Source: Candidatus Zemynaea palustris (GTDB taxonomy: Bacteria; Vulcanimicrobiota; Vulcanimicrobiia; Vulcanimicrobiales; Vulcanimicrobiaceae). From it: a DNA stretch of 55,427 nucleotides. A program made the translations under genes and the position numbers. Positions 1 through 55,427 of the stretch are shown here, piece by piece. The notes under the pieces were generated by a model that saw only the letters and a program-made list of their open reading frames with translations, was not told where the DNA came from and ran no database searches. The stretch spans positions 27,009-82,435 of the forward strand of contig PLCB01000023.1 of NCBI GenBank assembly GCA_003134695.1. The letters are read 5' to 3'. Within the stretch, counting starts at the first letter, position 1. Each line of letters opens with the position of its first letter.

Positions 1-8
1 CGCAGCGT

Positions 9-2582
9 GTGGTAACCGTCCTCGCGCCGGGAAAGGATTTCAAGCGTGAGATTGATCTTAGCGGGCGCCGGCAAGGCAGGCATTCATCGTCCTTCGGCAT
101 GGACGGCCGCTCGCTTTGCGAATGGGCTGGCCAATCGATGACGCCCAGTTTTGACGCGCAACGCAACGAGTTCTGTGCCTACGTCCTCTCCGAGGACGAG
201 ACGCCGTTCGGCTTGACGCTCGGAAATTTCAAGACCTTTGCCTCCTCGACGCCCAAGGGCGGCGTGCGCGGTCTGTGGGACGCGAATACCGACCAGATCA
301 TCTTCGGGACGCATCAGATCGCCTACCGGCTGCGCGATCGCGGCCGCACGCTCTTTCCGCGCGAGGTTCGGCGCGAATTCACCTTTCTTCCGTACGCTCA
401 GATCTCCGAGTTCGCGCTCGACAAAGACGTGCGCGTCACCGAATGCTTCTACGTTCCGCACGGACCGAAACACGACCGGGCCGTCGCCTTCGTCGTCGAC
501 GTCACGCTCCACAATCAAGCCTCCGAAGCGGCGGAGGTCGCCATCTTCCCGTGGGCGCTGATCGTCGGACAGCGTTTTTACGGCGAACCGGAAAAAGACG
601 TGCACGCCTCGGTCGCCGGCGATTACGTGCGCGTCTGGAACCAAGAGACGGGTGCGACGCGCTGGTGGGGCGGTTCGCGTACGCCGTACGCCGTCGTGGT
701 CGCGTTACGAGAACAGGTTCTGCTGCAGGCGATGTCGCGCGGCGCGCTGCGGGAGGACGGTCACCTCGATGAGGTGACCCCGGCGCTGGCCGATTACGCC
801 GCCGGTCGCATCTTCGGCGCGCTGGAATTTCGTTTGACCGTCGCCGCCGGCGCGCGCGAGGCGTTGCGCATCGCGGTGGTCCATGACGACAAGGGCGAGA
901 GTGAGGCGCGCGCGACCTTCGACGATTTGCTCGCCGATGGCCACGCGTTGCACGAAACCCAGCGCTATTTCGGCACCGCGCTGGCCGACGCGCGCCTGCT
1001 CGTTCCGTCGCCGGTCATTTCGCGCGGCGTCGCCTGGGCGAAGTGCAACATGTTGCGGATCGTCAAGGAGTATCCGCAGGGTTGGGGTTCGACCAACTCG
1101 CCGCCGTCCGACATCCTCGTGTCGCGCGACACGTCGTGGCTCGTGCACGGCTTCGACTACTTCTTGCCGCAATTCAGCCGCGACGCGATCGAAGTCTTCA
1201 ACCGCTTCATCGAACCCAACGGACAGGTGGTGGAATACGTGCGTGGCGTCAGCGGCTTCTCCACCTCGTACGATCTCAACATCAACGACGACACGCCGCT
1301 GCACCTCATCGCCATCCTTCACCATTATAACGCGACGCTCGACTACGCATGGGTGGAAAGCGTCCATCCGCTCGTCGTAAAAGTCGCCGATTACCTGCTC
1401 TCACAGCGCGACTCGAACGGCTTGGTGTATTGCAGCGCCAAGGGCGTCGACATGTACGGGATCACGTCCTGGCGCAACATCATCCCCCAATACACGCTCG
1501 ACGGCGCCGTCACCGAGATCAACGCCGAAGCCGTCTTCGCCCTCGAGGCGGCCGCGATGCTGTGCGCCGTCGCCGGCGACGGCGAGCACTGGGCGACCTA
1601 CTCGCGTGAGGCGGCGGCGATGCGCGAGAAGATGCTCGCGCACCTCTTCAACGCCGACACCGGCGCCTTCGTCCTCAACTACGACAAAGACGGCAACTAT
1701 CAGGACAACTTCACGGCCGACGAGGTCTTCCCGGTGCTGTTCAACATCGCGGGCAGCGCGGAGCGACGCAAGATCTTGGAGCGCCTTTCGGAAAGCGACT
1801 TCGTCACGCCGGTCGGGCTGCGAACGATCTCGCTGGCAGACTCATGGTATTTTCCGTCGCACGGTTTCGGTTTGCTCGGGGGCGTTTGGCCGGACTTGAC
1901 GCTGTGGTTCGCGGTCGCGCTCGCGCGCAACGGTTATCCTGAACGCGCGGTGCACTGGCTCGAAGCGGTCTACGCCTCGATGGAGGGCGGCGTCGCGCGC
2001 AACACGGTGCCGGGGCAATTCGCCGAGTGGTTCGACGGCGGTTCGCAGACCAATCGCGGAATGTACATGTCGCCCTGGACCAGCGCCAAATATCTGTGGG
2101 CGGTCGCCGAGACGGTTTGCGGTCTCGACGGTTACCGGACGAGCGGCCGTCCGCACCTCTCGCCGACGATCCCGCCCGAATGGAATTGGGTCTCCGCCGT
2201 CCGAGTTCGCTGGGGCGCGGGCCGCTGCACCTACGTGATCGACGCGAAGCGGCGGCTCATCTTCGGCGACATGCGTGAAGCGTCGGCGGAGGAGCCGTAC
2301 CGGTGCATCTACGCCGGCCGCGACGTCAGTGACGAAGTGACCACTTCGCCGTTCGAGGTCGGTGCCGTCGGTTTCGAGGACGAAGGAGGGGCGGTGCGCG
2401 TGTTCGTCTGCAATCCGCTCGACCTCGCTCGCGAAGTCAGCCTCGAGTTCCGCGGCCGCACGATTCGTCGCGCGGTCATGCCGGGCGAACTCGTCGAATT
2501 GGTCATCTCCGGCCGGCCGGCGGACCGGGAAGCATTTCCGTCGACGCCGGACATGCGTGGCCTGGTCGAGGCAGCACGCTAG
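9..2582 (+). CDS. Six-hairpin (alpha/alpha) glycosidase-like protein
   Basis: 857 residues if the GTG at 9 is the start, but the frame is open to the window edge, so the true start may lie upstream, or further in at the ATG near codon 31 or 44. The N-terminal third looks like a beta-sandwich (residues ~50-320). The middle (~330-720) resembles an (alpha/alpha)6 toroid, with acidic and aromatic patches such as RDTSWLVHGFDYF and FAEWFDGGS typical of GH15/GH63/GDE-like glycosidases. The C-terminal ~120 residues look like a beta domain. No signal peptide is evident from the GTG start, so a cytoplasmic glycan or trehalose/glycogen-related role is possible. The substrate cannot be told from sequence. 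The stop overlaps the next start (TAGTG). Confidence 0.6.
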   Translation: MVTVLAPGKDFKREIDLSGRRQGRHSSSFGMDGRSLCEWAGQSMTPSFDAQRNEFCAYVLSEDETPFGLTLGNFKTFASSTPKGGVRGLWDANTDQIIFGTHQIAYRLRDRGRTLFPREVRREFTFLPYAQISEFALDKDVRVTECFYVPHGPKHDRAVAFVVDVTLHNQASEAAEVAIFPWALIVGQRFYGEPEKDVHASVAGDYVRVWNQETGATRWWGGSRTPYAVVVALREQVLLQAMSRGALREDGHLDEVTPALADYAAGRIFGALEFRLTVAAGAREALRIAVVHDDKGESEARATFDDLLADGHALHETQRYFGTALADARLLVPSPVISRGVAWAKCNMLRIVKEYPQGWGSTNSPPSDILVSRDTSWLVHGFDYFLPQFSRDAIEVFNRFIEPNGQVVEYVRGVSGFSTSYDLNINDDTPLHLIAILHHYNATLDYAWVESVHPLVVKVADYLLSQRDSNGLVYCSAKGVDMYGITSWRNIIPQYTLDGAVTEINAEAVFALEAAAMLCAVAGDGEHWATYSREAAAMREKMLAHLFNADTGAFVLNYDKDGNYQDNFTADEVFPVLFNIAGSAERRKILERLSESDFVTPVGLRTISLADSWYFPSHGFGLLGGVWPDLTLWFAVALARNGYPERAVHWLEAVYASMEGGVARNTVPGQFAEWFDGGSQTNRGMYMSPWTSAKYLWAVAETVCGLDGYRTSGRPHLSPTIPPEWNWVSAVRVRWGAGRCTYVIDAKRRLIFGDMREASAEEPYRCIYAGRDVSDEVTTSPFEVGAVGFEDEGGAVRVFVCNPLDLAREVSLEFRGRTIRRAVMPGELVELVISGRPADREAFPSTPDMRGLVEAAR

Positions 2583-3058
2583 TGGGTCCGCGTGCCGCGC
2601 TCTCGCAGGTCCTCATCATAGGCGCGCTGCTGCTGCTGGTCGCGGTCGGGTTCGGGGTCGGGATGGGGAACCGCGTCCTCGGTCAGGTCGCCGGGCGGGA
2701 GCTGGTCGTTCCGACGCCGGTTCCGATTCCAACCGCGAGCGCGATTCCGGGCGATCCGGGAAACTGGGCGGCCTGGAAACACATCTCCGTCATGGCCGTC
2801 GCGACCGATCCGGCCTTTCCCGACCCGCGCATTCCCCCCGAGCCCGAAGTCAGGTCGACCCCGAAGCCTCCGCCCAAGCCCAAGCCGACGCCGAGCCCGA
2901 CCCCGTTCCAGGTGCCGAGCGAGGGCTACACCTCGCCGCCGTTGCCCTTGCCGCTCGTCTCGCACACCCCGGAAGGCCCGGGTGGCGAGTCCGAGCCGAC
3001 GCGCCAGCCTGGCCGCGGGCCAACCCCACCCGTCCCGGCTCCCTCGCCGAACCCCTAA
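2582..3058 (+). CDS. Membrane-anchored proline-rich protein, hypothetical
   Basis: 158 residues from a GTG that overlaps the upstream stop by one base. One hydrophobic helix (residues ~8-28) is followed by an extracytoplasmic stretch rich in Pro, Thr and Ser with PTP and PKP runs, which suggests an anchored, extended linker-like protein that crosses the envelope. No catalytic motif is visible. The tight overlap suggests co-translation with the glycosidase-like gene. Proline-rich low-complexity sequence makes homology unreliable; the function is unknown. Confidence 0.55.
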   Translation: MGPRAALSQVLIIGALLLLVAVGFGVGMGNRVLGQVAGRELVVPTPVPIPTASAIPGDPGNWAAWKHISVMAVATDPAFPDPRIPPEPEVRSTPKPPPKPKPTPSPTPFQVPSEGYTSPPLPLPLVSHTPEGPGGESEPTRQPGRGPTPPVPAPSPNP

Positions 3059-3093
3059 ACTCGTTCGTCCCCGGGGGTCGCAACCGGCCGACC

Positions 3094-3135
3094 GTCTCTA
3101 CCGTTCTCATTGGAATGGACTGCTACGATAGAGAC
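3094..3135 (+). promoter_or_regulatory. Candidate pdxST promoter with flanking inverted repeat
   Basis: An extended -10 (TGCTACGAT, 3121-3129) lies about 24 bp before the pdxS ATG, and a strong ribosome binding site (GGGAGGCGGAG, 3141-3151) follows. A perfect 7-bp inverted repeat, GTCTCTA (3094-3100) and TAGAGAC (3129-3135), spans the region and its right arm overlaps the -10 end. No good -35 is visible. The arrangement fits an operator or a 5' hairpin, but neither is demonstrated. Confidence 0.35.
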
Positions 3136-3152
3136 ACTGGGGGAGGCGGAGC

Positions 3153-4130
3153 ATGAACGGCGCAAATCAATCGAGCGGCTCGAAGACGGGGACGGTCAAG
3201 GTCAAGCGGGGTCTTGCGCAGATGCTCAAGGGCGGCGTCATCATGGACGTCGTCACCCCGGAGCAGGCGACGATCGCCCAAGAAGCGGGTGCGGTCGCGG
3301 TGATGGCGCTCGAGCGCATCCCGGCCGACATTCGCACGATGGGCGGCGTCGCGCGCATGAGCGACTTGTCGCTGGTCCAACGCATCATGGACGCCGTGAC
3401 GATTCCCGTGATGGCCAAGGTACGCATCGGTCATTTCGCCGAGGCGCAATGTCTGGAAGCCCTCGGCGTCGACTTCATCGACGAATCGGAAGTCTTGACG
3501 CCGGCCGACGACAAGTATCACGTCGCCAAGCAGAAATTCTCGGTGCCGTTCGTGTGCGGCGCGCGCGATCTGGGTGAGGCGTTGCGGCGGATCGTCGAGG
3601 GCGCCGCGATGATTCGCAGCAAGGGCGAAGCGGGCAGCGGAAACATTGTCGAAGCGGTGCGCCACATGCGCGCGATCCGCGACTCGATCGGCGAACTCTC
3701 GGTGGCGCCGGAAGAAGAACTCGTCGCGCGCGCGCGCGATCTCGGCGCGCCGTACGAGCTGGTCAAGGAAGTCGCGAAAGCCAAACGCTTGCCGGTCGTG
3801 TTGTTTTGCGCGGGGGGCGTCTCGACGCCGGCCGATGCGGCACTCATGATGCAACTCGGGGCCGAAGGCATCTTCGTCGGCAGCGGCATCTTCAAAGCTG
3901 CGGCGATTGTCGAGAACGGGCTGCCGCTGTACGACGAGAACGGATTCCCGAAGATCGACGGCTCGATCGCACTCCGCTATGCGAAAGCGATCGTCGACGC
4001 GACGACGCATTTCGAAGATCCGAAGGCGGTCGTTGCGGCGTCGCAGTCGCTGGCCGGGGCGCGCCCAATGCACGGGCTCGACCTCCGGCAACTGCCCGAA
4101 GGGCAACTGCTCGCCTCGCGCGGCAACTAA
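3153..4130 (+). CDS. pdxS: Pyridoxal 5'-phosphate synthase, lyase subunit PdxS
   Basis: 325 residues. PdxS condenses ribose 5-phosphate, glyceraldehyde 3-phosphate and ammonia from PdxT into PLP. The barrel core is clear: IMDVV with Asp32, VMAKVRIGH with the Schiff-base Lys89 (equivalent to B. subtilis Asp24 and Lys81), [10 protein letters not shown], and the phosphate loop GSGIF. It is about 30 residues longer than the usual 294. There is an N-terminal extension of ~8 and an insert of ~20 residues ([17 protein letters not shown]) between GSGIFK and [13 protein letters not shown], where the family normally has a short SDNP-like link. The ATG has a strong ribosome binding site. pdxT follows 5 bp later. 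Confidence 0.97.
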
Positions 4131-4135
4131 GTGTC

Positions 4136-4726
4136 GTGCCTTCTTCTGAAAAATCGCTGATCGGCGTGCTCGCCGTCCAAGGTGACGTCGAGGAACATCT
4201 GCGCGCGCTCGAACGGAGCGGTGCGCGGGCGACTCCGGTCAAGACGCTGGCGGAGTTAGAAGCAGTCGACGCGCTCGTCGTCCCCGGTGGGGAATCGACG
4301 ACGGTGATTCGTTTGCTCGAGCGCTTCGGTTTGACCGAACCGATCCGCGAACGCGTTCGCGCCGGGATGCCGTTCTGGGGAACGTGCATGGGGATGATCG
4401 TCGCCGCGCACGACGTGGCCGGACTCGAACAGCAGACGCTCGGCGTGCTCGACGTGACGGTGCGCCGCAACGCATTCGGCCGTCAGATTTCGTCGGCGGA
4501 GGTGGCGCTCGACATTCCGGCGCTCGGTGAGAAACCGTTCCCGGCAGTTTTCATTCGGGCGCCCTGGATCGAGCGCGCCGGCCCGGGCGTCGAGGTCCTC
4601 GCGAGTCACGCTGGTCACGGCGTATTCGTCCGGCAAGGTAACGTCGTCGGAACGTCGTTTCACCCCGAGCTGACCGGCGACGCTCGTGTCCACCGGTACT
4701 TTCTGGACCTGGTGCGAGCGGCGTAG
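4136..4726 (+). CDS. pdxT: Pyridoxal 5'-phosphate synthase, glutaminase subunit PdxT
   Basis: 196 residues from the GTG at 4136, 5 bp after the pdxS stop; this gives the normal family length. Class I glutamine amidotransferase: it hydrolyses glutamine and channels ammonia to PdxS in the 12+12 synthase. Visible motifs are GVLAVQGDVEEH at the N-terminus, PGGEST (~50-55), the nucleophile elbow FWGTCMGM with Cys84, and the C-terminal His-Glu pair in SFHPELT. The open frame extends far upstream inside pdxS, but that part is a shadow. Confidence 0.96.
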   Translation: MPSSEKSLIGVLAVQGDVEEHLRALERSGARATPVKTLAELEAVDALVVPGGESTTVIRLLERFGLTEPIRERVRAGMPFWGTCMGMIVAAHDVAGLEQQTLGVLDVTVRRNAFGRQISSAEVALDIPALGEKPFPAVFIRAPWIERAGPGVEVLASHAGHGVFVRQGNVVGTSFHPELTGDARVHRYFLDLVRAA

Positions 4727-4837
4727 CCACCTCTCACCAGGAGGTCGGGGCCGCGCCTGGCGTAAGAGCGCAAGGATGGCCGAGCCAACCGTTGCAGCTC
4801 CTCCCGTTGAAGCCGAACTCCGTTCGAGGACGCCAGC

Positions 4838-5368
4838 GTGACCGACGTCCTCGTTTTGAACTTCACGTACGAAGCACTCAACATCACGACGTTCCAGCGC
4901 GCCGTGAAGCTGATCTTTTCAGGTAAGGCGGAAGTCGTCCACGACCGCGACCGGCTCCTGATCTCGCCGAGCTTCGAGATGCGGCTGCCCTCGATCATTC
5001 GAATGTTGTACTACATCCGGCGTCCGATGCAAAAGGTGGCGCTGACCAAGAAGAACATTTTACTACGCGACGATTATACGTGCCAATACTGCGGGCTCAA
5101 GGGCGAGCGCTTGATGACGGTCGACCACGTCATCCCGCGCAGCCGCGGAGGCCCTTCGACTTGGGAAAACCTCGTGTGTTCGTGCATGCGCTGTAACAAC
5201 CGCAAGAACAACCGTTCGCCCGAACATTCGAACATGACGTTACGCAAGAAACCGAAAGCCCCGAAGTACATCCCCTGGATTCGCGTCAAGCGCAACACGC
5301 TGCCGGGCGAATGGTACAAGTTCTTGTTCTTGTACAACGTCTCGATCGAGGACCGGATCGAGAGTTAG
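4838..5368 (+). CDS. HNH endonuclease family protein
   Basis: 176 residues from a GTG. The core is a zinc-stabilised HNH (beta-beta-alpha-metal) fold: CQYCG, then TVDHVIPRSRGG, ENLVCSCMRCNNRK, with two CxxC pairs holding the metal and His-Asn-His residues for DNA cleavage. The ~75-residue N-terminal part (VLVLNFTYEALNI..RAVKLIFSGKAEV) is typical of the stand-alone chromosomal HNH proteins of Cyanobacteria, Chloroflexota and Deinococcus-Thermus, whose role is unsettled. No toxin/immunity or restriction partner is adjacent, so a housekeeping or repair role is more likely than defence. It ends 3 bp before the decarboxylase's probable CTG start, in the same frame. Confidence 0.85.
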   Translation: MTDVLVLNFTYEALNITTFQRAVKLIFSGKAEVVHDRDRLLISPSFEMRLPSIIRMLYYIRRPMQKVALTKKNILLRDDYTCQYCGLKGERLMTVDHVIPRSRGGPSTWENLVCSCMRCNNRKNNRSPEHSNMTLRKKPKAPKYIPWIRVKRNTLPGEWYKFLFLYNVSIEDRIES

Positions 5369-5371
5369 CAG

Positions 5372-6856
5372 CTGGACCAATCGCGGACGCCGTACTTCGA
5401 TGTCCTGCTCGACTACGTGGACTCCGGCGTCATCCCGTTCCACACGCCCGGGCACATGCAAGGCAAGGGGATGGATCGCGCGCTGCGCGATTTTCTCGGG
5501 GACAACGTTCTCGCCATCGACCTGACGCAAATTCGCGGGCTGGACGATCTGCTGCAGCCGACCGGGGCGATCGCCGAAGCACAGGCGCTGGCCGCCGAAG
5601 CCTACGGCGCCGATCATTCATTCTTCTTGATCAACGGCTCGACGAGCGGCAACCAGATCATGATGATGGCCGCGCTCAATCCCGGCGAGAAGATGGCGCT
5701 GCCGCGCAACTCGCACAAGAGCGCGATGGGCGGCTTGATCGTGAGCGGCGTGCAACCGGTCTGGATGCGGCCGGAGGTCGACGACGCGCTACACATGGAT
5801 CATACGGTCACCCCGGAGACGGTGCGCCGCACGCTCGATGCGCACCGCGACATCAAGGCCGTCTATATCGTGACCCCGACCTACTATGGTGTCGCCGCCG
5901 ACATCGAGGGGATCGCCGCCGTCGTTCACGAGCGCAATCTGCCGCTCTTGGTGGACGAGGCGTGGGGGCCGCACTTCCACTTTCACCCGGCGCTGCCGGT
6001 CGATGCGCTTGAAGCCGGTGCCGATCTGTGCATCAATTCGACGCACAAGATGCTCGGCAGCATGTCGCAAACCGCGATGTTGCACGCGAAAGGGAAGCGA
6101 GTCAGAATCGACCGGCTCAAGGGCGTCGTCAAGCTCTTTCTCTCGACGTCGCCGAACCTCGTGCTCATCGCTTCGCTCGACGTCGCGCGCAAACAGATGG
6201 CGCTGGAAGGAGCGGCGCTGCTTTCGCGGACGATCGACCTCGCGCAAGAGACGCGTCGCAGGCTCAACGAGATCCCCGGTGTCTACTGTTTCGGTGAAGA
6301 GTTGCGTGGCAAGCCCGGGGTCTTCGATCTCGATCCCACGAAGATCACGATCACCGTCAAGAATCTCGGATACACCGGCTACGAAGCGGAAGAGATTCTG
6401 CGGCGTCGTTACAACGTCCAGTGCGAGCTGGCCGATCTCTTCAATTGCCTCGCGCTATTCACGATCGGCACGACGGCCGAAGCCGCCGAACGGCTGGTCT
6501 ACGGCGTGGCGCAATTGGCGCGCGAAGATCGCCCGATCGACGTCTTCTCGCCATCGGGCGTCCTCCAGCGCCGCTTGAAAACGGGGACGTACGCCCTGCC
6601 GACGATCCCGCCGATTCGCATGAACCCGCGGGACGCATTCCTGGCGCCCACCGAAAGCGTAAGGTTCAAGAAGAGCGCGGGCCGGATCTGCGCCGAGGTC
6701 ATCACGCCCTATCCGCCCGGGATTCCTGTGATCTCGCCGGGCGAAGAGATCACGCAGGAGATCGTCGATTATCTCGACCTCGAACTGCGCGCGGGCGTGC
6801 GGATGCAGGGACCCTACGACTCGGAACTCCGAACCATCCGGGTAGTATCTAGGTAA
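5372..6856 (+). CDS. Orn/Lys/Arg decarboxylase, SpeA-like, probable CTG start
   Basis: PLP-dependent fold-type I decarboxylase, 494 residues from the CTG at 5372. The N-terminus LDQSRTPYFDVLLDYV..PFHTPGH aligns residue for residue with B. subtilis SpeA (MSQHETP...FHIPGH), placing CTG at the Met position; the first GTG (5417) would remove 15 conserved residues. Motifs: GADHSFFLINGSTSGN, PLLVDEAWGPHFHFH with the PLP Asp, STHKML with the Schiff-base Lys, and the C-terminal YPPGIPVISPGE of the small domain. It probably makes agmatine, cadaverine or putrescine; the substrate is not resolved. Order decarboxylase-ATPase-tmk-holB recalls yaaO-tmk-holB of B. subtilis. GAGAG (5360-5364) is a plausible ribosome binding site for the CTG. 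Confidence 0.92.
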   Translation: MDQSRTPYFDVLLDYVDSGVIPFHTPGHMQGKGMDRALRDFLGDNVLAIDLTQIRGLDDLLQPTGAIAEAQALAAEAYGADHSFFLINGSTSGNQIMMMAALNPGEKMALPRNSHKSAMGGLIVSGVQPVWMRPEVDDALHMDHTVTPETVRRTLDAHRDIKAVYIVTPTYYGVAADIEGIAAVVHERNLPLLVDEAWGPHFHFHPALPVDALEAGADLCINSTHKMLGSMSQTAMLHAKGKRVRIDRLKGVVKLFLSTSPNLVLIASLDVARKQMALEGAALLSRTIDLAQETRRRLNEIPGVYCFGEELRGKPGVFDLDPTKITITVKNLGYTGYEAEEILRRRYNVQCELADLFNCLALFTIGTTAEAAERLVYGVAQLAREDRPIDVFSPSGVLQRRLKTGTYALPTIPPIRMNPRDAFLAPTESVRFKKSAGRICAEVITPYPPGIPVISPGEEITQEIVDYLDLELRAGVRMQGPYDSELRTIRVVSR

Positions 6857-6927
6857 AGAAAAGCAGATGTACCATGCCAGGTCCGCGACGTAGACGCACC
6901 AAAGACCCGTTCAGATGAGGGAAAGCC

Positions 6928-8502
6928 TTGGCCGTTGACGGCGACGCGGTCTCTCCGCTTTTTGAACTGACTCAGCTCCTCGACATCTTCCCGCTGCCGA
7001 TTCGGCAGGCGCTCGTTCGGCTCGCGAACCTCGAAGATCTGATCGAAGTCGTCCTCGACCTCGGCCGCCCGCCAGAGGCGCGCTTCACCGACGATTTCGT
7101 GTACCTCTCCGATCACAAGATCACGCTCGAAGATCTCGCGCACGTCATTTCGCGGCTCTCGGAGTTCGGTGCCGACAACCGAGCCGGGATCGAGCAGACG
7201 CTGCATCGCATCTCGGCGGTGCGCAATCGAAACGGCAAGATCATCGGCCTGACATGCCGCGTCGGCCGCGCGGTGTACGGCACGGTCGACATTGTCCTCG
7301 ACGTCGTGCGCAGCGGGAAGTCGATTTGCTTGCTGGGTCCGCCGGGCGTCGGAAAGACCACGATGCTGCGCGAGTGCGCGCGCACGCTGGCCGAGGACCG
7401 CAAGCGCGTCGTCGTCGTCGACACTTCGAACGAGATCGCGGGGGACGGCGACGTACCGCATCCCGGCATCGGTCACGCGCGTCGCATGCAAGTCGCCGAC
7501 CCGGCGTTGCAGCATCAGGTGATGATCGAGGCCGTCGAAAACCACATGCCCGAGGTCATCGTGATCGACGAAATCGGAACCGAAGCCGAGGCGATCGCGG
7601 CGCGCACGATCGCCGAACGCGGCGTCCAGTTGATCGGCACGGCGCACGGGCGGACGCTCGAGAACATCTTGATGAATCCGACGCTCTCCGATCTCGTCGG
7701 CGGCGTGGGAACCGTGACGCTCTCCGACGAGGAAGCGCGCCGGCGCGGGACGCGCAAGACCGTCCTCGAGCGCAAGGCGCCACCGACCTTCGACGTGCTG
7801 ATCGAGATCAACGATCGCAACCGGCTGTCGATCTACAAAGACGTCGGCGAGACCATCGACGCGCTGCTGCGCGGCTATCATCCTCAGCCCGAAGTCCGGC
7901 AGCGCATGCCGGGCGGCAGCGTGAGCGTCGTCCAAAAAGCCGTCCCTGTGCCGCCCAAACGTCTGGGGGCGATGGCAGCCGAGTTCGTGCCGGGTGAGGA
8001 CGAGGGCGACGAGTCCGAAACGCACGTCGCGATCTTCCCGTACGGCGTCTCGCGCAACAAGATCGAGCGCGCGATCTTAAATCTCGGCGTCGGCGCCTCG
8101 ATCGCGCGCAAATGGGACGACGCCGACGTCGTTCTTGCGCTCAAGACGCTCGAGAAGAAAGAGTCCGAGAAACTCAGGTCGATCGCGGCCGAGAACGTGC
8201 CGATCTATTCGGTCAAGACCAACACGACCGCGCAGATCATGGCGGCGTTGAAGGACATCTTCAACCTGCCTTCGATCGACGCCGAGGAAGTCGCGTTACG
8301 CGAGGCGGGTGAGGCGATTTACACCGTGCTGCTCGAGAATCGCACGGTCGAACTCTCGCCGCAGACGTCGTACGTGCGGCGCTTGCAACATCAGTTGGCC
8401 GAGCAGCATCGCGTCCAGTCGCGCAGCACCGGACTCGAACCGAATCGTCGCGTCCTCTATTCTCGCGCGCCTGAATTCTCCACGACCGGAGCATCCGCGT
8501 AA
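6928..8502 (+). CDS. R3H domain AAA ATPase (SpoIIIAA/Ycf45-like)
   Basis: 524 residues from a TTG with a good ribosome binding site (AGGGA, 6918-6922). The N-terminal ~110 residues resemble the SpoIIIAA adaptor region. Residues ~115-330 form a RecA/secretion-type ATPase: Walker A GPPGVGKTT (137-145), Walker B EVIVIDEIGTEAEA, sensor GTAHG. The C-terminus (~370-510) carries an R3H single-stranded nucleic-acid-binding segment with RLQHQLAEQHRVQSRS and EPNRRVLYSR. Homologues are Ycf45 of cyanobacteria/plastids and stage III sporulation AA; no sporulation genes are here, so a nucleic-acid role is likely. It lies directly before tmk and holB. The 3' end overlaps the presumed tmk start. Confidence 0.9.
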   Translation: MAVDGDAVSPLFELTQLLDIFPLPIRQALVRLANLEDLIEVVLDLGRPPEARFTDDFVYLSDHKITLEDLAHVISRLSEFGADNRAGIEQTLHRISAVRNRNGKIIGLTCRVGRAVYGTVDIVLDVVRSGKSICLLGPPGVGKTTMLRECARTLAEDRKRVVVVDTSNEIAGDGDVPHPGIGHARRMQVADPALQHQVMIEAVENHMPEVIVIDEIGTEAEAIAARTIAERGVQLIGTAHGRTLENILMNPTLSDLVGGVGTVTLSDEEARRRGTRKTVLERKAPPTFDVLIEINDRNRLSIYKDVGETIDALLRGYHPQPEVRQRMPGGSVSVVQKAVPVPPKRLGAMAAEFVPGEDEGDESETHVAIFPYGVSRNKIERAILNLGVGASIARKWDDADVVLALKTLEKKESEKLRSIAAENVPIYSVKTNTTAQIMAALKDIFNLPSIDAEEVALREAGEAIYTVLLENRTVELSPQTSYVRRLQHQLAEQHRVQSRSTGLEPNRRVLYSRAPEFSTTGASA

Positions 8503-9152
8503 GCAGGAACGCTTCGGGCCGGCCGCTCTTTGTCGTTTTCGAAGGCATCGAGGCCTCCGGGAAGTCGACCTTGCTCGCCGGCTTGGCGGAGCGGCTGCGG
8601 GCCGACGGCATCTCGGTCGTGACCACTCGCGAACCGGGTGGGACCCCACTCGGTGCGCGCATCCGCAGCTTGGTCCTGTCGCCGGAGGAACGCGTCGCGC
8701 CGGCGACCGAGGCACTCTTGATGACTGCCGATCGCGCCCAACACGTCGCAGACGTGATTCGACCGGCGCTGGCGCGGGGTGAGTGGGTCTTGTGCGACCG
8801 ATTCGCCACCGCGACGCTGGCGTATCAAGGCTTCGGTCACGGAGTTCCGCTTGGCACGCTGCAAAGCTTGATCGCGACGGCCGTCGGAACGCTCGAGCCC
8901 GATCTCATCCTGCTCGTCGACATTCCGGTCGATGTCTCGCGAACGCGGGTCGCCGCGCGCAGCGCCGACAGCGGTCGGCTGGCCGATAGGATGGAGCGGG
9001 AGGATGAAGCCTTTCACCGTCGGGTCCGCGATGGCTATCTGAGGCTGGCACGCGAGAACGCGAGGTTCCGCATACTCGACGGCTTACGGCCGGCCGAGAC
9101 ATTGATCGGCGAAGCGCTCGCGATCGTGCGCGAGAAAGCCGCGCAAGCATGA
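8493..9152 (+). CDS. tmk: Thymidylate kinase; start codon non-canonical or damaged
   Basis: Phosphorylates dTMP to dTDP. The P-loop FEGIEASGKST is in frame at ~8538-8570, then the substrate loop TREPGGTPLGARIR, the DRF motif LCDRFATATLAYQGFG and the LID region. The first ATG/GTG/TTG in frame (TTG 8571) lies after the Walker A lysine, so it cannot be the start of an active enzyme. Upstream to the in-frame TGA at 8472 the only near-cognate codons are ATT (8475) and ATC (8493); I give ATC, which makes 219 residues, near the family length. An indel in the assembly near 8500-8525 is an alternative. The stop overlaps the holB ATG (ATGA). Confidence 0.85.
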   Translation: MRVSRNASGRPLFVVFEGIEASGKSTLLAGLAERLRADGISVVTTREPGGTPLGARIRSLVLSPEERVAPATEALLMTADRAQHVADVIRPALARGEWVLCDRFATATLAYQGFGHGVPLGTLQSLIATAVGTLEPDLILLVDIPVDVSRTRVAARSADSGRLADRMEREDEAFHRRVRDGYLRLARENARFRILDGLRPAETLIGEALAIVREKAAQA

Positions 9153-10198
9153 CATCGACACCGCGCGGTTTCGAGTTCGACGTGGTCGGCGCGCGGTCGG
9201 CGCTCGCACTGTTCGGCGCGCTCGATCGCGCCCGGCTCTCGCATGGTTACCTGTTCACGGGCCCCGCCGGCGTCGGAAAGAAGACGTTCGCACGGCGGCT
9301 CGCGCAGTCGCTGCTCTGCGAGACGCCGAAGCTGACCCTGCTCGGCTACTGCAATCACTGTACCGGCTGCACGCTCTTTGTGGCGGGGACGCATCCTGAT
9401 TTCGTCGCGTCCGATGGCGTCGTCAAGATTGGAAAAGAAGCGGGCAGCGCGCTCCACGACGAGGAGTTAACCGCGCGCGACCTCGTGCGCGAGCTCTCGC
9501 TGCATGGCTATCGGAGTGACCATCGGGTCGTGCTCTTGGGCGACGTCGAGTTTGCGACGCACGAGGCGGCCAACGCGCTGCTGAAGTTTTTCGAAGAGCC
9601 GCCGGCCGGCGTGATCGTGATCCTGACGACCAATGCGTCGGGGACGCTCTTGCCGACGATTCGCTCGCGCTTCGTCGAGGTGCCATTCGGCGTGTTGACC
9701 GGCGACGAAGTCGCGCGTATCCTCGAACGTGAGGGGATTCCGGCGAAACGCGCGCGCATCGCCGCCGACGCGTCGCTCGGCAGCATCACCAGAGCGCGCG
9801 AGGTGCTCGACGGCGACGAAACCGGATTGCGGGGAGCGTCCTTCGCTTGGTTCGGTGAAACGATGGCCGGGCAAGTCGCCGATCACGGTTTTCTGCGGCT
9901 CGACGATCGCAGTCTTAGCGCCGGGGAGAAGCGCGCGCTGGTTGCGGAGATGCTCGAAGTGGTGCGCATCGCCGCGCGGGACTGGGCCGTCCTCGCGCTC
10001 GGCGGAAAAGACGCGCCGCTGCTCGCCCCCGATCAGAAGAAGCTCCTGGCCTCGGTTCCGAAGCGCAAACCGGAGGACGTCGTCGCGCTTCTCGCTGCGG
10101 TGGCCGACGTCGCCAAGTTATCGGAAAGCAACGTCTCGGCCGGGCTCGTCGTCGACTATCTTCGAATGCAGCTCGCCCCGCGTCCGAAACCGGCGTAG
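9149..10198 (+). CDS. holB: DNA polymerase III subunit delta prime
   Basis: 349 residues, ATG overlapping the tmk stop. Clamp-loader AAA+ subunit: P-loop-like GPAGVGKKT (38-46), zinc-binding cysteines C57, C68, C71 and C74 (YCNHCTGC), HPD motif, and the partner interface EEPPAGVIVILTT. The SRC arginine-finger motif reads IRSRFVEV, with Phe in place of Cys. The C-terminal ~130 residues are helical and divergent. tmk-holB adjacency, as in Firmicutes, favours delta prime over DnaX (tau/gamma). Confidence 0.88.
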   Translation: MTSTPRGFEFDVVGARSALALFGALDRARLSHGYLFTGPAGVGKKTFARRLAQSLLCETPKLTLLGYCNHCTGCTLFVAGTHPDFVASDGVVKIGKEAGSALHDEELTARDLVRELSLHGYRSDHRVVLLGDVEFATHEAANALLKFFEEPPAGVIVILTTNASGTLLPTIRSRFVEVPFGVLTGDEVARILEREGIPAKRARIAADASLGSITRAREVLDGDETGLRGASFAWFGETMAGQVADHGFLRLDDRSLSAGEKRALVAEMLEVVRIAARDWAVLALGGKDAPLLAPDQKKLLASVPKRKPEDVVALLAAVADVAKLSESNVSAGLVVDYLRMQLAPRPKPA

Positions 10199-10232
10199 TT
10201 TTCCACAAGCGCCAGCTATGCACAGCGAAAAC

Positions 10233-10265
10233 CCGAAATGTACTCACATCGGGGAAACATTTCGG
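10233..10265. promoter_or_regulatory. 9-bp perfect inverted repeat before the coiled-coil gene
   Basis: CCGAAATGT (10233-10241) and ACATTTCGG (10257-10265) are exact reverse complements around a 15-nt spacer. The gap 10199-10292 holds nothing else clear. The repeat ends 27 bp before the next ATG and has no T run, so it looks more like an operator or 5' UTR hairpin than a terminator for holB. Confidence 0.4.
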
Positions 10266-10292
10266 CAATACTGAACGCCTAGCATCCCGTTT

Positions 10293-10685
10293 ATGGAAAA
10301 GCCGAAAAGAACGCGGGTCGCCAACGCCGATGTCCTCGCGGCAATCACCGAAGTCAAAGAGGGCCTCGGTCAAGTCGAACTGTCGATGAGCGCTATTTAT
10401 GACGAACTCATGCGCGTCAAGGCGACGGCCGAGAGGCACGATGAGGGCCTCGCTGCCCTCAAGGAACTCATGTGGCGCCGTCTTGACGCGCACGACGACC
10501 GTTTCGATGACATGGACAAGCGCCTCTCTTCGATGGGGAAACGGTTAGACGCGCGCTTCGACTCGATAGACCGGCGCTTTGACCAGATGGGGAAACGATT
10601 CGACCTGCGCTTCGACTCACTGGACGTCCGCTTCGATCGGCTCGACGCGCGCGTCGGCGTTCTCGAAGTGCGGCCAGCGCCTTAG
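10293..10685 (+). CDS. Small coiled-coil protein with RFD repeats
   Basis: 130 residues, hydrophilic. From residue ~60 on it is a repeated pattern: RRLDAHDDRFDDMDKRL, KRLDARFDSIDRRFDQM, KRFDLRFDSLDVRFDRL, with RFD/RLD recurring every 7-11 residues, which predicts a long amphipathic coiled coil. The N-terminal ~25 residues are basic. No membrane segment or catalytic motif. Such coiled coils occur as stand-alone oligomerisation or DNA-associated proteins; the function is unknown. The stop codon interlocks with that of the convergent membrane gene (TTAG). Confidence 0.7.
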   Translation: MEKPKRTRVANADVLAAITEVKEGLGQVELSMSAIYDELMRVKATAERHDEGLAALKELMWRRLDAHDDRFDDMDKRLSSMGKRLDARFDSIDRRFDQMGKRFDLRFDSLDVRFDRLDARVGVLEVRPAP

Positions 10686-11425
10686 TAGTAGCGCCTTCCG
10701 TACGAGATATCCGCGTACGTCTTCGCCAGGACGAGGGCGACGTAGCCGGACAGGATCGCTTGGATCACCGCGACCGTGAGGGCGGTAATAACGCTCGATG
10801 ACGGAGCGCCGAGCGAGGTCAGCCAGAGGAACATGTAGCCGGTCGCATAGGCGTTCAGGATGTAGAACGTCCCGATGTAGATGACGAAGACAGCGAGCGT
10901 CGGAAGCACGTTGGCGCGCGCGCGTTCCAGCGAAACTTGCAGCGCGGCCCCTCCGGGGATGCCGCCGATCGCCGCCGCCGGCATCGTATAGATGAAGAAG
11001 AATAGCGCGATCGCGCCCAGGCCGAGCGCGCCGATGCCCCCGAGGAACATCGACCCGATGTAGCTCGCTACGAACACGAGGAAGTTGAAACCGAGGGCGG
11101 CCATCAAGATGTCGGGCAGTTTGCGGCGTGCATCCTCCCACGCTTCGTCGAAACCCGCTCGACCGCGCCGCCACGCGATGTCGCCGACGATGATCGCGAT
11201 CGCGAGGCCGACCGAGTTGAGGAGTTGCGCGACGAGCTGGGTGAGCGAGGCGTTCAGCGTCCCGATCACGCCGCCGCTCAGCATGCTCCCGGCCATCAGC
11301 ATCAGGACGCTCTGCAAGAGCGACGCCGCAAACGGCGCCAGCAGAATCGACGGGTTGCGTACGAGCAGGCCGATCGATTTGAAGTAGGCCGCCGGATCGA
11401 GGCCGGAACCGCTGCGCAGGTTCAG
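10682..11425 (-). CDS. Multi-pass membrane protein, probable CTG start overlapping mtnP stop
   Basis: 247 residues with five or six hydrophobic helices (about residues 25-45, 50-75, 110-150, 170-195 and 205-235) separated by short loops, and a C-terminal YADISYGRRYY tail. Similar poly-topic proteins carry DUF-type glycerophosphoryl-diesterase or Yip1-like membrane domains; I do not recognise the family firmly. The sequence LNLRSGSGLDPAAYFKSIGLLVRNPSILL... starts with CTG overlapping the mtnP TGA as CTGA, analogous to ATGA coupling. The next ATG (about 11310) would cut into the first helix. The longer open frame upstream is a shadow of mtnP. Confidence 0.75.
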   Translation of the reverse strand: MNLRSGSGLDPAAYFKSIGLLVRNPSILLAPFAASLLQSVLMLMAGSMLSGGVIGTLNASLTQLVAQLLNSVGLAIAIIVGDIAWRRGRAGFDEAWEDARRKLPDILMAALGFNFLVFVASYIGSMFLGGIGALGLGAIALFFFIYTMPAAAIGGIPGGAALQVSLERARANVLPTLAVFVIYIGTFYILNAYATGYMFLWLTSLGAPSSSVITALTVAVIQAILSGYVALVLAKTYADISYGRRYY

Positions 11426-12219
11426 CGTGCGCCCGCGAGCGCCGAGCCGCAATTGCACGTGCGCTCGGACGGAATCGCTGCGATGATCCGGAAGATCGCC
11501 GCCTTCACGCGTTCGTTGTTGCTGGCGAAGATCTTCATGACGTGTTCGTGCGAGACCGGTTCGACATCGAGGCCCTCGAGACCGACGTCGTAATCGGTGA
11601 TGAGCGAGATGTTGACGTAACAGATCTGCAGTTCGCGCGCCAGATAGCACTCGGGGTACTGGGTCATGTTGATGACCTCCCAGCCCGCCTGCTGGAACCA
11701 CTTCGATTCGGCGCGCGTCGAGAAGCGCGGCCCTTGAATGACGACGATCGTCCCCCGCTCGTGCGTCCGAATGTCGCCGGCTCGCAATGCGGCGATCGCG
11801 AGGGGGCGCAGTTGCGGACAGTACGGATCGGCAAACGAGACGTGCGTCGTAATCGGTCCGTCGTAAAACGTGTCTTTCCGTCCGGTCGTGCGATCGACGA
11901 CCTGATCGGCGACGACCATGTCGCCGGGCTTCACGTCGGCGAGGAGCGAGCCGCAGGCGGTCGGACCGATGATGCGGGTGACGCCCAACTCCTTCATCGC
12001 CCAGAGGTTGGCGCGGAAGTTGATCGCGTGCGGCGGATACTGGTGGGCTTTCCCGTGCCGCGGGAGGAAGGCGACGCGCTTGCCGGCGACCTCACCGATC
12101 GCGAGTTTGTCGCTTGGCGCTCCGTAAGGGGTCTCGACGGTGATCTCACGCGCGTTTTCGAGGAGCGAGTAGAACCCCGATCCTCCGAAGACGCCGATGT
12201 CGGCTCGTTCGTTTGGCAC
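11422..12219 (-). CDS. mtnP: S-methyl-5'-thioadenosine phosphorylase
   Basis: 265 residues. Cleaves methylthioadenosine, the by-product of polyamine synthesis, to adenine and methylthioribose 1-phosphate. PNP/UDP phosphorylase family 2 motifs: GVFGGSGFYSLL (phosphate loop), PRHGKAHQYPPHAINFRANLWA, GPTACGSL, VIQGPRFSTRAES, WEVINMTQYPE (substrate Met and purine base region) and ISLITDYD. The presence of an SpeA-like decarboxylase ~5 kb away fits polyamine metabolism. Divergent from the peptide-binding lipoprotein; the ~50-bp gap holds both promoters. Confidence 0.93.
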   Translation of the reverse strand: MPNERADIGVFGGSGFYSLLENAREITVETPYGAPSDKLAIGEVAGKRVAFLPRHGKAHQYPPHAINFRANLWAMKELGVTRIIGPTACGSLLADVKPGDMVVADQVVDRTTGRKDTFYDGPITTHVSFADPYCPQLRPLAIAALRAGDIRTHERGTIVVIQGPRFSTRAESKWFQQAGWEVINMTQYPECYLARELQICYVNISLITDYDVGLEGLDVEPVSHEHVMKIFASNNERVKAAIFRIIAAIPSERTCNCGSALAGAR

Positions 12220-12269
12220 GGGGCCGACTGTTCGTGGGGCAGCGATACGCTCCCCTCGAAAGGCGGAGC

Positions 12270-13892
12270 ATGCGTCGCGCCGCCGCGCTCTGGTGTTGTC
12301 TAACGCTCGTGCTCACCGCGTGCACGCGCGTCGGGGGCGCGGGCCCGTCGGCTAGGCATCCCTGGACTCAAGCCCACGTTTTGCGGCTCGCCGACGTCGC
12401 CGACCCCGACCGCTTCAATCCGCTGCTCTCGACGATGGACTTGGTCGAGGCGCTTTCGTCGCTGGTGCTTTCGTATCTGATCATCGCCGACGGCGAAGGC
12501 AGACTCGTCGGCGATCTCGCGACCGAGGTTCCGACGCTGGCCAACGGCGGCATCTCGAAAGACGGCCGCACGTACGTCTACCACTTACGGAAGGGCGTCA
12601 TCTGGCACGACGGCGCGCCGTTCGGCGCACGCGACGTCGCGTTCACCTGGCGCGCGGTGATGAACTCGCGGAACAACGTCTTCCACCGCGAGGGCTACGA
12701 AGAAGCGGCCCGGATCGACACGCCCGACGACTATACGGTGGTGGTCCACCTCAAGCGGCGCTATCCGCCGTTCGTCACGCAGTTCTTTACGCCGCTGCAA
12801 GAGGGGGCCAAGGGCATTCTGCCCGAGCATCTGCTCGCCAAGCTCCCCGACATCAATCAAGCGCCGTACAACGCCGCACCGATTGGAACCGGGCCGTTCA
12901 AGTTCGTACGCTGGGATCGCGGCCGCGGCATAGAATTGGCGGCGAACGAACGGTATTATCGAGGGCGCCCCAAGATCGACAAGATCGATTTCCGCGTCTT
13001 GCCGAACGACAACACGATCCTCGAAGCGATGCAAGCGCACGAGATCGATCTCGTGGTTAGCGTGGCGACGACACTCTACGAACGCTACACGCACCTCGAC
13101 GGCGTCGTGGCGCAACTCTACCCATGGAACGCCGAGAACGTCTTCATGATCAACAATCGGCATCCGGGGTTACGTCACGTCGAAGTACGCCAAGCGATCG
13201 CGACGGCGATCGACTACGACGCGCTCATCCGCAAGGTGACGCACGGCGTCGGAGCGACGGCGCACGACATCATTCCGCAGACGGCGATCGGCTACACGCC
13301 GAATCCTCCCTATCGCTACGATCCGAAAGCGGCGATCGCGTTGCTCGAGCGCAACGGCTGGATCGCCGGGCCGGACGGCATCCGGAGCAAGGGCGGCGAG
13401 CGGCTGTCCTTCACGATGGACATCGGTTCCGCGTCGGCCAACGCGCAGAACATCGCGATCGTCGTACAAGCGAACCTGCGCACGGTCGGCATCGACGTCA
13501 TCATCAAGGGCTATCCGTACAACGTGATCTTCTCGCACGAGGGCCCCATCGAGACGATGACGTACGACTTCGCCGATTACTCGTACACGCTGCCGTTCGA
13601 TCCGAACAATCTCATCTATCTCGGCTGCAACGAGCGGCCGCCGGCCGGCGAAAACGTCACCGGTTACTGTGACCCGAGCGTCGACGCCGCCGAGGAGGCT
13701 GGTCTGCGGACCGACGACCCGAAGGCGCGCGCGACGATCTATCACGGCGTCGAGCGGCGCGTCCACGAAACGATTCCGTACATCCCGCTTTACGTGATAC
13801 GCCGCCCGACGGCGCGTAGCGTCGACCTCAAGAACTTTAGCGCCGCTCCGAGCATAGCGCCATGGTGGAACGCCTGGCAGTGGGAGATCTAG
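12270..13892 (+). CDS. Peptide ABC transporter substrate-binding lipoprotein (SBP family 5)
   Basis: 540 residues from the ATG at 12270, which follows AGGCGGAG; the upstream 19 codons in frame are not needed. A short basic N-terminus and hydrophobic core end in the lipobox LTAC (Cys18). The rest is the DppA/OppA fold: DRFNPLLST, YVYHLRKGVIWHDGAPFGARDVAFTWRAV, GTGPFKFVRWDRG, VRQAIATAIDY. The ligand is probably an oligopeptide or other small polar solute. No permease or ATPase genes are adjacent, so it either works with a transporter encoded elsewhere or is an orphan receptor. Confidence 0.9.
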   Translation: MRRAAALWCCLTLVLTACTRVGGAGPSARHPWTQAHVLRLADVADPDRFNPLLSTMDLVEALSSLVLSYLIIADGEGRLVGDLATEVPTLANGGISKDGRTYVYHLRKGVIWHDGAPFGARDVAFTWRAVMNSRNNVFHREGYEEAARIDTPDDYTVVVHLKRRYPPFVTQFFTPLQEGAKGILPEHLLAKLPDINQAPYNAAPIGTGPFKFVRWDRGRGIELAANERYYRGRPKIDKIDFRVLPNDNTILEAMQAHEIDLVVSVATTLYERYTHLDGVVAQLYPWNAENVFMINNRHPGLRHVEVRQAIATAIDYDALIRKVTHGVGATAHDIIPQTAIGYTPNPPYRYDPKAAIALLERNGWIAGPDGIRSKGGERLSFTMDIGSASANAQNIAIVVQANLRTVGIDVIIKGYPYNVIFSHEGPIETMTYDFADYSYTLPFDPNNLIYLGCNERPPAGENVTGYCDPSVDAAEEAGLRTDDPKARATIYHGVERRVHETIPYIPLYVIRRPTARSVDLKNFSAAPSIAPWWNAWQWEI

Positions 13893-13904
13893 GGAAGAGC
13901 CCGA

Positions 13905-14369
13905 CTATTCCTTGAAGTCGCCGGGCTTCATTTCTTCGATGAACTTTTTGAAGCGCTGGACTTCTTCGGCTTCGGCTTTCTTGTCGGTGACGGTTTCCTC
14001 GAGGACGATCTTGTCGGAGACATAGATCGGCGCTTGCATGCGGAGCGCGAGCGCGATGCCGTCGGAGGGCCGCGCGTCGATCTCCTGCGTGTCGCCGTTT
14101 TGGCGCACGATCAGTTTCGCGAAGAACGTCGAATCCTTGATGTCGTAGATGACGATTTGCTCGAGGGTCGCGTGCATCGACTCCAGCATCGTACGCATCA
14201 GATCGTGTGAAAGCGGCCGGGGGACTTGCGTTCCTTCCAGCGCGAGCGCGATCGCCGTCGCTTCGAAAGGACCGATCAAAATCGGAAGGTAGCGCTTGCC
14301 GTCGAGGTCCTTGAGGATGACGACCGGGTCGTGAGTGAGGAGGTCGATCCCGAGCTTGTCGACCTTCAT
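13905..14369 (-). CDS. Bifunctional nuclease family protein (DUF151)
   Basis: 154 residues from the ATG at 14369, where the family homology (MKVDKLGIDLLTHDPVVILKD) begins; the longer frame from a GTG at 14447 would overlap the divergent ychF start. Core motifs are LPILIGPFEATAIALALEG, PRPLSHDLM, DSTFFAKLIV and EIDARPSDGIALALRMQAPIYV, characteristic of the BFN/TM0160 fold, followed by a UVR-like acidic-basic tail FKKFIEEMKPGDF. Members are reported as RNase/DNase in plants and stress-linked in bacteria. Confidence 0.9.
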   Translation of the reverse strand: MKVDKLGIDLLTHDPVVILKDLDGKRYLPILIGPFEATAIALALEGTQVPRPLSHDLMRTMLESMHATLEQIVIYDIKDSTFFAKLIVRQNGDTQEIDARPSDGIALALRMQAPIYVSDKIVLEETVTDKKAEAEEVQRFKKFIEEMKPGDFKE

Positions 14370-14440
14370 TTGCCGCATATGACGAAAATCCGACGCATCC
14401 AGGACGAATCCTTGCATAAAACGAACGGCGGCGTTCGCGC

Positions 14441-15532
14441 ATGGCACTTTCCTGCGGCATCGTCGGGCTCCCCAATGTCGGGAAATCCACCATCTTCAAC
14501 GCCTTGACTCGCTCGACGGCGCTTGCGGCGAGCTATGCCTACGCGACGATCGAGCCCAACGTCGGCGAGGTTCAGCTGCCGGACTATAGGCTGAGGGTCC
14601 TCGCCGAGATCGTGCACTCGAGCCGAATCGTCCACGCGACGACCCGCTTCGTCGACATTGCCGGCTTGCCGCAAGGCGCGAGCACCGGCGCGGGCCTCGG
14701 AAACGCGTTTCTAAGCCACATCCGCGAAACCGACGCGCTTGCGATGGTCTTGCGCTGCTACGAGGACGGCGAGGCCGAACACGTCGAGGGCGGCGTCGAT
14801 CCGGTCCGCGACGCCGAGATCGTCGACATCGAGATGGCACTCGCCGATTTGGCGTCGCTGACCAAACGCATCGAACGGCTGGGGCGCGAGGCGCGCGTCA
14901 ATCCGAAGCTCGCTCCGCGCGTCGAGGCGGCCGACCGCTTGCGCGCCGCGCTCGAATCCGGGACGCCGGCGCGACGATTCGCGGCGGATTCCCAAGAGCT
15001 GGCGCTCGCGCACGAGGCGTTCTTGTTAACGGCGAAGCCGCTGCTCTACGTCGCCAACATCGACGAAGCGCAGATCGGCAATCCGGGACCGTCGGCGCAG
15101 GCCGTCTTCGCGCTTGCGGAACGGGAAGGGAGCCGAGCGATCGCGATCTGCGGAAAAGTCGAAGCGGAACTGGTCGCCTTGAGTGAAGATGACGCCGCGA
15201 CGTTTCGCAAGGAGTTGGGCATCGACAGCAGCGGTCTCGACCAGCTCATCCTCAATGCGTACGACCTCCTGGGGTTGATGACGTTCTTGACCGCCGGCGA
15301 AAAAGAAGTGCGTGCCTGGCCGATCGCACGCGGGACGAAAGCGCCGCAAGCCGCCGGAAAGATCCACTCCGATATCGAGCGCGGTTTTATTCGCGCCGAG
15401 ATCGTCGGCTACGATGATTACGCGCGCCTGCATACGATGGAGGCGCTAAAGTCTGCCGGCCTCGTTCGCCTTGAGGGCAAAGACTACGTGATGCAAGAAG
15501 GCGACGTGGTAAATTTTCGATTCAACGTTTAA
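14441..15532 (+). CDS. ychF: Redox-regulated ATPase YchF (Obg family)
   Basis: 363 residues. Obg-type P-loop NTPase that binds ATP and associates with ribosomes. Motifs: G1 GLPNVGKST near the N-terminus, switch FVDIAGLPQGASTGAGLGNAFLSHIRETDA, a helical coiled insertion at ~125-200, YVANIDEAQ in place of the usual NKxD, and the C-terminal TGS domain ending YVMQEGDVVNFRFNV. Somewhat divergent from E. coli YchF (for example CGIVGLPNVGKSTIFNALTRS) but all domains are present. A structured repeat follows its stop codon. Confidence 0.95.
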   Translation: MALSCGIVGLPNVGKSTIFNALTRSTALAASYAYATIEPNVGEVQLPDYRLRVLAEIVHSSRIVHATTRFVDIAGLPQGASTGAGLGNAFLSHIRETDALAMVLRCYEDGEAEHVEGGVDPVRDAEIVDIEMALADLASLTKRIERLGREARVNPKLAPRVEAADRLRAALESGTPARRFAADSQELALAHEAFLLTAKPLLYVANIDEAQIGNPGPSAQAVFALAEREGSRAIAICGKVEAELVALSEDDAATFRKELGIDSSGLDQLILNAYDLLGLMTFLTAGEKEVRAWPIARGTKAPQAAGKIHSDIERGFIRAEIVGYDDYARLHTMEALKSAGLVRLEGKDYVMQEGDVVNFRFNV

Positions 15533-15557
15533 TGGCATGGCGACGCGACATTCTCAG

Positions 15558-15734
15558 GCGCTTCGGCGGCATGACACTTGCCTCGGCCGGGACGGCGGAC
15601 TCGTTCCATCCTTGGAACTCGTGCCGCCTCGTGAACTGCTTTGTCGCTCGCCCTCCGGGCTCGCTCGGCGCGGGCGCCCGCCTCGGCAACGTCATGCCGC
15701 CTCGCGCTAGGTAACGTCGCGCCGCCGAAGCGCT
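15558..15734. repeat. Structured intergenic repeat, copy 1
   Basis: Shares an 84-nt identical core (15588-15671) with 49651-49734. Ends are near-perfect inverted repeats: GGCGGCATGAC-ACTTGCC (15565-15582) and GGCAACGTCATGCCGCC (15685-15701); a further partial arm CGCCGCCGAAGCGC lies at ~15719-15733 and pairs with GCGCTTCGGCGGC at 15558. The core holds internal hairpins (GTTCCA-TCCT-TGGAAC; GCCC-TCC-GGGC). It is too short to encode a transposase. It fills most of the ychF to CoA-transferase gap (15533-15772). Looks like a MITE/REP-type mobile or RNA-structured element. Confidence 0.8.
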
Positions 15735-15772
15735 CGGCAAGAACGCATTCCGTTGAATCGAATGGGGAAAGA

Positions 15773-16942
15773 ATGACTGGGAAAGCGCCGCTCGACGGGA
15801 TACGGGTCCTCGAGATCGGGAGTTCGGTCGCGGGGCCGGCCGCCGGACGGTTGTTGGGCGATTTGGGTGCGGAGGTCTTCAAGATCGAGCCGCCCGAAGG
15901 CGATCAACTGCGCACCTGGGGCGAACTCGCGCCCGACGGGACCTCCTGGTGGTTCAAGTCGCACAACCGCAACAAGAAGTTGCTGTCGTTCGATTTGCGC
16001 GATCCCGCTGACGTCGCGCTGGTGAAGAAGATCGCGTTGGCGTGCGACGTCGTGCTCGAGAATTTCCGCCCGGGATGGCTCGAAAAGAAAGGCCTCGGTC
16101 CCAAGAGCTTGCGCGCGGAGAAACCCGAATTGATCTACGTTTCGATCAGCGGCTTCGGACAAGACGGACCCTACGCGAGCCGCCCCGGCTACGGGAACAT
16201 CGCCGAGTCGATGGGTGGACTGCGCTACATCTCGGGCGATCCGGACGGCCCGCCGATGCGGCTGGGCATCAGTATCGGCGACGAACTCGCCGGATTGCAC
16301 GCCGTCGTCGGCGTGCTGGCGGCGCTGGTTGCGCGCGACAGGGACGGTGGCGGCGACGCGGTCGACGTCTCGCTGGTCGAGAGTTGCTTCGCGCTGCTCG
16401 AAGCGACGCTGCCCGAATACGCGCACGCCGGCAAGATCGCGCGCCGGATGGGGAACCGGTACTTGCGCGCGGCCCCGAGCGGCGTCTATCCGACGCGTGA
16501 CGGAAACTGGCTTGCGATCGGCGGGAACAGTCAGGGAATCTTTCGGCGCTTGACCGCGACGATGGGCAAGCCACACCTCGCCGACGATCCGAAGTTCGCG
16601 ACGAATCAAGCCCGGATGCTCAACATCGCAGAACTCGACGAGCACATCGAGCAATGGACGCGCACGGTCGACCTCCCCGACGCGATGAACGCCCTGGCGG
16701 CGGCCGAAGTCCCTGCCGGGCCCGCGATGTCGATCGCCGACATCGTCGCCGATCCGCACTTTCGCGCGCGCGGCGCGATCGCGAGCGTGCCGGACGATGA
16801 CGGGACTGCGGTCGCGACCTACGGCCCGATGCCACGTTTCCGCGAGCATCCGTCGCAGATGCGGCGTGCCGCCGGCAAGATCGGCCGCGATCGCGAGGCC
16901 GTGCTGCGCGAACTCGGTTTCATGGAGGGGGTTACCAAATGA
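15773..16942 (+). CDS. Class III CoA-transferase (CaiB/BaiF family)
   Basis: 389 residues from the ATG at 15773, preceded by GGGGAAAG; upstream codons in frame belong to the repeat. Family III enzyme that moves CoA between carboxylic acids through an aspartyl anhydride: GIRVLEIGSSVAGPAAGRLLGDLGAEVFKIEPP, SHNRNKK, LENFRPG, ISGFGQDGPY, and the catalytic Asp170 in SIGDELAGLH. Next to HMG-CoA lyase with an ATGA overlap, so it may activate a branched or hydroxy/dicarboxylic acid (for example in leucine, itaconate or related catabolism). The exact acid is not determined. Confidence 0.92.
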   Translation: MTGKAPLDGIRVLEIGSSVAGPAAGRLLGDLGAEVFKIEPPEGDQLRTWGELAPDGTSWWFKSHNRNKKLLSFDLRDPADVALVKKIALACDVVLENFRPGWLEKKGLGPKSLRAEKPELIYVSISGFGQDGPYASRPGYGNIAESMGGLRYISGDPDGPPMRLGISIGDELAGLHAVVGVLAALVARDRDGGGDAVDVSLVESCFALLEATLPEYAHAGKIARRMGNRYLRAAPSGVYPTRDGNWLAIGGNSQGIFRRLTATMGKPHLADDPKFATNQARMLNIAELDEHIEQWTRTVDLPDAMNALAAAEVPAGPAMSIADIVADPHFRARGAIASVPDDDGTAVATYGPMPRFREHPSQMRRAAGKIGRDREAVLRELGFMEGVTK

Positions 16943-17853
16943 AAGAGCGCGTAGCACTCGTCGACGTTAGCGCGCGCGACGGTTTTCAGGACGAACCGTC
17001 GTTCGTCGCGACCGCCGACAAAGTCGGCGTCGCCGCGGCGTTGCACGCCGCCGGGGTCGAGCACGTCGAGATCACGTCGTTCGTCCACCCGCGCTGGGTG
17101 CCGCAACTCGCCGACGCCGACGTATTGGTTCCGATCTTGCCGCGTGGCCCGCGCTATTCGGTCTTGACGATGAACGTTCGCGGCGTCGAACGCGCCGTCG
17201 CCGCCTTCGCCGCCGGTGGTTTCAAACCGGGGAGTTGGGACGCGATCTTCGTGACCTCGGCGAGCCCGCGTCACGCGCTAGCGAACAACAATCGAACCAT
17301 CGAGGAGACGCTCGAGAATTTCGACGGTGTCGCCGCGCTCGCCAAGCGCCAGGGGATCGCGCTGCGCGGGGCGCTGGCATGCGCATTCGTTTCGCCCTGG
17401 CCCCAAGACGAGCGCGTCGATCGCGACGAAGTCGTGCGGATCGTCCGGCGCTTCGCTACCGGCGGCGTCAACGGCGTGACCCTGGCGGATACCGTCGGTT
17501 TCGCCGATCCGCGCACCGTCGCCCAAACCGTCGCGGGCGTTCGAGACGCGACCGGCATCCCGCAGTCGCTCCACTTGCACGACGCGCACGGTTACGCGCT
17601 GGCCAACGTTTACGCCGGGCTCGAAGCGGGCGTCCGTTCTTTCGAAGGCGCACTCGCCGGCCTCGGTGGCTGTCCGTGGGCGCCGGGCGCACCGGGCAAC
17701 CTCGATCTCGAGCGGCTCAACCGCTTCCTCGTAGATTGCGGCTGCGAAACCGGCGTCGACCCGGCAAAACTGGCCGTCGCGCGCGACCGGGTTCGTGCGG
17801 CGCTTGCCGTCGCCGTCCCGATCGTTCGGGAGCAAGAGGCGGCTCGCCGATAA
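16939..17853 (+). CDS. mvaB: Hydroxymethylglutaryl-CoA lyase family protein
   Basis: 304 residues, TIM-barrel lyase of the HMGL-like family. Expected reaction: HMG-CoA to acetyl-CoA and acetoacetate. Motifs: VDVSARDGFQDE (family RDGLQNE, here with Phe and Asp), VEITSFVHPRWVPQ, metal ligands HLHDAHGYALAN, and the active-site loop GLGGCPWAPGAPGNLDLE. The motif changes leave open a related acyl-CoA lyase (for example citramalyl- or hydroxyglutaryl-type). Co-translated with the CoA-transferase; the 3-oxoacid CoA-transferase at 31.2-32.6 kb could use its acetoacetate. Confidence 0.88.
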   Translation: MKERVALVDVSARDGFQDEPSFVATADKVGVAAALHAAGVEHVEITSFVHPRWVPQLADADVLVPILPRGPRYSVLTMNVRGVERAVAAFAAGGFKPGSWDAIFVTSASPRHALANNNRTIEETLENFDGVAALAKRQGIALRGALACAFVSPWPQDERVDRDEVVRIVRRFATGGVNGVTLADTVGFADPRTVAQTVAGVRDATGIPQSLHLHDAHGYALANVYAGLEAGVRSFEGALAGLGGCPWAPGAPGNLDLERLNRFLVDCGCETGVDPAKLAVARDRVRAALAVAVPIVREQEAARR

Positions 17854-17884
17854 CTGCAACAGGGAAAAACCGGGGGGTCCGTAA

Positions 17885-19192
17885 GTGTCGGCCCCGGCGG
17901 ATGCACCCCTAGCCGCCGATGGAGATGACCCGATGTTGACCGCTGCCCGCGAAGTCTCGGTCTTCGGAGATGCGATCGCCTATTTCAATGAAGCGGCGTC
18001 GCTGCTCGACCTCGATCCCGGGATGCGCCGGCTCTTGACGCACCCGTCGCGACAGATCATCTTCTCGATCCCCTTTCAGCGCGACAACGGCGAACTCGAG
18101 GTCTACACGGGCTACCGCGTCCAGTACAACTTCGCGCGCGGCCCCGCGAAGGGGGGCATCCGCTACCACCCCGGCGTGACGCTCGACGAGGTGACGGCGC
18201 TCGCGTTCTGGATGACCTGGAAGTGCGCCGTCGTCGACCTTCCCTTCGGCGGTGGAAAGGGCGGCGTCACCTGCGACCCGACGACCCTTTCGCCGCGCGA
18301 ACTCGAACGCATCACCCGCCGCTACGCGGCGGAGTTGGTCGAAGTCGTCGGACCCGACAAGGACGTCCCCGCGCCCGACGTCGGGACGACGCCGCAAGTG
18401 ATGGCCTGGTTCATGGATACGTACGCGATGCACAAGCGCGAGTACACGCCCGGCGTCGTGACCGGGAAGCCGCTCGAGGTCGGCGGCTCGCGGGGACGCG
18501 TCGAAGCGACGGGCCGCGGCGTCTCGCTCGTCGCGCTCGCGCAGATGCAAGAGATGGGAATTCAGACGAAAGACGCGCGCGTCGTCGTGCAAGGGTTCGG
18601 AAACGTCGGCTCGATCGCGGCGCGAATGTTCGCCGATCAAGGTTGCAAGATCGTCGGCATCTCCGACGTCACCGGCGGATACCACAACGAGCGCGGCATC
18701 GACGTCGCGGGCGCGATCGCCTACGCGCAAGAACATCACTCGCTGGACGGCTATCGCGGGGGCGAACGGATCAGCAACGCCGCAGTCCTCGAGCTGCCGT
18801 GCGAAGTGCTCGTCCCGGCGGCGCTCGAGAACGTACTGACCATCGAGAACGCGCCGCGCGTGCAGGCGAAGCTGATCGTCGAGGGCGCGAATGGCCCGAC
18901 GACGCCGGAGGCCGATCACATGTTCGCGCAGCGCGGCATCGTCGTGATCCCCGACATCCTCGCCAACGCGGGCGGCGTGACGGTTTCCTATTTCGAGTGG
19001 GCGCAAGACCGTGCCGGATACTTCTGGCGCGAATCGGAAGTGAACGAACGCCTCGCCGAAGTGCTGCTCGAGAATTTCAAGAGGGTGCGCGATGTCGCGT
19101 CGCTGCGCCACGTTCCGTTGCGCACGGCGGCGTATATCTTGGCGATCGACCGCGTAGTGCGGTCGATGAACGTCCGCGGCGTTTACGCCTGA
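17885..19192 (+). CDS. gdhA: Glutamate dehydrogenase (Glu/Leu/Phe/Val family)
   Basis: 435 residues from the GTG at 17885; a start at the ATG near 17933 is possible and would give a family-like N-terminus. Catalyses reversible oxidative deamination of glutamate. Motifs: YRVQYNFARGPAKGGIRYHP, MTWKCAVVDLPFGGGKGG with the catalytic Lys, DVPAPDVGT, GRGVSLVALAQ, Rossmann VVVQGFGNVGS, and VEGANGPTTPEAD. Lies 31 bp after the HMG-CoA lyase, consistent with an amino-acid degradation operon. Confidence 0.94.
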   Translation: MSAPADAPLAADGDDPMLTAAREVSVFGDAIAYFNEAASLLDLDPGMRRLLTHPSRQIIFSIPFQRDNGELEVYTGYRVQYNFARGPAKGGIRYHPGVTLDEVTALAFWMTWKCAVVDLPFGGGKGGVTCDPTTLSPRELERITRRYAAELVEVVGPDKDVPAPDVGTTPQVMAWFMDTYAMHKREYTPGVVTGKPLEVGGSRGRVEATGRGVSLVALAQMQEMGIQTKDARVVVQGFGNVGSIAARMFADQGCKIVGISDVTGGYHNERGIDVAGAIAYAQEHHSLDGYRGGERISNAAVLELPCEVLVPAALENVLTIENAPRVQAKLIVEGANGPTTPEADHMFAQRGIVVIPDILANAGGVTVSYFEWAQDRAGYFWRESEVNERLAEVLLENFKRVRDVASLRHVPLRTAAYILAIDRVVRSMNVRGVYA

Positions 19193-19199
19193 CGGTTCT

Positions 19200-19961
19200 A
19201 TGGGTGTGGGGGAGTTCGTTGTCTTACTACTCGTGGGCGGCGTGCTCGGCGTGTTGGGTGGCTTGCTCGGCATCGGCGGTGGGATCTTCGCAATTCCGTT
19301 GCTCGGAATCGCCTTCGGACTGAACGAGCAACACGCGCAAGGGACGGCACTCGTGATGGTGGTGCCGACCGTAGCGATCGGACTGTGGAGCTACGCGAAG
19401 AAGGCGAAGATGGATCGGCGCATCGGTTTCGCGCTGGCGGCCGCGGCGCTGCCCTTCACCTTCGTCGGCGCGCATATCGCGACGCACGTTCCTAGTTCGC
19501 CGCTGCGCCTCGCGTTCGCGATCTTCGCCCTGAGTGTCGGAGCGTACATGGCGTTCACGGCGTCGCTGCGGAGGGAAAGCGACGCGCCGGCGCGGCGCGC
19601 GCGTCCCTGGCCGTTTGCATTCGGGATCGGCGCATTCGGCGGTTTTATCTCAGGCATCTTCAGCGTCGGCGGTGCGGTTTTTTCGGTGCCGCTCGTCTCG
19701 TATTTTTTCGCGCTGCCGCAGGCGGTAGCGCAGGGTTTCGGTCTGGCGCTCGTCGCGCCGGGGACGCTGGTCGGCATCGCGACCTACGGCTGGGCCGGCG
19801 ACGTCGACTGGAATCTCGGCATCCCGCTCGCGCTCGGCAGCGCGTTCACCGTTCGTTTTGGCGTCGCGTTCGCGCACCGGCTTCCCGAACGGCGCCTCCA
19901 ACTCGCGTTCGCCGCTCTCATGGTCGTCAGCGCGGCGGCGTTACTGGTCCATCTCGCTTAG
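19200..19961 (+). CDS. TauE/SafE-family membrane transporter
   Basis: 253 residues, ~8 hydrophobic segments. The duplicated family signature is visible: GGVLGVLGGLLGIGGGIFAIPLL near residue 15 and GGFISGIFSVGGAVFSVPLV near 150. The family exports sulfite, sulfonates or organic anions. It starts 7 bp after gdhA, so probably same transcript. A short hairpin (AGTTC...GAACT, 19963-19980) lies in the 25-bp gap to the convergent beta-CASP gene and may serve both as a terminator. Confidence 0.88.
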   Translation: MGVGEFVVLLLVGGVLGVLGGLLGIGGGIFAIPLLGIAFGLNEQHAQGTALVMVVPTVAIGLWSYAKKAKMDRRIGFALAAAALPFTFVGAHIATHVPSSPLRLAFAIFALSVGAYMAFTASLRRESDAPARRARPWPFAFGIGAFGGFISGIFSVGGAVFSVPLVSYFFALPQAVAQGFGLALVAPGTLVGIATYGWAGDVDWNLGIPLALGSAFTVRFGVAFAHRLPERRLQLAFAALMVVSAAALLVHLA

Positions 19962-19986
19962 AAGTTCAGTCGTCGGAACTCTATAG

Positions 19987-21345
19987 CTAGAGCTCGACCG
20001 TGGTACCCCGGGTGCCGGCGACCGTCTTTAGGCCGAGGCGCTGGCTGACGACGCTGTCGAACGTCGTGACGACCCGCGGATCGCCGTGCACGGCGTAGAG
20101 GGTCGGTTTGTTCCCGAGCGTTCCCAGCCAGCGCAGGAGTTCGTTTTGATCGGCGTGCGCGCTGTAGCCGGAAAGATTGACGATCGTCGCCTGCACCGTC
20201 AGCTCGTCGCCGAAGATGCGAATCGAATGCGCCCCGTTGACGAGGAGGTTGCCGAGCGTCCCGGGACTCTGGAAGCCACAAAAGATGACCGTCGCGCGCG
20301 AATTCGAGATCTGGCTGTGCACGTGAAAGAGGATGCGCCCTCCCGAGAGCATCCCGCTCGACGCGATCACGATCGCCGGCGTGTTGAGGGAATTGAGTTT
20401 TTTCGAATCGTCGCTCGTCACGTGGAGGGTGACGTTGCGACAGCCGAACAACGCGTCCGCCGAGTTCTGAAGTGGGCGATACGCGTCGGGAAATTTTTCG
20501 AATACGCCGTCGACCTTGATCGACATCGGACTGTCGACGTGGACCGGCAGCGACGCGATCTGCGCGTCGGATCGCTGCAGCGTCGCGATGGCGAGCAGCA
20601 GATCTTGCGTTCGCTCGACGGCGAAGGCCGGGATGATGATCGGACCGCCGCGCGCGAGCGCGGCGCCGAGCGCCTTTTGGAGATCGCCGAGCGGGTCTGG
20701 TGGGTGGAGTCGGTCGCCGTAGGTTGACTCACAGACGACGACGTCGGCCGTCTCGAGGTTTTCGGGGTCGAACAAGAGCGGCCGTCCATAGCGCCCGAGG
20801 TCGCCGGAGAAGACGACGCGTTTCCCGTCGAGCGACATGTCGGCGAAGGCCGAGCCGATGATGTGGCCGGCGTTTTTATAAGTGACGGTAGCGCCGCAGA
20901 CGTCAAACGGTGCGTGCAGCGGAACGGTTTTCAACAGCTTGAGCGTCGCGTCGACGTCGCCCTGATCGTACAGTGGCGGCGGGGTGACGGGGCGGCCTTG
21001 CTGGTGATCGTGGTGGTGATGAACTTCGGTTTGCAGACCGGCCGCGTCGTCGAGCACGATTTCGATCAGCGCCGCCGTCGGTGGCGTGCAGTAAATCGTC
21101 CCCTTGAAACCGTCTTTGACGATCTTCGGCAGATAGCCGACGTGGTCGATGTGGCCGTGCGTGACGACGACCGCCTCGATCTCTGCCGGGGGCACGGGCA
21201 GCGGCGCGTCGTTGAGTTGCGTCACGCTTGCAGGTCCCTGGAACATCCCGCAGTCGACGAGGAAGCGGTGACCGGATGCGGTTTGCACGAGGTGTTTGCT
21301 GCCGGTCACCGTTCCGGCGGCGCCGATAAACGTCAATTGCGCCAT
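19987..21345 (-). CDS. Beta-CASP metallo-beta-lactamase ribonuclease
   Basis: 452 residues. MBL fold with beta-CASP insertion, the CPSF/Int11-like RNA nuclease family. Motifs: TFIGAAGTVTGSKHL, LVDCGMFQG, zinc motif THGHIDHVG (His63, His65, Asp, His68), GHIIGSAF, FSGDLGRYG, beta-CASP motif A ESTYGDR, B YSAHADQ, and C VHGD. A histidine-rich loop (EVHHHHDHQQG, ~107-117) is unusual. It lacks a KH domain. Likely an endo- or exonuclease acting on structured RNA. Last gene of the lipoylation operon, 13 bp after lipA. Confidence 0.92.
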   Translation of the reverse strand: MAQLTFIGAAGTVTGSKHLVQTASGHRFLVDCGMFQGPASVTQLNDAPLPVPPAEIEAVVVTHGHIDHVGYLPKIVKDGFKGTIYCTPPTAALIEIVLDDAAGLQTEVHHHHDHQQGRPVTPPPLYDQGDVDATLKLLKTVPLHAPFDVCGATVTYKNAGHIIGSAFADMSLDGKRVVFSGDLGRYGRPLLFDPENLETADVVVCESTYGDRLHPPDPLGDLQKALGAALARGGPIIIPAFAVERTQDLLLAIATLQRSDAQIASLPVHVDSPMSIKVDGVFEKFPDAYRPLQNSADALFGCRNVTLHVTSDDSKKLNSLNTPAIVIASSGMLSGGRILFHVHSQISNSRATVIFCGFQSPGTLGNLLVNGAHSIRIFGDELTVQATIVNLSGYSAHADQNELLRWLGTLGNKPTLYAVHGDPRVVTTFDSVVSQRLGLKTVAGTRGTTVEL

Positions 21346-21358
21346 GCCGCTACTGACC

Positions 21359-22234
21359 TTACGCGAAGGCCTGTTCGGCGTGATAGGACGAGCGCGAGAG
21401 CGGGCTAGAAACCACCTGCCGGAAACCCTTGCCGAGGGCGACGTCGCGCAGCCGCGTGAATTTTTCCGGCCTCACGAATTCGACGACTTCAAGATGGCGC
21501 TTCGTCGGGCGCAGGTACTGGCCCATCGTGAAGATATCGACTCCCGCGGCCCGAGCGGCGTCCATCGTTGCGGCGATCTCTTCATCACCCTCACCGAAGC
21601 CGAGCATCAGCGAGGTCTTCGTGTAGCGAACCTTCCCACTTTCCTTCGCGTGGCGGAGGATCGAAAGCGACTGCTCGAAGCTCGCGCGCTTGTCGCGAAC
21701 CGTCGACTGGAGACGCGGCACGGTCTCGAGGTTATGCGCGAGCACCTCGGGCTGCGCGTCGAGGACGATATCGAGCGCGGCGAGATCGCCGGCGAAGTCT
21801 CCGGTCAGGCACTCGACCTTCGCGTCGGCGACCAATTTGTGGATCATGCGCACGGTGCCGGCGAAGATCGCGGCGCCGCCGTCGGCCAAATCGTCGCGAT
21901 CGACTGCGGTCAGCACGAGATACTTCCAGCCCATGTCGCGCACCGCTTCGGCGACGCGCCGCGGCTCGAGCCAGTCGACCTCGCCGCGCGGGCTGCCGGT
22001 CTTGACGTTGCAGAAGTGACAGGCGCGCGTGCAGGTGTCGCCGAGGATCATGATCGTCGCCGTCCCCGCGCCCCAGCACTCGCCGATGTTGGGACACATC
22101 GCTTCCTGACAGACGGTGTGCAAGTCGAGCGTCTTGACCTTGGCTTTGAGGTGCTCGTAATTCGGCCCCGATGCGAGCCGGACTTTGAGCCATTCCGGCT
22201 TCGGCACCGGCGCAGGTTTGGTCAGATCGATCAC
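21359..22234 (-). CDS. lipA: Lipoyl synthase
   Basis: 291 residues from a GTG overlapping the lipB stop (GTGA). Radical SAM enzyme that inserts two sulfurs into octanoyl-protein. Auxiliary cluster cysteines CQEAMCPNIGEC; radical SAM cluster CTRACHFC; C-terminal SSPLSRSSYHAEQ (family RSSYxA, the serine ligates the auxiliary cluster). Longer open frame upstream is the shadow of lipB. With lipB and lpdA it supports lipoylated 2-oxoacid dehydrogenase or glycine cleavage complexes. Confidence 0.96.
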   Translation of the reverse strand: MIDLTKPAPVPKPEWLKVRLASGPNYEHLKAKVKTLDLHTVCQEAMCPNIGECWGAGTATIMILGDTCTRACHFCNVKTGSPRGEVDWLEPRRVAEAVRDMGWKYLVLTAVDRDDLADGGAAIFAGTVRMIHKLVADAKVECLTGDFAGDLAALDIVLDAQPEVLAHNLETVPRLQSTVRDKRASFEQSLSILRHAKESGKVRYTKTSLMLGFGEGDEEIAATMDAARAAGVDIFTMGQYLRPTKRHLEVVEFVRPEKFTRLRDVALGKGFRQVVSSPLSRSSYHAEQAFA

Positions 22235-22902
22235 GACGCGACCCGCATGGAGAAGTCCCGTTCGAACGCGACGTCGAATTCGGCGGCGAGCGCCAAGAGC
22301 AGCACGTCTTTCGCGACGTCGAAGGACACCGGCTGGCCCAACTCGCGTTCGAGCGACGTCACGCCGCGTTCGCGGATGCCGCAGGGCGTGATGAGGCGAT
22401 CGTAATCGAGTTCGGTCGAGACGTTGAACGCAAGCCCGTGAAACGACGTCATGCGTTTGACCGCGAGCCCGATCGCGCAAATTTGATTCTGACCGACGTA
22501 GACGCCGCGATGCGCGTCCCAGCGCTCCGCCTCCAAACCAAAGCGCGCGCAGGTCGCGATCGCGGCCGCTTCCATCGCGGTGACGAGCGGCACGATCTCA
22601 CGAAAGCGCTCGAGCCGCATGATCGGATAGACGACCACTTGCCCGGGTCCGTGATACGTGACGTCGCCGCCGCGCTCGATCTCGAAGCAGTCGACACCCC
22701 GCGCCGCCAAGACCTCAGGCGAAAGAAGAAGATGTTCGCGCTTCGCGTTCCGCCCGAGCGTTACGACGGGTTCGTGCTCGACGACGACCCATGTGTCGCA
22801 TTCTTGGCCTCGCGCGACCGCATCGTGCAGCCGCAACTGTAACGACCACGTCTCGGCAAACGCCTGCCGCCCCACATCGAGGAGCCGAACAGGTCTTAGC
22901 AC
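22231..22902 (-). CDS. lipB: Octanoyltransferase
   Basis: 223 residues from the GTG at 22902, one base after the lpdA stop. Transfers octanoyl from ACP to lipoyl domains. Motifs: VVVEHEPVVTLGRNA, RGGDVTYHGPGQVVVYPI, the catalytic Lys in IGLAVKRMTSFHGLAFNV and the acyl Cys in ITPCGIRERGVTSL. Its start was set by homology (VLRPVRLLDVGRQAF); the longer frame intrudes into lpdA. Confidence 0.95.
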   Translation of the reverse strand: MLRPVRLLDVGRQAFAETWSLQLRLHDAVARGQECDTWVVVEHEPVVTLGRNAKREHLLLSPEVLAARGVDCFEIERGGDVTYHGPGQVVVYPIMRLERFREIVPLVTAMEAAAIATCARFGLEAERWDAHRGVYVGQNQICAIGLAVKRMTSFHGLAFNVSTELDYDRLITPCGIRERGVTSLERELGQPVSFDVAKDVLLLALAAEFDVAFERDFSMRVAS

Positions 22903-22903
22903 G

Positions 22904-24352
22904 TCATCCTGCGGCGACCGGCGCCTTCGGTTTCGGGTTAACGATGTCAATCGCTTTGCCGTGCGCCGCTTCAGCGGCCTCCATGATCGCCTCGGTCAAG
23001 GTCGGATGCGGATGGATCGACAGGCCGATATCCTCGAGCGTCGCGCCCATCTCGAGCGCAATCACGCCTTCGCCGATCAGCGATTCGGCTTGCGGTGCGA
23101 CGATGTGCATCCCGAGCAGCAGGTCGCTCTTCGCGTCGCCGACGAGTTTGATCAGCCCATCGAACTCGTTCATCGTGCGCGCGCGACCGCTGGCGATGAG
23201 CGGAAACTTGCCGATCCGAACCTCGTGACCTTCGCGCTTCGCTTCTTCCTCGGAGAGACCCACGGTTGCGACTTCGGGGTCGGTGTAGATGCAATTCGGG
23301 ACTGCGACCGGATCGTACGCCGACGATCGGTCGCCGGCGATCACTTCCGCCGCGACCTCGCCTTCCTTCATCGCTTTGTGCGCAAGGAGGGGCATCCCAG
23401 TGACGTCGCCGATCGCGAAAATCCCCGCCACTTTTGTGCGGCGCTGCGCGTCGACGGCGATGAAGCCTTTTTCGTCGGTCGCGAGCCCGGCAGCTTTCAG
23501 GTTGAGCGCTTCGGTGACCGGACGACGCCCGACCGCGACCAGCGCCATCTCGAACTCGCGCGTCTCGTCTTTCCCTTGCGTGAATTCGCCGTTGATGGTC
23601 GCCGTGACGCCGTCACCTTTACGCGCGAGCGATTTCACGCTCGTCGAAAGCGCGATCTCGACGCCTTGCTTTTTCAGAATTCGGCCGAGCGTGCGCGAGA
23701 TCTCGAGGTCGGTCCCGGTTAGGATCTGCGGCAGCATCTCGACGACCAAGACCTTTGCTCCGAGGCGTGTGTAGACGGTCGCAAATTCGAGCCCGATTAC
23801 GCCGCCCCCGATGACCAGGAGCGATTTCGGTATCTTGCGCAACTTGATCGCGTCGTCGGAGTTGATGATGAACTCCCCGTCGCGCGGCCAAGCCTTGACC
23901 TCGACCGGTGCGCTGCCGGTCGCGATCACGACGCCGCCGTTCGCCGTGTACGTCTCGCTGCCGCCGTCGCGCTTCTTCAGCGTCACGCTCTTCGGTCCGC
24001 TGAATGACGCCTCGCCGTAGGCGAACTTTACGTTGTTCGCTTTGAACAGCGTCTCGACACCCTTGACGTTGGCGCTCACGACGTCGGCAGTGAACTTCGC
24101 GACGCCTTCGCGCTCGACGCTCGGCGGCGCGACCTTCAGCCCGAGCTTGTCGGCCTCGCGGATGTGCCGCGCCACCTCACCGACGTGCAGCAGAGCCTTC
24201 GTCGGAATACAGCCCCAATTGAGGCAAACGCCGCCAACCTCGTCGCGGTCGAAGCACACGACGCTCTTCCCGAGCTGTCCCAGCCGGATCGCGGCGTGGT
24301 AGCCGCCCGGCCCGGCCCCGATGATGATCGCGTCGACCTGGGTGTCAGCCAA
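22904..24352 (-). CDS. lpdA: Dihydrolipoyl dehydrogenase
   Basis: 482 residues from a TTG with a strong ribosome binding site. Flavoprotein E3 that reoxidises dihydrolipoyl groups with NAD. FAD-binding IIGAGPGGYHAAI, redox disulfide GGVCLNWGCIPTK, NAD-binding VIGGGVIGLEFA, FAIGDVTGMPLLAHKAMKEG, and the C-terminal HPHPTLTEAIMEAA with catalytic His-Glu. First gene of lpdA-lipB-lipA. The E1/E2 components are not in this window. Confidence 0.96.
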   Translation of the reverse strand: MADTQVDAIIIGAGPGGYHAAIRLGQLGKSVVCFDRDEVGGVCLNWGCIPTKALLHVGEVARHIREADKLGLKVAPPSVEREGVAKFTADVVSANVKGVETLFKANNVKFAYGEASFSGPKSVTLKKRDGGSETYTANGGVVIATGSAPVEVKAWPRDGEFIINSDDAIKLRKIPKSLLVIGGGVIGLEFATVYTRLGAKVLVVEMLPQILTGTDLEISRTLGRILKKQGVEIALSTSVKSLARKGDGVTATINGEFTQGKDETREFEMALVAVGRRPVTEALNLKAAGLATDEKGFIAVDAQRRTKVAGIFAIGDVTGMPLLAHKAMKEGEVAAEVIAGDRSSAYDPVAVPNCIYTDPEVATVGLSEEEAKREGHEVRIGKFPLIASGRARTMNEFDGLIKLVGDAKSDLLLGMHIVAPQAESLIGEGVIALEMGATLEDIGLSIHPHPTLTEAIMEAAEAAHGKAIDIVNPKPKAPVAAG

Positions 24353-24358
24353 GAGAAG

Positions 24359-24366
24359 TCTCCTTT
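24359..24366 (-). promoter_or_regulatory. Ribosome binding site fixing the lpdA TTG start
   Basis: AAAGGAGA on the minus strand, 6 nt before the TTG at 24352. It is one of the strongest ribosome binding sites in the window and decides a TTG start. Confidence 0.75.
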
Positions 24367-24370
24367 TAAT

Positions 24371-24500
24371 GGGTGCGGCACGTTGCGCCGCAGCTGGCGC
24401 TTCGCGGCGCTACTTCGTGGCGCTTCGCGCCGCGCCGCTGCGCGCCCCCGCGCCACTTCCGCGGCGCAGGCCCCCGCTCCGCGACCCCGAGCGGCGCCGC
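24371..24500. repeat. GC-rich hairpin-prone stretch between lpdA and the MocR gene
   Basis: Within the 246-bp gap (24353-24598). Two direct copies of TGGCGCTTCGCG (24395-24406 and 24418-24429) each can fold (GGCGC-TTC-GCGCC), followed by further GC-only inverted motifs. It resembles REP-type sequence but shares no long match with the two-copy repeat. Nothing coding was supported here. Confidence 0.4.
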
Positions 24501-24566
24501 CGCCCTTATGACCCCTCAAAGCCGGGGAGTGCTGCATCGCCGTCGCCGTTCGATGCCACGAGCCGG

Positions 24567-24600
24567 AACCATCCAATCGCGACACGAACAACCATCCAAT
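24567..24600 (+). promoter_or_regulatory. Direct-repeat operator candidate for the MocR regulator
   Basis: AACCATCCAAT occurs exactly twice, at 24567-24577 and 24590-24600, 23 bp apart start to start (about two helical turns). The second copy overlaps the ATG of the MocR gene. MocR/PdxR/GabR proteins typically bind paired direct repeats and repress their own promoter, so autoregulation is the simplest reading. Confidence 0.5.
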
Positions 24601-26068
24601 GCAACCACTGCGCGACGTCGGATGGCCGGCGGCGATCCCTCCGATCGATCGCGCCAGCATCGTCCCGATCTACCAGCAGATCTATGAAGAATTGCGTGAA
24701 GCGATCCTGACCGGGACCTTGCCGGAGTCGACGCGGCTGCTTCCGGAACGCGTCTTGGCCGAACGGCTGGGCGTCAATCGCAGCACGATCGTCCACGCCT
24801 ACCGCGATCTCGTCGCGGACGGGCTGATCGAACAGCGCGTCGGTTCGGGCTCTCGGGTCGCGCGGCAGAGCGGACATCCGCCGCGGAAAGCCGGCGTTCC
24901 ATGGTGGGTGACGCTGCCGCCCTGGCGCGTCGGCGCGTTTCCGCAAGTCCTGGGGGAGCTGGCGGCGACGCATCACGGCACTCGCATCTCATTTGTGCAA
25001 GGCGTCCCGCCCTTCGAGCCCTCGCCGCTCGACGAACTCTCGAAGTCGTTCGAACGGGTCGCAGGCGATCCCGATTACGTCCTCTCCTACGGCGACTCGG
25101 AAGGCCACGCGCCGCTGCGCGAGGCGATCGCGGCGCGCATGCGCGCACGTGGCTGCAGCACCGAGCCGCGTGAGATCATGGTGCTTACCGGCTCGACGCA
25201 AGGGATCAACCTCGTCGCGCAGTCGCTGGCCGAGCCGGGCGACGAAATCATCGTCGAACAGCCGACCTACCCGGGAGCGCTCCTCATCTTTCAGATCGCC
25301 GGCTTGCGCGCGATCCCGGTGGCCGTCGACGACGAGGGGATGCGGGTCGATCACGTCGAGGCGATCCTGCGGACGCGGCGACCCCGCTTCATCTACACGA
25401 TGCCGTCGCTGCACAACCCGACCGGTGTGACGATGAACGCCGATCGGCGCGAGCGTCTCGTGACGCTGGCGCAGCGTGCGCACGTGCCGATTGTCGAAGA
25501 CGATCCCTACGGCGTCCTGGCCACGCCTGCGGCGCCGCCGCTGGTCGCACAGTCGTCCGATTACGTCGTTTACCTGAGCACTTTTTCGAAGACCATCGCT
25601 CCGTCGCTGCGCCTCGGCTGGCTTTGTGCTCCGCGCACGATCTACGAACGGCTCCTGTTACGCAAGCAGTCGATCGACATGGCGACGAGCCTCTACGTAC
25701 AAGCCGGCGTCTGCGATTATCTTTCGCGCGCGTACGACGCGCATGTCGTGCGGTTGCGCGACGAGTTGACCGCGCGCCGGAAGATCGCTCGCGACGCGAT
25801 CGCCAAACATTGGCCGAAAACGATTCGGTTGTCGAACGGACGCGGTGGCTTCTACTTGTGGGCGACGGCGCCGCGCGAGATGCGCGCCCGCGCACTGCTC
25901 GATGCGGCCGAGCGAAACGGCGCGTCATTCCTATTCGGCGAGGCGTTCTTCGCAGGGTCGGGCGGCGACCACAACTTTCGGCTCGCGATCACGCCGGTGA
26001 CGCACGAGCAGCTGATCGAAGGGATTCGTCGCATCGGCGACGCGCTCGCAATGACGGCGGCGCGTTGA
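24599..26068 (+). CDS. MocR-type regulator (GntR wHTH fused to aminotransferase fold)
   Basis: 489 residues. N-terminal GntR winged helix (~15-95: PIYQQIYEELREAILTGTL, LPERVLAERLGVNRSTIVHAYRDLVADGLIEQRVGSGS). The rest is a fold-type I aminotransferase: PLP pocket GSTQGINLVAQ, HNPTG, VEDDPYG, Schiff-base Lys in STFSKTIAPSLRLGW. Acts as a PLP-sensing transcription factor; the target is unknown, though pdxST is ~20 kb away. No clear ribosome binding site precedes the ATG, so a leaderless mRNA or a later start is possible. The TTG of mutY overlaps its stop. Confidence 0.92.
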   Translation: MQPLRDVGWPAAIPPIDRASIVPIYQQIYEELREAILTGTLPESTRLLPERVLAERLGVNRSTIVHAYRDLVADGLIEQRVGSGSRVARQSGHPPRKAGVPWWVTLPPWRVGAFPQVLGELAATHHGTRISFVQGVPPFEPSPLDELSKSFERVAGDPDYVLSYGDSEGHAPLREAIAARMRARGCSTEPREIMVLTGSTQGINLVAQSLAEPGDEIIVEQPTYPGALLIFQIAGLRAIPVAVDDEGMRVDHVEAILRTRRPRFIYTMPSLHNPTGVTMNADRRERLVTLAQRAHVPIVEDDPYGVLATPAAPPLVAQSSDYVVYLSTFSKTIAPSLRLGWLCAPRTIYERLLLRKQSIDMATSLYVQAGVCDYLSRAYDAHVVRLRDELTARRKIARDAIAKHWPKTIRLSNGRGGFYLWATAPREMRARALLDAAERNGASFLFGEAFFAGSGGDHNFRLAITPVTHEQLIEGIRRIGDALAMTAAR

Positions 26069-26970
26069 AGCTCGCCGGCGTTCTGCTGCGCTGGCACGCT
26101 GCGCACGGCCGACGGCACCTGCCGTGGCGCGCCGAACCGACGCCGTACCGGGTCGTCGTCAGCGAGTTCATGCTGCAACAAACGCAGGTCGAGCGCGTCA
26201 TCCCGGCGTTCGAGCGTTTCGTCGCGCGCTTCCGAGGTTTCGCCGAGTTAGCCGGCGCTTCGCGCGCCGACGTCGTTCGCGCTTGGAAAGGTCTGGGATA
26301 TAATTCGCGCGCCGTTCGGCTGCACGAGTTGGCGCGCGCGGTCCGCGACCTGCACGCCGGCCTCTTGCCCAGCGACGAAACGGCGTTGCGCGCGCTGCCC
26401 GGCGTCGGGCCGTACACGGCGCGCGCCATTCGCGCCTTTGCCTTCAACGCCGACACGATCGCCATCGACACGAACGTGCGCCGCATCGTTCATCGGACTC
26501 AGTTCGGGTTTGAGCATCCGCCGCGGGCGAGCGCTCGCGAACTCGACGCGATCGCGACCGCGCTCGTCCCGCCGAAGCGGGCGTTTGAATTCAACTCAGC
26601 GCTGATGGATTTGGGTGCGACCGTTTGTACCGCGCGCGCCGCGAAGTGTCTTATCTGCCCACTGCGGAAGCACTGCGCGGCGGCGCCGCTCGATGTGGCG
26701 ACGCTACGAGTCGTCGCGCGAAAGAAGCGGACGACGCCGCCTTCGAAGAGCGTGCCGTTCGAGCGGACGAACCGTTTCCTGCGCGGTCGCGTCGTCGATC
26801 GCTTGCGCGCCGTCGCGGGAAACCGAAGCATCTCTCTGCTGGATCTTCACGCCGGCTTGAGGCTCGACGCTCCGGGTCATGACTCGGACGCGATCGAGTC
26901 GGCGCTCGCTGCGCTGCTGCGCGAAGGCTTGATCGAGCGCAGCCGCGGCGGGGTTCGGTTGCGGACCTAG
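26065..26970 (+). CDS. mutY: A/G-specific adenine glycosylase
   Basis: 301 residues from a TTG overlapping the previous stop (TTGA). Removes adenine opposite 8-oxoG. Motifs: LPWR, SEFMLQQTQVERVIPAF with the catalytic Glu region, helix-hairpin-helix LPGVGPYTARAI, catalytic Asp in AIDTNVRRIVHR, and [4Fe-4S] ligands CTARAAKCLICPLRKHC (C-x6-C-x2-C-x5-C). The C-terminal domain is short (~80 residues) and lacks an obvious NUDIX-like 8-oxoG reader, like many actinobacterial-type MutY. Confidence 0.93.
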   Translation: MKLAGVLLRWHAAHGRRHLPWRAEPTPYRVVVSEFMLQQTQVERVIPAFERFVARFRGFAELAGASRADVVRAWKGLGYNSRAVRLHELARAVRDLHAGLLPSDETALRALPGVGPYTARAIRAFAFNADTIAIDTNVRRIVHRTQFGFEHPPRASARELDAIATALVPPKRAFEFNSALMDLGATVCTARAAKCLICPLRKHCAAAPLDVATLRVVARKKRTTPPSKSVPFERTNRFLRGRVVDRLRAVAGNRSISLLDLHAGLRLDAPGHDSDAIESALAALLREGLIERSRGGVRLRT

Positions 26971-27141
26971 CTTGGGAGCGGGCCGACCCCAGGCTGCTGA
27001 GACCGCTGCCGGCGCCGAGCCCTCGCTCCACACCGGGCGGTGCATTTTCGCCCCGGCGCAGGGGGAGGCAAGCGCCGATTCGTAAGTTCTTCTCTCAGGC
27101 CGGCAAGAAGCGCGGCTATTCGTGCAGGAGGGGACGTTTCA

Positions 27142-27720
27142 ATGACCCTGATCGAGCGCGCTCAGAGTATCATCACCAAGCCGCAGGAGACGTGGCCGAA
27201 GCTGGCCGCGGAACCGCAGACGGTCGGCAGTCTCTACTCCGGTTACATCATCCCGTTGGCCTTGATCGCTCCGGTTTTCGGATTCGTCGGCCTCAGTCTG
27301 ATTTCGCACCGGTCGATGATGTTTGGGCTTTTGAACGGCGTCTTGCAGTACATTCTCGCGCTGGTCGCCGTCTTCGTGACGGCGTTCATCGCCGAGTCCC
27401 TTGCGCCGTCGTTCAACGGGACGAAGGATCGCGTGCAGGCGCTGAAGCTGATCGCCTACGCGCAGACTCCAGGTTGGATCGGCGGCGTCTTCCTCGTCAT
27501 CCCGGTACTCGGTGCGCTTCTCGTGCTGGTCGCAGCTCTCTACGGGCTGTATCTCCTCTACCTTGGAGTCACCCCGGTCATGAACGTGCCGGCCGATAAG
27601 GCGGCGGTCTATACGATTGTCTTGGTCGTCATTACCATCGTCATCTACTTCTGTATCACCGCGATCGTCGGAGCGGTTTTGGCCGCCGCGCTGCTTAGCG
27701 CCGGGGCGATGCTCTACTGA
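27142..27720 (+). CDS. Yip1-family membrane protein
   Basis: 192 residues from the ATG at 27142, preceded by AGGAGGGG (27126-27133). The N-terminal ~30 residues (SIITKPQETWPKLAAEP) match the amphipathic start of bacterial Yip1 proteins; five hydrophobic helices follow (about 33-53, 66-88, 112-137, 145-165, 170-190). The function is not known in bacteria. The 170-bp gap before it (26971-27141) holds no gene I can support. Confidence 0.85.
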   Translation: MTLIERAQSIITKPQETWPKLAAEPQTVGSLYSGYIIPLALIAPVFGFVGLSLISHRSMMFGLLNGVLQYILALVAVFVTAFIAESLAPSFNGTKDRVQALKLIAYAQTPGWIGGVFLVIPVLGALLVLVAALYGLYLLYLGVTPVMNVPADKAAVYTIVLVVITIVIYFCITAIVGAVLAAALLSAGAMLY

Positions 27721-27752
27721 GCGCGTCGGCGCGCTTCTAACCCGTTCGAATC

Positions 27753-27783
27753 CCAGTTGGCTCGGTCTAGCCGAACCAACTGG
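27753..27783. terminator. Bidirectional hairpin between convergent genes
   Basis: CCAGTTGGCTCGG and CCGAACCAACTGG pair over 13 bp with one mismatch around a 5-nt loop (TCTAG). It lies 33 bp after the Yip1 stop and covers the last codons of the convergent molybdoenzyme gene. No long T run on either side, so efficiency is uncertain. Confidence 0.6.
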
Positions 27784-28363
27784 GGAGATCGCTGTAGCGC
27801 TCTTCCTTCCAGGGGTCGGCGTCGTTGTGATAGCCGCGCACTTCCCAGAAGCCCTTCTGATCGTGGTCGAGGAACTCGATCCCCTTGATCCACTTCGCGG
27901 ACTTCCAAAAGTAAAGTTTCGGGACGAGCATCCGAATCGGGCCGCCGTGAATCGGCTCGAGCGGCTGACCGTCGAATTCATACGCCACCAGGCAGTCGTC
28001 GCCGAGCATCGCTTCGAGCGGCAGGTTCGTCGTGTAGTCGTTGTCGGCGTGCTGAATGACGTGCGTAACGCCGGGTTTGGGTTTCGCGCGCTCCGCCAAG
28101 CGCTTGAACGGGACGCCGCGCCAGAGCGTGTCCTTCTTCGACCAGCGCGTGACGCAGTGGATGTCGCCGCGCCACTCGACGGTCGGCTCCGCCCGCAACT
28201 CGTCCCAACTCAGTTCGAACGGGTGCTCGCACAGACCGAAAAAGCGCAGCCGCCACGTCAGCGGGTCGAAGTGCGGGACGTCGCCGACGTGCAGAACCGG
28301 GAACCCGGTGGTCACGCTCTGACCGGGCGGGATCGTCGGGACTTTGGTCTTGAAGAGAGGCAT
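27767..28363 (-). CDS. Molybdopterin-dependent sulfite oxidase-like protein (YuiH type)
   Basis: 198 residues, the length of B. subtilis YuiH. Single Mo-cofactor domain of the sulfite oxidase family: GFPVLHVGDVP, LSWDELRAEP, the molybdenum-ligand Cys in DIHCVTRWSKKD, NDYTTNLPLEAML, HGGPIRMLVPKLYFWKSAKWI, and EVRGYHNDADPW. No Tat signal, so cytoplasmic. The physiological substrate of this clade is unknown. The ATG (28363) is separated from the divergent nth GTG (28365) by a single base. A longer open frame upstream is a shadow of nth. Confidence 0.92.
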   Translation of the reverse strand: MPLFKTKVPTIPPGQSVTTGFPVLHVGDVPHFDPLTWRLRFFGLCEHPFELSWDELRAEPTVEWRGDIHCVTRWSKKDTLWRGVPFKRLAERAKPKPGVTHVIQHADNDYTTNLPLEAMLGDDCLVAYEFDGQPLEPIHGGPIRMLVPKLYFWKSAKWIKGIEFLDHDQKGFWEVRGYHNDADPWKEERYSDLPSWFG

Positions 28364-28364
28364 C

Positions 28365-29147
28365 GTGGCTAAGACGCCTCCCGCCCGCCGCTCGGTTGCG
28401 CCGTCATCCCGCCGTTCGGTTGTGTCCGGGCCAAAGATTCCGTTCCCCGCGCGGAAGGTCACGCGCGACCGCGCAATTCGCGAGCTCGCGATCCTCGAAG
28501 AGACGTATCCGCACGCAGTCACCGCGCTCGAGTACCGTTCGCCGTTCGAATTGCTGATCGCCGTCATCTTGAGCGCGCAGTGTACCGACGCGCGGGTCAA
28601 CCTGACCACGCCGCATCTGTTCGCCAAGTACCCAACTCCCGAAAAACTCGCGGCCGCGAACGCCCCCGACGTCGAGGGAATCATCAAGTCTTGCGGCTTC
28701 TTTCGGATGAAAACCAAGAACATCATCAATGCCGCGCGCGGGATCGTCGAACTCCACGGCGGCCACGTCCCCGACGAGCGCGAGGCGCTCGAGTCGCTAC
28801 CCGGCGTCGGCCGCAAGACCGCGAGCGTCGTCCTCGCCGCCGCCTTCGCCGAGCCTGAATTTGCGGTCGACACGCACGTTTTTCGCGTCGCGCACCGCCT
28901 CGGTTTGACCCTCGGGAAGACGCCGCGGCAGGTGGAAGACGACGTCGTCAAGCTGCTGGCGCGAGAGAAGATCGCCGACGCCCACCACTGGCTGATACTC
29001 CACGGCCGAGCGATCTGCAAAGCGCCCGTACCACTCTGCGGCCAATGTCCGGTGAACGAACTCTGTCCGAGCTTTCCGATCGTGAAACGCTATGCGGCCG
29101 GCGCGAAAAGCGCCCGCTCGCGGCGCTTCGCCGTTCGGCAGTCCTAA
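28365..29147 (+). CDS. nth: Endonuclease III
   Basis: 260 residues from the GTG at 28365 with GAGAGG 4 nt before it. DNA glycosylase/AP lyase for oxidised pyrimidines. Motifs: LLIAVILSAQCTD, helix-hairpin-helix LPGVGRKTASVVL with the catalytic Lys, AVDTHVFRVAHRLGL with the catalytic Asp, and [4Fe-4S] CKAPVPLCGQCPVNELC (C-x6-C-x2-C-x5-C). The ~35 N-terminal residues are Arg/Ser-rich and not conserved, so a start at the later GTG near 28419 is possible. With mutY it forms a repair pair within 3 kb. Confidence 0.93.
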   Translation: MAKTPPARRSVAPSSRRSVVSGPKIPFPARKVTRDRAIRELAILEETYPHAVTALEYRSPFELLIAVILSAQCTDARVNLTTPHLFAKYPTPEKLAAANAPDVEGIIKSCGFFRMKTKNIINAARGIVELHGGHVPDEREALESLPGVGRKTASVVLAAAFAEPEFAVDTHVFRVAHRLGLTLGKTPRQVEDDVVKLLAREKIADAHHWLILHGRAICKAPVPLCGQCPVNELCPSFPIVKRYAAGAKSARSRRFAVRQS

Positions 29148-29198
29148 ATCTGAAGTGAGGAAGGCCTCGCAGACCGGCGGGTCCGAAGCGTCGCTGAA

Positions 29199-30011
29199 AT
29201 GACCAGCGAACGCAATTCGATGGCGATCGACGTCGACAGCCGGACCGTTGAAGTCGGCTCGGAAGGCCGCTTCGCCCCGCGCGTCCCCGATACGCCGGAG
29301 CGACGGCGGCTCGAACGACAGCGGCGGATCCGCGAGGTCGTGTTCGGTGCGCAAGACGGCGTCCTGACGACGCTTGGGATCGTGACCGGGATCGGTTCTG
29401 CGACGACCGATAAGGCGACGATCTTGCTCACCGGCTTCCTCGCGCTGTTGGTCGGCGCGATCTCGATGGGCGTCGGGGAGTATCTCGGCAACAAAACGGA
29501 GCGCGAGGTCGTCCAGAACACGATCGATTTCGAGCAGCAAGAGATGCTCGATCAGCCCGAAGCCGAGTTCGCCGAACAACTTGCCTACTATAGACTGAAA
29601 GGCTTCACGGACGCGGAGGCGCAGACGATCGTCGAACGGCTCGCCAAGAACCCCGATATCTGGCTGCACGAGATGGTGCGCGACGAGTTCGGCATCGATG
29701 TCCGGGAGGGTCAGGTCGCCGGCCCGGCGTCGGCGTTTGGAATCGCCGGTTCGTTTGCGCTCGCTGCCGCGGTTCCGATCCTGCCGCACGTCTTCCTGAG
29801 CGCGAGCGTCGCGGTTTGGTTGTCACTGGTCTTGGCGACGGGACTCCTGTTTTCGATCGGCCTGATGGCCGGCCGCTTGGGCGGTCGCAACCCACTCGTC
29901 AAAGGTTGCGAGATCGTTCTCTTCGGCGCGGTCGTCTTCGTGCTGTCGTATCTCGCGGGTCACTACGTCCCGGCGTTTTTCGGACACCCGTCCATCAGCG
30001 TCGGCGGCTAG
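29199..30011 (+). CDS. VIT1/CCC1-family transporter
   Basis: 270 residues. Metal (Fe/Mn) transporter family. Motifs: REVVFGAQDGVLTTLGIVTGIG in helix 1, GAISMGVGEYLGNKTERE in helix 2, an acidic cytoplasmic metal-binding loop (DFEQQEMLDQPEAEFAEQLAYYRLKG), then three hydrophobic helices. The ~45 N-terminal residues are polar; a second ATG lies at codon 8. Likely detoxifies or stores iron or manganese. Its stop abuts the convergent acyl-CoA dehydrogenase stop. Confidence 0.88.
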   Translation: MTSERNSMAIDVDSRTVEVGSEGRFAPRVPDTPERRRLERQRRIREVVFGAQDGVLTTLGIVTGIGSATTDKATILLTGFLALLVGAISMGVGEYLGNKTEREVVQNTIDFEQQEMLDQPEAEFAEQLAYYRLKGFTDAEAQTIVERLAKNPDIWLHEMVRDEFGIDVREGQVAGPASAFGIAGSFALAAAVPILPHVFLSASVAVWLSLVLATGLLFSIGLMAGRLGGRNPLVKGCEIVLFGAVVFVLSYLAGHYVPAFFGHPSISVGG

Positions 30012-30012
30012 G

Positions 30013-31182
30013 CTAGCCGGCCGGCGGCTTCCACTTGCCGACGAGCGTGCGCGCGATCACGAGGCGCTGAATCTGCTGCGTCCCTTCGTAGATCTGCGTG
30101 ATCTTCGCGTCACGCATCATCCGTTCGACCGGATACTCCGTCGAGTATCCGAAGCCGCCGAGTACTTGGACGGCGTCGGTCGTAACCCGCATCGCGGTGT
30201 CGCCGGCCTTCAATTTACACAGCGCGGCCCATAGCGTGAGATCCGGCGCCGATTCGTCGCACTTCCGCGCCGCCTCGTAGAGCAGCAGCCGCGACGACTC
30301 GACTTCGACTTTCATGTCGGCGAGCATGAACTGAATGCCCTGTTGTTGCCCGATCGGTTTTCCGAACGCGATCCGTTCCTGCGCGTACTTGGCGGCAAAA
30401 TCGAGCGCGCCCTGAGCGATGCCGAGCGCCTGCGCCGCGATGCCGGGGCGCGACTTGTCGAGCACTTTCATCGCCGTCTTGAAGCCGGTGCCTTCCTCGC
30501 CGAGCAAATTCTCGGCGGGAACTTCGCAGTTTTCGAAGACCAATTCGACCGTCGGCGAACCACGAATCCCCATTTTCTTTTCGAGCTTACCGACTTTGAA
30601 GCCCGGGAAGGTCTTCTCGAGGATGAAGGCGCTGATGCCGCTCGGCCCCTTGGTGGGATCGGTGACGGCGAAGACGCAGATGATGTCGGCGACGCCGCCT
30701 TGCGTGATCCAAATCTTCGTGCCGTTGAGGAGGTACTTGTCGCCTTTTCGCTCGGCGCGGGTGCGCATCGAGCCGGCGGCGTCGGAGCCGCTGCCCGCTT
30801 CGGTCAGCGCGTAGGCCGCCGTCCATTCACCCGAAGCGAGCTTCGGAATGTATTTTTGCTTCTGCTCGTGATTGCCGGCGATGATGATCGGTAGTGCGCC
30901 CAACTCTTGGACCGCGATGATGAGCGAACTCGAGGCGCACGCCTTCGCGACTTCTTCGACGACTTTCACGTAGGTCAGGAACGAAGCGCCGAGGCCGCCG
31001 TATTCCGCCGGAAACGGGATGCCGAGCAGGTCGTTCTCCGCAAACAACTTCTGGATGTCCCACGGAAACTCGCCGCTTTCGTCGATCGCGGCGGCGCGCG
31101 GCGCGACTCGTTCTGCGACGAGCTGGCGCACGACCTGGAGGATCAGCGCCTCCTCGCCGTCGCTCAAATGGGTCAGCACCAT
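30013..31182 (-). CDS. Acyl-CoA dehydrogenase
   Basis: 389 residues, ATG preceded by GAGGAG. FAD-dependent alpha,beta-dehydrogenation of acyl-CoA. Motifs: IPFPAEYGGLGASFLTYV, YALTEAGSGSDAAG, KIWITQGGVADI, KMGIRGSPTVELVFENCEVP, AQALGIAQGALDFAAKYAQER and the catalytic base Glu366 in IYEGTQQIQR. Short- or branched-chain clade by length and motif. Divergent from the CoA-transferase pair, so probably part of the same fatty or amino-acid degradation unit. Confidence 0.95.
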   Translation of the reverse strand: MVLTHLSDGEEALILQVVRQLVAERVAPRAAAIDESGEFPWDIQKLFAENDLLGIPFPAEYGGLGASFLTYVKVVEEVAKACASSSLIIAVQELGALPIIIAGNHEQKQKYIPKLASGEWTAAYALTEAGSGSDAAGSMRTRAERKGDKYLLNGTKIWITQGGVADIICVFAVTDPTKGPSGISAFILEKTFPGFKVGKLEKKMGIRGSPTVELVFENCEVPAENLLGEEGTGFKTAMKVLDKSRPGIAAQALGIAQGALDFAAKYAQERIAFGKPIGQQQGIQFMLADMKVEVESSRLLLYEAARKCDESAPDLTLWAALCKLKAGDTAMRVTTDAVQVLGGFGYSTEYPVERMMRDAKITQIYEGTQQIQRLVIARTLVGKWKPPAG

Positions 31183-31248
31183 TCATCGCTCCTCGCGCAT
31201 CGGAAACTCCAACAGGGTTTTACGCCCAGCGGGCGGAGAACAACCTGC

Positions 31249-32001
31249 ATGGACAAAGTGGTCCGCACGGCGGCCGAGGCGGTCGCCGACATCCCGAGCG
31301 GCGCCTCGCTAGCGGTCGGAGGCTTCGGCATCAACGGCATCCCCCACAGCCTGATCGAGGCGATTCACAACCAGGGCGCGACCGACCTCGAAGTCGTCTC
31401 GAACAACTTGGGCATCGACGGGTGGGGCCTCGGCGTACTCCTCGACGCCAAGCGAATCGCGCGGACGACGAATTCGTACGTCGGGGAAAACAAGGAATTC
31501 GAGCGCCAGTATCTCTCGGGCGAACTCATCCTAGAACTCGTTCCGCAGGGAACCCTCGCCGAGCGCCTGCGCGCCGGCGGTTGCGGCATCGCCGCGTTCT
31601 ATACGCCGACGGGGGTCGGCACGCAGGTCGCCGAGGGCGGCCTCCCGTGGCGTTACCGGCCTGACGGTTCGATCGCGCTCGCCTCGCCGAAGAAAGAGAC
31701 GCGCGTCTTCAACGGCCGTCCGCACGTGCTCGAAGAAGGGATCACGTGCGATTTCGCGCTGGTGCGCGCGAGCGTCGGAGATCGTCAAGGGAATCTCATC
31801 TTTCACAAGTCGACACGCAACTTCAATCCGCTCTGTGCGATGGCCGGCAAGATCACGATCGCGGAAGTCGAGGAACTCGTCGAACCCGGGCAGATCGACC
31901 CCGAACAGGTTCACACGCCGGGGATCTTCGTCCATCGCGTCGTCGTGGTCGGCAAGAGCGACAAACGCATCGAGCGCATAACGACGCGGAAGCGAAAGTA
32001 A
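31249..32001 (+). CDS. scoA: 3-oxoacid CoA-transferase, subunit A
   Basis: 250 residues from the ATG at 31249 with GGAG 10 nt upstream. Family I CoA-transferase alpha subunit: [104 protein letters not shown]. Transfers CoA from succinyl-CoA to acetoacetate or a similar 3-oxoacid. Subunit B begins in the stop codon. Confidence 0.94.
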
Positions 32002-32627
32002 TGGCACTCACGAGAGAGCAGCTCGCGGCGCGCGTCGCGCGGGAGTTGAAGGACGGACAGTACGTCAACCTCGGTATCGGTTTGCCGACGCTCGTCCCCA
32101 ACTACGTCACGCCCGGCGTCACCGTCGTCTTGCAAAGCGAGAACGGCATTTTGGGGATGGGGCCGTATCCGCTCGAGGGCGAGGAAGACCCCGATCTGAT
32201 CAACGCCGGAAAAGAAACCGTCACCGTCCTACCCGGGGCGTCGTTTTTCGATTCCGCGACCTCGTTCGGGATGATTCGCGGCGGTCATATCGACCTCGCC
32301 ATCTTGGGTGCGATGCAGGTCTCGGAGAAAGGCGACCTCGCGAATTGGATGATCCCCGGTAAGATGGTCAAGGGGCCGGGTGGAGCGATGGATCTGGTCA
32401 ACGGCGCGAAGCGCGTCATCATCATGATGGAGCACGTCGCCAAAGACGGCTCGCACAAGGTCGTCAAAGAATGCACGCTTCCGCTGACCGGCGTCGGCGT
32501 CGTCAACCGCATCGTCACCGACATGGCTGTTCTCGACGTCACCCCGAACGGTTTGAAGCTCGTGGAATGCGCGCCAGGCGTCAGCGAAGACGAAGTGCGA
32601 AAGGCCACCGGCGCCCGGCTGACCTAA
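32001..32627 (+). CDS. scoB: 3-oxoacid CoA-transferase, subunit B
   Basis: 208 residues; ATG shares one base with the scoA stop (TAATG). Catalytic Glu in [12 protein letters not shown], with [59 protein letters not shown] and [12 protein letters not shown]. Completes the SCOT-type enzyme; together with HMG-CoA lyase and the acyl-CoA dehydrogenase it allows acetoacetate use. The stop interlocks with the convergent ABC permease stop. Confidence 0.94.
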
Positions 32628-34177
32628 GCCGCGCGTTCGAGGGTGGAGAGCGCGGCGCCGTTTTCGCGGATGCGGCGCACGGAGATTTCAAAGAAGCCGA
32701 GACCTTGAAGGACGAGCAGCGCGAGGCCGGCGGCGACGGCACCGATCGCGTTGTGAGTCAGTACCGCAATGACGGCCGACGTCAAGATCGGCGGCGCCAG
32801 GTAGAGCATCGTCGCGAAGACGCGCAGCATCGCCATCGGGCCGCGCACGTCGACGCGGCTCGGAAAGGCCGCGTATGTGACCAAGCCGAGCGCGTGCATC
32901 GGCCACCAGACCGCGAACGCGAGCGGAATCGCGGCGAGCGCGAGGGCCGGACGGCCGCCGAGAACGCCGATGACGAGCGGTAGCGCAGACAGCGCAAGCG
33001 CGCCGGGCCAGCACTTCGATATCGTCCAGACCGCGAGTCGGCTTCGCAAGGAGGCGCGGGAGAGCCACCAGATCGGTTTGGAGAGTTCGGCGAAGAGTCC
33101 GAACGAGATCCTGATCGGGACGAACACGACGAACATCGCGGCGAACGAAAGGAACGTATACGACAACCCGACGTCGGGGGCGTAGACGATCGCAGCGCCG
33201 ATGCCGCCCCACAGAAGAACTCCGAGGGCGAAGGCGCGCAGTCCGAAACGTCCGCGCCGTAATGCGATCCAATCCTTCCACAAGAGCGTCCACGCGCCGG
33301 AGGGGATGCGATGTGCCGCGCTCGATCGGACGGCACCGACGCCGGTCGCGATGCGTCCGCCCCGGATTCTCTCGCGATAGGCTTGCACTTCGGCCGCGGC
33401 CGCGTACAATTCAGGGATCGCGTCGCGCGCGAGCAGCGGTCCGATCGCGACCAGCGTCAACGGAACGAGCGCGAGCAAAGCGAGCCCGTAGGGCGGTCCG
33501 GAGACGAGCGCGTCAACGAAGCGACCGGGATCGACGCGCACCGCCGCCATCACGTGCGGTGCGATGTTCCGCTCGCCGAAGAACGTCGCGAAGCCCGCGA
33601 ACCCGTAGAGGACGCCGGCGGCAAGCGACGCGCCCCCGATCCACGCGATGGCAACTCCACGCGGGCGGCGGCGCGCGAGATACGCGGGCAGTTCGACGGT
33701 CATCAGAGCGGCTGCGGCGATAAAGGTCGCGATCAGGATCCGCCCGACCGTTCCGAGCGTCATGTTGAACGAAACGAAGACGAGCAGATAGACGAACGAG
33801 AAGAGCCAGCGCGGCGCCGTCGACGCGAGCTTGCGAATCTGCAGCCACAAAAGCAGCGTGCGCGCTTGGATTCCGGCGTTGTTGAAGAGCACCGCTTCGG
33901 CGGTCGAGCGGAAACCTTGAAGGCGCGGCCCGCTCGCTTGCAGCAGCACCCCACCCAGCGCCGCGAGGAAGATTCCCGCGGCCGCCGTCGCGATCGACGG
34001 CCCGAGATGCGTGATCGAAAAGCTCTGCGCGTGTCCCCGATAGAGCGTGCGGCTGTAGCCGAACCAGGCGAGCAAGAAAAGATAGGGGATCCACAACGCA
34101 AGCCGTCCCGGCGAGCGCACGATCGTCATCGTTTGGTTGCGCAGAAAACGGAGATCGAGGTAGAGTAGCGCGCTCAC
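32624..34177 (-). CDS. ABC-2-type exporter membrane protein
   Basis: 517 residues from a GTG overlapping the ATPase stop (GTGA). Ten to twelve hydrophobic helices, with a cytoplasmic basic loop around residues 280-330 ([17 protein letters not shown]...[14 protein letters not shown]), the arrangement of large ABC-2 permeases that pair with a separate ATPase. The substrate is unknown. The frame upstream of 34177 is a shadow. Confidence 0.85.
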
Positions 34178-34878
34178 GCAGTGATCTCGAGGAAGACGTC
34201 TTCGAGCGTTCGGTCGCCCGTCGCTCGCTGTCGCAGTTCGGAGACGGCGCCGGAAGCGAGGGCGGTTCCGTTTTTCAGGATGACCAGCCGGTCGCACAGC
34301 GCCTCTGCCGATTCGAGAAGGTGCGTGCTGATCACGATCGCCGTCCCTGCGGCTCGCAATTCGACGATGAGTTCGCGCAGTTCACGCTGGCCCTTCGGAT
34401 CGAGTCCGATCATCGGTTCGTCGAAGAGCAAGACGGGCGCCTCGGCGAGCACCGTCGCCGCGATCAGAGTTTTCTGCCGCATCCCTTTGGAAAGCGATTG
34501 CCCGAGCGCGTCACGGACCGCGCTCAATTCGAGCCGCTCGAGCAACTCCTCGGCGCGCTCTTCCCAACCAGGCGCCAGTTCGGCGCTGCGCGCGACGAAC
34601 GCGAGATGCTCCCAGACCGTCAGCATCGCATAGACCTCGGGCGTCTCCGGAATCAGGGCGATCGTGCGACCGCGCTCCGGTCCGAGCCGCAGGTCGTTGA
34701 AAAATATCGCGCCCGCATCGGCTCGTAAGAGCCCGCTCAGGCACAAGAACGTCGTCGTCTTCCCCGCGCCGTTCGGACCGAGCAGGCCGAGCACTTCGCC
34801 CCCCTGCAACGCAAAGCTCAGCCGGTCGATCGCGATCGTCCGCCCGAAGCGTTTGGTCAACCCCTCAACGCGCAGCAT
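34174..34878 (-). CDS. ABC transporter ATP-binding protein
   Basis: 234 residues. Walker A LLGPNGAGKTTT, signature LSKGMRQKT (instead of LSGGQ), Walker B VLLFDEPMIGLDP, switch STHLLE. The Q-loop has Glu (LIPETPEVYAMLTVWEHL), as in EcsA/ABC-2 exporters. Powers the adjacent permease. A short GC gap precedes the next gene. Confidence 0.93.
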   Translation of the reverse strand: MLRVEGLTKRFGRTIAIDRLSFALQGGEVLGLLGPNGAGKTTTFLCLSGLLRADAGAIFFNDLRLGPERGRTIALIPETPEVYAMLTVWEHLAFVARSAELAPGWEERAEELLERLELSAVRDALGQSLSKGMRQKTLIAATVLAEAPVLLFDEPMIGLDPKGQRELRELIVELRAAGTAIVISTHLLESAEALCDRLVILKNGTALASGAVSELRQRATGDRTLEDVFLEITA

Positions 34879-34922
34879 CCCCGCCGCTTTCGCACGCCGG
34901 CTCGGCGGCTACTGCGCGGAGT

Positions 34923-35957
34923 CTAGGCCTCGATCAAGCCGCCGGCGGCCGCAACCGCTGCGGCTCGCGACCTGACTCCCATCTTGCGCAGGATTCGACC
35001 GACGTGCGCGTCGACGGTTCGCGCGCTCAAGCCGAGCGTCGAGCCGATCTGCTTGCTTCCGATGCCGCGTCCGATGAGCGCGAGAATCTCGAGCTCGTGC
35101 GCGGTGAGTTCTCCTTTGCGACGTTGCGCGCGCGTTTGCATCACGGCCTCGTATTTCGCCGCGAGCTGACGGCTCGGCGCGGTACCGAGGTCGGCTGCGA
35201 GGCGCCGCTTATATTCGAGAAAATGCAGGCGTGCGCGTTCGAGATCGTGCATCGCGAGCGCGATCTCGAGGGCGAGGCCGACCGTCTCCTCGTCGAGCGG
35301 CTCGAGGACGAGCGCGCGCTCGACGTGCCAAGTGGCCGCGTTGAGGTCGCCGGCAGCCTTCGACAACGCGGCGTTGCCGCGCAGCGCCACGCAGAACATC
35401 CGGCGCCAATGGCGCACGTACGGCGCAAGCCACCCGGCGTCGCCGTCCTCGGCGGGAACCGCCTCGAGCAATTCGATCGCCCGGCCGTAGGACGCGAGAG
35501 CCTCGACGTTGAGGTTGGCGGCTCGCGCCAAGGTTGCGCTCCGGAGCGCCCGCTCGGCTTCGTGGGCGTCGACGGCGAGTCCGATGTCGCCGCGCAGCGC
35601 GAGGGTCACGCCGTCGTAATCGATGAAACGCCCCGGTCCTTCAACGTTGGGCTCGAGCGCGCGCCGCAAGGCGTGCAGCGTCACCCGCAGGCTGACTTGC
35701 GCTTCGCGCATTCCGGCCCGGGGCCAGAGGGCGGCGATCGCTGCCGCTCTCGGGAGCCTCCGGCCGCCGAGGGCTAGGACGCGCAGCAACTCGACCGCCC
35801 GCCGTCGCGGCCAGCGTGCGTCGCTTTCTTTCAGCCAGACGCCGTCGACACGAACCCGCAACGGCCCGATAACGCGCACGTCGAGCAAAAACGACGCCTT
35901 TTTGGGCGTCGCTGCAGTGCCGTCGAATTGGGCGCGAATCGACGTCTGGGCGGCCAC
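34923..35957 (-). CDS. Transcriptional regulator: SARP-type BTAD with C-terminal LuxR domain
   Basis: 344 residues. N-terminal OmpR-like winged helix (~25-110: VRVIGPLRVRVDGVW, RRAVELLRVLALGGRRLPRAAAIAALWP, LRVTLHALRRAL), central BTAD/TPR region (~120-270, ALVLEPLDEETVGLALEIALAMHDLERARLHFLEYKRRL), and a C-terminal LuxR/GerE helix-turn-helix (GELTAHELEILALIGRGIGSKQIGSTLGLSARTVDAHVGRILRKMG). Two potential DNA-binding domains in one chain with no receiver domain. Target unknown; an ABC exporter lies on each side. Confidence 0.88.
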   Translation of the reverse strand: MAAQTSIRAQFDGTAATPKKASFLLDVRVIGPLRVRVDGVWLKESDARWPRRRAVELLRVLALGGRRLPRAAAIAALWPRAGMREAQVSLRVTLHALRRALEPNVEGPGRFIDYDGVTLALRGDIGLAVDAHEAERALRSATLARAANLNVEALASYGRAIELLEAVPAEDGDAGWLAPYVRHWRRMFCVALRGNAALSKAAGDLNAATWHVERALVLEPLDEETVGLALEIALAMHDLERARLHFLEYKRRLAADLGTAPSRQLAAKYEAVMQTRAQRRKGELTAHELEILALIGRGIGSKQIGSTLGLSARTVDAHVGRILRKMGVRSRAAAVAAAGGLIEA

Positions 35958-36014
35958 GCTTCGAATGTTCTCATGCGGTGAACGGGCAGTCCGCCTGGTA
36001 GTCTGGGAACCCGA

Positions 36015-37889
36015 TTAATTGTCGATTAACGTTTCCTGTGAACGTACTATGGGTTGTGCGAGGATGCGCGAGTCTTCGCGGCTCTTCTCGAACTGCGTGT
36101 GGTAGAGGCGTGCATAGGTTCCGCCGCGTGCAAGCAAAGCGGCGTGCGAGCCGCGCTCGACGACGCGTCCGCCCTCCACGACGAAGATCACGTCGGCTCC
36201 CAGAATCGTCGACAGGCGGTGCGCGATGACGAGGCTTGTCCGGCCGCGCAGGAGTTGCACCAAAGCCGCCTGGATCAGCGCTTCGTTCTCTGAATCGAGG
36301 GCGCTGGTCGCCTCGTCGAGGATCAGAATCTTCGGGTTCTTGAGCAAAACACGCGCGATCGCCAGGCGCTGGCGCTCGCCGCCGGAGAGCTTGTGTCCGC
36401 GTTCGCCCACGACGGTCTCGTATCGTAACGGGAGCGAGTCGATGAACGTCGCGATGTTGGCCGCGCGCGCCGCCGCTTCGAGTTCCTCGAGCGTCGCGTC
36501 GGGCTTGCCGTAGCGAAGATTGGCGGCGATCGTGTCGTGGAAGAGATAGTTCTCCTGCGTCACGATCCCGATGTGTTCACGCAGCGATTCGAGTTGGATT
36601 TCGCGCAGATCGATTCCGTCGAGCGTTACGCGTCCGTCTTGCGGATCGTAGAAACGCGGAACCAGTTGCGTGATCGTCGTCTTCCCCGCACCCGACGGAC
36701 CGACGAACGCGGCCACCTGGCCGGGTTCGATCTCCAGATCGACGTCCTCGAGTGCCGGGCGATCTTCGCCATATGAGAAGCGCACGTGCTCGAAGCGGAT
36801 CTCACCGCGCACGGCGCCGAGGCGTAGGCCGCCCTGCTTCCCTTCGACGATGAGGCCCTCGGGTTTGAGATCGAGATATTCGAAGATTCGTTCGAAGACG
36901 GCGAGCGCGCTCACGATCTGCACTTGAATTCCTGCCAAGGTCGAAGCCGGGCCGTAGAGCCGCGCGAGCAGGGCGACGAAGGCGACCACCGTCCCGACCG
37001 TCGCGCCTTCGTAAATCACAAAATAGCCGCCGGCGAGCCAAACGAGCGCAGGTCCGACGATCACCATCGCCATGATCGCCGCCAAAAACCATCGGCCGAC
37101 CATCGCGAGCCGGATTTCGAGCCCCATCAGATCGGTGCTGGCGCGATGGAAACGCGCCCCCTCGTAGGCTTCGCGCACGAACGACTTGATCAGCGTGATC
37201 CCCGAGATGGAGAGTGTCTCTTGCGTGATGCTCTCGATCTGGTCGCGTTTCTCGCGGGTCGCCTTGCGCACGATATACATGTGCCGTCCGACCGGCGAGA
37301 GGGGCAGGATCATCAGCGGGACGACGGCGAGCGCGATCAGCGACAGACGCCAGTCGAGCAAGAACATCGTGACCGCCGTCGTGAGGATCAGCGCCGCGTT
37401 GGTCACGATCGACACCAGGGTCCCGGTCACCACGTTGTCGATGTTATCGACGTCGCTCGACACGCGGTTCATGATCTCGCCGGTCTTGGTGTTGGTGAAG
37501 AAAGAGATGGGCATGCGGTGCAAGTGCGAGACGAGCTTCGTCCGGATGTCGCGCATGATGCCTTCGCCGACGAGCGAGTTGAGATACCCTTGATAGACAC
37601 CGATCGCAGCGGCGACGAGGGCGGAACCGATCATTCCAGCGACGTCGATCCAGAGCAGGCGCACGTCGCGGTGGGCGAGCGCGACGTCGATCAGGTGCAT
37701 GGCGAACAGCGGCGGCGCGAGTCCAAGCGTGGCGACGATGAGGATGCACGCTATAACGGTCGCTTCCTGCCGCAGATACGGAACGAAGAGCGCGGCAATT
37801 CTGCGCCAATCGACCGCGCGTTTGCGGACGGGCTTTTCGGGGTTGAACATCGAGGACCACATCAGGTGGACCGGCGAGCCGCCAATCAT
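36015..37889 (-). CDS. ABC transporter, fused permease and ATPase (MsbA/LmrA type)
   Basis: 624 residues; six-helix exporter domain (~20-320) followed by the nucleotide-binding domain. Walker A VGPSGAGKTT, Q-loop TQENYLFHDTI, signature LSGGERQRLAIARVLL, Walker B ILILDEATSALDS, switch AHRLST. Start may be at the third Met (FNPEKPVRKRAVDWRR). Homodimeric exporter of lipid or drug-like substrates; the substrate is not predictable. Confidence 0.93.
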   Translation of the reverse strand: MIGGSPVHLMWSSMFNPEKPVRKRAVDWRRIAALFVPYLRQEATVIACILIVATLGLAPPLFAMHLIDVALAHRDVRLLWIDVAGMIGSALVAAAIGVYQGYLNSLVGEGIMRDIRTKLVSHLHRMPISFFTNTKTGEIMNRVSSDVDNIDNVVTGTLVSIVTNAALILTTAVTMFLLDWRLSLIALAVVPLMILPLSPVGRHMYIVRKATREKRDQIESITQETLSISGITLIKSFVREAYEGARFHRASTDLMGLEIRLAMVGRWFLAAIMAMVIVGPALVWLAGGYFVIYEGATVGTVVAFVALLARLYGPASTLAGIQVQIVSALAVFERIFEYLDLKPEGLIVEGKQGGLRLGAVRGEIRFEHVRFSYGEDRPALEDVDLEIEPGQVAAFVGPSGAGKTTITQLVPRFYDPQDGRVTLDGIDLREIQLESLREHIGIVTQENYLFHDTIAANLRYGKPDATLEELEAAARAANIATFIDSLPLRYETVVGERGHKLSGGERQRLAIARVLLKNPKILILDEATSALDSENEALIQAALVQLLRGRTSLVIAHRLSTILGADVIFVVEGGRVVERGSHAALLARGGTYARLYHTQFEKSREDSRILAQPIVRSQETLIDN

Positions 37890-37930
37890 CGAAGATTAAG
37901 GACCCCGCCGAAGCGCGCCGAGTTGCCCGC

Positions 37931-38911
37931 CTAACCTTCCGTTTCGGCGTGGTCCTCGACGTGATAACGGCCCAGCGGCAGAATGGCGACGAAGCGCGAG
38001 CCGCCTTCGAGCGCGATCTCGCCGCCGTGGGCGCGGGTCACCCAGCGGCAAATCGCGAGCCCGAGACCGCTTCCCGCCGAATCGTGACTCTTGACGAAAC
38101 GTTCGAACAGCCGCGCGCGCAGCTCGTGCGGGACGCCGGGTCCGTCGTCCTCGACGCTCAGCTGCGCCCAGCGCCCGGCGGCAGTCGTCACCGTCACGTC
38201 GACGCGCGAGCGCGCATGGCGCACGGCATTGGCGATCAGGTTGCGCGTGAGTTGATCGAGGCGCCGTCCGTCGCCTTCGATGATCGCGCTCTCGAGGTGC
38301 GTTTCGATCGCGACCTCGGGCCGCACGCTCGCGAGTTCGCGCGCGGTGCGATTCGCGATCGCGGCCAGATCGACGGGCTCCGTGTCGAGGACGTCCGTTC
38401 CGCCCTTGCGCGCCAAGGTCAGAAGATCGGAGATGAGTTTTCCCGTCTCGAGCGCGCGTCGCGCGATCGTCGCAAACGCGTCGCGCTCCTGGGTTGTCGT
38501 CGCACCGTCCCGCGCGGCTTGGGCGACGCTCGCGATGACGCTGAGCGGCGTGCGCAGTTCGTGCGCGACGTCGGCGGCGAAGCGCTCTTCGCGTCCGCGC
38601 GCCAGCGCGAGCGGCCGCACCGCGGCGCGCGCGAGCCCGTACGACGCGAAGCCGACGGCGAGCACCAAGCCGGCGTCGATGAGGAGAAACGAGAGCGCGC
38701 GAGCACGTTCGTAGCGCGCGAGGGTCGCCGCACCTTCGGGCGTGGTAAGAAGCGGTTCCAGTGCGTCGCGCGCGCTGCGGTCGACGTAGACGAACGCGAC
38801 GATGCTCAGAGCGAGGATGACCGCGATGAAGATCGCGAGATACGACGCGGTCAGCCGGCGGATTATCCGGCCTTCGAGATCCCCTCGACGAGCTTGTATC
38901 CGACCCCCCAC
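37931..38911 (-). CDS. Sensor histidine kinase
   Basis: 326 residues from the GTG at 38911, which overlaps the response regulator by 49 bp. Homology begins only at IIRRLTASYLAIF, so an ATA (38866, forming ATAA with the regulator stop) or CTG (38854) start is also conceivable. Two membrane helices (~22-45 and ~85-110) flank a short extracytoplasmic loop of ~35 residues. H-box ADVAHELRTPLSV, N-box NLIANAVRHA, G1 DDGPGVPHELRARLFERF, G2 GSGLGLAICRWV. No HAMP domain is obvious. Pairs with the overlapping regulator and sits at the end of the cupredoxin/cytochrome-porin operon. Confidence 0.9.
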   Translation of the reverse strand: MGGRIQARRGDLEGRIIRRLTASYLAIFIAVILALSIVAFVYVDRSARDALEPLLTTPEGAATLARYERARALSFLLIDAGLVLAVGFASYGLARAAVRPLALARGREERFAADVAHELRTPLSVIASVAQAARDGATTTQERDAFATIARRALETGKLISDLLTLARKGGTDVLDTEPVDLAAIANRTARELASVRPEVAIETHLESAIIEGDGRRLDQLTRNLIANAVRHARSRVDVTVTTAAGRWAQLSVEDDGPGVPHELRARLFERFVKSHDSAGSGLGLAICRWVTRAHGGEIALEGGSRFVAILPLGRYHVEDHAETEG

Positions 38912-39552
38912 ACCGTCGCGATCGTCGCCGTCGAGTTCATGCGCTTGAGTTTGCGGCGCAGTTGACTCACGTAGACGTCGACGATGTTGCTCGACCCTTG
39001 GAAATCGTATTCCCAAATCTTCTCCAGGATTTGCGCTCGCGAGAGCGTCATCCCGCGATTGCGGGCAAGAAACTCGAGCAGACGAAATTCAGTGGCGCCG
39101 AGCTCCAGGAGTTGTTCCGCGATCGTTGCGACTCGGGCCTTCGGATCGATCTCAAGCGACCCGACCTTGAGCACGTTCGGCTGTGGCGGGCGGTCGCCCC
39201 GGCGCAGCAGCGCGCGTAGCCGCGCCGCCAGCTCCTCGTCGATGAAGGGCTTGATGAGGTAGTCGTCCGCGCCGGCGTCGAGCCCGCGGATCCGATCTTC
39301 CACGGCATCTCGGGCGGTGAGGATCAAGAGTGGGGTCGTGACCCCTTCGGCCCGCGCGTTGCGGCAGATCGAGAACCCGTCGCGCTTGGGCAGGATGACG
39401 TCGACGATCGCGGCGTCGTAGACCCCGCGCAAGAGGCATTCCAAGCCGCTCTCACCGTCCGAGGCGACGTCGACGGCGAATTTCCGCCGCAGGAGCATCG
39501 TCCGGATGGCCTCGGCGATCTCGGGATTGTCCTCGATCAGGAGTACGCGCAT
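38863..39552 (-). CDS. OmpR-family response regulator
   Basis: 229 residues from the ATG at 39552 (MRVLLIEDNPEIAEAI). Receiver with phospho-acceptor Asp51 (IVDVILPKRDGF), LTAR and the conserved Lys in YLIKPF; then a winged-helix output domain (~130-225: LEFLARNRGMTLSRAQILEKIWEYDFQGSSNIVDVYVSQLRRKL). Starts 14 bp after the cytochrome-porin stop, which suggests it controls that locus. Upstream codons in frame are not needed. Confidence 0.94.
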   Translation of the reverse strand: MRVLLIEDNPEIAEAIRTMLLRRKFAVDVASDGESGLECLLRGVYDAAIVDVILPKRDGFSICRNARAEGVTTPLLILTARDAVEDRIRGLDAGADDYLIKPFIDEELAARLRALLRRGDRPPQPNVLKVGSLEIDPKARVATIAEQLLELGATEFRLLEFLARNRGMTLSRAQILEKIWEYDFQGSSNIVDVYVSQLRRKLKRMNSTATIATVWGVGYKLVEGISKAG

Positions 39553-39565
39553 CTGCTTACCAGTA

Positions 39566-40717
39566 TTATAGGTGAGACGGCCAGGGGATGGCGACGGTAA
39601 ACTCACCGCCATAGGTGGGACCTCCGCGTAAGAGATTGTTGCTGCGCTGTAGGGTGAGCCGCGCGTGCGGCGTCAGGAAGGTGCCGACGTAGAAGACCAG
39701 GTCCCGTTCGGCGATCGGGGCGGCCGCAGCGTCGTAGCGCGTCGCCACGAACAGGTGCGGGGTCACGAAATACTTGAGGCGAGCCCAGCCGCCGCTCGAG
39801 TTGGTCGGATCGCCGAGGGCGTCGGCGTTGTCGTCGCGGCCGATCCACTGCTGGGCTTCGAGGTCGAGGCGCTTGTTGAAAAACGTGGTGTGGACGCCGG
39901 CGTTGAAACGGCGATAACCGTCGTCGACAGGCATGCGGCCCGGGAGCGTGATCCGGCGCGAACCTTCGATGACCGCGCCGTTGAGGTCGAAGTTCCGGAA
40001 GAGCGGGCCTTTGCCGAAGAGCGCGACTTCAGGCGCTGCGTTGATGGTCGTCGTCCCGGTCGAGATCGGTGCGCCGCCGTACGCGGCGCCTTTGAATTCG
40101 CCGAACGAGATCTCGCCCGCGAGCCGCGTGCTTCCCGTCGTGCGTTCCTCTTCGATCCCGAGCCGCGGTGCATTTAGCGCCAAGTCGTTGTGGCCGACCG
40201 AGAGCCCTTCGTAACCGTAGCCTGAGACCGAGTCGAGCCGCTGACCGGGCGAGTGCGTCAGGGGCAGCTCGAACAGTCCGGCGCGATAGAGCGACTTGGT
40301 CGCATCGTTGTGATACGAGAGGAAGCCGAGGAAAAAGCTGCTGGGCGCGCCGCTCGAGCCGAGTGTGTAGTGCAGATATGCGTTCACTGCACCGACGTCT
40401 GCGTCACCGAGAATCGCGGCCGACGGCGTGAAGCGTCGTGCGCCGGCTGCCGGATCGCGTTCCCACTCGACGTTATAACGAAGCGCGGCGATGGTCGTTC
40501 CGTGGCGCGGGACATTCGGCGGAAGGCGGTAACCGCGATTGCGGAAGTCGTTTCCGAAGTCGTTGAGTTCCGGCAGGACGGTGTGACAAGCTTTGCACGT
40601 CAGTTGGTAGCGCTGTGCAAAGACCGGCATCGCCTCGGCTCGCGCGCCCACGACTACGCAGCATGCGACAGCTGCGATCACTCCTGCGAAAAAGGCCCGC
40701 AGGACGTTAGTGTACAT
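39566..40717 (-). CDS. Outer-membrane heme-c/porin fusion, Cyc2-like
   Basis: 383 residues. Signal peptide (1-29, AFFAGVIAAVACCVVVGARAEA), then MPVFAQRYQLTCKACHTVLPELNDFGNDFRNRGY with one heme-c motif CKACH (41-45). The remaining ~310 residues alternate polar and aromatic beta-strand-like segments and end ...GGEFTVAIPWPSHL, as in a monomeric outer-membrane barrel. This N-terminal pattern (A-P-x-F-A ... CxxCH ... P-x-L-x-x-FG-x-x-F-x-x-x-GY) is that of Cyc2-type cytochrome-porins, which oxidise extracellular Fe(II) in iron oxidisers; related proteins of unknown role also exist. Overlaps the cupredoxin gene by 11 bp. Confidence 0.8.
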   Translation of the reverse strand: MYTNVLRAFFAGVIAAVACCVVVGARAEAMPVFAQRYQLTCKACHTVLPELNDFGNDFRNRGYRLPPNVPRHGTTIAALRYNVEWERDPAAGARRFTPSAAILGDADVGAVNAYLHYTLGSSGAPSSFFLGFLSYHNDATKSLYRAGLFELPLTHSPGQRLDSVSGYGYEGLSVGHNDLALNAPRLGIEEERTTGSTRLAGEISFGEFKGAAYGGAPISTGTTTINAAPEVALFGKGPLFRNFDLNGAVIEGSRRITLPGRMPVDDGYRRFNAGVHTTFFNKRLDLEAQQWIGRDDNADALGDPTNSSGGWARLKYFVTPHLFVATRYDAAAAPIAERDLVFYVGTFLTPHARLTLQRSNNLLRGGPTYGGEFTVAIPWPSHL

Positions 40718-41195
40718 CTATTTCGGCTCGCATGGGCGTCCCATAGTGATAGAAGCAACCGTAGATGTAGCGTCCCGCGACGTCGGCGAGAATCGGTGCC
40801 GAGACAGCGCCCGCAACGAGGTTGCCGGACGAGAACCCGCCGGAAAGCGTCGAGCCGCTGGCGTTGAGCGCGGCATTGGAGAACGGATAGGTGGTCGGGT
40901 ACGTCGCGCCGGCGATCGACGTGGCGGTGTGCGCGAAGCCGTCGCTGTTCTGGAAACGGACGTACGTGCCGACGGCGACGATCGTGGCGAGCGGCTTATA
41001 GCCGCCCGCGGGACCGGCGGCCGTCGTCCCGCCGGGATCGAGCGTCAGATCGACGTCGATCGTCGTGATCTGTGCGCCGGAAGGCAGCGACCCGCCGCCG
41101 CTGGGCGGGGCCGACGCGCCCGGCGTGCAGGCGGCTGCGAGCACGAGGAGAGCAACGAGAATTGGCAGTCGCACCGGCCGAGCGTACTCATGCAA
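40707..41195 (-). CDS. Cupredoxin-like lipoprotein
   Basis: 162 residues. Lipobox LAAAC (Cys23). After a Gly/Ser linker, a small beta domain (~40-162) carries likely type 1 copper ligands: His89 in SDGFAHTAT, then Cys147, His150 and Met155 in YGCFYHYGTPMRAEI (C-x2-H-x4-M, the plastocyanin spacing). Anchored in the envelope, it could pass electrons to or from the heme-porin whose gene overlaps it. A second, related protein lies at 44250-44864. Confidence 0.8.
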   Translation of the reverse strand: MHEYARPVRLPILVALLVLAAACTPGASAPPSGGGSLPSGAQITTIDVDLTLDPGGTTAAGPAGGYKPLATIVAVGTYVRFQNSDGFAHTATSIAGATYPTTYPFSNAALNASGSTLSGGFSSGNLVAGAVSAPILADVAGRYIYGCFYHYGTPMRAEIDVH

Positions 41196-41246
41196 AATGA
41201 GGAAAGTCTGAAAGCGTGGGACGCTAGCCGGCGCGCTCCCTGGTTC

Positions 41247-42050
41247 TTAAATCGAGTCGCGCATCGAGTTGGCGAGTTCGCGCAACGACGGGTCCTGCGC
41301 GCTCTGGGCGGCCGCTTCGAAGGCGAGCCGCGCCTGATCGCGCTGTCCTTCCCGCAGAAGCACGGCACCGAGCGCGAACCTCGCGCGGGCAAATTGCGGC
41401 GCGACCGCGAGCGCGGCGCGCAGATCGCGCTCGGCGTCCGCGAGCCGTTCGAGCTTCATCTCGGCGAGGGCGAGATCGTAACGCGCCGTGGCATACGTCG
41501 GATTCGCCTGCAACAACGCACCGAAATCGTGTAAGGCGGTCGCCGCATCCCCGCTTTTCAGCGCGATCAGCCCGCGTTCGTACAGCCCGCGGGCCGAGTC
41601 GGGATGCCGCGCCAGCAGATCGTCGGCGGCGCGCCGTGCGGCCGCGAGGTTGTTGCGCATCAGGTTGACGGCGATCAGATCGACGCGCGCCGCGAAAAAA
41701 TCAGGATCGAGCGCGATCGCCGCGCCGAACGACGCGACCGCCGCATCGAGCTGACCGAGATGCGCTTGCGCCAAGCCGAGGTCGTAGCGCGCCGTCGAGC
41801 CCTGCGGCTCCTTCGGATCGAGCGTGAGAACGCGGCCGAACTCGGCCGCCGCGCGTTTCCAATCACCCTTCAGTTCTTCGCGAAATCCGAGCTCGATGCG
41901 CTCGCGAATCTCACGCTGCCGCGCGACGTCGAGCAGCGCCGCCGCGTCGGTCGTACGCGGTAGGGGACGCGGCTGCGGATAATCTTGTGCGCCCGCGATT
42001 GCGGGCGCAAGCAGAATCAGTATCGCGGCCGCCGCCCCGAGCCGAACCAC
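41247..42050 (-). CDS. Secreted TPR-repeat protein
   Basis: 267 residues from a GTG one base after the preceding stop. Signal peptide (1-21, ending AIAGAQ). About five tetratricopeptide repeats (~55-265; for example ARYDLGLAQAHLGQLDAAVASFGAAIALDP, ARFALGAVLLREGQRDQARLAFEAAAQ). Periplasmic scaffold, possibly for assembling the copper/heme proteins encoded next to it. No enzymatic motif. Confidence 0.88.
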   Translation of the reverse strand: MVRLGAAAAILILLAPAIAGAQDYPQPRPLPRTTDAAALLDVARQREIRERIELGFREELKGDWKRAAAEFGRVLTLDPKEPQGSTARYDLGLAQAHLGQLDAAVASFGAAIALDPDFFAARVDLIAVNLMRNNLAAARRAADDLLARHPDSARGLYERGLIALKSGDAATALHDFGALLQANPTYATARYDLALAEMKLERLADAERDLRAALAVAPQFARARFALGAVLLREGQRDQARLAFEAAAQSAQDPSLRELANSMRDSI

Positions 42051-42051
42051 G

Positions 42052-42297
42052 TTAGCGGCTCGTGTCGTCGGGGAGTTCGGCCTCGCGCACCCGAGCGGCT
42101 CGAGCGGCCTTCTCCGGGGTGCAATCCCATCCGGTGCGGCCCATCGAGTTGATCGGGCCGAGTAGCGCGGATGGGGAAGAAGCGAGCGATTGCGCCACCG
42201 CCAGCTCGTCGAACGAGGCGCGAGCGAGGCCCACGCCGCCGAAGATGAGAACGACGACGGCTAGCGGGATTGAAAAGCGCGCCAGAACGCGTGGCAT
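42052..42297 (-). CDS. Small secreted or membrane-anchored protein, hypothetical
   Basis: 81 residues. Hydrophobic N-terminal segment (~8-27, IPLAVVVLIFGGVGLARA) reads as a signal peptide or anchor. The mature part is short, with LLGPINSMGRTGWDCTPEKAARAARVREAEL and a single Cys. First gene of the leftward operon and tightly coupled (TAAC-GTG) to the TPR gene. No recognised family; the coupling and codon usage support it being real. Confidence 0.6.
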   Translation of the reverse strand: MPRVLARFSIPLAVVVLIFGGVGLARASFDELAVAQSLASSPSALLGPINSMGRTGWDCTPEKAARAARVREAELPDDTSR

Positions 42298-42328
42298 CCC
42301 TTTTACCCTACGCTGAAACCCTGAAGAA

Positions 42329-44173
42329 TTGCTGAAGCGCCTTTTGTTCGTGGCCGCGCTGGCCCTGACATGCTCGCCGTCGGCCGAGGCCGCCGACGAA
42401 GCTTCGTCGCTCCTCGTCGGAAGCGTGCGCGATCAAACCGGGCGGCCCATCGCCGCCGATGTCGTAGCGTACACGAGCACGGGGCTCGTCGCCGGCCGCG
42501 ACCGCAGCGCCGCCGACGGGACCTTCGCGATTGCTTTGAGCGGCCCGGCGACGAGTCTCACGGTCAGCTGCTTCCACTGCGCCCCGCTGAATCGAGCCCT
42601 GACCGGCGATGGGCCTCTGGCGCTGATCGTGACGCGCTACCGCGCGCTCGATCAAACTGGGCCAGACGCGCGAGACCTCCAAGTCTTGCCGTACGACGAC
42701 GCGGGCGACGCCGCGGGCCTTGGGCGCTTTGTGATTCCGATCGCGGCGGGGGCGCGCATCGCCAGCCTCTCAGATCGTGGACTCGAACTCGGCCGCGGAC
42801 TCATCCTCGATGAAGGCGCACCGATTTACGATCCTGCGAGCGGTGAAGGTGCATTGTTCGCGTATCCCGCCCACTCCGTCGGCGCAATCCGCACCGCGCC
42901 CGCATCGCGCGCGTTCACCTACGGAAGCTACGCCGGCGGCGGCGCGTTCGCGCTTAGCCGATTTGGTGAGGATTCCGCGCCGAACGCCGCCTGGGATCCC
43001 GGCCCGTCACCGGCGTTCTCGTTCGCGGAACGACTCGGCTCGCTACTGCCGGCGGTCGCGCGCTCGCACGATGACGACGGCGTCGAGCGACGTCGCGCAG
43101 ATCTCGGTTGGGAAAGCGCCTTCGCGGGGGGGACGCTGCGCGCCGACGCCGGCCTCGCCTCCCAACATCCCGACGATCTTTCGATCGCCGAAGATCGCTC
43201 GCGCGAACTCGCGAGCTTCAGTTACGCGACGGCGGCGCGGCGTTCGCGGACCTTCATTGGTGCGAGCGCATATGCGGACCGCAGTAGCTTCTTGCTGCGG
43301 CCGGGCGGCGCGGTTTGGACCAGCCGTTCGAGCAGTCTGGAGGCGGACGCGCGCGTCGAACATCCTGCGCCGATCGAATTGGATTTCGGCGGTTCGCTGC
43401 GTGCCTCGAGCGGCATGTTCACCGTCGGCGCCACGAGCCGCAGCGCGAATTACGCGAACGCGCTGGGCTACATCGAAGCTTCGCACGCCGGGACGCTTTC
43501 GTACGACGTCGGGATTGCGGTTTCGAGTCTTGCGATTTCGCCGAGCATCTACGACACGGTACGCGCGGCGACCATCGTGTTGCTGCCGGCGGCGTCGGTA
43601 ACGGCTGATCTCGGCGGTGGTTTTCAGGTTCGAGGTGGCGGATCGACCTCGGTTCGCGCGCCGACCTTGCTCGAGCTGCCCACGACCGTCGGAGCGAACG
43701 CGTATTCGATCGAGCGCGGCAACCTGATCGAGACCGCGCTCTCCTATGATGACGCGCGGCGCTTCGAAATCGAGGCGACCGCGTTTCGCCAGCAACTTAC
43801 GGGCCTCGGCGGCCGAACGCTGAGCGGCGTCGGTTTCGGGTTTGCCTGGCAGGTCGCTCCGCGTCTTTCGCTGCGCGCGTGGACGCTGCACGATGCTTCG
43901 AACGACAGCGGGACGAGTCTCTTGATCGCACCGTACGCGGCGCTGGCCGGACCGTCGCTCGAGCGCGACGTCGTTTGGGCGTCGTACGAAGCTCGCGGGG
44001 GTCTGCGGGCCGACGCGATCGTTCACCATAGTACGCTGCCGCTCTCGACCGGCACGAGCGTCGATGCGGACCTCGTCGTTCCACTCACGCGCGCGATTGG
44101 GTTGACCATGGGGACCGCGCAGCGGGCAGCTGTGCGGCGCACATATCTCGGCTTGCGCTTTCAGACTCAGTGA
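42329..44173 (+). CDS. Compact TonB-dependent receptor-like outer-membrane protein
   Basis: 614 residues from a TTG. Signal peptide (1-21). Carboxypeptidase-regulatory-like beta domain (~28-100, LVGSVRDQTGRPIAADVVAYTS) with a CxxC (SCFHCAP), a shortened plug-like segment (~150-220, LGRGLILDEGAPIYDPASGEG...TYGSYAGGGAFALSRFG), and ~380 residues of barrel-like strands ending YLGLRFQTQ. Likely transports or exposes a ligand at the outer surface, possibly copper or iron in this context. Begins ~30 bp from the divergent small-protein gene, so the two operons share a promoter region. Confidence 0.8.
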   Translation: MLKRLLFVAALALTCSPSAEAADEASSLLVGSVRDQTGRPIAADVVAYTSTGLVAGRDRSAADGTFAIALSGPATSLTVSCFHCAPLNRALTGDGPLALIVTRYRALDQTGPDARDLQVLPYDDAGDAAGLGRFVIPIAAGARIASLSDRGLELGRGLILDEGAPIYDPASGEGALFAYPAHSVGAIRTAPASRAFTYGSYAGGGAFALSRFGEDSAPNAAWDPGPSPAFSFAERLGSLLPAVARSHDDDGVERRRADLGWESAFAGGTLRADAGLASQHPDDLSIAEDRSRELASFSYATAARRSRTFIGASAYADRSSFLLRPGGAVWTSRSSSLEADARVEHPAPIELDFGGSLRASSGMFTVGATSRSANYANALGYIEASHAGTLSYDVGIAVSSLAISPSIYDTVRAATIVLLPAASVTADLGGGFQVRGGGSTSVRAPTLLELPTTVGANAYSIERGNLIETALSYDDARRFEIEATAFRQQLTGLGGRTLSGVGFGFAWQVAPRLSLRAWTLHDASNDSGTSLLIAPYAALAGPSLERDVVWASYEARGGLRADAIVHHSTLPLSTGTSVDADLVVPLTRAIGLTMGTAQRAAVRRTYLGLRFQTQ

Positions 44174-44216
44174 GCCGGCGGTTCAGTACGATTTAACAAC
44201 TCGTTGAGATGCTTGC

Positions 44217-44226
44217 GGGGTACCCC
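44217..44226. promoter_or_regulatory. Perfect 10-bp palindrome upstream of the second cupredoxin gene
   Basis: GGGGTACCCC centred in the 76-bp gap (44174-44249), 23 bp before the ATG. CsoR-type copper repressors bind related G/C-tract palindromes, but the spacing here is shorter, so the match is not firm. Confidence 0.3.
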
Positions 44227-44249
44227 CTCTCTCCCCACGAGGTCTCACG

Positions 44250-44864
44250 ATGCAATTACGTACTTCAGCCACGCTCCTGGTCGTCGCGCTTGCCGCCCTG
44301 GCTACCGCCTGCGGCGGCGGCGGTGGCGGCGGAATCTCGCCGGGCGGCACAACCCCAACGCCGGCTCCGACGAACTCGACAAGCTCGCAGCAAGTCGTGC
44401 GGCTTGCCCTCCCCACCACGGCGATCGGCGTCGAAAATGATCCGACGTTCGGGTTGGTCGCCGGTTACACGCAGACCAACTTCTCGCAAGTCCTCGGCTT
44501 CGCGCCGGGCGCGCAGATCATGATTCAGAACGCTCAAAGCGCGGCCAGCGCAACGCCGCACACGCTCGGCGACACCGGCGGCACCAACGGCTTTAACTCG
44601 GGCGCCGCCCTCTCGTTGAGCGCGTCCGGCGGCTCGACGCTCTCGAGCGGTTTCCAAACGGGGACGCTGAATCCGGGCCAAATCGTCGGCCCCTTTACGC
44701 TGGCCTCAGGCACCTATTACATCGGTTGTGCCTATCACTACGTCAGTAACCAAATGCGCGACGTCTTGGTGGTCGCCGCCGGTGCGCAACCTGGTCCGCA
44801 GGCGACGCAACCGCCGAACACTGCGACGCCCCCACCAGCGGGCGGCGGCGGCGGCAGCTACTAG
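44250..44864 (+). CDS. Cupredoxin-like lipoprotein, second copy
   Basis: 204 residues. Lipobox ATAC (Cys21) followed by a Gly run. Beta domain (~48-175) with candidate copper ligands His104 (SATPHTLGD), Cys160, His163 and Met169 in IGCAYHYVSNQMRDV (C-x2-H-x5-M, one residue longer than in the paralogue at 40707). Shares the GC-x-YHY signature and the GSTLSSGFQTG / GSTLSGGFSSG motif with that paralogue. Ends in a Pro/Gly-rich tail. Followed 15 bp later by a SCO copper chaperone gene, which supports copper binding. Confidence 0.78.
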   Translation: MQLRTSATLLVVALAALATACGGGGGGGISPGGTTPTPAPTNSTSSQQVVRLALPTTAIGVENDPTFGLVAGYTQTNFSQVLGFAPGAQIMIQNAQSAASATPHTLGDTGGTNGFNSGAALSLSASGGSTLSSGFQTGTLNPGQIVGPFTLASGTYYIGCAYHYVSNQMRDVLVVAAGAQPGPQATQPPNTATPPPAGGGGGSY

Positions 44865-44878
44865 GATCGAGCCGACTG

Positions 44879-45424
44879 GTGCGTTTCCTTGTGCCAATCA
44901 TCCTGATCTTTCTCGCGTGCAGCGTACGAGTGCTCGATGCACGCGAGGAGGACCCACGTACGATCCCGCTGGTCGATCAGCATGGCGTGCACTTCACGCT
45001 GGGCGATCTGCGCGGGTCGCCCGTGTTGGTCACGTTCGTTGCGACGCGCTGCACCGATGCGTGTCCGATCGCCACCGCTACGTTCTCACGGCTGGACGAT
45101 CGGCTGCACCGGGCGCGCGTCGCAGCGACGCTGGTCGAATTGACGCTCGATCCGGCGTACGACACGCCGTTCGTGATGCAGCAATACGCACGCACCTACT
45201 CTGCCGGAGCCTCCGATTGGCGACTGGCAAGTGGGACGCCGACGAACGTACGCGCGCTCATGCGAGCCTTTCACGTCACCGCGACAAAAGGGCGCGACGG
45301 CATACCCGACGTGCACTCGAGTTTCGTTTACTTTTTCGACTCGCAGGGGAAGCAGTCACGGACGCTGTTGCTCTCGACGAACTTAGTCGACGAAGCTCTC
45401 CACGCGCTCAAGCCGGCGCGTTAA
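44879..45424 (+). CDS. SCO1/SenC-family copper chaperone
   Basis: 181 residues from a GTG. N-terminal membrane anchor (~1-20). Thioredoxin-like fold with copper ligands Cys58 and Cys62 (TRCTDACP, CxxxC) and His146 (PDVHSSFVYFF). SCO proteins deliver copper to CuA or other cuproproteins, or act as thiol-disulfide oxidoreductases. No cytochrome oxidase genes are in the window, so its client here may be the adjacent cupredoxins. Confidence 0.9.
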   Translation: MRFLVPIILIFLACSVRVLDAREEDPRTIPLVDQHGVHFTLGDLRGSPVLVTFVATRCTDACPIATATFSRLDDRLHRARVAATLVELTLDPAYDTPFVMQQYARTYSAGASDWRLASGTPTNVRALMRAFHVTATKGRDGIPDVHSSFVYFFDSQGKQSRTLLLSTNLVDEALHALKPAR

Positions 45425-45427
45425 GCG

Positions 45428-46038
45428 ATGCTCGTTGCCACCCTCGCCGCCGCGCTGTCGGCGCTGACGCTCGAATGGTCGCACGTCCAGGATTAAGCCT
45501 GACGATCGACGCCCGTGAGTTTCGCCAGGGCCGCAGCCAGCAAGAGATCTTGCGCTACTCCTACCGCCGGCCGAATCGCGCGCGGCTTGAGATCCTCGAC
45601 GGTCCGCAGCGCGGTGCCGTCGTCGTGTGGTTCGGCGACGAGCGAGCGACGGCGTACCGGCGCGGATTGCGGCTCTTCAAGCTACGTCTCGCGCCGAGCG
45701 ACGAGCGCGTCACCTCGCTGCGCGGCAACGGCGTAGTGACGCCGAGCTTCGACGCGCTTCTGGCGTGTTTCGCCGACCGCCGCTCGCGGGTGACCGAGGG
45801 ACCGGGTCCGCGCGTCGACGGAATACCGACGGTTGCGATCGCGCTCGAATACGCTGGTTTCATGTGTCCGACCGACTCGCCGTTCGATCGGGACGTGACG
45901 CGCGACGTGCTCTACGTTTCGTCGAAGACGAAGCTGCCGGTCTTGCGCGAACGCTACGCCGCAGAACAATTGGTCGAGCGCTGGCAGTTGCGCGACCTGC
46001 GACTCAACTCAGGCCTGACCGATTCAGTCTTCCGGTAG
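45428..46038 (+). pseudogene. LolA-fold (DUF1571-like) secreted protein broken by a one-base deletion
   Basis: A signal peptide and family start (MLVATLAAALSALTLEWSHVQD) are read from the ATG at 45428 and stop at TAA 45494-45496. The rest of the protein continues in the +1 frame from about 45496 (SLTIDAREFRQGRSQQEILRYSY...). One base restored between 45495 and 45496 (TAA to TAY-A) gives HVQDYSLTIDAREF, matching the family pattern in which a Tyr follows the leader. A leaderless start at the ATG 45475 is possible but less likely. Conserved parts: RARLEILDGPQRGAVVVWFGDE, RGNGVVTPSFDALLACF, CPTDSPFDRDVTRDVLYVSSKTKLPVL. Could be an assembly error, a recent mutation or programmed shifting. Confidence 0.75.
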
Positions 46039-46062
46039 GCTCTCTACCAGGATCTGGGAGGA

Positions 46063-47052
46063 CTACTGCCGCTGCTTGCGGGCTTCGGCCAGTTCTTGGA
46101 AGATTTCGAGCTCGCGCTCGCCGAGGTCCGTGGGAAGCATCCCGATGAGGCGCACGTACTCGTCGCCGAAACCGCCCTTCGGCTTGGGCATCCCTTTGCC
46201 GCCGAGGCGCAAGAGCTTGTTGTTCTGCGTTCGCGGCGGGATCGTCATCCTGACCTCGCCGCCCATCGTCGGGACGCGCACTTCGCCACCCAGCACCAAA
46301 TCGTAGATGCTGACCGGAAGATCGACGTACAGATCGCCGCCGCGCCGCTCGAAGTGCTCGTCGGGCAGAACGTGCACGATCAGATAGAGGTCGCCGCTCG
46401 GTCCGCCGCCGGAACCGGAGCCGCCTTGACCGGCGAGCCGAATGCGCTGCCCTTCGCGCACGCCCTTCGGAATCGTGACGTCGAAACGCTTCGATCGCAC
46501 TTGCCGGCCCGTGCCCCCGCACGTCGGGCAAACGGCGTTGTTGAAGACGCCGCTGCCGCCGCAGCGCGGACAGGTGTCTTCGATCTGCAGATGGACCGAT
46601 TTCTTCCCGCCGTTATAGACTTCGGCGAGCGCGAGATCGATCGACGTCTCGAGATCGCCGCCGCGGCGCGCGAAGTTCGTCGTCGTCTGCCGCCGGCCGA
46701 CGCCGGAAAAGAAGGCGTCGAAGAAATCCGAAAAACCGCTCGGCGCGCCCGCGAACGACCCGTAGTCGCCGTCGGTTTCTTGTTGCGAACGGTAGCGGCG
46801 CTGCGTTTCGGCTTGTTGAGAGACGCGTTGCCAATCCGACCCGAGGACGTCGTACTTCTTGCGTTTCTCGGGATCGCCGAGGACCTCGTAGGCCTCGGCG
46901 ATCTCCTTGAATTTCTCCTCGGCTTCCTTCGGATTCTTCGGGTTGGCGTCGGGGTGCCATTTGCGCGCGAGCCGGCGATACGCAGACTTGATTTCCTTTT
47001 CGGACGCGTTCTTCGCGACGCCGAGGACTTGGTAGTAGTCCTTGTAGTTCAA
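46063..47052 (-). CDS. dnaJ: Chaperone DnaJ with a half zinc-finger region
   Basis: 329 residues. J-domain (1-70, with HPDANPKN in the HPD loop), Gly/Ser/Phe linker (~85-115), then only two CxxCxGxG motifs ([16 protein letters not shown]) instead of the four of classical DnaJ, followed by the two C-terminal substrate domains ([38 protein letters not shown]). Stimulates DnaK. The single zinc centre places it between type I and type II. The gene lies 7 bp after grpE. A small hairpin (GGTAG...CTACC, 46034-46048) is in the convergent gap. Confidence 0.94.
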
Positions 47053-47059
47053 GTTGCGC

Positions 47060-47575
47060 TTATTCGGCGGCCGCGCGCTTTGCGACGACGACGAGCGCCG
47101 GGCGCAGCACGTCGTCGTCCATCGAATAGCCGCGCTGTACTTCCTCGATCACCGTGTCGTCGTCGACGTCGTCTCGCTCGCGCGTGACGATCGCTTCGGC
47201 GGTTCGGGGATCGAATTTTTTCCCGACGACCTCGAGCGGGGTAACGTGTTCGCCGGCCAGCAACGACTCGAAGCCCTTGAGCGTCTGCTCGATTCCCTCG
47301 CGCAGGCCTTTGGATTCTTCGTAGGTGAGGGAGCGCCGCAAGTTGTCGATGACCGGCAAGAACTTGCCGAGCAGCGCCTTGCGGCCGCTGGTCAAACGTT
47401 CGAGCGCGATCCGCTCGGCGCGTTTGCGGACGTTCTCGACTTCGGCTCGCGCGTATTGCAGCTCGGTGTAAAGCTCGTCCGCGCGTGCCTTGGTCGCCGC
47501 CAATTCGGCCGCCGGATCCGCTTGGGCCTCGGATTGCTCGTCGGCCGAAGCGGTAGCCGGTCCATCAATTTCCAT
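47060..47575 (-). CDS. grpE: Nucleotide exchange factor GrpE
   Basis: 171 residues. Acidic N-terminus, long coiled coil (~25-75), and the C-terminal beta domain with [60 protein letters not shown]. Exchanges ADP on DnaK. Lies 11 bp after dnaK. Confidence 0.95.
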
Positions 47576-47586
47576 GCTGCCCTGAG

Positions 47587-49428
47587 CTACTTCGCTTCCT
47601 TGAACTCGGCGTCGATGACGTCTTCACTCGTCGGAGCGGATTCCGAAGCGGCGCCGTCAGCGCTTCCCGCGGCCGTTCCGTTGGGCGCCGAGCCGGTCTT
47701 TTGGTAGAGCGCCTCGGCCATCTTGTACGAAGCCTGCTGCAGCCGTTCGGTCGCAGCCTTGACTTCGGCGACCGTGCCGTTTTCGCTGACGCGCTTGAGT
47801 TCGGCCAGCGCGCTCTCCACGTCGGCTTTCGCTTCGCCGTCGAGCTTGTCGCCGACTTCCTTGAGCGATTTTTCGCTCGAGTAGATCAGGCTCGAAGCCG
47901 TGTTGCGAACCTCGGCCTCTTCGCGCTTTTGATGATCTTCGGTCGAATGAGAGTCGGCCTCACGCACCATCCGGTCGACCTCGTCCTTCGAAAGGTTGGT
48001 CGAGGCGGTGATGGTGATCGCTTGCTCGCGCCCGGTGCCCAGATCTTTGGCCGAGACGTTCACGATGCCGTTGGCGTCGATATTGAACGTCACTTCAATC
48101 TGCGGGATGCCGCGCGGCGCCGCCGGGATGCCCTCCAGCCGGAATCGTCCGACTTCTTTGTTGTCGGCTGCCATCTCGCGCTCGCCTTGCAGCACGCGGA
48201 TGTCGACTGACGTTTGACCGTCCTCGGCGGTGGTGAAGATTTGCGACTTCTTCGTCGGGATCGTGGTGTTACGCTCGATGAGTTTGGTCATCACGCCGCC
48301 GAGCGTTTCGAGCCCGAGCGAGAGTGGCGTGACGTCGAGCAAAACGACGTCGCGAACTTCGCCGGCGAGGACGCCGGCCTGGATCGCAGCACCTACCGCG
48401 ACGACCTCGTCGGGGTTGACCGACTGGTTGAGTTGCGCTTTCCCAGTGAGCTTCTTGACGAGTTCCTGGGCGACCGGCATGCGCGTCGCGCCGCCGACCA
48501 TGATGATCTCGTCGATTTTCGAGAGGTCGACCTTCGCGTCCGCGACCGCGTTCTTGAAGGGTTGGACCATCCGATCCGTCAGGTCGCTCGTCATCTTCTC
48601 GAAATCGGCGCGCGTAAGCGTCATGTCGAGGTGCTTCGGACCGCTCGCGTCGGCCGTGATGAACGGCAGGTTGATGTTGGTCTGCACCACGCCGCTGAGC
48701 TCGATCTTCGCTTTTTCGGCGGCTTCGGTGAGCCGCTGCAACGCCTGCTTGTCGGAGGTGAGATCGATGCCTTGATCTTTACGATATTCCGCGACCATCC
48801 AATCGACGATGCGCTGATCGTAATCGTCGCCGCCCAAGTGCGTGTCGCCGTTGGTCGACTTGACTTCGAATACGCCGTCGCCGACCTCGAGGATCGAGAC
48901 GTCGAACGTCCCGCCGCCGAGATCCCACACCAGGATCGTCTCGTTGCCCTTCTTGTCGAGCCCGTACGCGAGCGCCGCCGCGGTCGGTTCGTTGATGATC
49001 CGCAGCACTTCGAGTCCCGCGATGCGACCGGCGTCTTTGGTAGCCTGGCGCTGCGCGTCGTTAAAATACGCCGGCACGGTGATGACGGCTTTAGTCACGC
49101 GCTCGCCGAGATACGTCGACGCGTCGTTGACGAGCTTTTGCAGGATCATCGCCGAGATCTCTTGCGGCGTATAGTCCTTCCCGTCAATCTTGACTTTGAA
49201 GTCCGTCCCCATTTGGCGCTTGATCGATTTGATCGTGCGCTCGGGATTGGTGACGGCCTGGCGCTTCGCGAGTTGGCCCACGAGGCGCTCGCCCGTCTTC
49301 GTAAACGCGACGACCGAGGGCGTCGTCCGGCTTCCCTCGGAATTCGCGATGACGGTCGGGCTTTGCCCTTCCATTACGGCGACGACCGAATTGGTCGTGC
49401 CGAGGTCGATGCCGACCACTTTAGCCAT
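47587..49428 (-). CDS. dnaK: Chaperone DnaK (Hsp70)
   Basis: 613 residues, ATG preceded by GGAG at 9 nt. ATPase domain with [70 protein letters not shown] and [10 protein letters not shown]; substrate domain [15 protein letters not shown]-terminal [12 protein letters not shown]. First of dnaK-grpE-dnaJ. Confidence 0.98.
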
Positions 49429-49574
49429 GAAGTAAATCTCCGTTCTTCCGATCGTCGCGGACCATGTGCACGCTCGGCTGTTCGCCGCGCGACCCCGCTT
49501 CCGCGGGCTTTCCCTTGCCTCTTACCGACAATCAATCGCGCCAAATAGCCCCGGCGCTGGGCGTTTCACTCTCT

Positions 49575-49605
49575 AAAATACGCCCGCACCCTCGGTTGGT
49601 TTCAG
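49575..49605 (-). promoter_or_regulatory. Candidate dnaK operon promoter
   Basis: Minus strand: CTGAAA (49600-49605) and TATTTT (49575-49580), spaced 18-19 bp, giving a ~140-nt 5' leader. No CIRCE or HAIR operator was found in 49429-49624. The region 49429-49570 holds nothing else clear; a palindrome GCGAAATTTTCGC lies at 49611-49623. Confidence 0.3.
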
Positions 49606-49620
49606 CGGGTGCGAAATTTT

Positions 49621-49764
49621 CGCGTTTCGGCGACATGACGTTGCCTCGACCGGGACGGCGGACTCGTTCCATCCTTGGAACTCGTGCCGCCTCGTGAACT
49701 GCTTTGTCGCTCGCCCTCCGGGCTCGCTCGGCGCAGGCGCCCTGCTCGGCAACGTCATGCCGCC
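49621..49764. repeat. Structured intergenic repeat, copy 2
   Basis: Carries the same 84-nt core (49651-49734) as 15588-15671, with no differences, between inverted ends GGCGACATGACGTTGCC (49629-49645) and GGCAACGTCATGCCGCC (49748-49764). It lies between dnaK and htrA. Together with the terminator and half copy it fills most of the 476-bp gap. Spurious frames across the core are open on both strands but have no start or coding features. Confidence 0.8.
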
Positions 49765-49780
49765 TCACGCTCATACAAAG

Positions 49781-49811
49781 CCGCCCCCAGGCGTGGAAGC
49801 CTGAGGGGCGG
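49781..49811 (-). terminator. Strong GC hairpin after htrA
   Basis: CCGCCCC..AGGC pairs with GCCT..GGGGCGG (11 bp, small bulge, 6-nt loop). Read on the minus strand it follows htrA and is trailed by CTTTGTATG, a weak T tract. Plausible terminator, though it sits 94 bp beyond the stop. Confidence 0.45.
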
Positions 49812-49862
49812 GCGGGCGTATCCTAGAGTGTTCGGGAGGGGGAAGGGCTTGCTGGCCGCCGC

Positions 49863-49893
49863 CCCGGTCGAGGCAACGTCATGCCGCCGAAGA
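49863..49893. repeat. Inverted half copy of the repeat end
   Basis: CCCGGTCGAGGCAACGTC followed by ATGCCGCCGAAG is the reverse complement of the left end of copy 2 (49624-49654) with few changes. It has no core. With copy 2 it forms a nested arrangement 12 bp beyond the htrA stop. Confidence 0.65.
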
Positions 49894-49904
49894 GCGAGCC
49901 CTTT

Positions 49905-51098
49905 CTACGGCTGTTGCTGCTGCTGCGGGACGTAGCCGGCGTCGGCCGGGCGTTCCGTGACCTTGACGTTTACCAGCTTCTTGACGCCGCCGCTCCAGAC
50001 TTGGAGGGCGATCGTCTGCCCGGGCTTGGCGGCGCGGATCGCGTCGATGGCCTCGGTATTGGTCGTGACGTCCTTGCCGTTGACTCTCTGGATCACGTCA
50101 CCAGGCTGGAGTCCGGCGGAGTCGGCCGGCGTCCCTTGGACGACCTGGACGATCGCGACGCCCTTGCCCTTGTAGTTGAGCTGGACTTCGAGATCGGGCG
50201 TGACCGTCGCAAGCGAGGCTCCGATGTATCCGACGTTGGTCCCTTGGTGGACGCCCGGGTTCTTTTGGAGCGATGCGATCTGCTCTTTGACCGCGTTGGA
50301 CGGTATCGCGAAGCCGATGCCCTGGGCGCCGGCTTGCGGGCTCGCCGTCGATTGGTTCACGCCGATGAGGCGCCCGTCGATGTCGATCAGCGGTCCGCCG
50401 GAGTTGCCGGGGTTGATCGGCGTCGAGATCTGCATGAGGCCCTTGAACTCCTGGCCGCCGTTCTCGGTTCCGATCACTTCGTCGCGATTGAAGCCGGAGA
50501 CGACGCCGACGGCGACCGACTGTTTCAGTTCGAGCGGTTCGCCGATGGCGATCGCCCACTGGCCGGCCTGCAGTTTACTCGAGTCGGCGATTTCGACGGG
50601 CGGCGGCAGCTTCGCGTAGTTGTCGACCTTGACCAGCGCGACGTCGGCGCCGATGTTCATCCCGTAGACGTGGCCTGCGACGCGGTCGTTGTTCTGGAAG
50701 ATGACTTCGATCTTCGACACGCTGCCGCCGTTGGGCGGACGGACGACGTGCGCGTTGGTTACGATCAATCCGTCACGCGAGATGACGAAGCCTGAGCCCG
50801 ACGCCTGAGCGCGATAGCGCTGGATGCGTTGCGAGAAGGGATCGACCGGGACCAATTGCTGTCCGTTGACCGTCACGTTGAGCGCGACGACCGATGGCGC
50901 GACGCGTTTGACCGCGCTCACGATGCGATCCTGGTCGCTCGTCCCCGAGACGATCACGGCGGCACTCACGGCCGGCGGTGTGTTACCCGGTCCAGCGACG
51001 TTGGCGAAGTGCGTGCTCGCGTAGAGCATCATCGCGAAGCTGCCGATGATCGCCCCCACGAGCGCGACGATAGAGGTTGAAAGAATTCGGTTCTTCAT
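49905..51098 (-). CDS. Trypsin-like serine protease with PDZ domain (HtrA/DegP family)
   Basis: 397 residues from the ATG at 51098 (AAGGAAC upstream). N-terminal membrane anchor (~5-27), protease domain with the triad His (IVTNAHVV), Asp (IGADVALVKV) and Ser (INPGNSGGPL), then a single PDZ domain (~285-380, GKGVAIVQVVQGTPADSAGLQPGDVIQRVNGKDV), ending in a Gln run. Envelope protein quality control. Adjacent to dnaK operon but separated by the repeat. Confidence 0.94.
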   Translation of the reverse strand: MKNRILSTSIVALVGAIIGSFAMMLYASTHFANVAGPGNTPPAVSAAVIVSGTSDQDRIVSAVKRVAPSVVALNVTVNGQQLVPVDPFSQRIQRYRAQASGSGFVISRDGLIVTNAHVVRPPNGGSVSKIEVIFQNNDRVAGHVYGMNIGADVALVKVDNYAKLPPPVEIADSSKLQAGQWAIAIGEPLELKQSVAVGVVSGFNRDEVIGTENGGQEFKGLMQISTPINPGNSGGPLIDIDGRLIGVNQSTASPQAGAQGIGFAIPSNAVKEQIASLQKNPGVHQGTNVGYIGASLATVTPDLEVQLNYKGKGVAIVQVVQGTPADSAGLQPGDVIQRVNGKDVTTNTEAIDAIRAAKPGQTIALQVWSGGVKKLVNVKVTERPADAGYVPQQQQQP

Positions 51099-51225
51099 GC
51101 TGTTCCTTATGACGGGTTCTCTGAAGCGCGTCCTACTCGGCAAAACGTCAAAGGTCGCGCGGGGTACTCATTTTTCCCCGAAGTCTAATATTCGCCTCGC
51201 TGGCTGAGAAGAGCCTCAGAAACCC

Positions 51226-51940
51226 CTAGGAGGCCGCCGAAGGACTCCCCGCCGTTCCGGAGCGCTCGTCGGAGACGATCAGCCCGTCCTTGAGGCGGAT
51301 GATCCGGCGGGCGTGCCGGGCGAGGTCGGCGTCGTGCGTCACCATGATAATCGTACGTCCGGACTCGTTCAACTGGCCGAAGAGCGCCATGATCTCCTCG
51401 CTCGTCTGAGAGTCGAGGTTACCGGTCGGTTCGTCCGCAAGGACGACAGCGGGGTCGTTGACCAGCGCCCGGGCGATGGCGACACGCTGCTGCTGCCCGC
51501 CGGAAAGCTCGTTCGGTTTGTGGCGAGCGCGGTCGCCGAGGCCGACCTCGGTGAGTTGTTTCAACGCGGCGGCGTCGCGCTCGCGCGCGGGAACTCCGGC
51601 ATAGAACAGGGGCAGGGCGACGTTGCGCAGCGCGTCGGTGCGCGCGAGCAAGTTGAAGCCTTGAAAGACGAAGCCGAGTTTCTTCAGGCGAATTGCGGCG
51701 AGCGCGTTGTCGTCGAGCTCGCCGACCGGCGTCCCGTCGAGAATGTACGCGCCGCTGGTCGGCCGGTCGAGGCAGCCGATGAGATTCATGATGGTCGACT
51801 TGCCCGAGCCCGACGGACCCATGATCGCGACGTATTCGCCCCGCCCGATCTCGAACGAGACGCCGCGCAGCGCGGGGACTTCGACGCTTCCCATGCGGTA
51901 GATCTTGGTGATGTCGCGGCAGACGATCGCCGCGCGCCGG

Positions 51941-51948
<8 letters not shown>
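51226..51948 (-). CDS. ABC transporter ATP-binding protein (MacB/LolD type)
   Basis: 240 residues. Walker [11 protein letters not shown]-loop VFQGFNLL, signature [15 protein letters not shown], Walker [14 protein letters not shown], switch THDADL. Overlaps the permease gene by 8 bp. Last gene of the export operon as transcribed. The 127 bp gap to htrA (51099-51225) holds nothing I can call. Confidence 0.95.
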
Positions 51949-54338
<2,390 letters not shown>

Positions 54339-54339
<1 letters not shown>

Positions 54340-55427
54340 TAGTGCGGCGAGGCCGAAGGTCCAGGCGACGGCGACGGGGCGGCGGTGACTCGCGCGTTGG
54401 GCACGACCGCAAGGTTCTTGTCGGCGATCACGACGTCGCCGTCGTGCAAGCCGGAGAGGGCGATCGCGCTCGTATCGTTCTGTTCGCCGAGTTTGACGTC
54501 GACGCGCACGGCTTTGCCGCCCCGCGCGACGAAAACGTATTGAACGTTTTTGGCGTCTTTGCGCAGGGCGTCGATCGGGACGGTCAGCACGTGACGGCGG
54601 TCGTGCGTTACGATGTCGACGTCGACCGTCATCCCGTCGCGCAGATAGGGCAGCGTCTGATCGAGGACGATCGTTGTCAGAACCTGGCGCGACGTGTTCG
54701 ATGGGTCGTCGGATTTTTGCGCGATGGGCGAGATGGCGGTGACGTGTCCGGCAAGTTTCTTTCCGGCGAAGTCCTCGCCGCTGACGATCGCGCGCTGACC
54801 GAGGCGGACGCCGGCGATGTCCTGTTCGTCGACCTTCGTGCGCACGATGTAGCTTTCGGTGCCGGACATCGTGAACAGGGACTGCCCGGCGCTCAGCGTA
54901 TCGCCGGGCTGGATCGGGCGAAGCGAGTCGCCGCTCTGGGCCGCGACGCTTTCGACGATTCCCGAAAACGGCGCGCGAAGCGTCGTCCGTGCGACTTGAT
55001 CGCGCGCGTAGGCGAGATCGTCCTCGGCGCGGGCCGCGTCGGCCTTGGCCGCCGTCACGTCGCCGTATTTGTTCTGCGCCGCGTTCGCCTGAGCGGCCGA
55101 GAGCGCAGCCTGCGCTTGGCGCAATTGGTCCTCGGCGGCGCGAACGCGATCTTTGAGGACGCCATATTGCCGCGTGAGCGTCCCCTCGACGATCTGTTGT
55201 TCGCGCGAGGCCTGCTGATAGCTGACTTGCGCCTGCTCGTAGCGAGCCTTGGACTGCTCGAGCGCGTCGCGCGAGACGGCCTTCTGCGCATAGAGGTCGA
55301 CGTTGGCGTCGTTGGTGCGCTTCGCTTCGCGCAGATCGGTGGCGGCTTTGTCGAGGGTTGCTTTAACGATCAGGCGTTGTTCCTCGGCGGTTTGGCCGCT
55401 GTAACCCAGCCCCGATTGCTGCCCCGC
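54339..55427 (-). CDS. HlyD/MacA-type membrane fusion protein, partial
   Basis: Frame is open to the window edge; ~362 C-terminal residues visible, N-terminus missing. Long coiled-coil hairpin (EEQRLIVKATLDKAATDLREA...ARYEQAQVSYQQAS...QLRQAQAALSAAQANAA), then lipoyl-like (TTLRAPFSGIVESVAAQSGD) and beta-barrel domains (TVDVDIVTHDRRHVLTVPIDALRKD), ending in a Pro/Ser tail. Links inner-membrane permeases to an outer-membrane channel; it defines the operon as a MacAB-like tripartite exporter. Confidence 0.93.

Follow-up and report, generated by a model that had tools for sequence, protein, structure and literature searches.

The locus raises the question of whether a porin carrying a single c-type heme serves its host as an electron inlet, as Cyc2 does in iron-oxidising bacteria, and which partner would take the electrons on. 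The window, by which we mean the whole stretch of 55,427 nucleotides that was analysed, belongs to a genome of 2.7 Mb that is 97% complete (G000). An earlier note, made from the letters of the window, had placed a Cyc2-like open reading frame in it, with one c-type heme motif fused to a barrel and a length fitting 16 strands. Below, the gene is compared with Cyc2, then its neighbours and its relatives are considered.

The heme porin gene and its relation to Cyc2

The reading frame, with an ATG start, fills the proposed interval exactly (Table 1). The precursor N-terminus reads MYTNVLRAFFAGVIAAVACCVVVGARAEA followed by MPVFAQRYQLTCKACHTVLPELNDFGNDFRNRGYRLP, with MYTNVLRAFFAGVIAAVACCVVVGARAEAMPVFAQRYQLTCKACHTVLPELNDFGNDFRNRGYRLP as the opening residues; the signal peptide was called by eye, and cleavage probably falls within the AMPVFAQRY motif, after AEA. 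Exactly one CxxCH follows, the CKACH at residues 41-45. Given a family match in 52 of 60 related genomes, orthologs that are 31-62% identical and 45 invariant columns in a 42-sequence ortholog alignment, this is a real gene and no chance frame; the invariant columns include C12, C15, H16, P20, L22, N23, F25 and G26 (mature numbering). TAG codons flagged in three orthologs have coordinates that fit terminal stops and were dropped.

Database names were of little help. Pfam and NCBIfam give the heme porin none, with only a weak Cytochrom_C match (0.01), and phmmer against the PDB returned only weak BtuB matches, probably by chance. A single-sequence scan of the genome contigs found no match, and an alignment query then returned 51 loci. 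The family-profile scan of the named genomes confirmed these 51 relatives, whose titles comprise 44 Eremiobacterota, Eremiobacteria or Eremiobacter, one Proteobacteria and six other bacterial MAGs. From these titles we place the host bacterium in the Eremiobacterota (WPS-2, Vulcanimicrobiota).

Table 1. Features of the heme porin locus, in window coordinates
Feature	Position	Strand	Remarks
Sensor histidine kinase, short extracytoplasmic loop	37931..38911	-	Pfam HisKA + HATPase_c; conserved order
OmpR-type response regulator	38863..39552	-	Downstream of heme porin; Pfam Response_reg + Trans_reg_C; conserved order
Cyc2-like monoheme cytochrome-porin (HPOR)	39566..40717	-	Precursor 383 aa, mature ~354 aa; 16-strand AlphaFold model, OprP/OprO fold
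His321 (mature H292)	39755..39757	-	Periplasmic turn 6; His in 41/42 orthologs
DDNADA (DxDNxDG-type, calcium-loop-like)	39818..39835	-	Loop 6, between strands 11 and 12
CKACH heme c attachment motif	40583..40597	-	C, C and H invariant in 42 orthologs; P-E-L (PXL) four residues on
AMPVFAQRY motif	40607..40633	-	Residues 29-37; counterpart of Cyc2 AXPXFAR[QK][TY] (PMC8406198)
CUP1, lipoprotein-type cupredoxin (plastocyanin-like)	40707..41195	-	Overlaps heme porin start by 11 bases
CUP1 type-1 copper loop C-F-Y-H-Y-G-T-P-M	40731..40757	-	C147, H150, M155; fourth ligand H89
TPR protein with signal peptide	41247..42050	-	Pfam TPR; same place in many relatives, conserved operon member
81-aa small protein	42052..42297	-	Sometimes conserved; no family
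TonB-dependent-receptor-like outer-membrane protein	42329..44173	+	PF00593 E 9e-5, below cut-off; divergent, conserved in place
CUP2, second lipoprotein-type cupredoxin, GCAYHYVSNQM (C-x2-H-x5-M)	44250..44864	+	33% identical to CUP1
SCO1/SenC-type copper chaperone or thioredoxin-fold protein	44879..45424	+	PF02630 E 7e-22

Published criteria for Cyc2 are a CXXCH, the motif AXPXFAR[Q/K][T/Y] just upstream of it (called unique to Cyc2), a PXL 4 aa downstream and a length of at least 365 aa (PMC8406198). The heme porin has the single N-terminal CXXCH behind a signal peptide, the PXL (CKACH-TVL-PEL, with P and L invariant in 42 sequences) and, at 383 aa, the length. It departs from Cyc2 in the upstream motif, where AMPVFAQRY keeps A, P, F, A and Y but has Q for R and R for Q/K. 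The form A-x-P-x-F-A-[QE]-R-Y is found in all 22 rows of an ortholog alignment chosen regardless of the motif; the later 42- and 51-member sets were selected with the FA[QE]RY pattern and cannot test it. Because the motif differs, a standard Cyc2 motif screen would drop the window family.

The kinship is nevertheless detectable at the N-terminus. Over the first 39 residues, BLASTP finds 46% identity to a bona fide Cyc2, and hhalign of the two families gives a probability of 96.6 (E 6.9e-10) over columns 1-60 only; on this profile-profile match, the cytochrome segment is homologous to Cyc2. Cyc2 proteins of Acidithiobacillus, Mariprofundus and Gallionellaceae share with the window family the signal peptide, the P-x-F-A upstream of a single CxxCH with its PXL, and an F-G..F-[KR]..G-Y behind the heme motif (PMC8406198). 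The barrel has no detectable sequence similarity to Cyc2 and cannot be aligned to it, and the Cyc2 porin domain is itself described as poorly conserved (PMC8406198). The earlier suggestion that the N-terminus follows the Cyc2 pattern holds as homology of the heme segment and is not supported at the defining motif.

A tblastn search of plasmids with the heme porin found only the N-terminus of one Caballeronia Cyc2, which led to six plasmid-borne Cyc2 references (Caballeronia, Paraburkholderia, Ideonella, Acidithiobacillus ferrooxidans, Polymorphobacter and Methylocystis). In an unrooted 49-row tree whose only Cyc2 members are these six proteobacterial proteins, with cluster 1, the biochemically tested trio and sequences from Mariprofundus, Leptospirillum and the Acidithiobacillus chromosome outside its scope, the six group together (support 100/100), set off by a branch of 2.71 changes per site. 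Heme porins of the Eremiobacterota make up four further groups: HP, the window family, as its own clade (support 86/85); F2, marked by FAH.YG; F3, marked by FA[QK]AYG; and F4, of about 600 aa. Since the published motif is not there and the family has its own clade in this tree, we name the protein Cyc2-like, a protein that probably works like Cyc2, without assigning it to Cyc2. A strict-motif Cyc2 elsewhere in the genome is unsupported: a Cyc2 profile matches the same heme porin families over about its first 109 positions only, and the search of the own genome retrieves the window heme porin (E 8e-6).

AlphaFold, given the mature protein with 41 locus orthologs, modelled exactly 16 strands (pLDDT 83.7, pTM 0.82), the first at 47-57 and the last at 339-348. 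Cyc2 shares the 16-strand OprO/OprP-like barrel, and OprP and OprO are the templates reported for Cyc2 of Mariprofundus (PMC8406198). Foldseek matches of the model are general porins. In VIA-align, OprP (2o4v, Z 23.2) and OprO (4rjw, Z 23.0) rank highest, matching over residues 1-348, and other porins reach about Z 22; as the margin, some 1 Z unit, is narrow, we do not rely on this ranking alone. Weak Porin_O_P matches occur in 7 of 42 family members. Barrel fold and strand number are thus those of the OprP/OprO phosphate porins, at 11% identity, whereas the N-terminal heme segment is found only in the heme porin. With a barrel in the model and no placement within a clade of non-electron-transfer porins, neither outcome named by the earlier note as speaking against it was observed.

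Two short helices flank the CxxCH in the model, at low confidence (block means 46-65). If both barrel termini face the periplasm, the usual arrangement in barrels of this kind, loop 6 lies on the extracellular side. There, a D-x-[DN]-x-D-[GA] stands in 41 of 42 orthologs, and both of its Asp (mature D266 and D270) are invariant. The pattern is absent from the 14 F2-type rows, and in the six Cyc2s its single match is at an unrelated place. On the periplasmic side of the model, H292 is the best candidate for a second axial heme ligand.

CUP1 and the conserved neighbourhood

The window family also differs from the plasmid Cyc2s in its gene neighbours. A c-type cytochrome gene lies directly downstream of Cyc2 in five of the six references and upstream in Paraburkholderia; the window family has an upstream cupredoxin instead. 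Counted by motif, 50 of 51 named loci have a cupredoxin frame adjoining the heme porin, and the CUP1 stop falls within -76 to +47 bases of a point set 25 codons ahead of the P.FA motif. The exception, L061, carries its copy elsewhere in the locus, and L102 is cut by a contig end. In an unbiased protein clustering, the CUP1 family was the second most widespread neighbour (17 of 20 neighbourhoods), in a cluster to which linkage had also added SCO1 and CUP2.

CUP1 appears equipped to carry electrons. Its copper ligands H67, C125, H128 and M133 are invariant in 43 aligned sequences and present in the window copy; the rows were picked by a C..H..M pattern, and H67, being outside that selection, is independent of it, as is the passing of the pattern by 50 of 51 neighbouring frames. 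The order H, C, H, M is that of plastocyanin and pseudoazurin type-1 sites, and both proteins are found by the CUP1 profile in the PDB. The model (pLDDT 92) has the cupredoxin fold, with AcoP of Acidithiobacillus among its matches. At E up to 0.1, PF00127 is matched by 42 of 43 members; taken singly, the window copy scores under the Pfam cut-off (12.5 vs 21.2 bits). A lipobox was found by pattern in 43 of 50 copies. CUP1 resembles plastocyanin and pseudoazurin in its C-x2-H-x4-M loop, N-terminal His ligand and fold and differs in being lipoprotein-type, in the longer stretch between ligands and in its tie to a heme porin.

Around this pair, the order in relatives is a divergent TonB-receptor-like gene, TPR, CUP2, SCO1, CUP1, heme porin, response regulator and kinase. 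CUP2 lies inside the operon, and SCO1 between CUP2 and CUP1, in many relatives; in the window, both have been shifted beyond the TonB-receptor-like gene. The response regulator probably starts at MRVLLIEDN. The TonB-receptor-like barrel, usually divergent from the operon, has no clear plug domain and carries a CFHC motif near its N-terminus. A 187-aa protein (45475-46038) without a Pfam or NCBIfam match adjoins SCO1 and stays near the cluster in a few relatives.

In Acidithiobacillus, too, cyc2 is found together with cupredoxins, in the rus operons (PMC10654088). The rus operon (cyc2-cyc1-cup-cox-rus) similarly links a cytochrome-porin gene with cupredoxins (AcoP/Cup and rusticyanin). It includes a diheme Cyc1 and cox genes, which the window cluster lacks; the window cluster, in turn, has its lipoprotein cupredoxin directly upstream and adds a two-component system and a TonB-like receptor.

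A proposed path for electrons and its alternatives

We consider it probable that the window heme porin acts in the manner of Cyc2, as an electron conduit of the outer membrane, and passes electrons inward via blue copper. The short N-terminal cytochrome segment, with its heme on CKACH, would sit at the periplasmic mouth of the 16-strand OprP-like barrel, and a small reduced solute entering the pore from outside would reduce the heme; reduction at this mouth has been argued for Cyc2 from barrel size (PMC8406198). The heme would then hand its electron to the co-encoded, membrane-anchored CUP1, from which it would reach the caa3 oxidase, probably through CUP2 or a soluble carrier, and then oxygen. 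SCO1 would serve copper loading, and the two-component system, made up of the response regulator and kinase, probably regulates the operon. We infer that the heme porin is in the outer membrane and loaded with heme, and likewise infer the inward direction and the docking of CUP1.

The heme motif, barrel model, copper site, operon and caa3 oxidase (in this genome with a cytochrome c fused to subunit II) were all found by computation and speak for this path, as does an independent pairing of heme porin and copper protein, a paralog with a CuA-type cupredoxin (L035). The N-terminal homology to Cyc2, the OprP/OprO-type fold, the cupredoxins of the rus operons and the DxDNxDG loop on the outer face speak for it as well. 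Against it we count the differing Cyc2 motif, the barrel without Cyc2 sequence similarity, the low confidence of the heme segment, in which AlphaFold placed no heme, and the origin of many relatives from peat and permafrost sites rather than classical iron mats. So, too, does the sole RuBisCO match in the genome (L117, 1396-2613, G000:C15) count against it, in that autotrophic iron oxidation is not suggested. This homolog was rejected as a sign of autotrophy: its active-site motif is altered, and its closest models, MtnW-like, are below cut-off, making it form IV-like. A heterotroph gaining extra electrons is therefore likelier than an autotroph.

A cupredoxin as partner speaks for electron transfer without pointing to any one donor. 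Among single candidates we tentatively rank Fe(II) first. Fe(II) is oxidised by each of the three cytochrome-porins that have been tested biochemically (PMC8406198), which weighs against a different donor. The same conduit might instead, though somewhat doubtfully, serve Mn(II), Cu(I), reduced humics or other small organics, or a partner cell. In favour of such a donor, the barrel motifs differ from those of Cyc2, the family forms a diverged clade of its own, and a Cyc2 homolog is tied to electron uptake from an electrode in Ca. Tenderia (PMC5371394). The barrel offers a further hint: of its eight invariant Arg, seven are in strands (R51, R116, R156, R241, R298, R309 and R324), suggesting a charged pore, and the fold is that of OprP, an anion porin with an arginine ladder. 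Even so, peat and permafrost, where Fe(II) is often abundant, would supply the conventional donor.

It is rather unlikely that the locus is a copper-homeostasis or redox-sensing module, in which heme porin and cupredoxins would sense or oxidise Cu(I) at the outer membrane and signal via the two-component system, with the TonB-like receptor and SCO1 handling copper. SCO1, two cupredoxins, a TonB-like receptor, an OmpR-type regulator and a kinase do share one conserved neighbourhood, and the regulator scores 192 bits against the heavy-metal CopR/SilR subfamily. However, the cut-off there is 279, the kinase scores 101 against 293, and many other families score alike, so that a CusRS-type copper system was set aside as unsupported. 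The extracytoplasmic loop of the kinase is short, unlike that of CusS. Intact type-1 sites, moreover, mark electron carriers rather than chaperones, and the surroundings of the window cluster showed no CopA, Cus or Pco-like gene.

Electron export, with quinol-derived electrons leaving via cupredoxin and heme to an outside acceptor, is improbable: sequence cannot reveal direction, but blue-copper carriers and Cyc2-type hemes are high-potential (+208 mV for Cyc2 PV-1), a better fit for feeding an oxidase than for reducing minerals. A nutrient porin in which the heme peptide merely gates or blocks the pore would fit the OprP-like fold and the conserved loop 3 but is very improbable, given the conservation of the PXL and of the residues flanking CxxCH and the tight linkage of the gene to that of a cupredoxin.

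Heme porins across the Eremiobacterota

The conduit proposed here has relatives in its own genome, which encodes two further single-heme porins. One of them (L035, 8933-10129, G000:C41) overlaps the gene of a single-domain CuA-type cupredoxin and has a three-heme cytochrome c (10259-11290) after it; the pair spans 8496-10129, and radical SAM genes lie upstream. The cupredoxin, related to CoxB, has the pattern C-x3-C-x3-H-x2-M in the sequence HCHLPCGPGHDKM. In another genome (L135, G025:C7:6500-17500), two tandem F3 heme porins each have a CuA-type cupredoxin gene directly upstream. That heme porins of this phylum are repeatedly paired with copper proteins argues for a function in electron transfer.

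The other groups have neighbours of their own. A YceI-family gene comes directly after the FAH.YG-type (F2) heme porin in L119 (5842-6375), L120, L124, L127, L129, L130 and L132. F4 heme porins, of about 600 aa and with CHTTFPGMT.YGMM or similar, occur in L125, L136 and L137, with a lipoprotein-like gene beside two of the three.

Previous work has touched on these proteins lightly. A Cyc2-like gene was found by BLAST in Eremiobacterota MAG 15 from the Cabin Branch acid mine drainage, and that paper's main text contains no operon, cupredoxin or subfamily analysis (PMC8357290). Coming from the same phylum, the gene may belong to one of the heme porin subfamilies described here. The word Cyc2 is absent from the paper on the first cultured member of the phylum (PMC9758169), and our literature search found no paper joining Eremiobacterota heme porins with cupredoxins.

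The Cyc2-type design is known from iron-oxidising bacteria, and the window family is a separate, little-described branch of it. With some reserve, we suggest that the Eremiobacterota may hold a radiation of monoheme cytochrome-porins apart from Cyc2, with at least four subfamilies, of which the window family would pair with a blue-copper lipoprotein and another with a single-domain CuA protein, and a third is found next to YceI. The window family could then be a heme-to-copper outer-membrane inlet with a calcium-type outer loop, giving widespread soil and permafrost bacteria an undescribed lithotrophic or electron-scavenging side metabolism. The tight pairing of heme porin and cupredoxin offers a defined two-protein system for testing how a single-heme porin hands electrons to the periplasm. 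If this reading is true, an almost uncultured phylum of acidic soils, peat and permafrost owns a distinct outer-membrane electron inlet.
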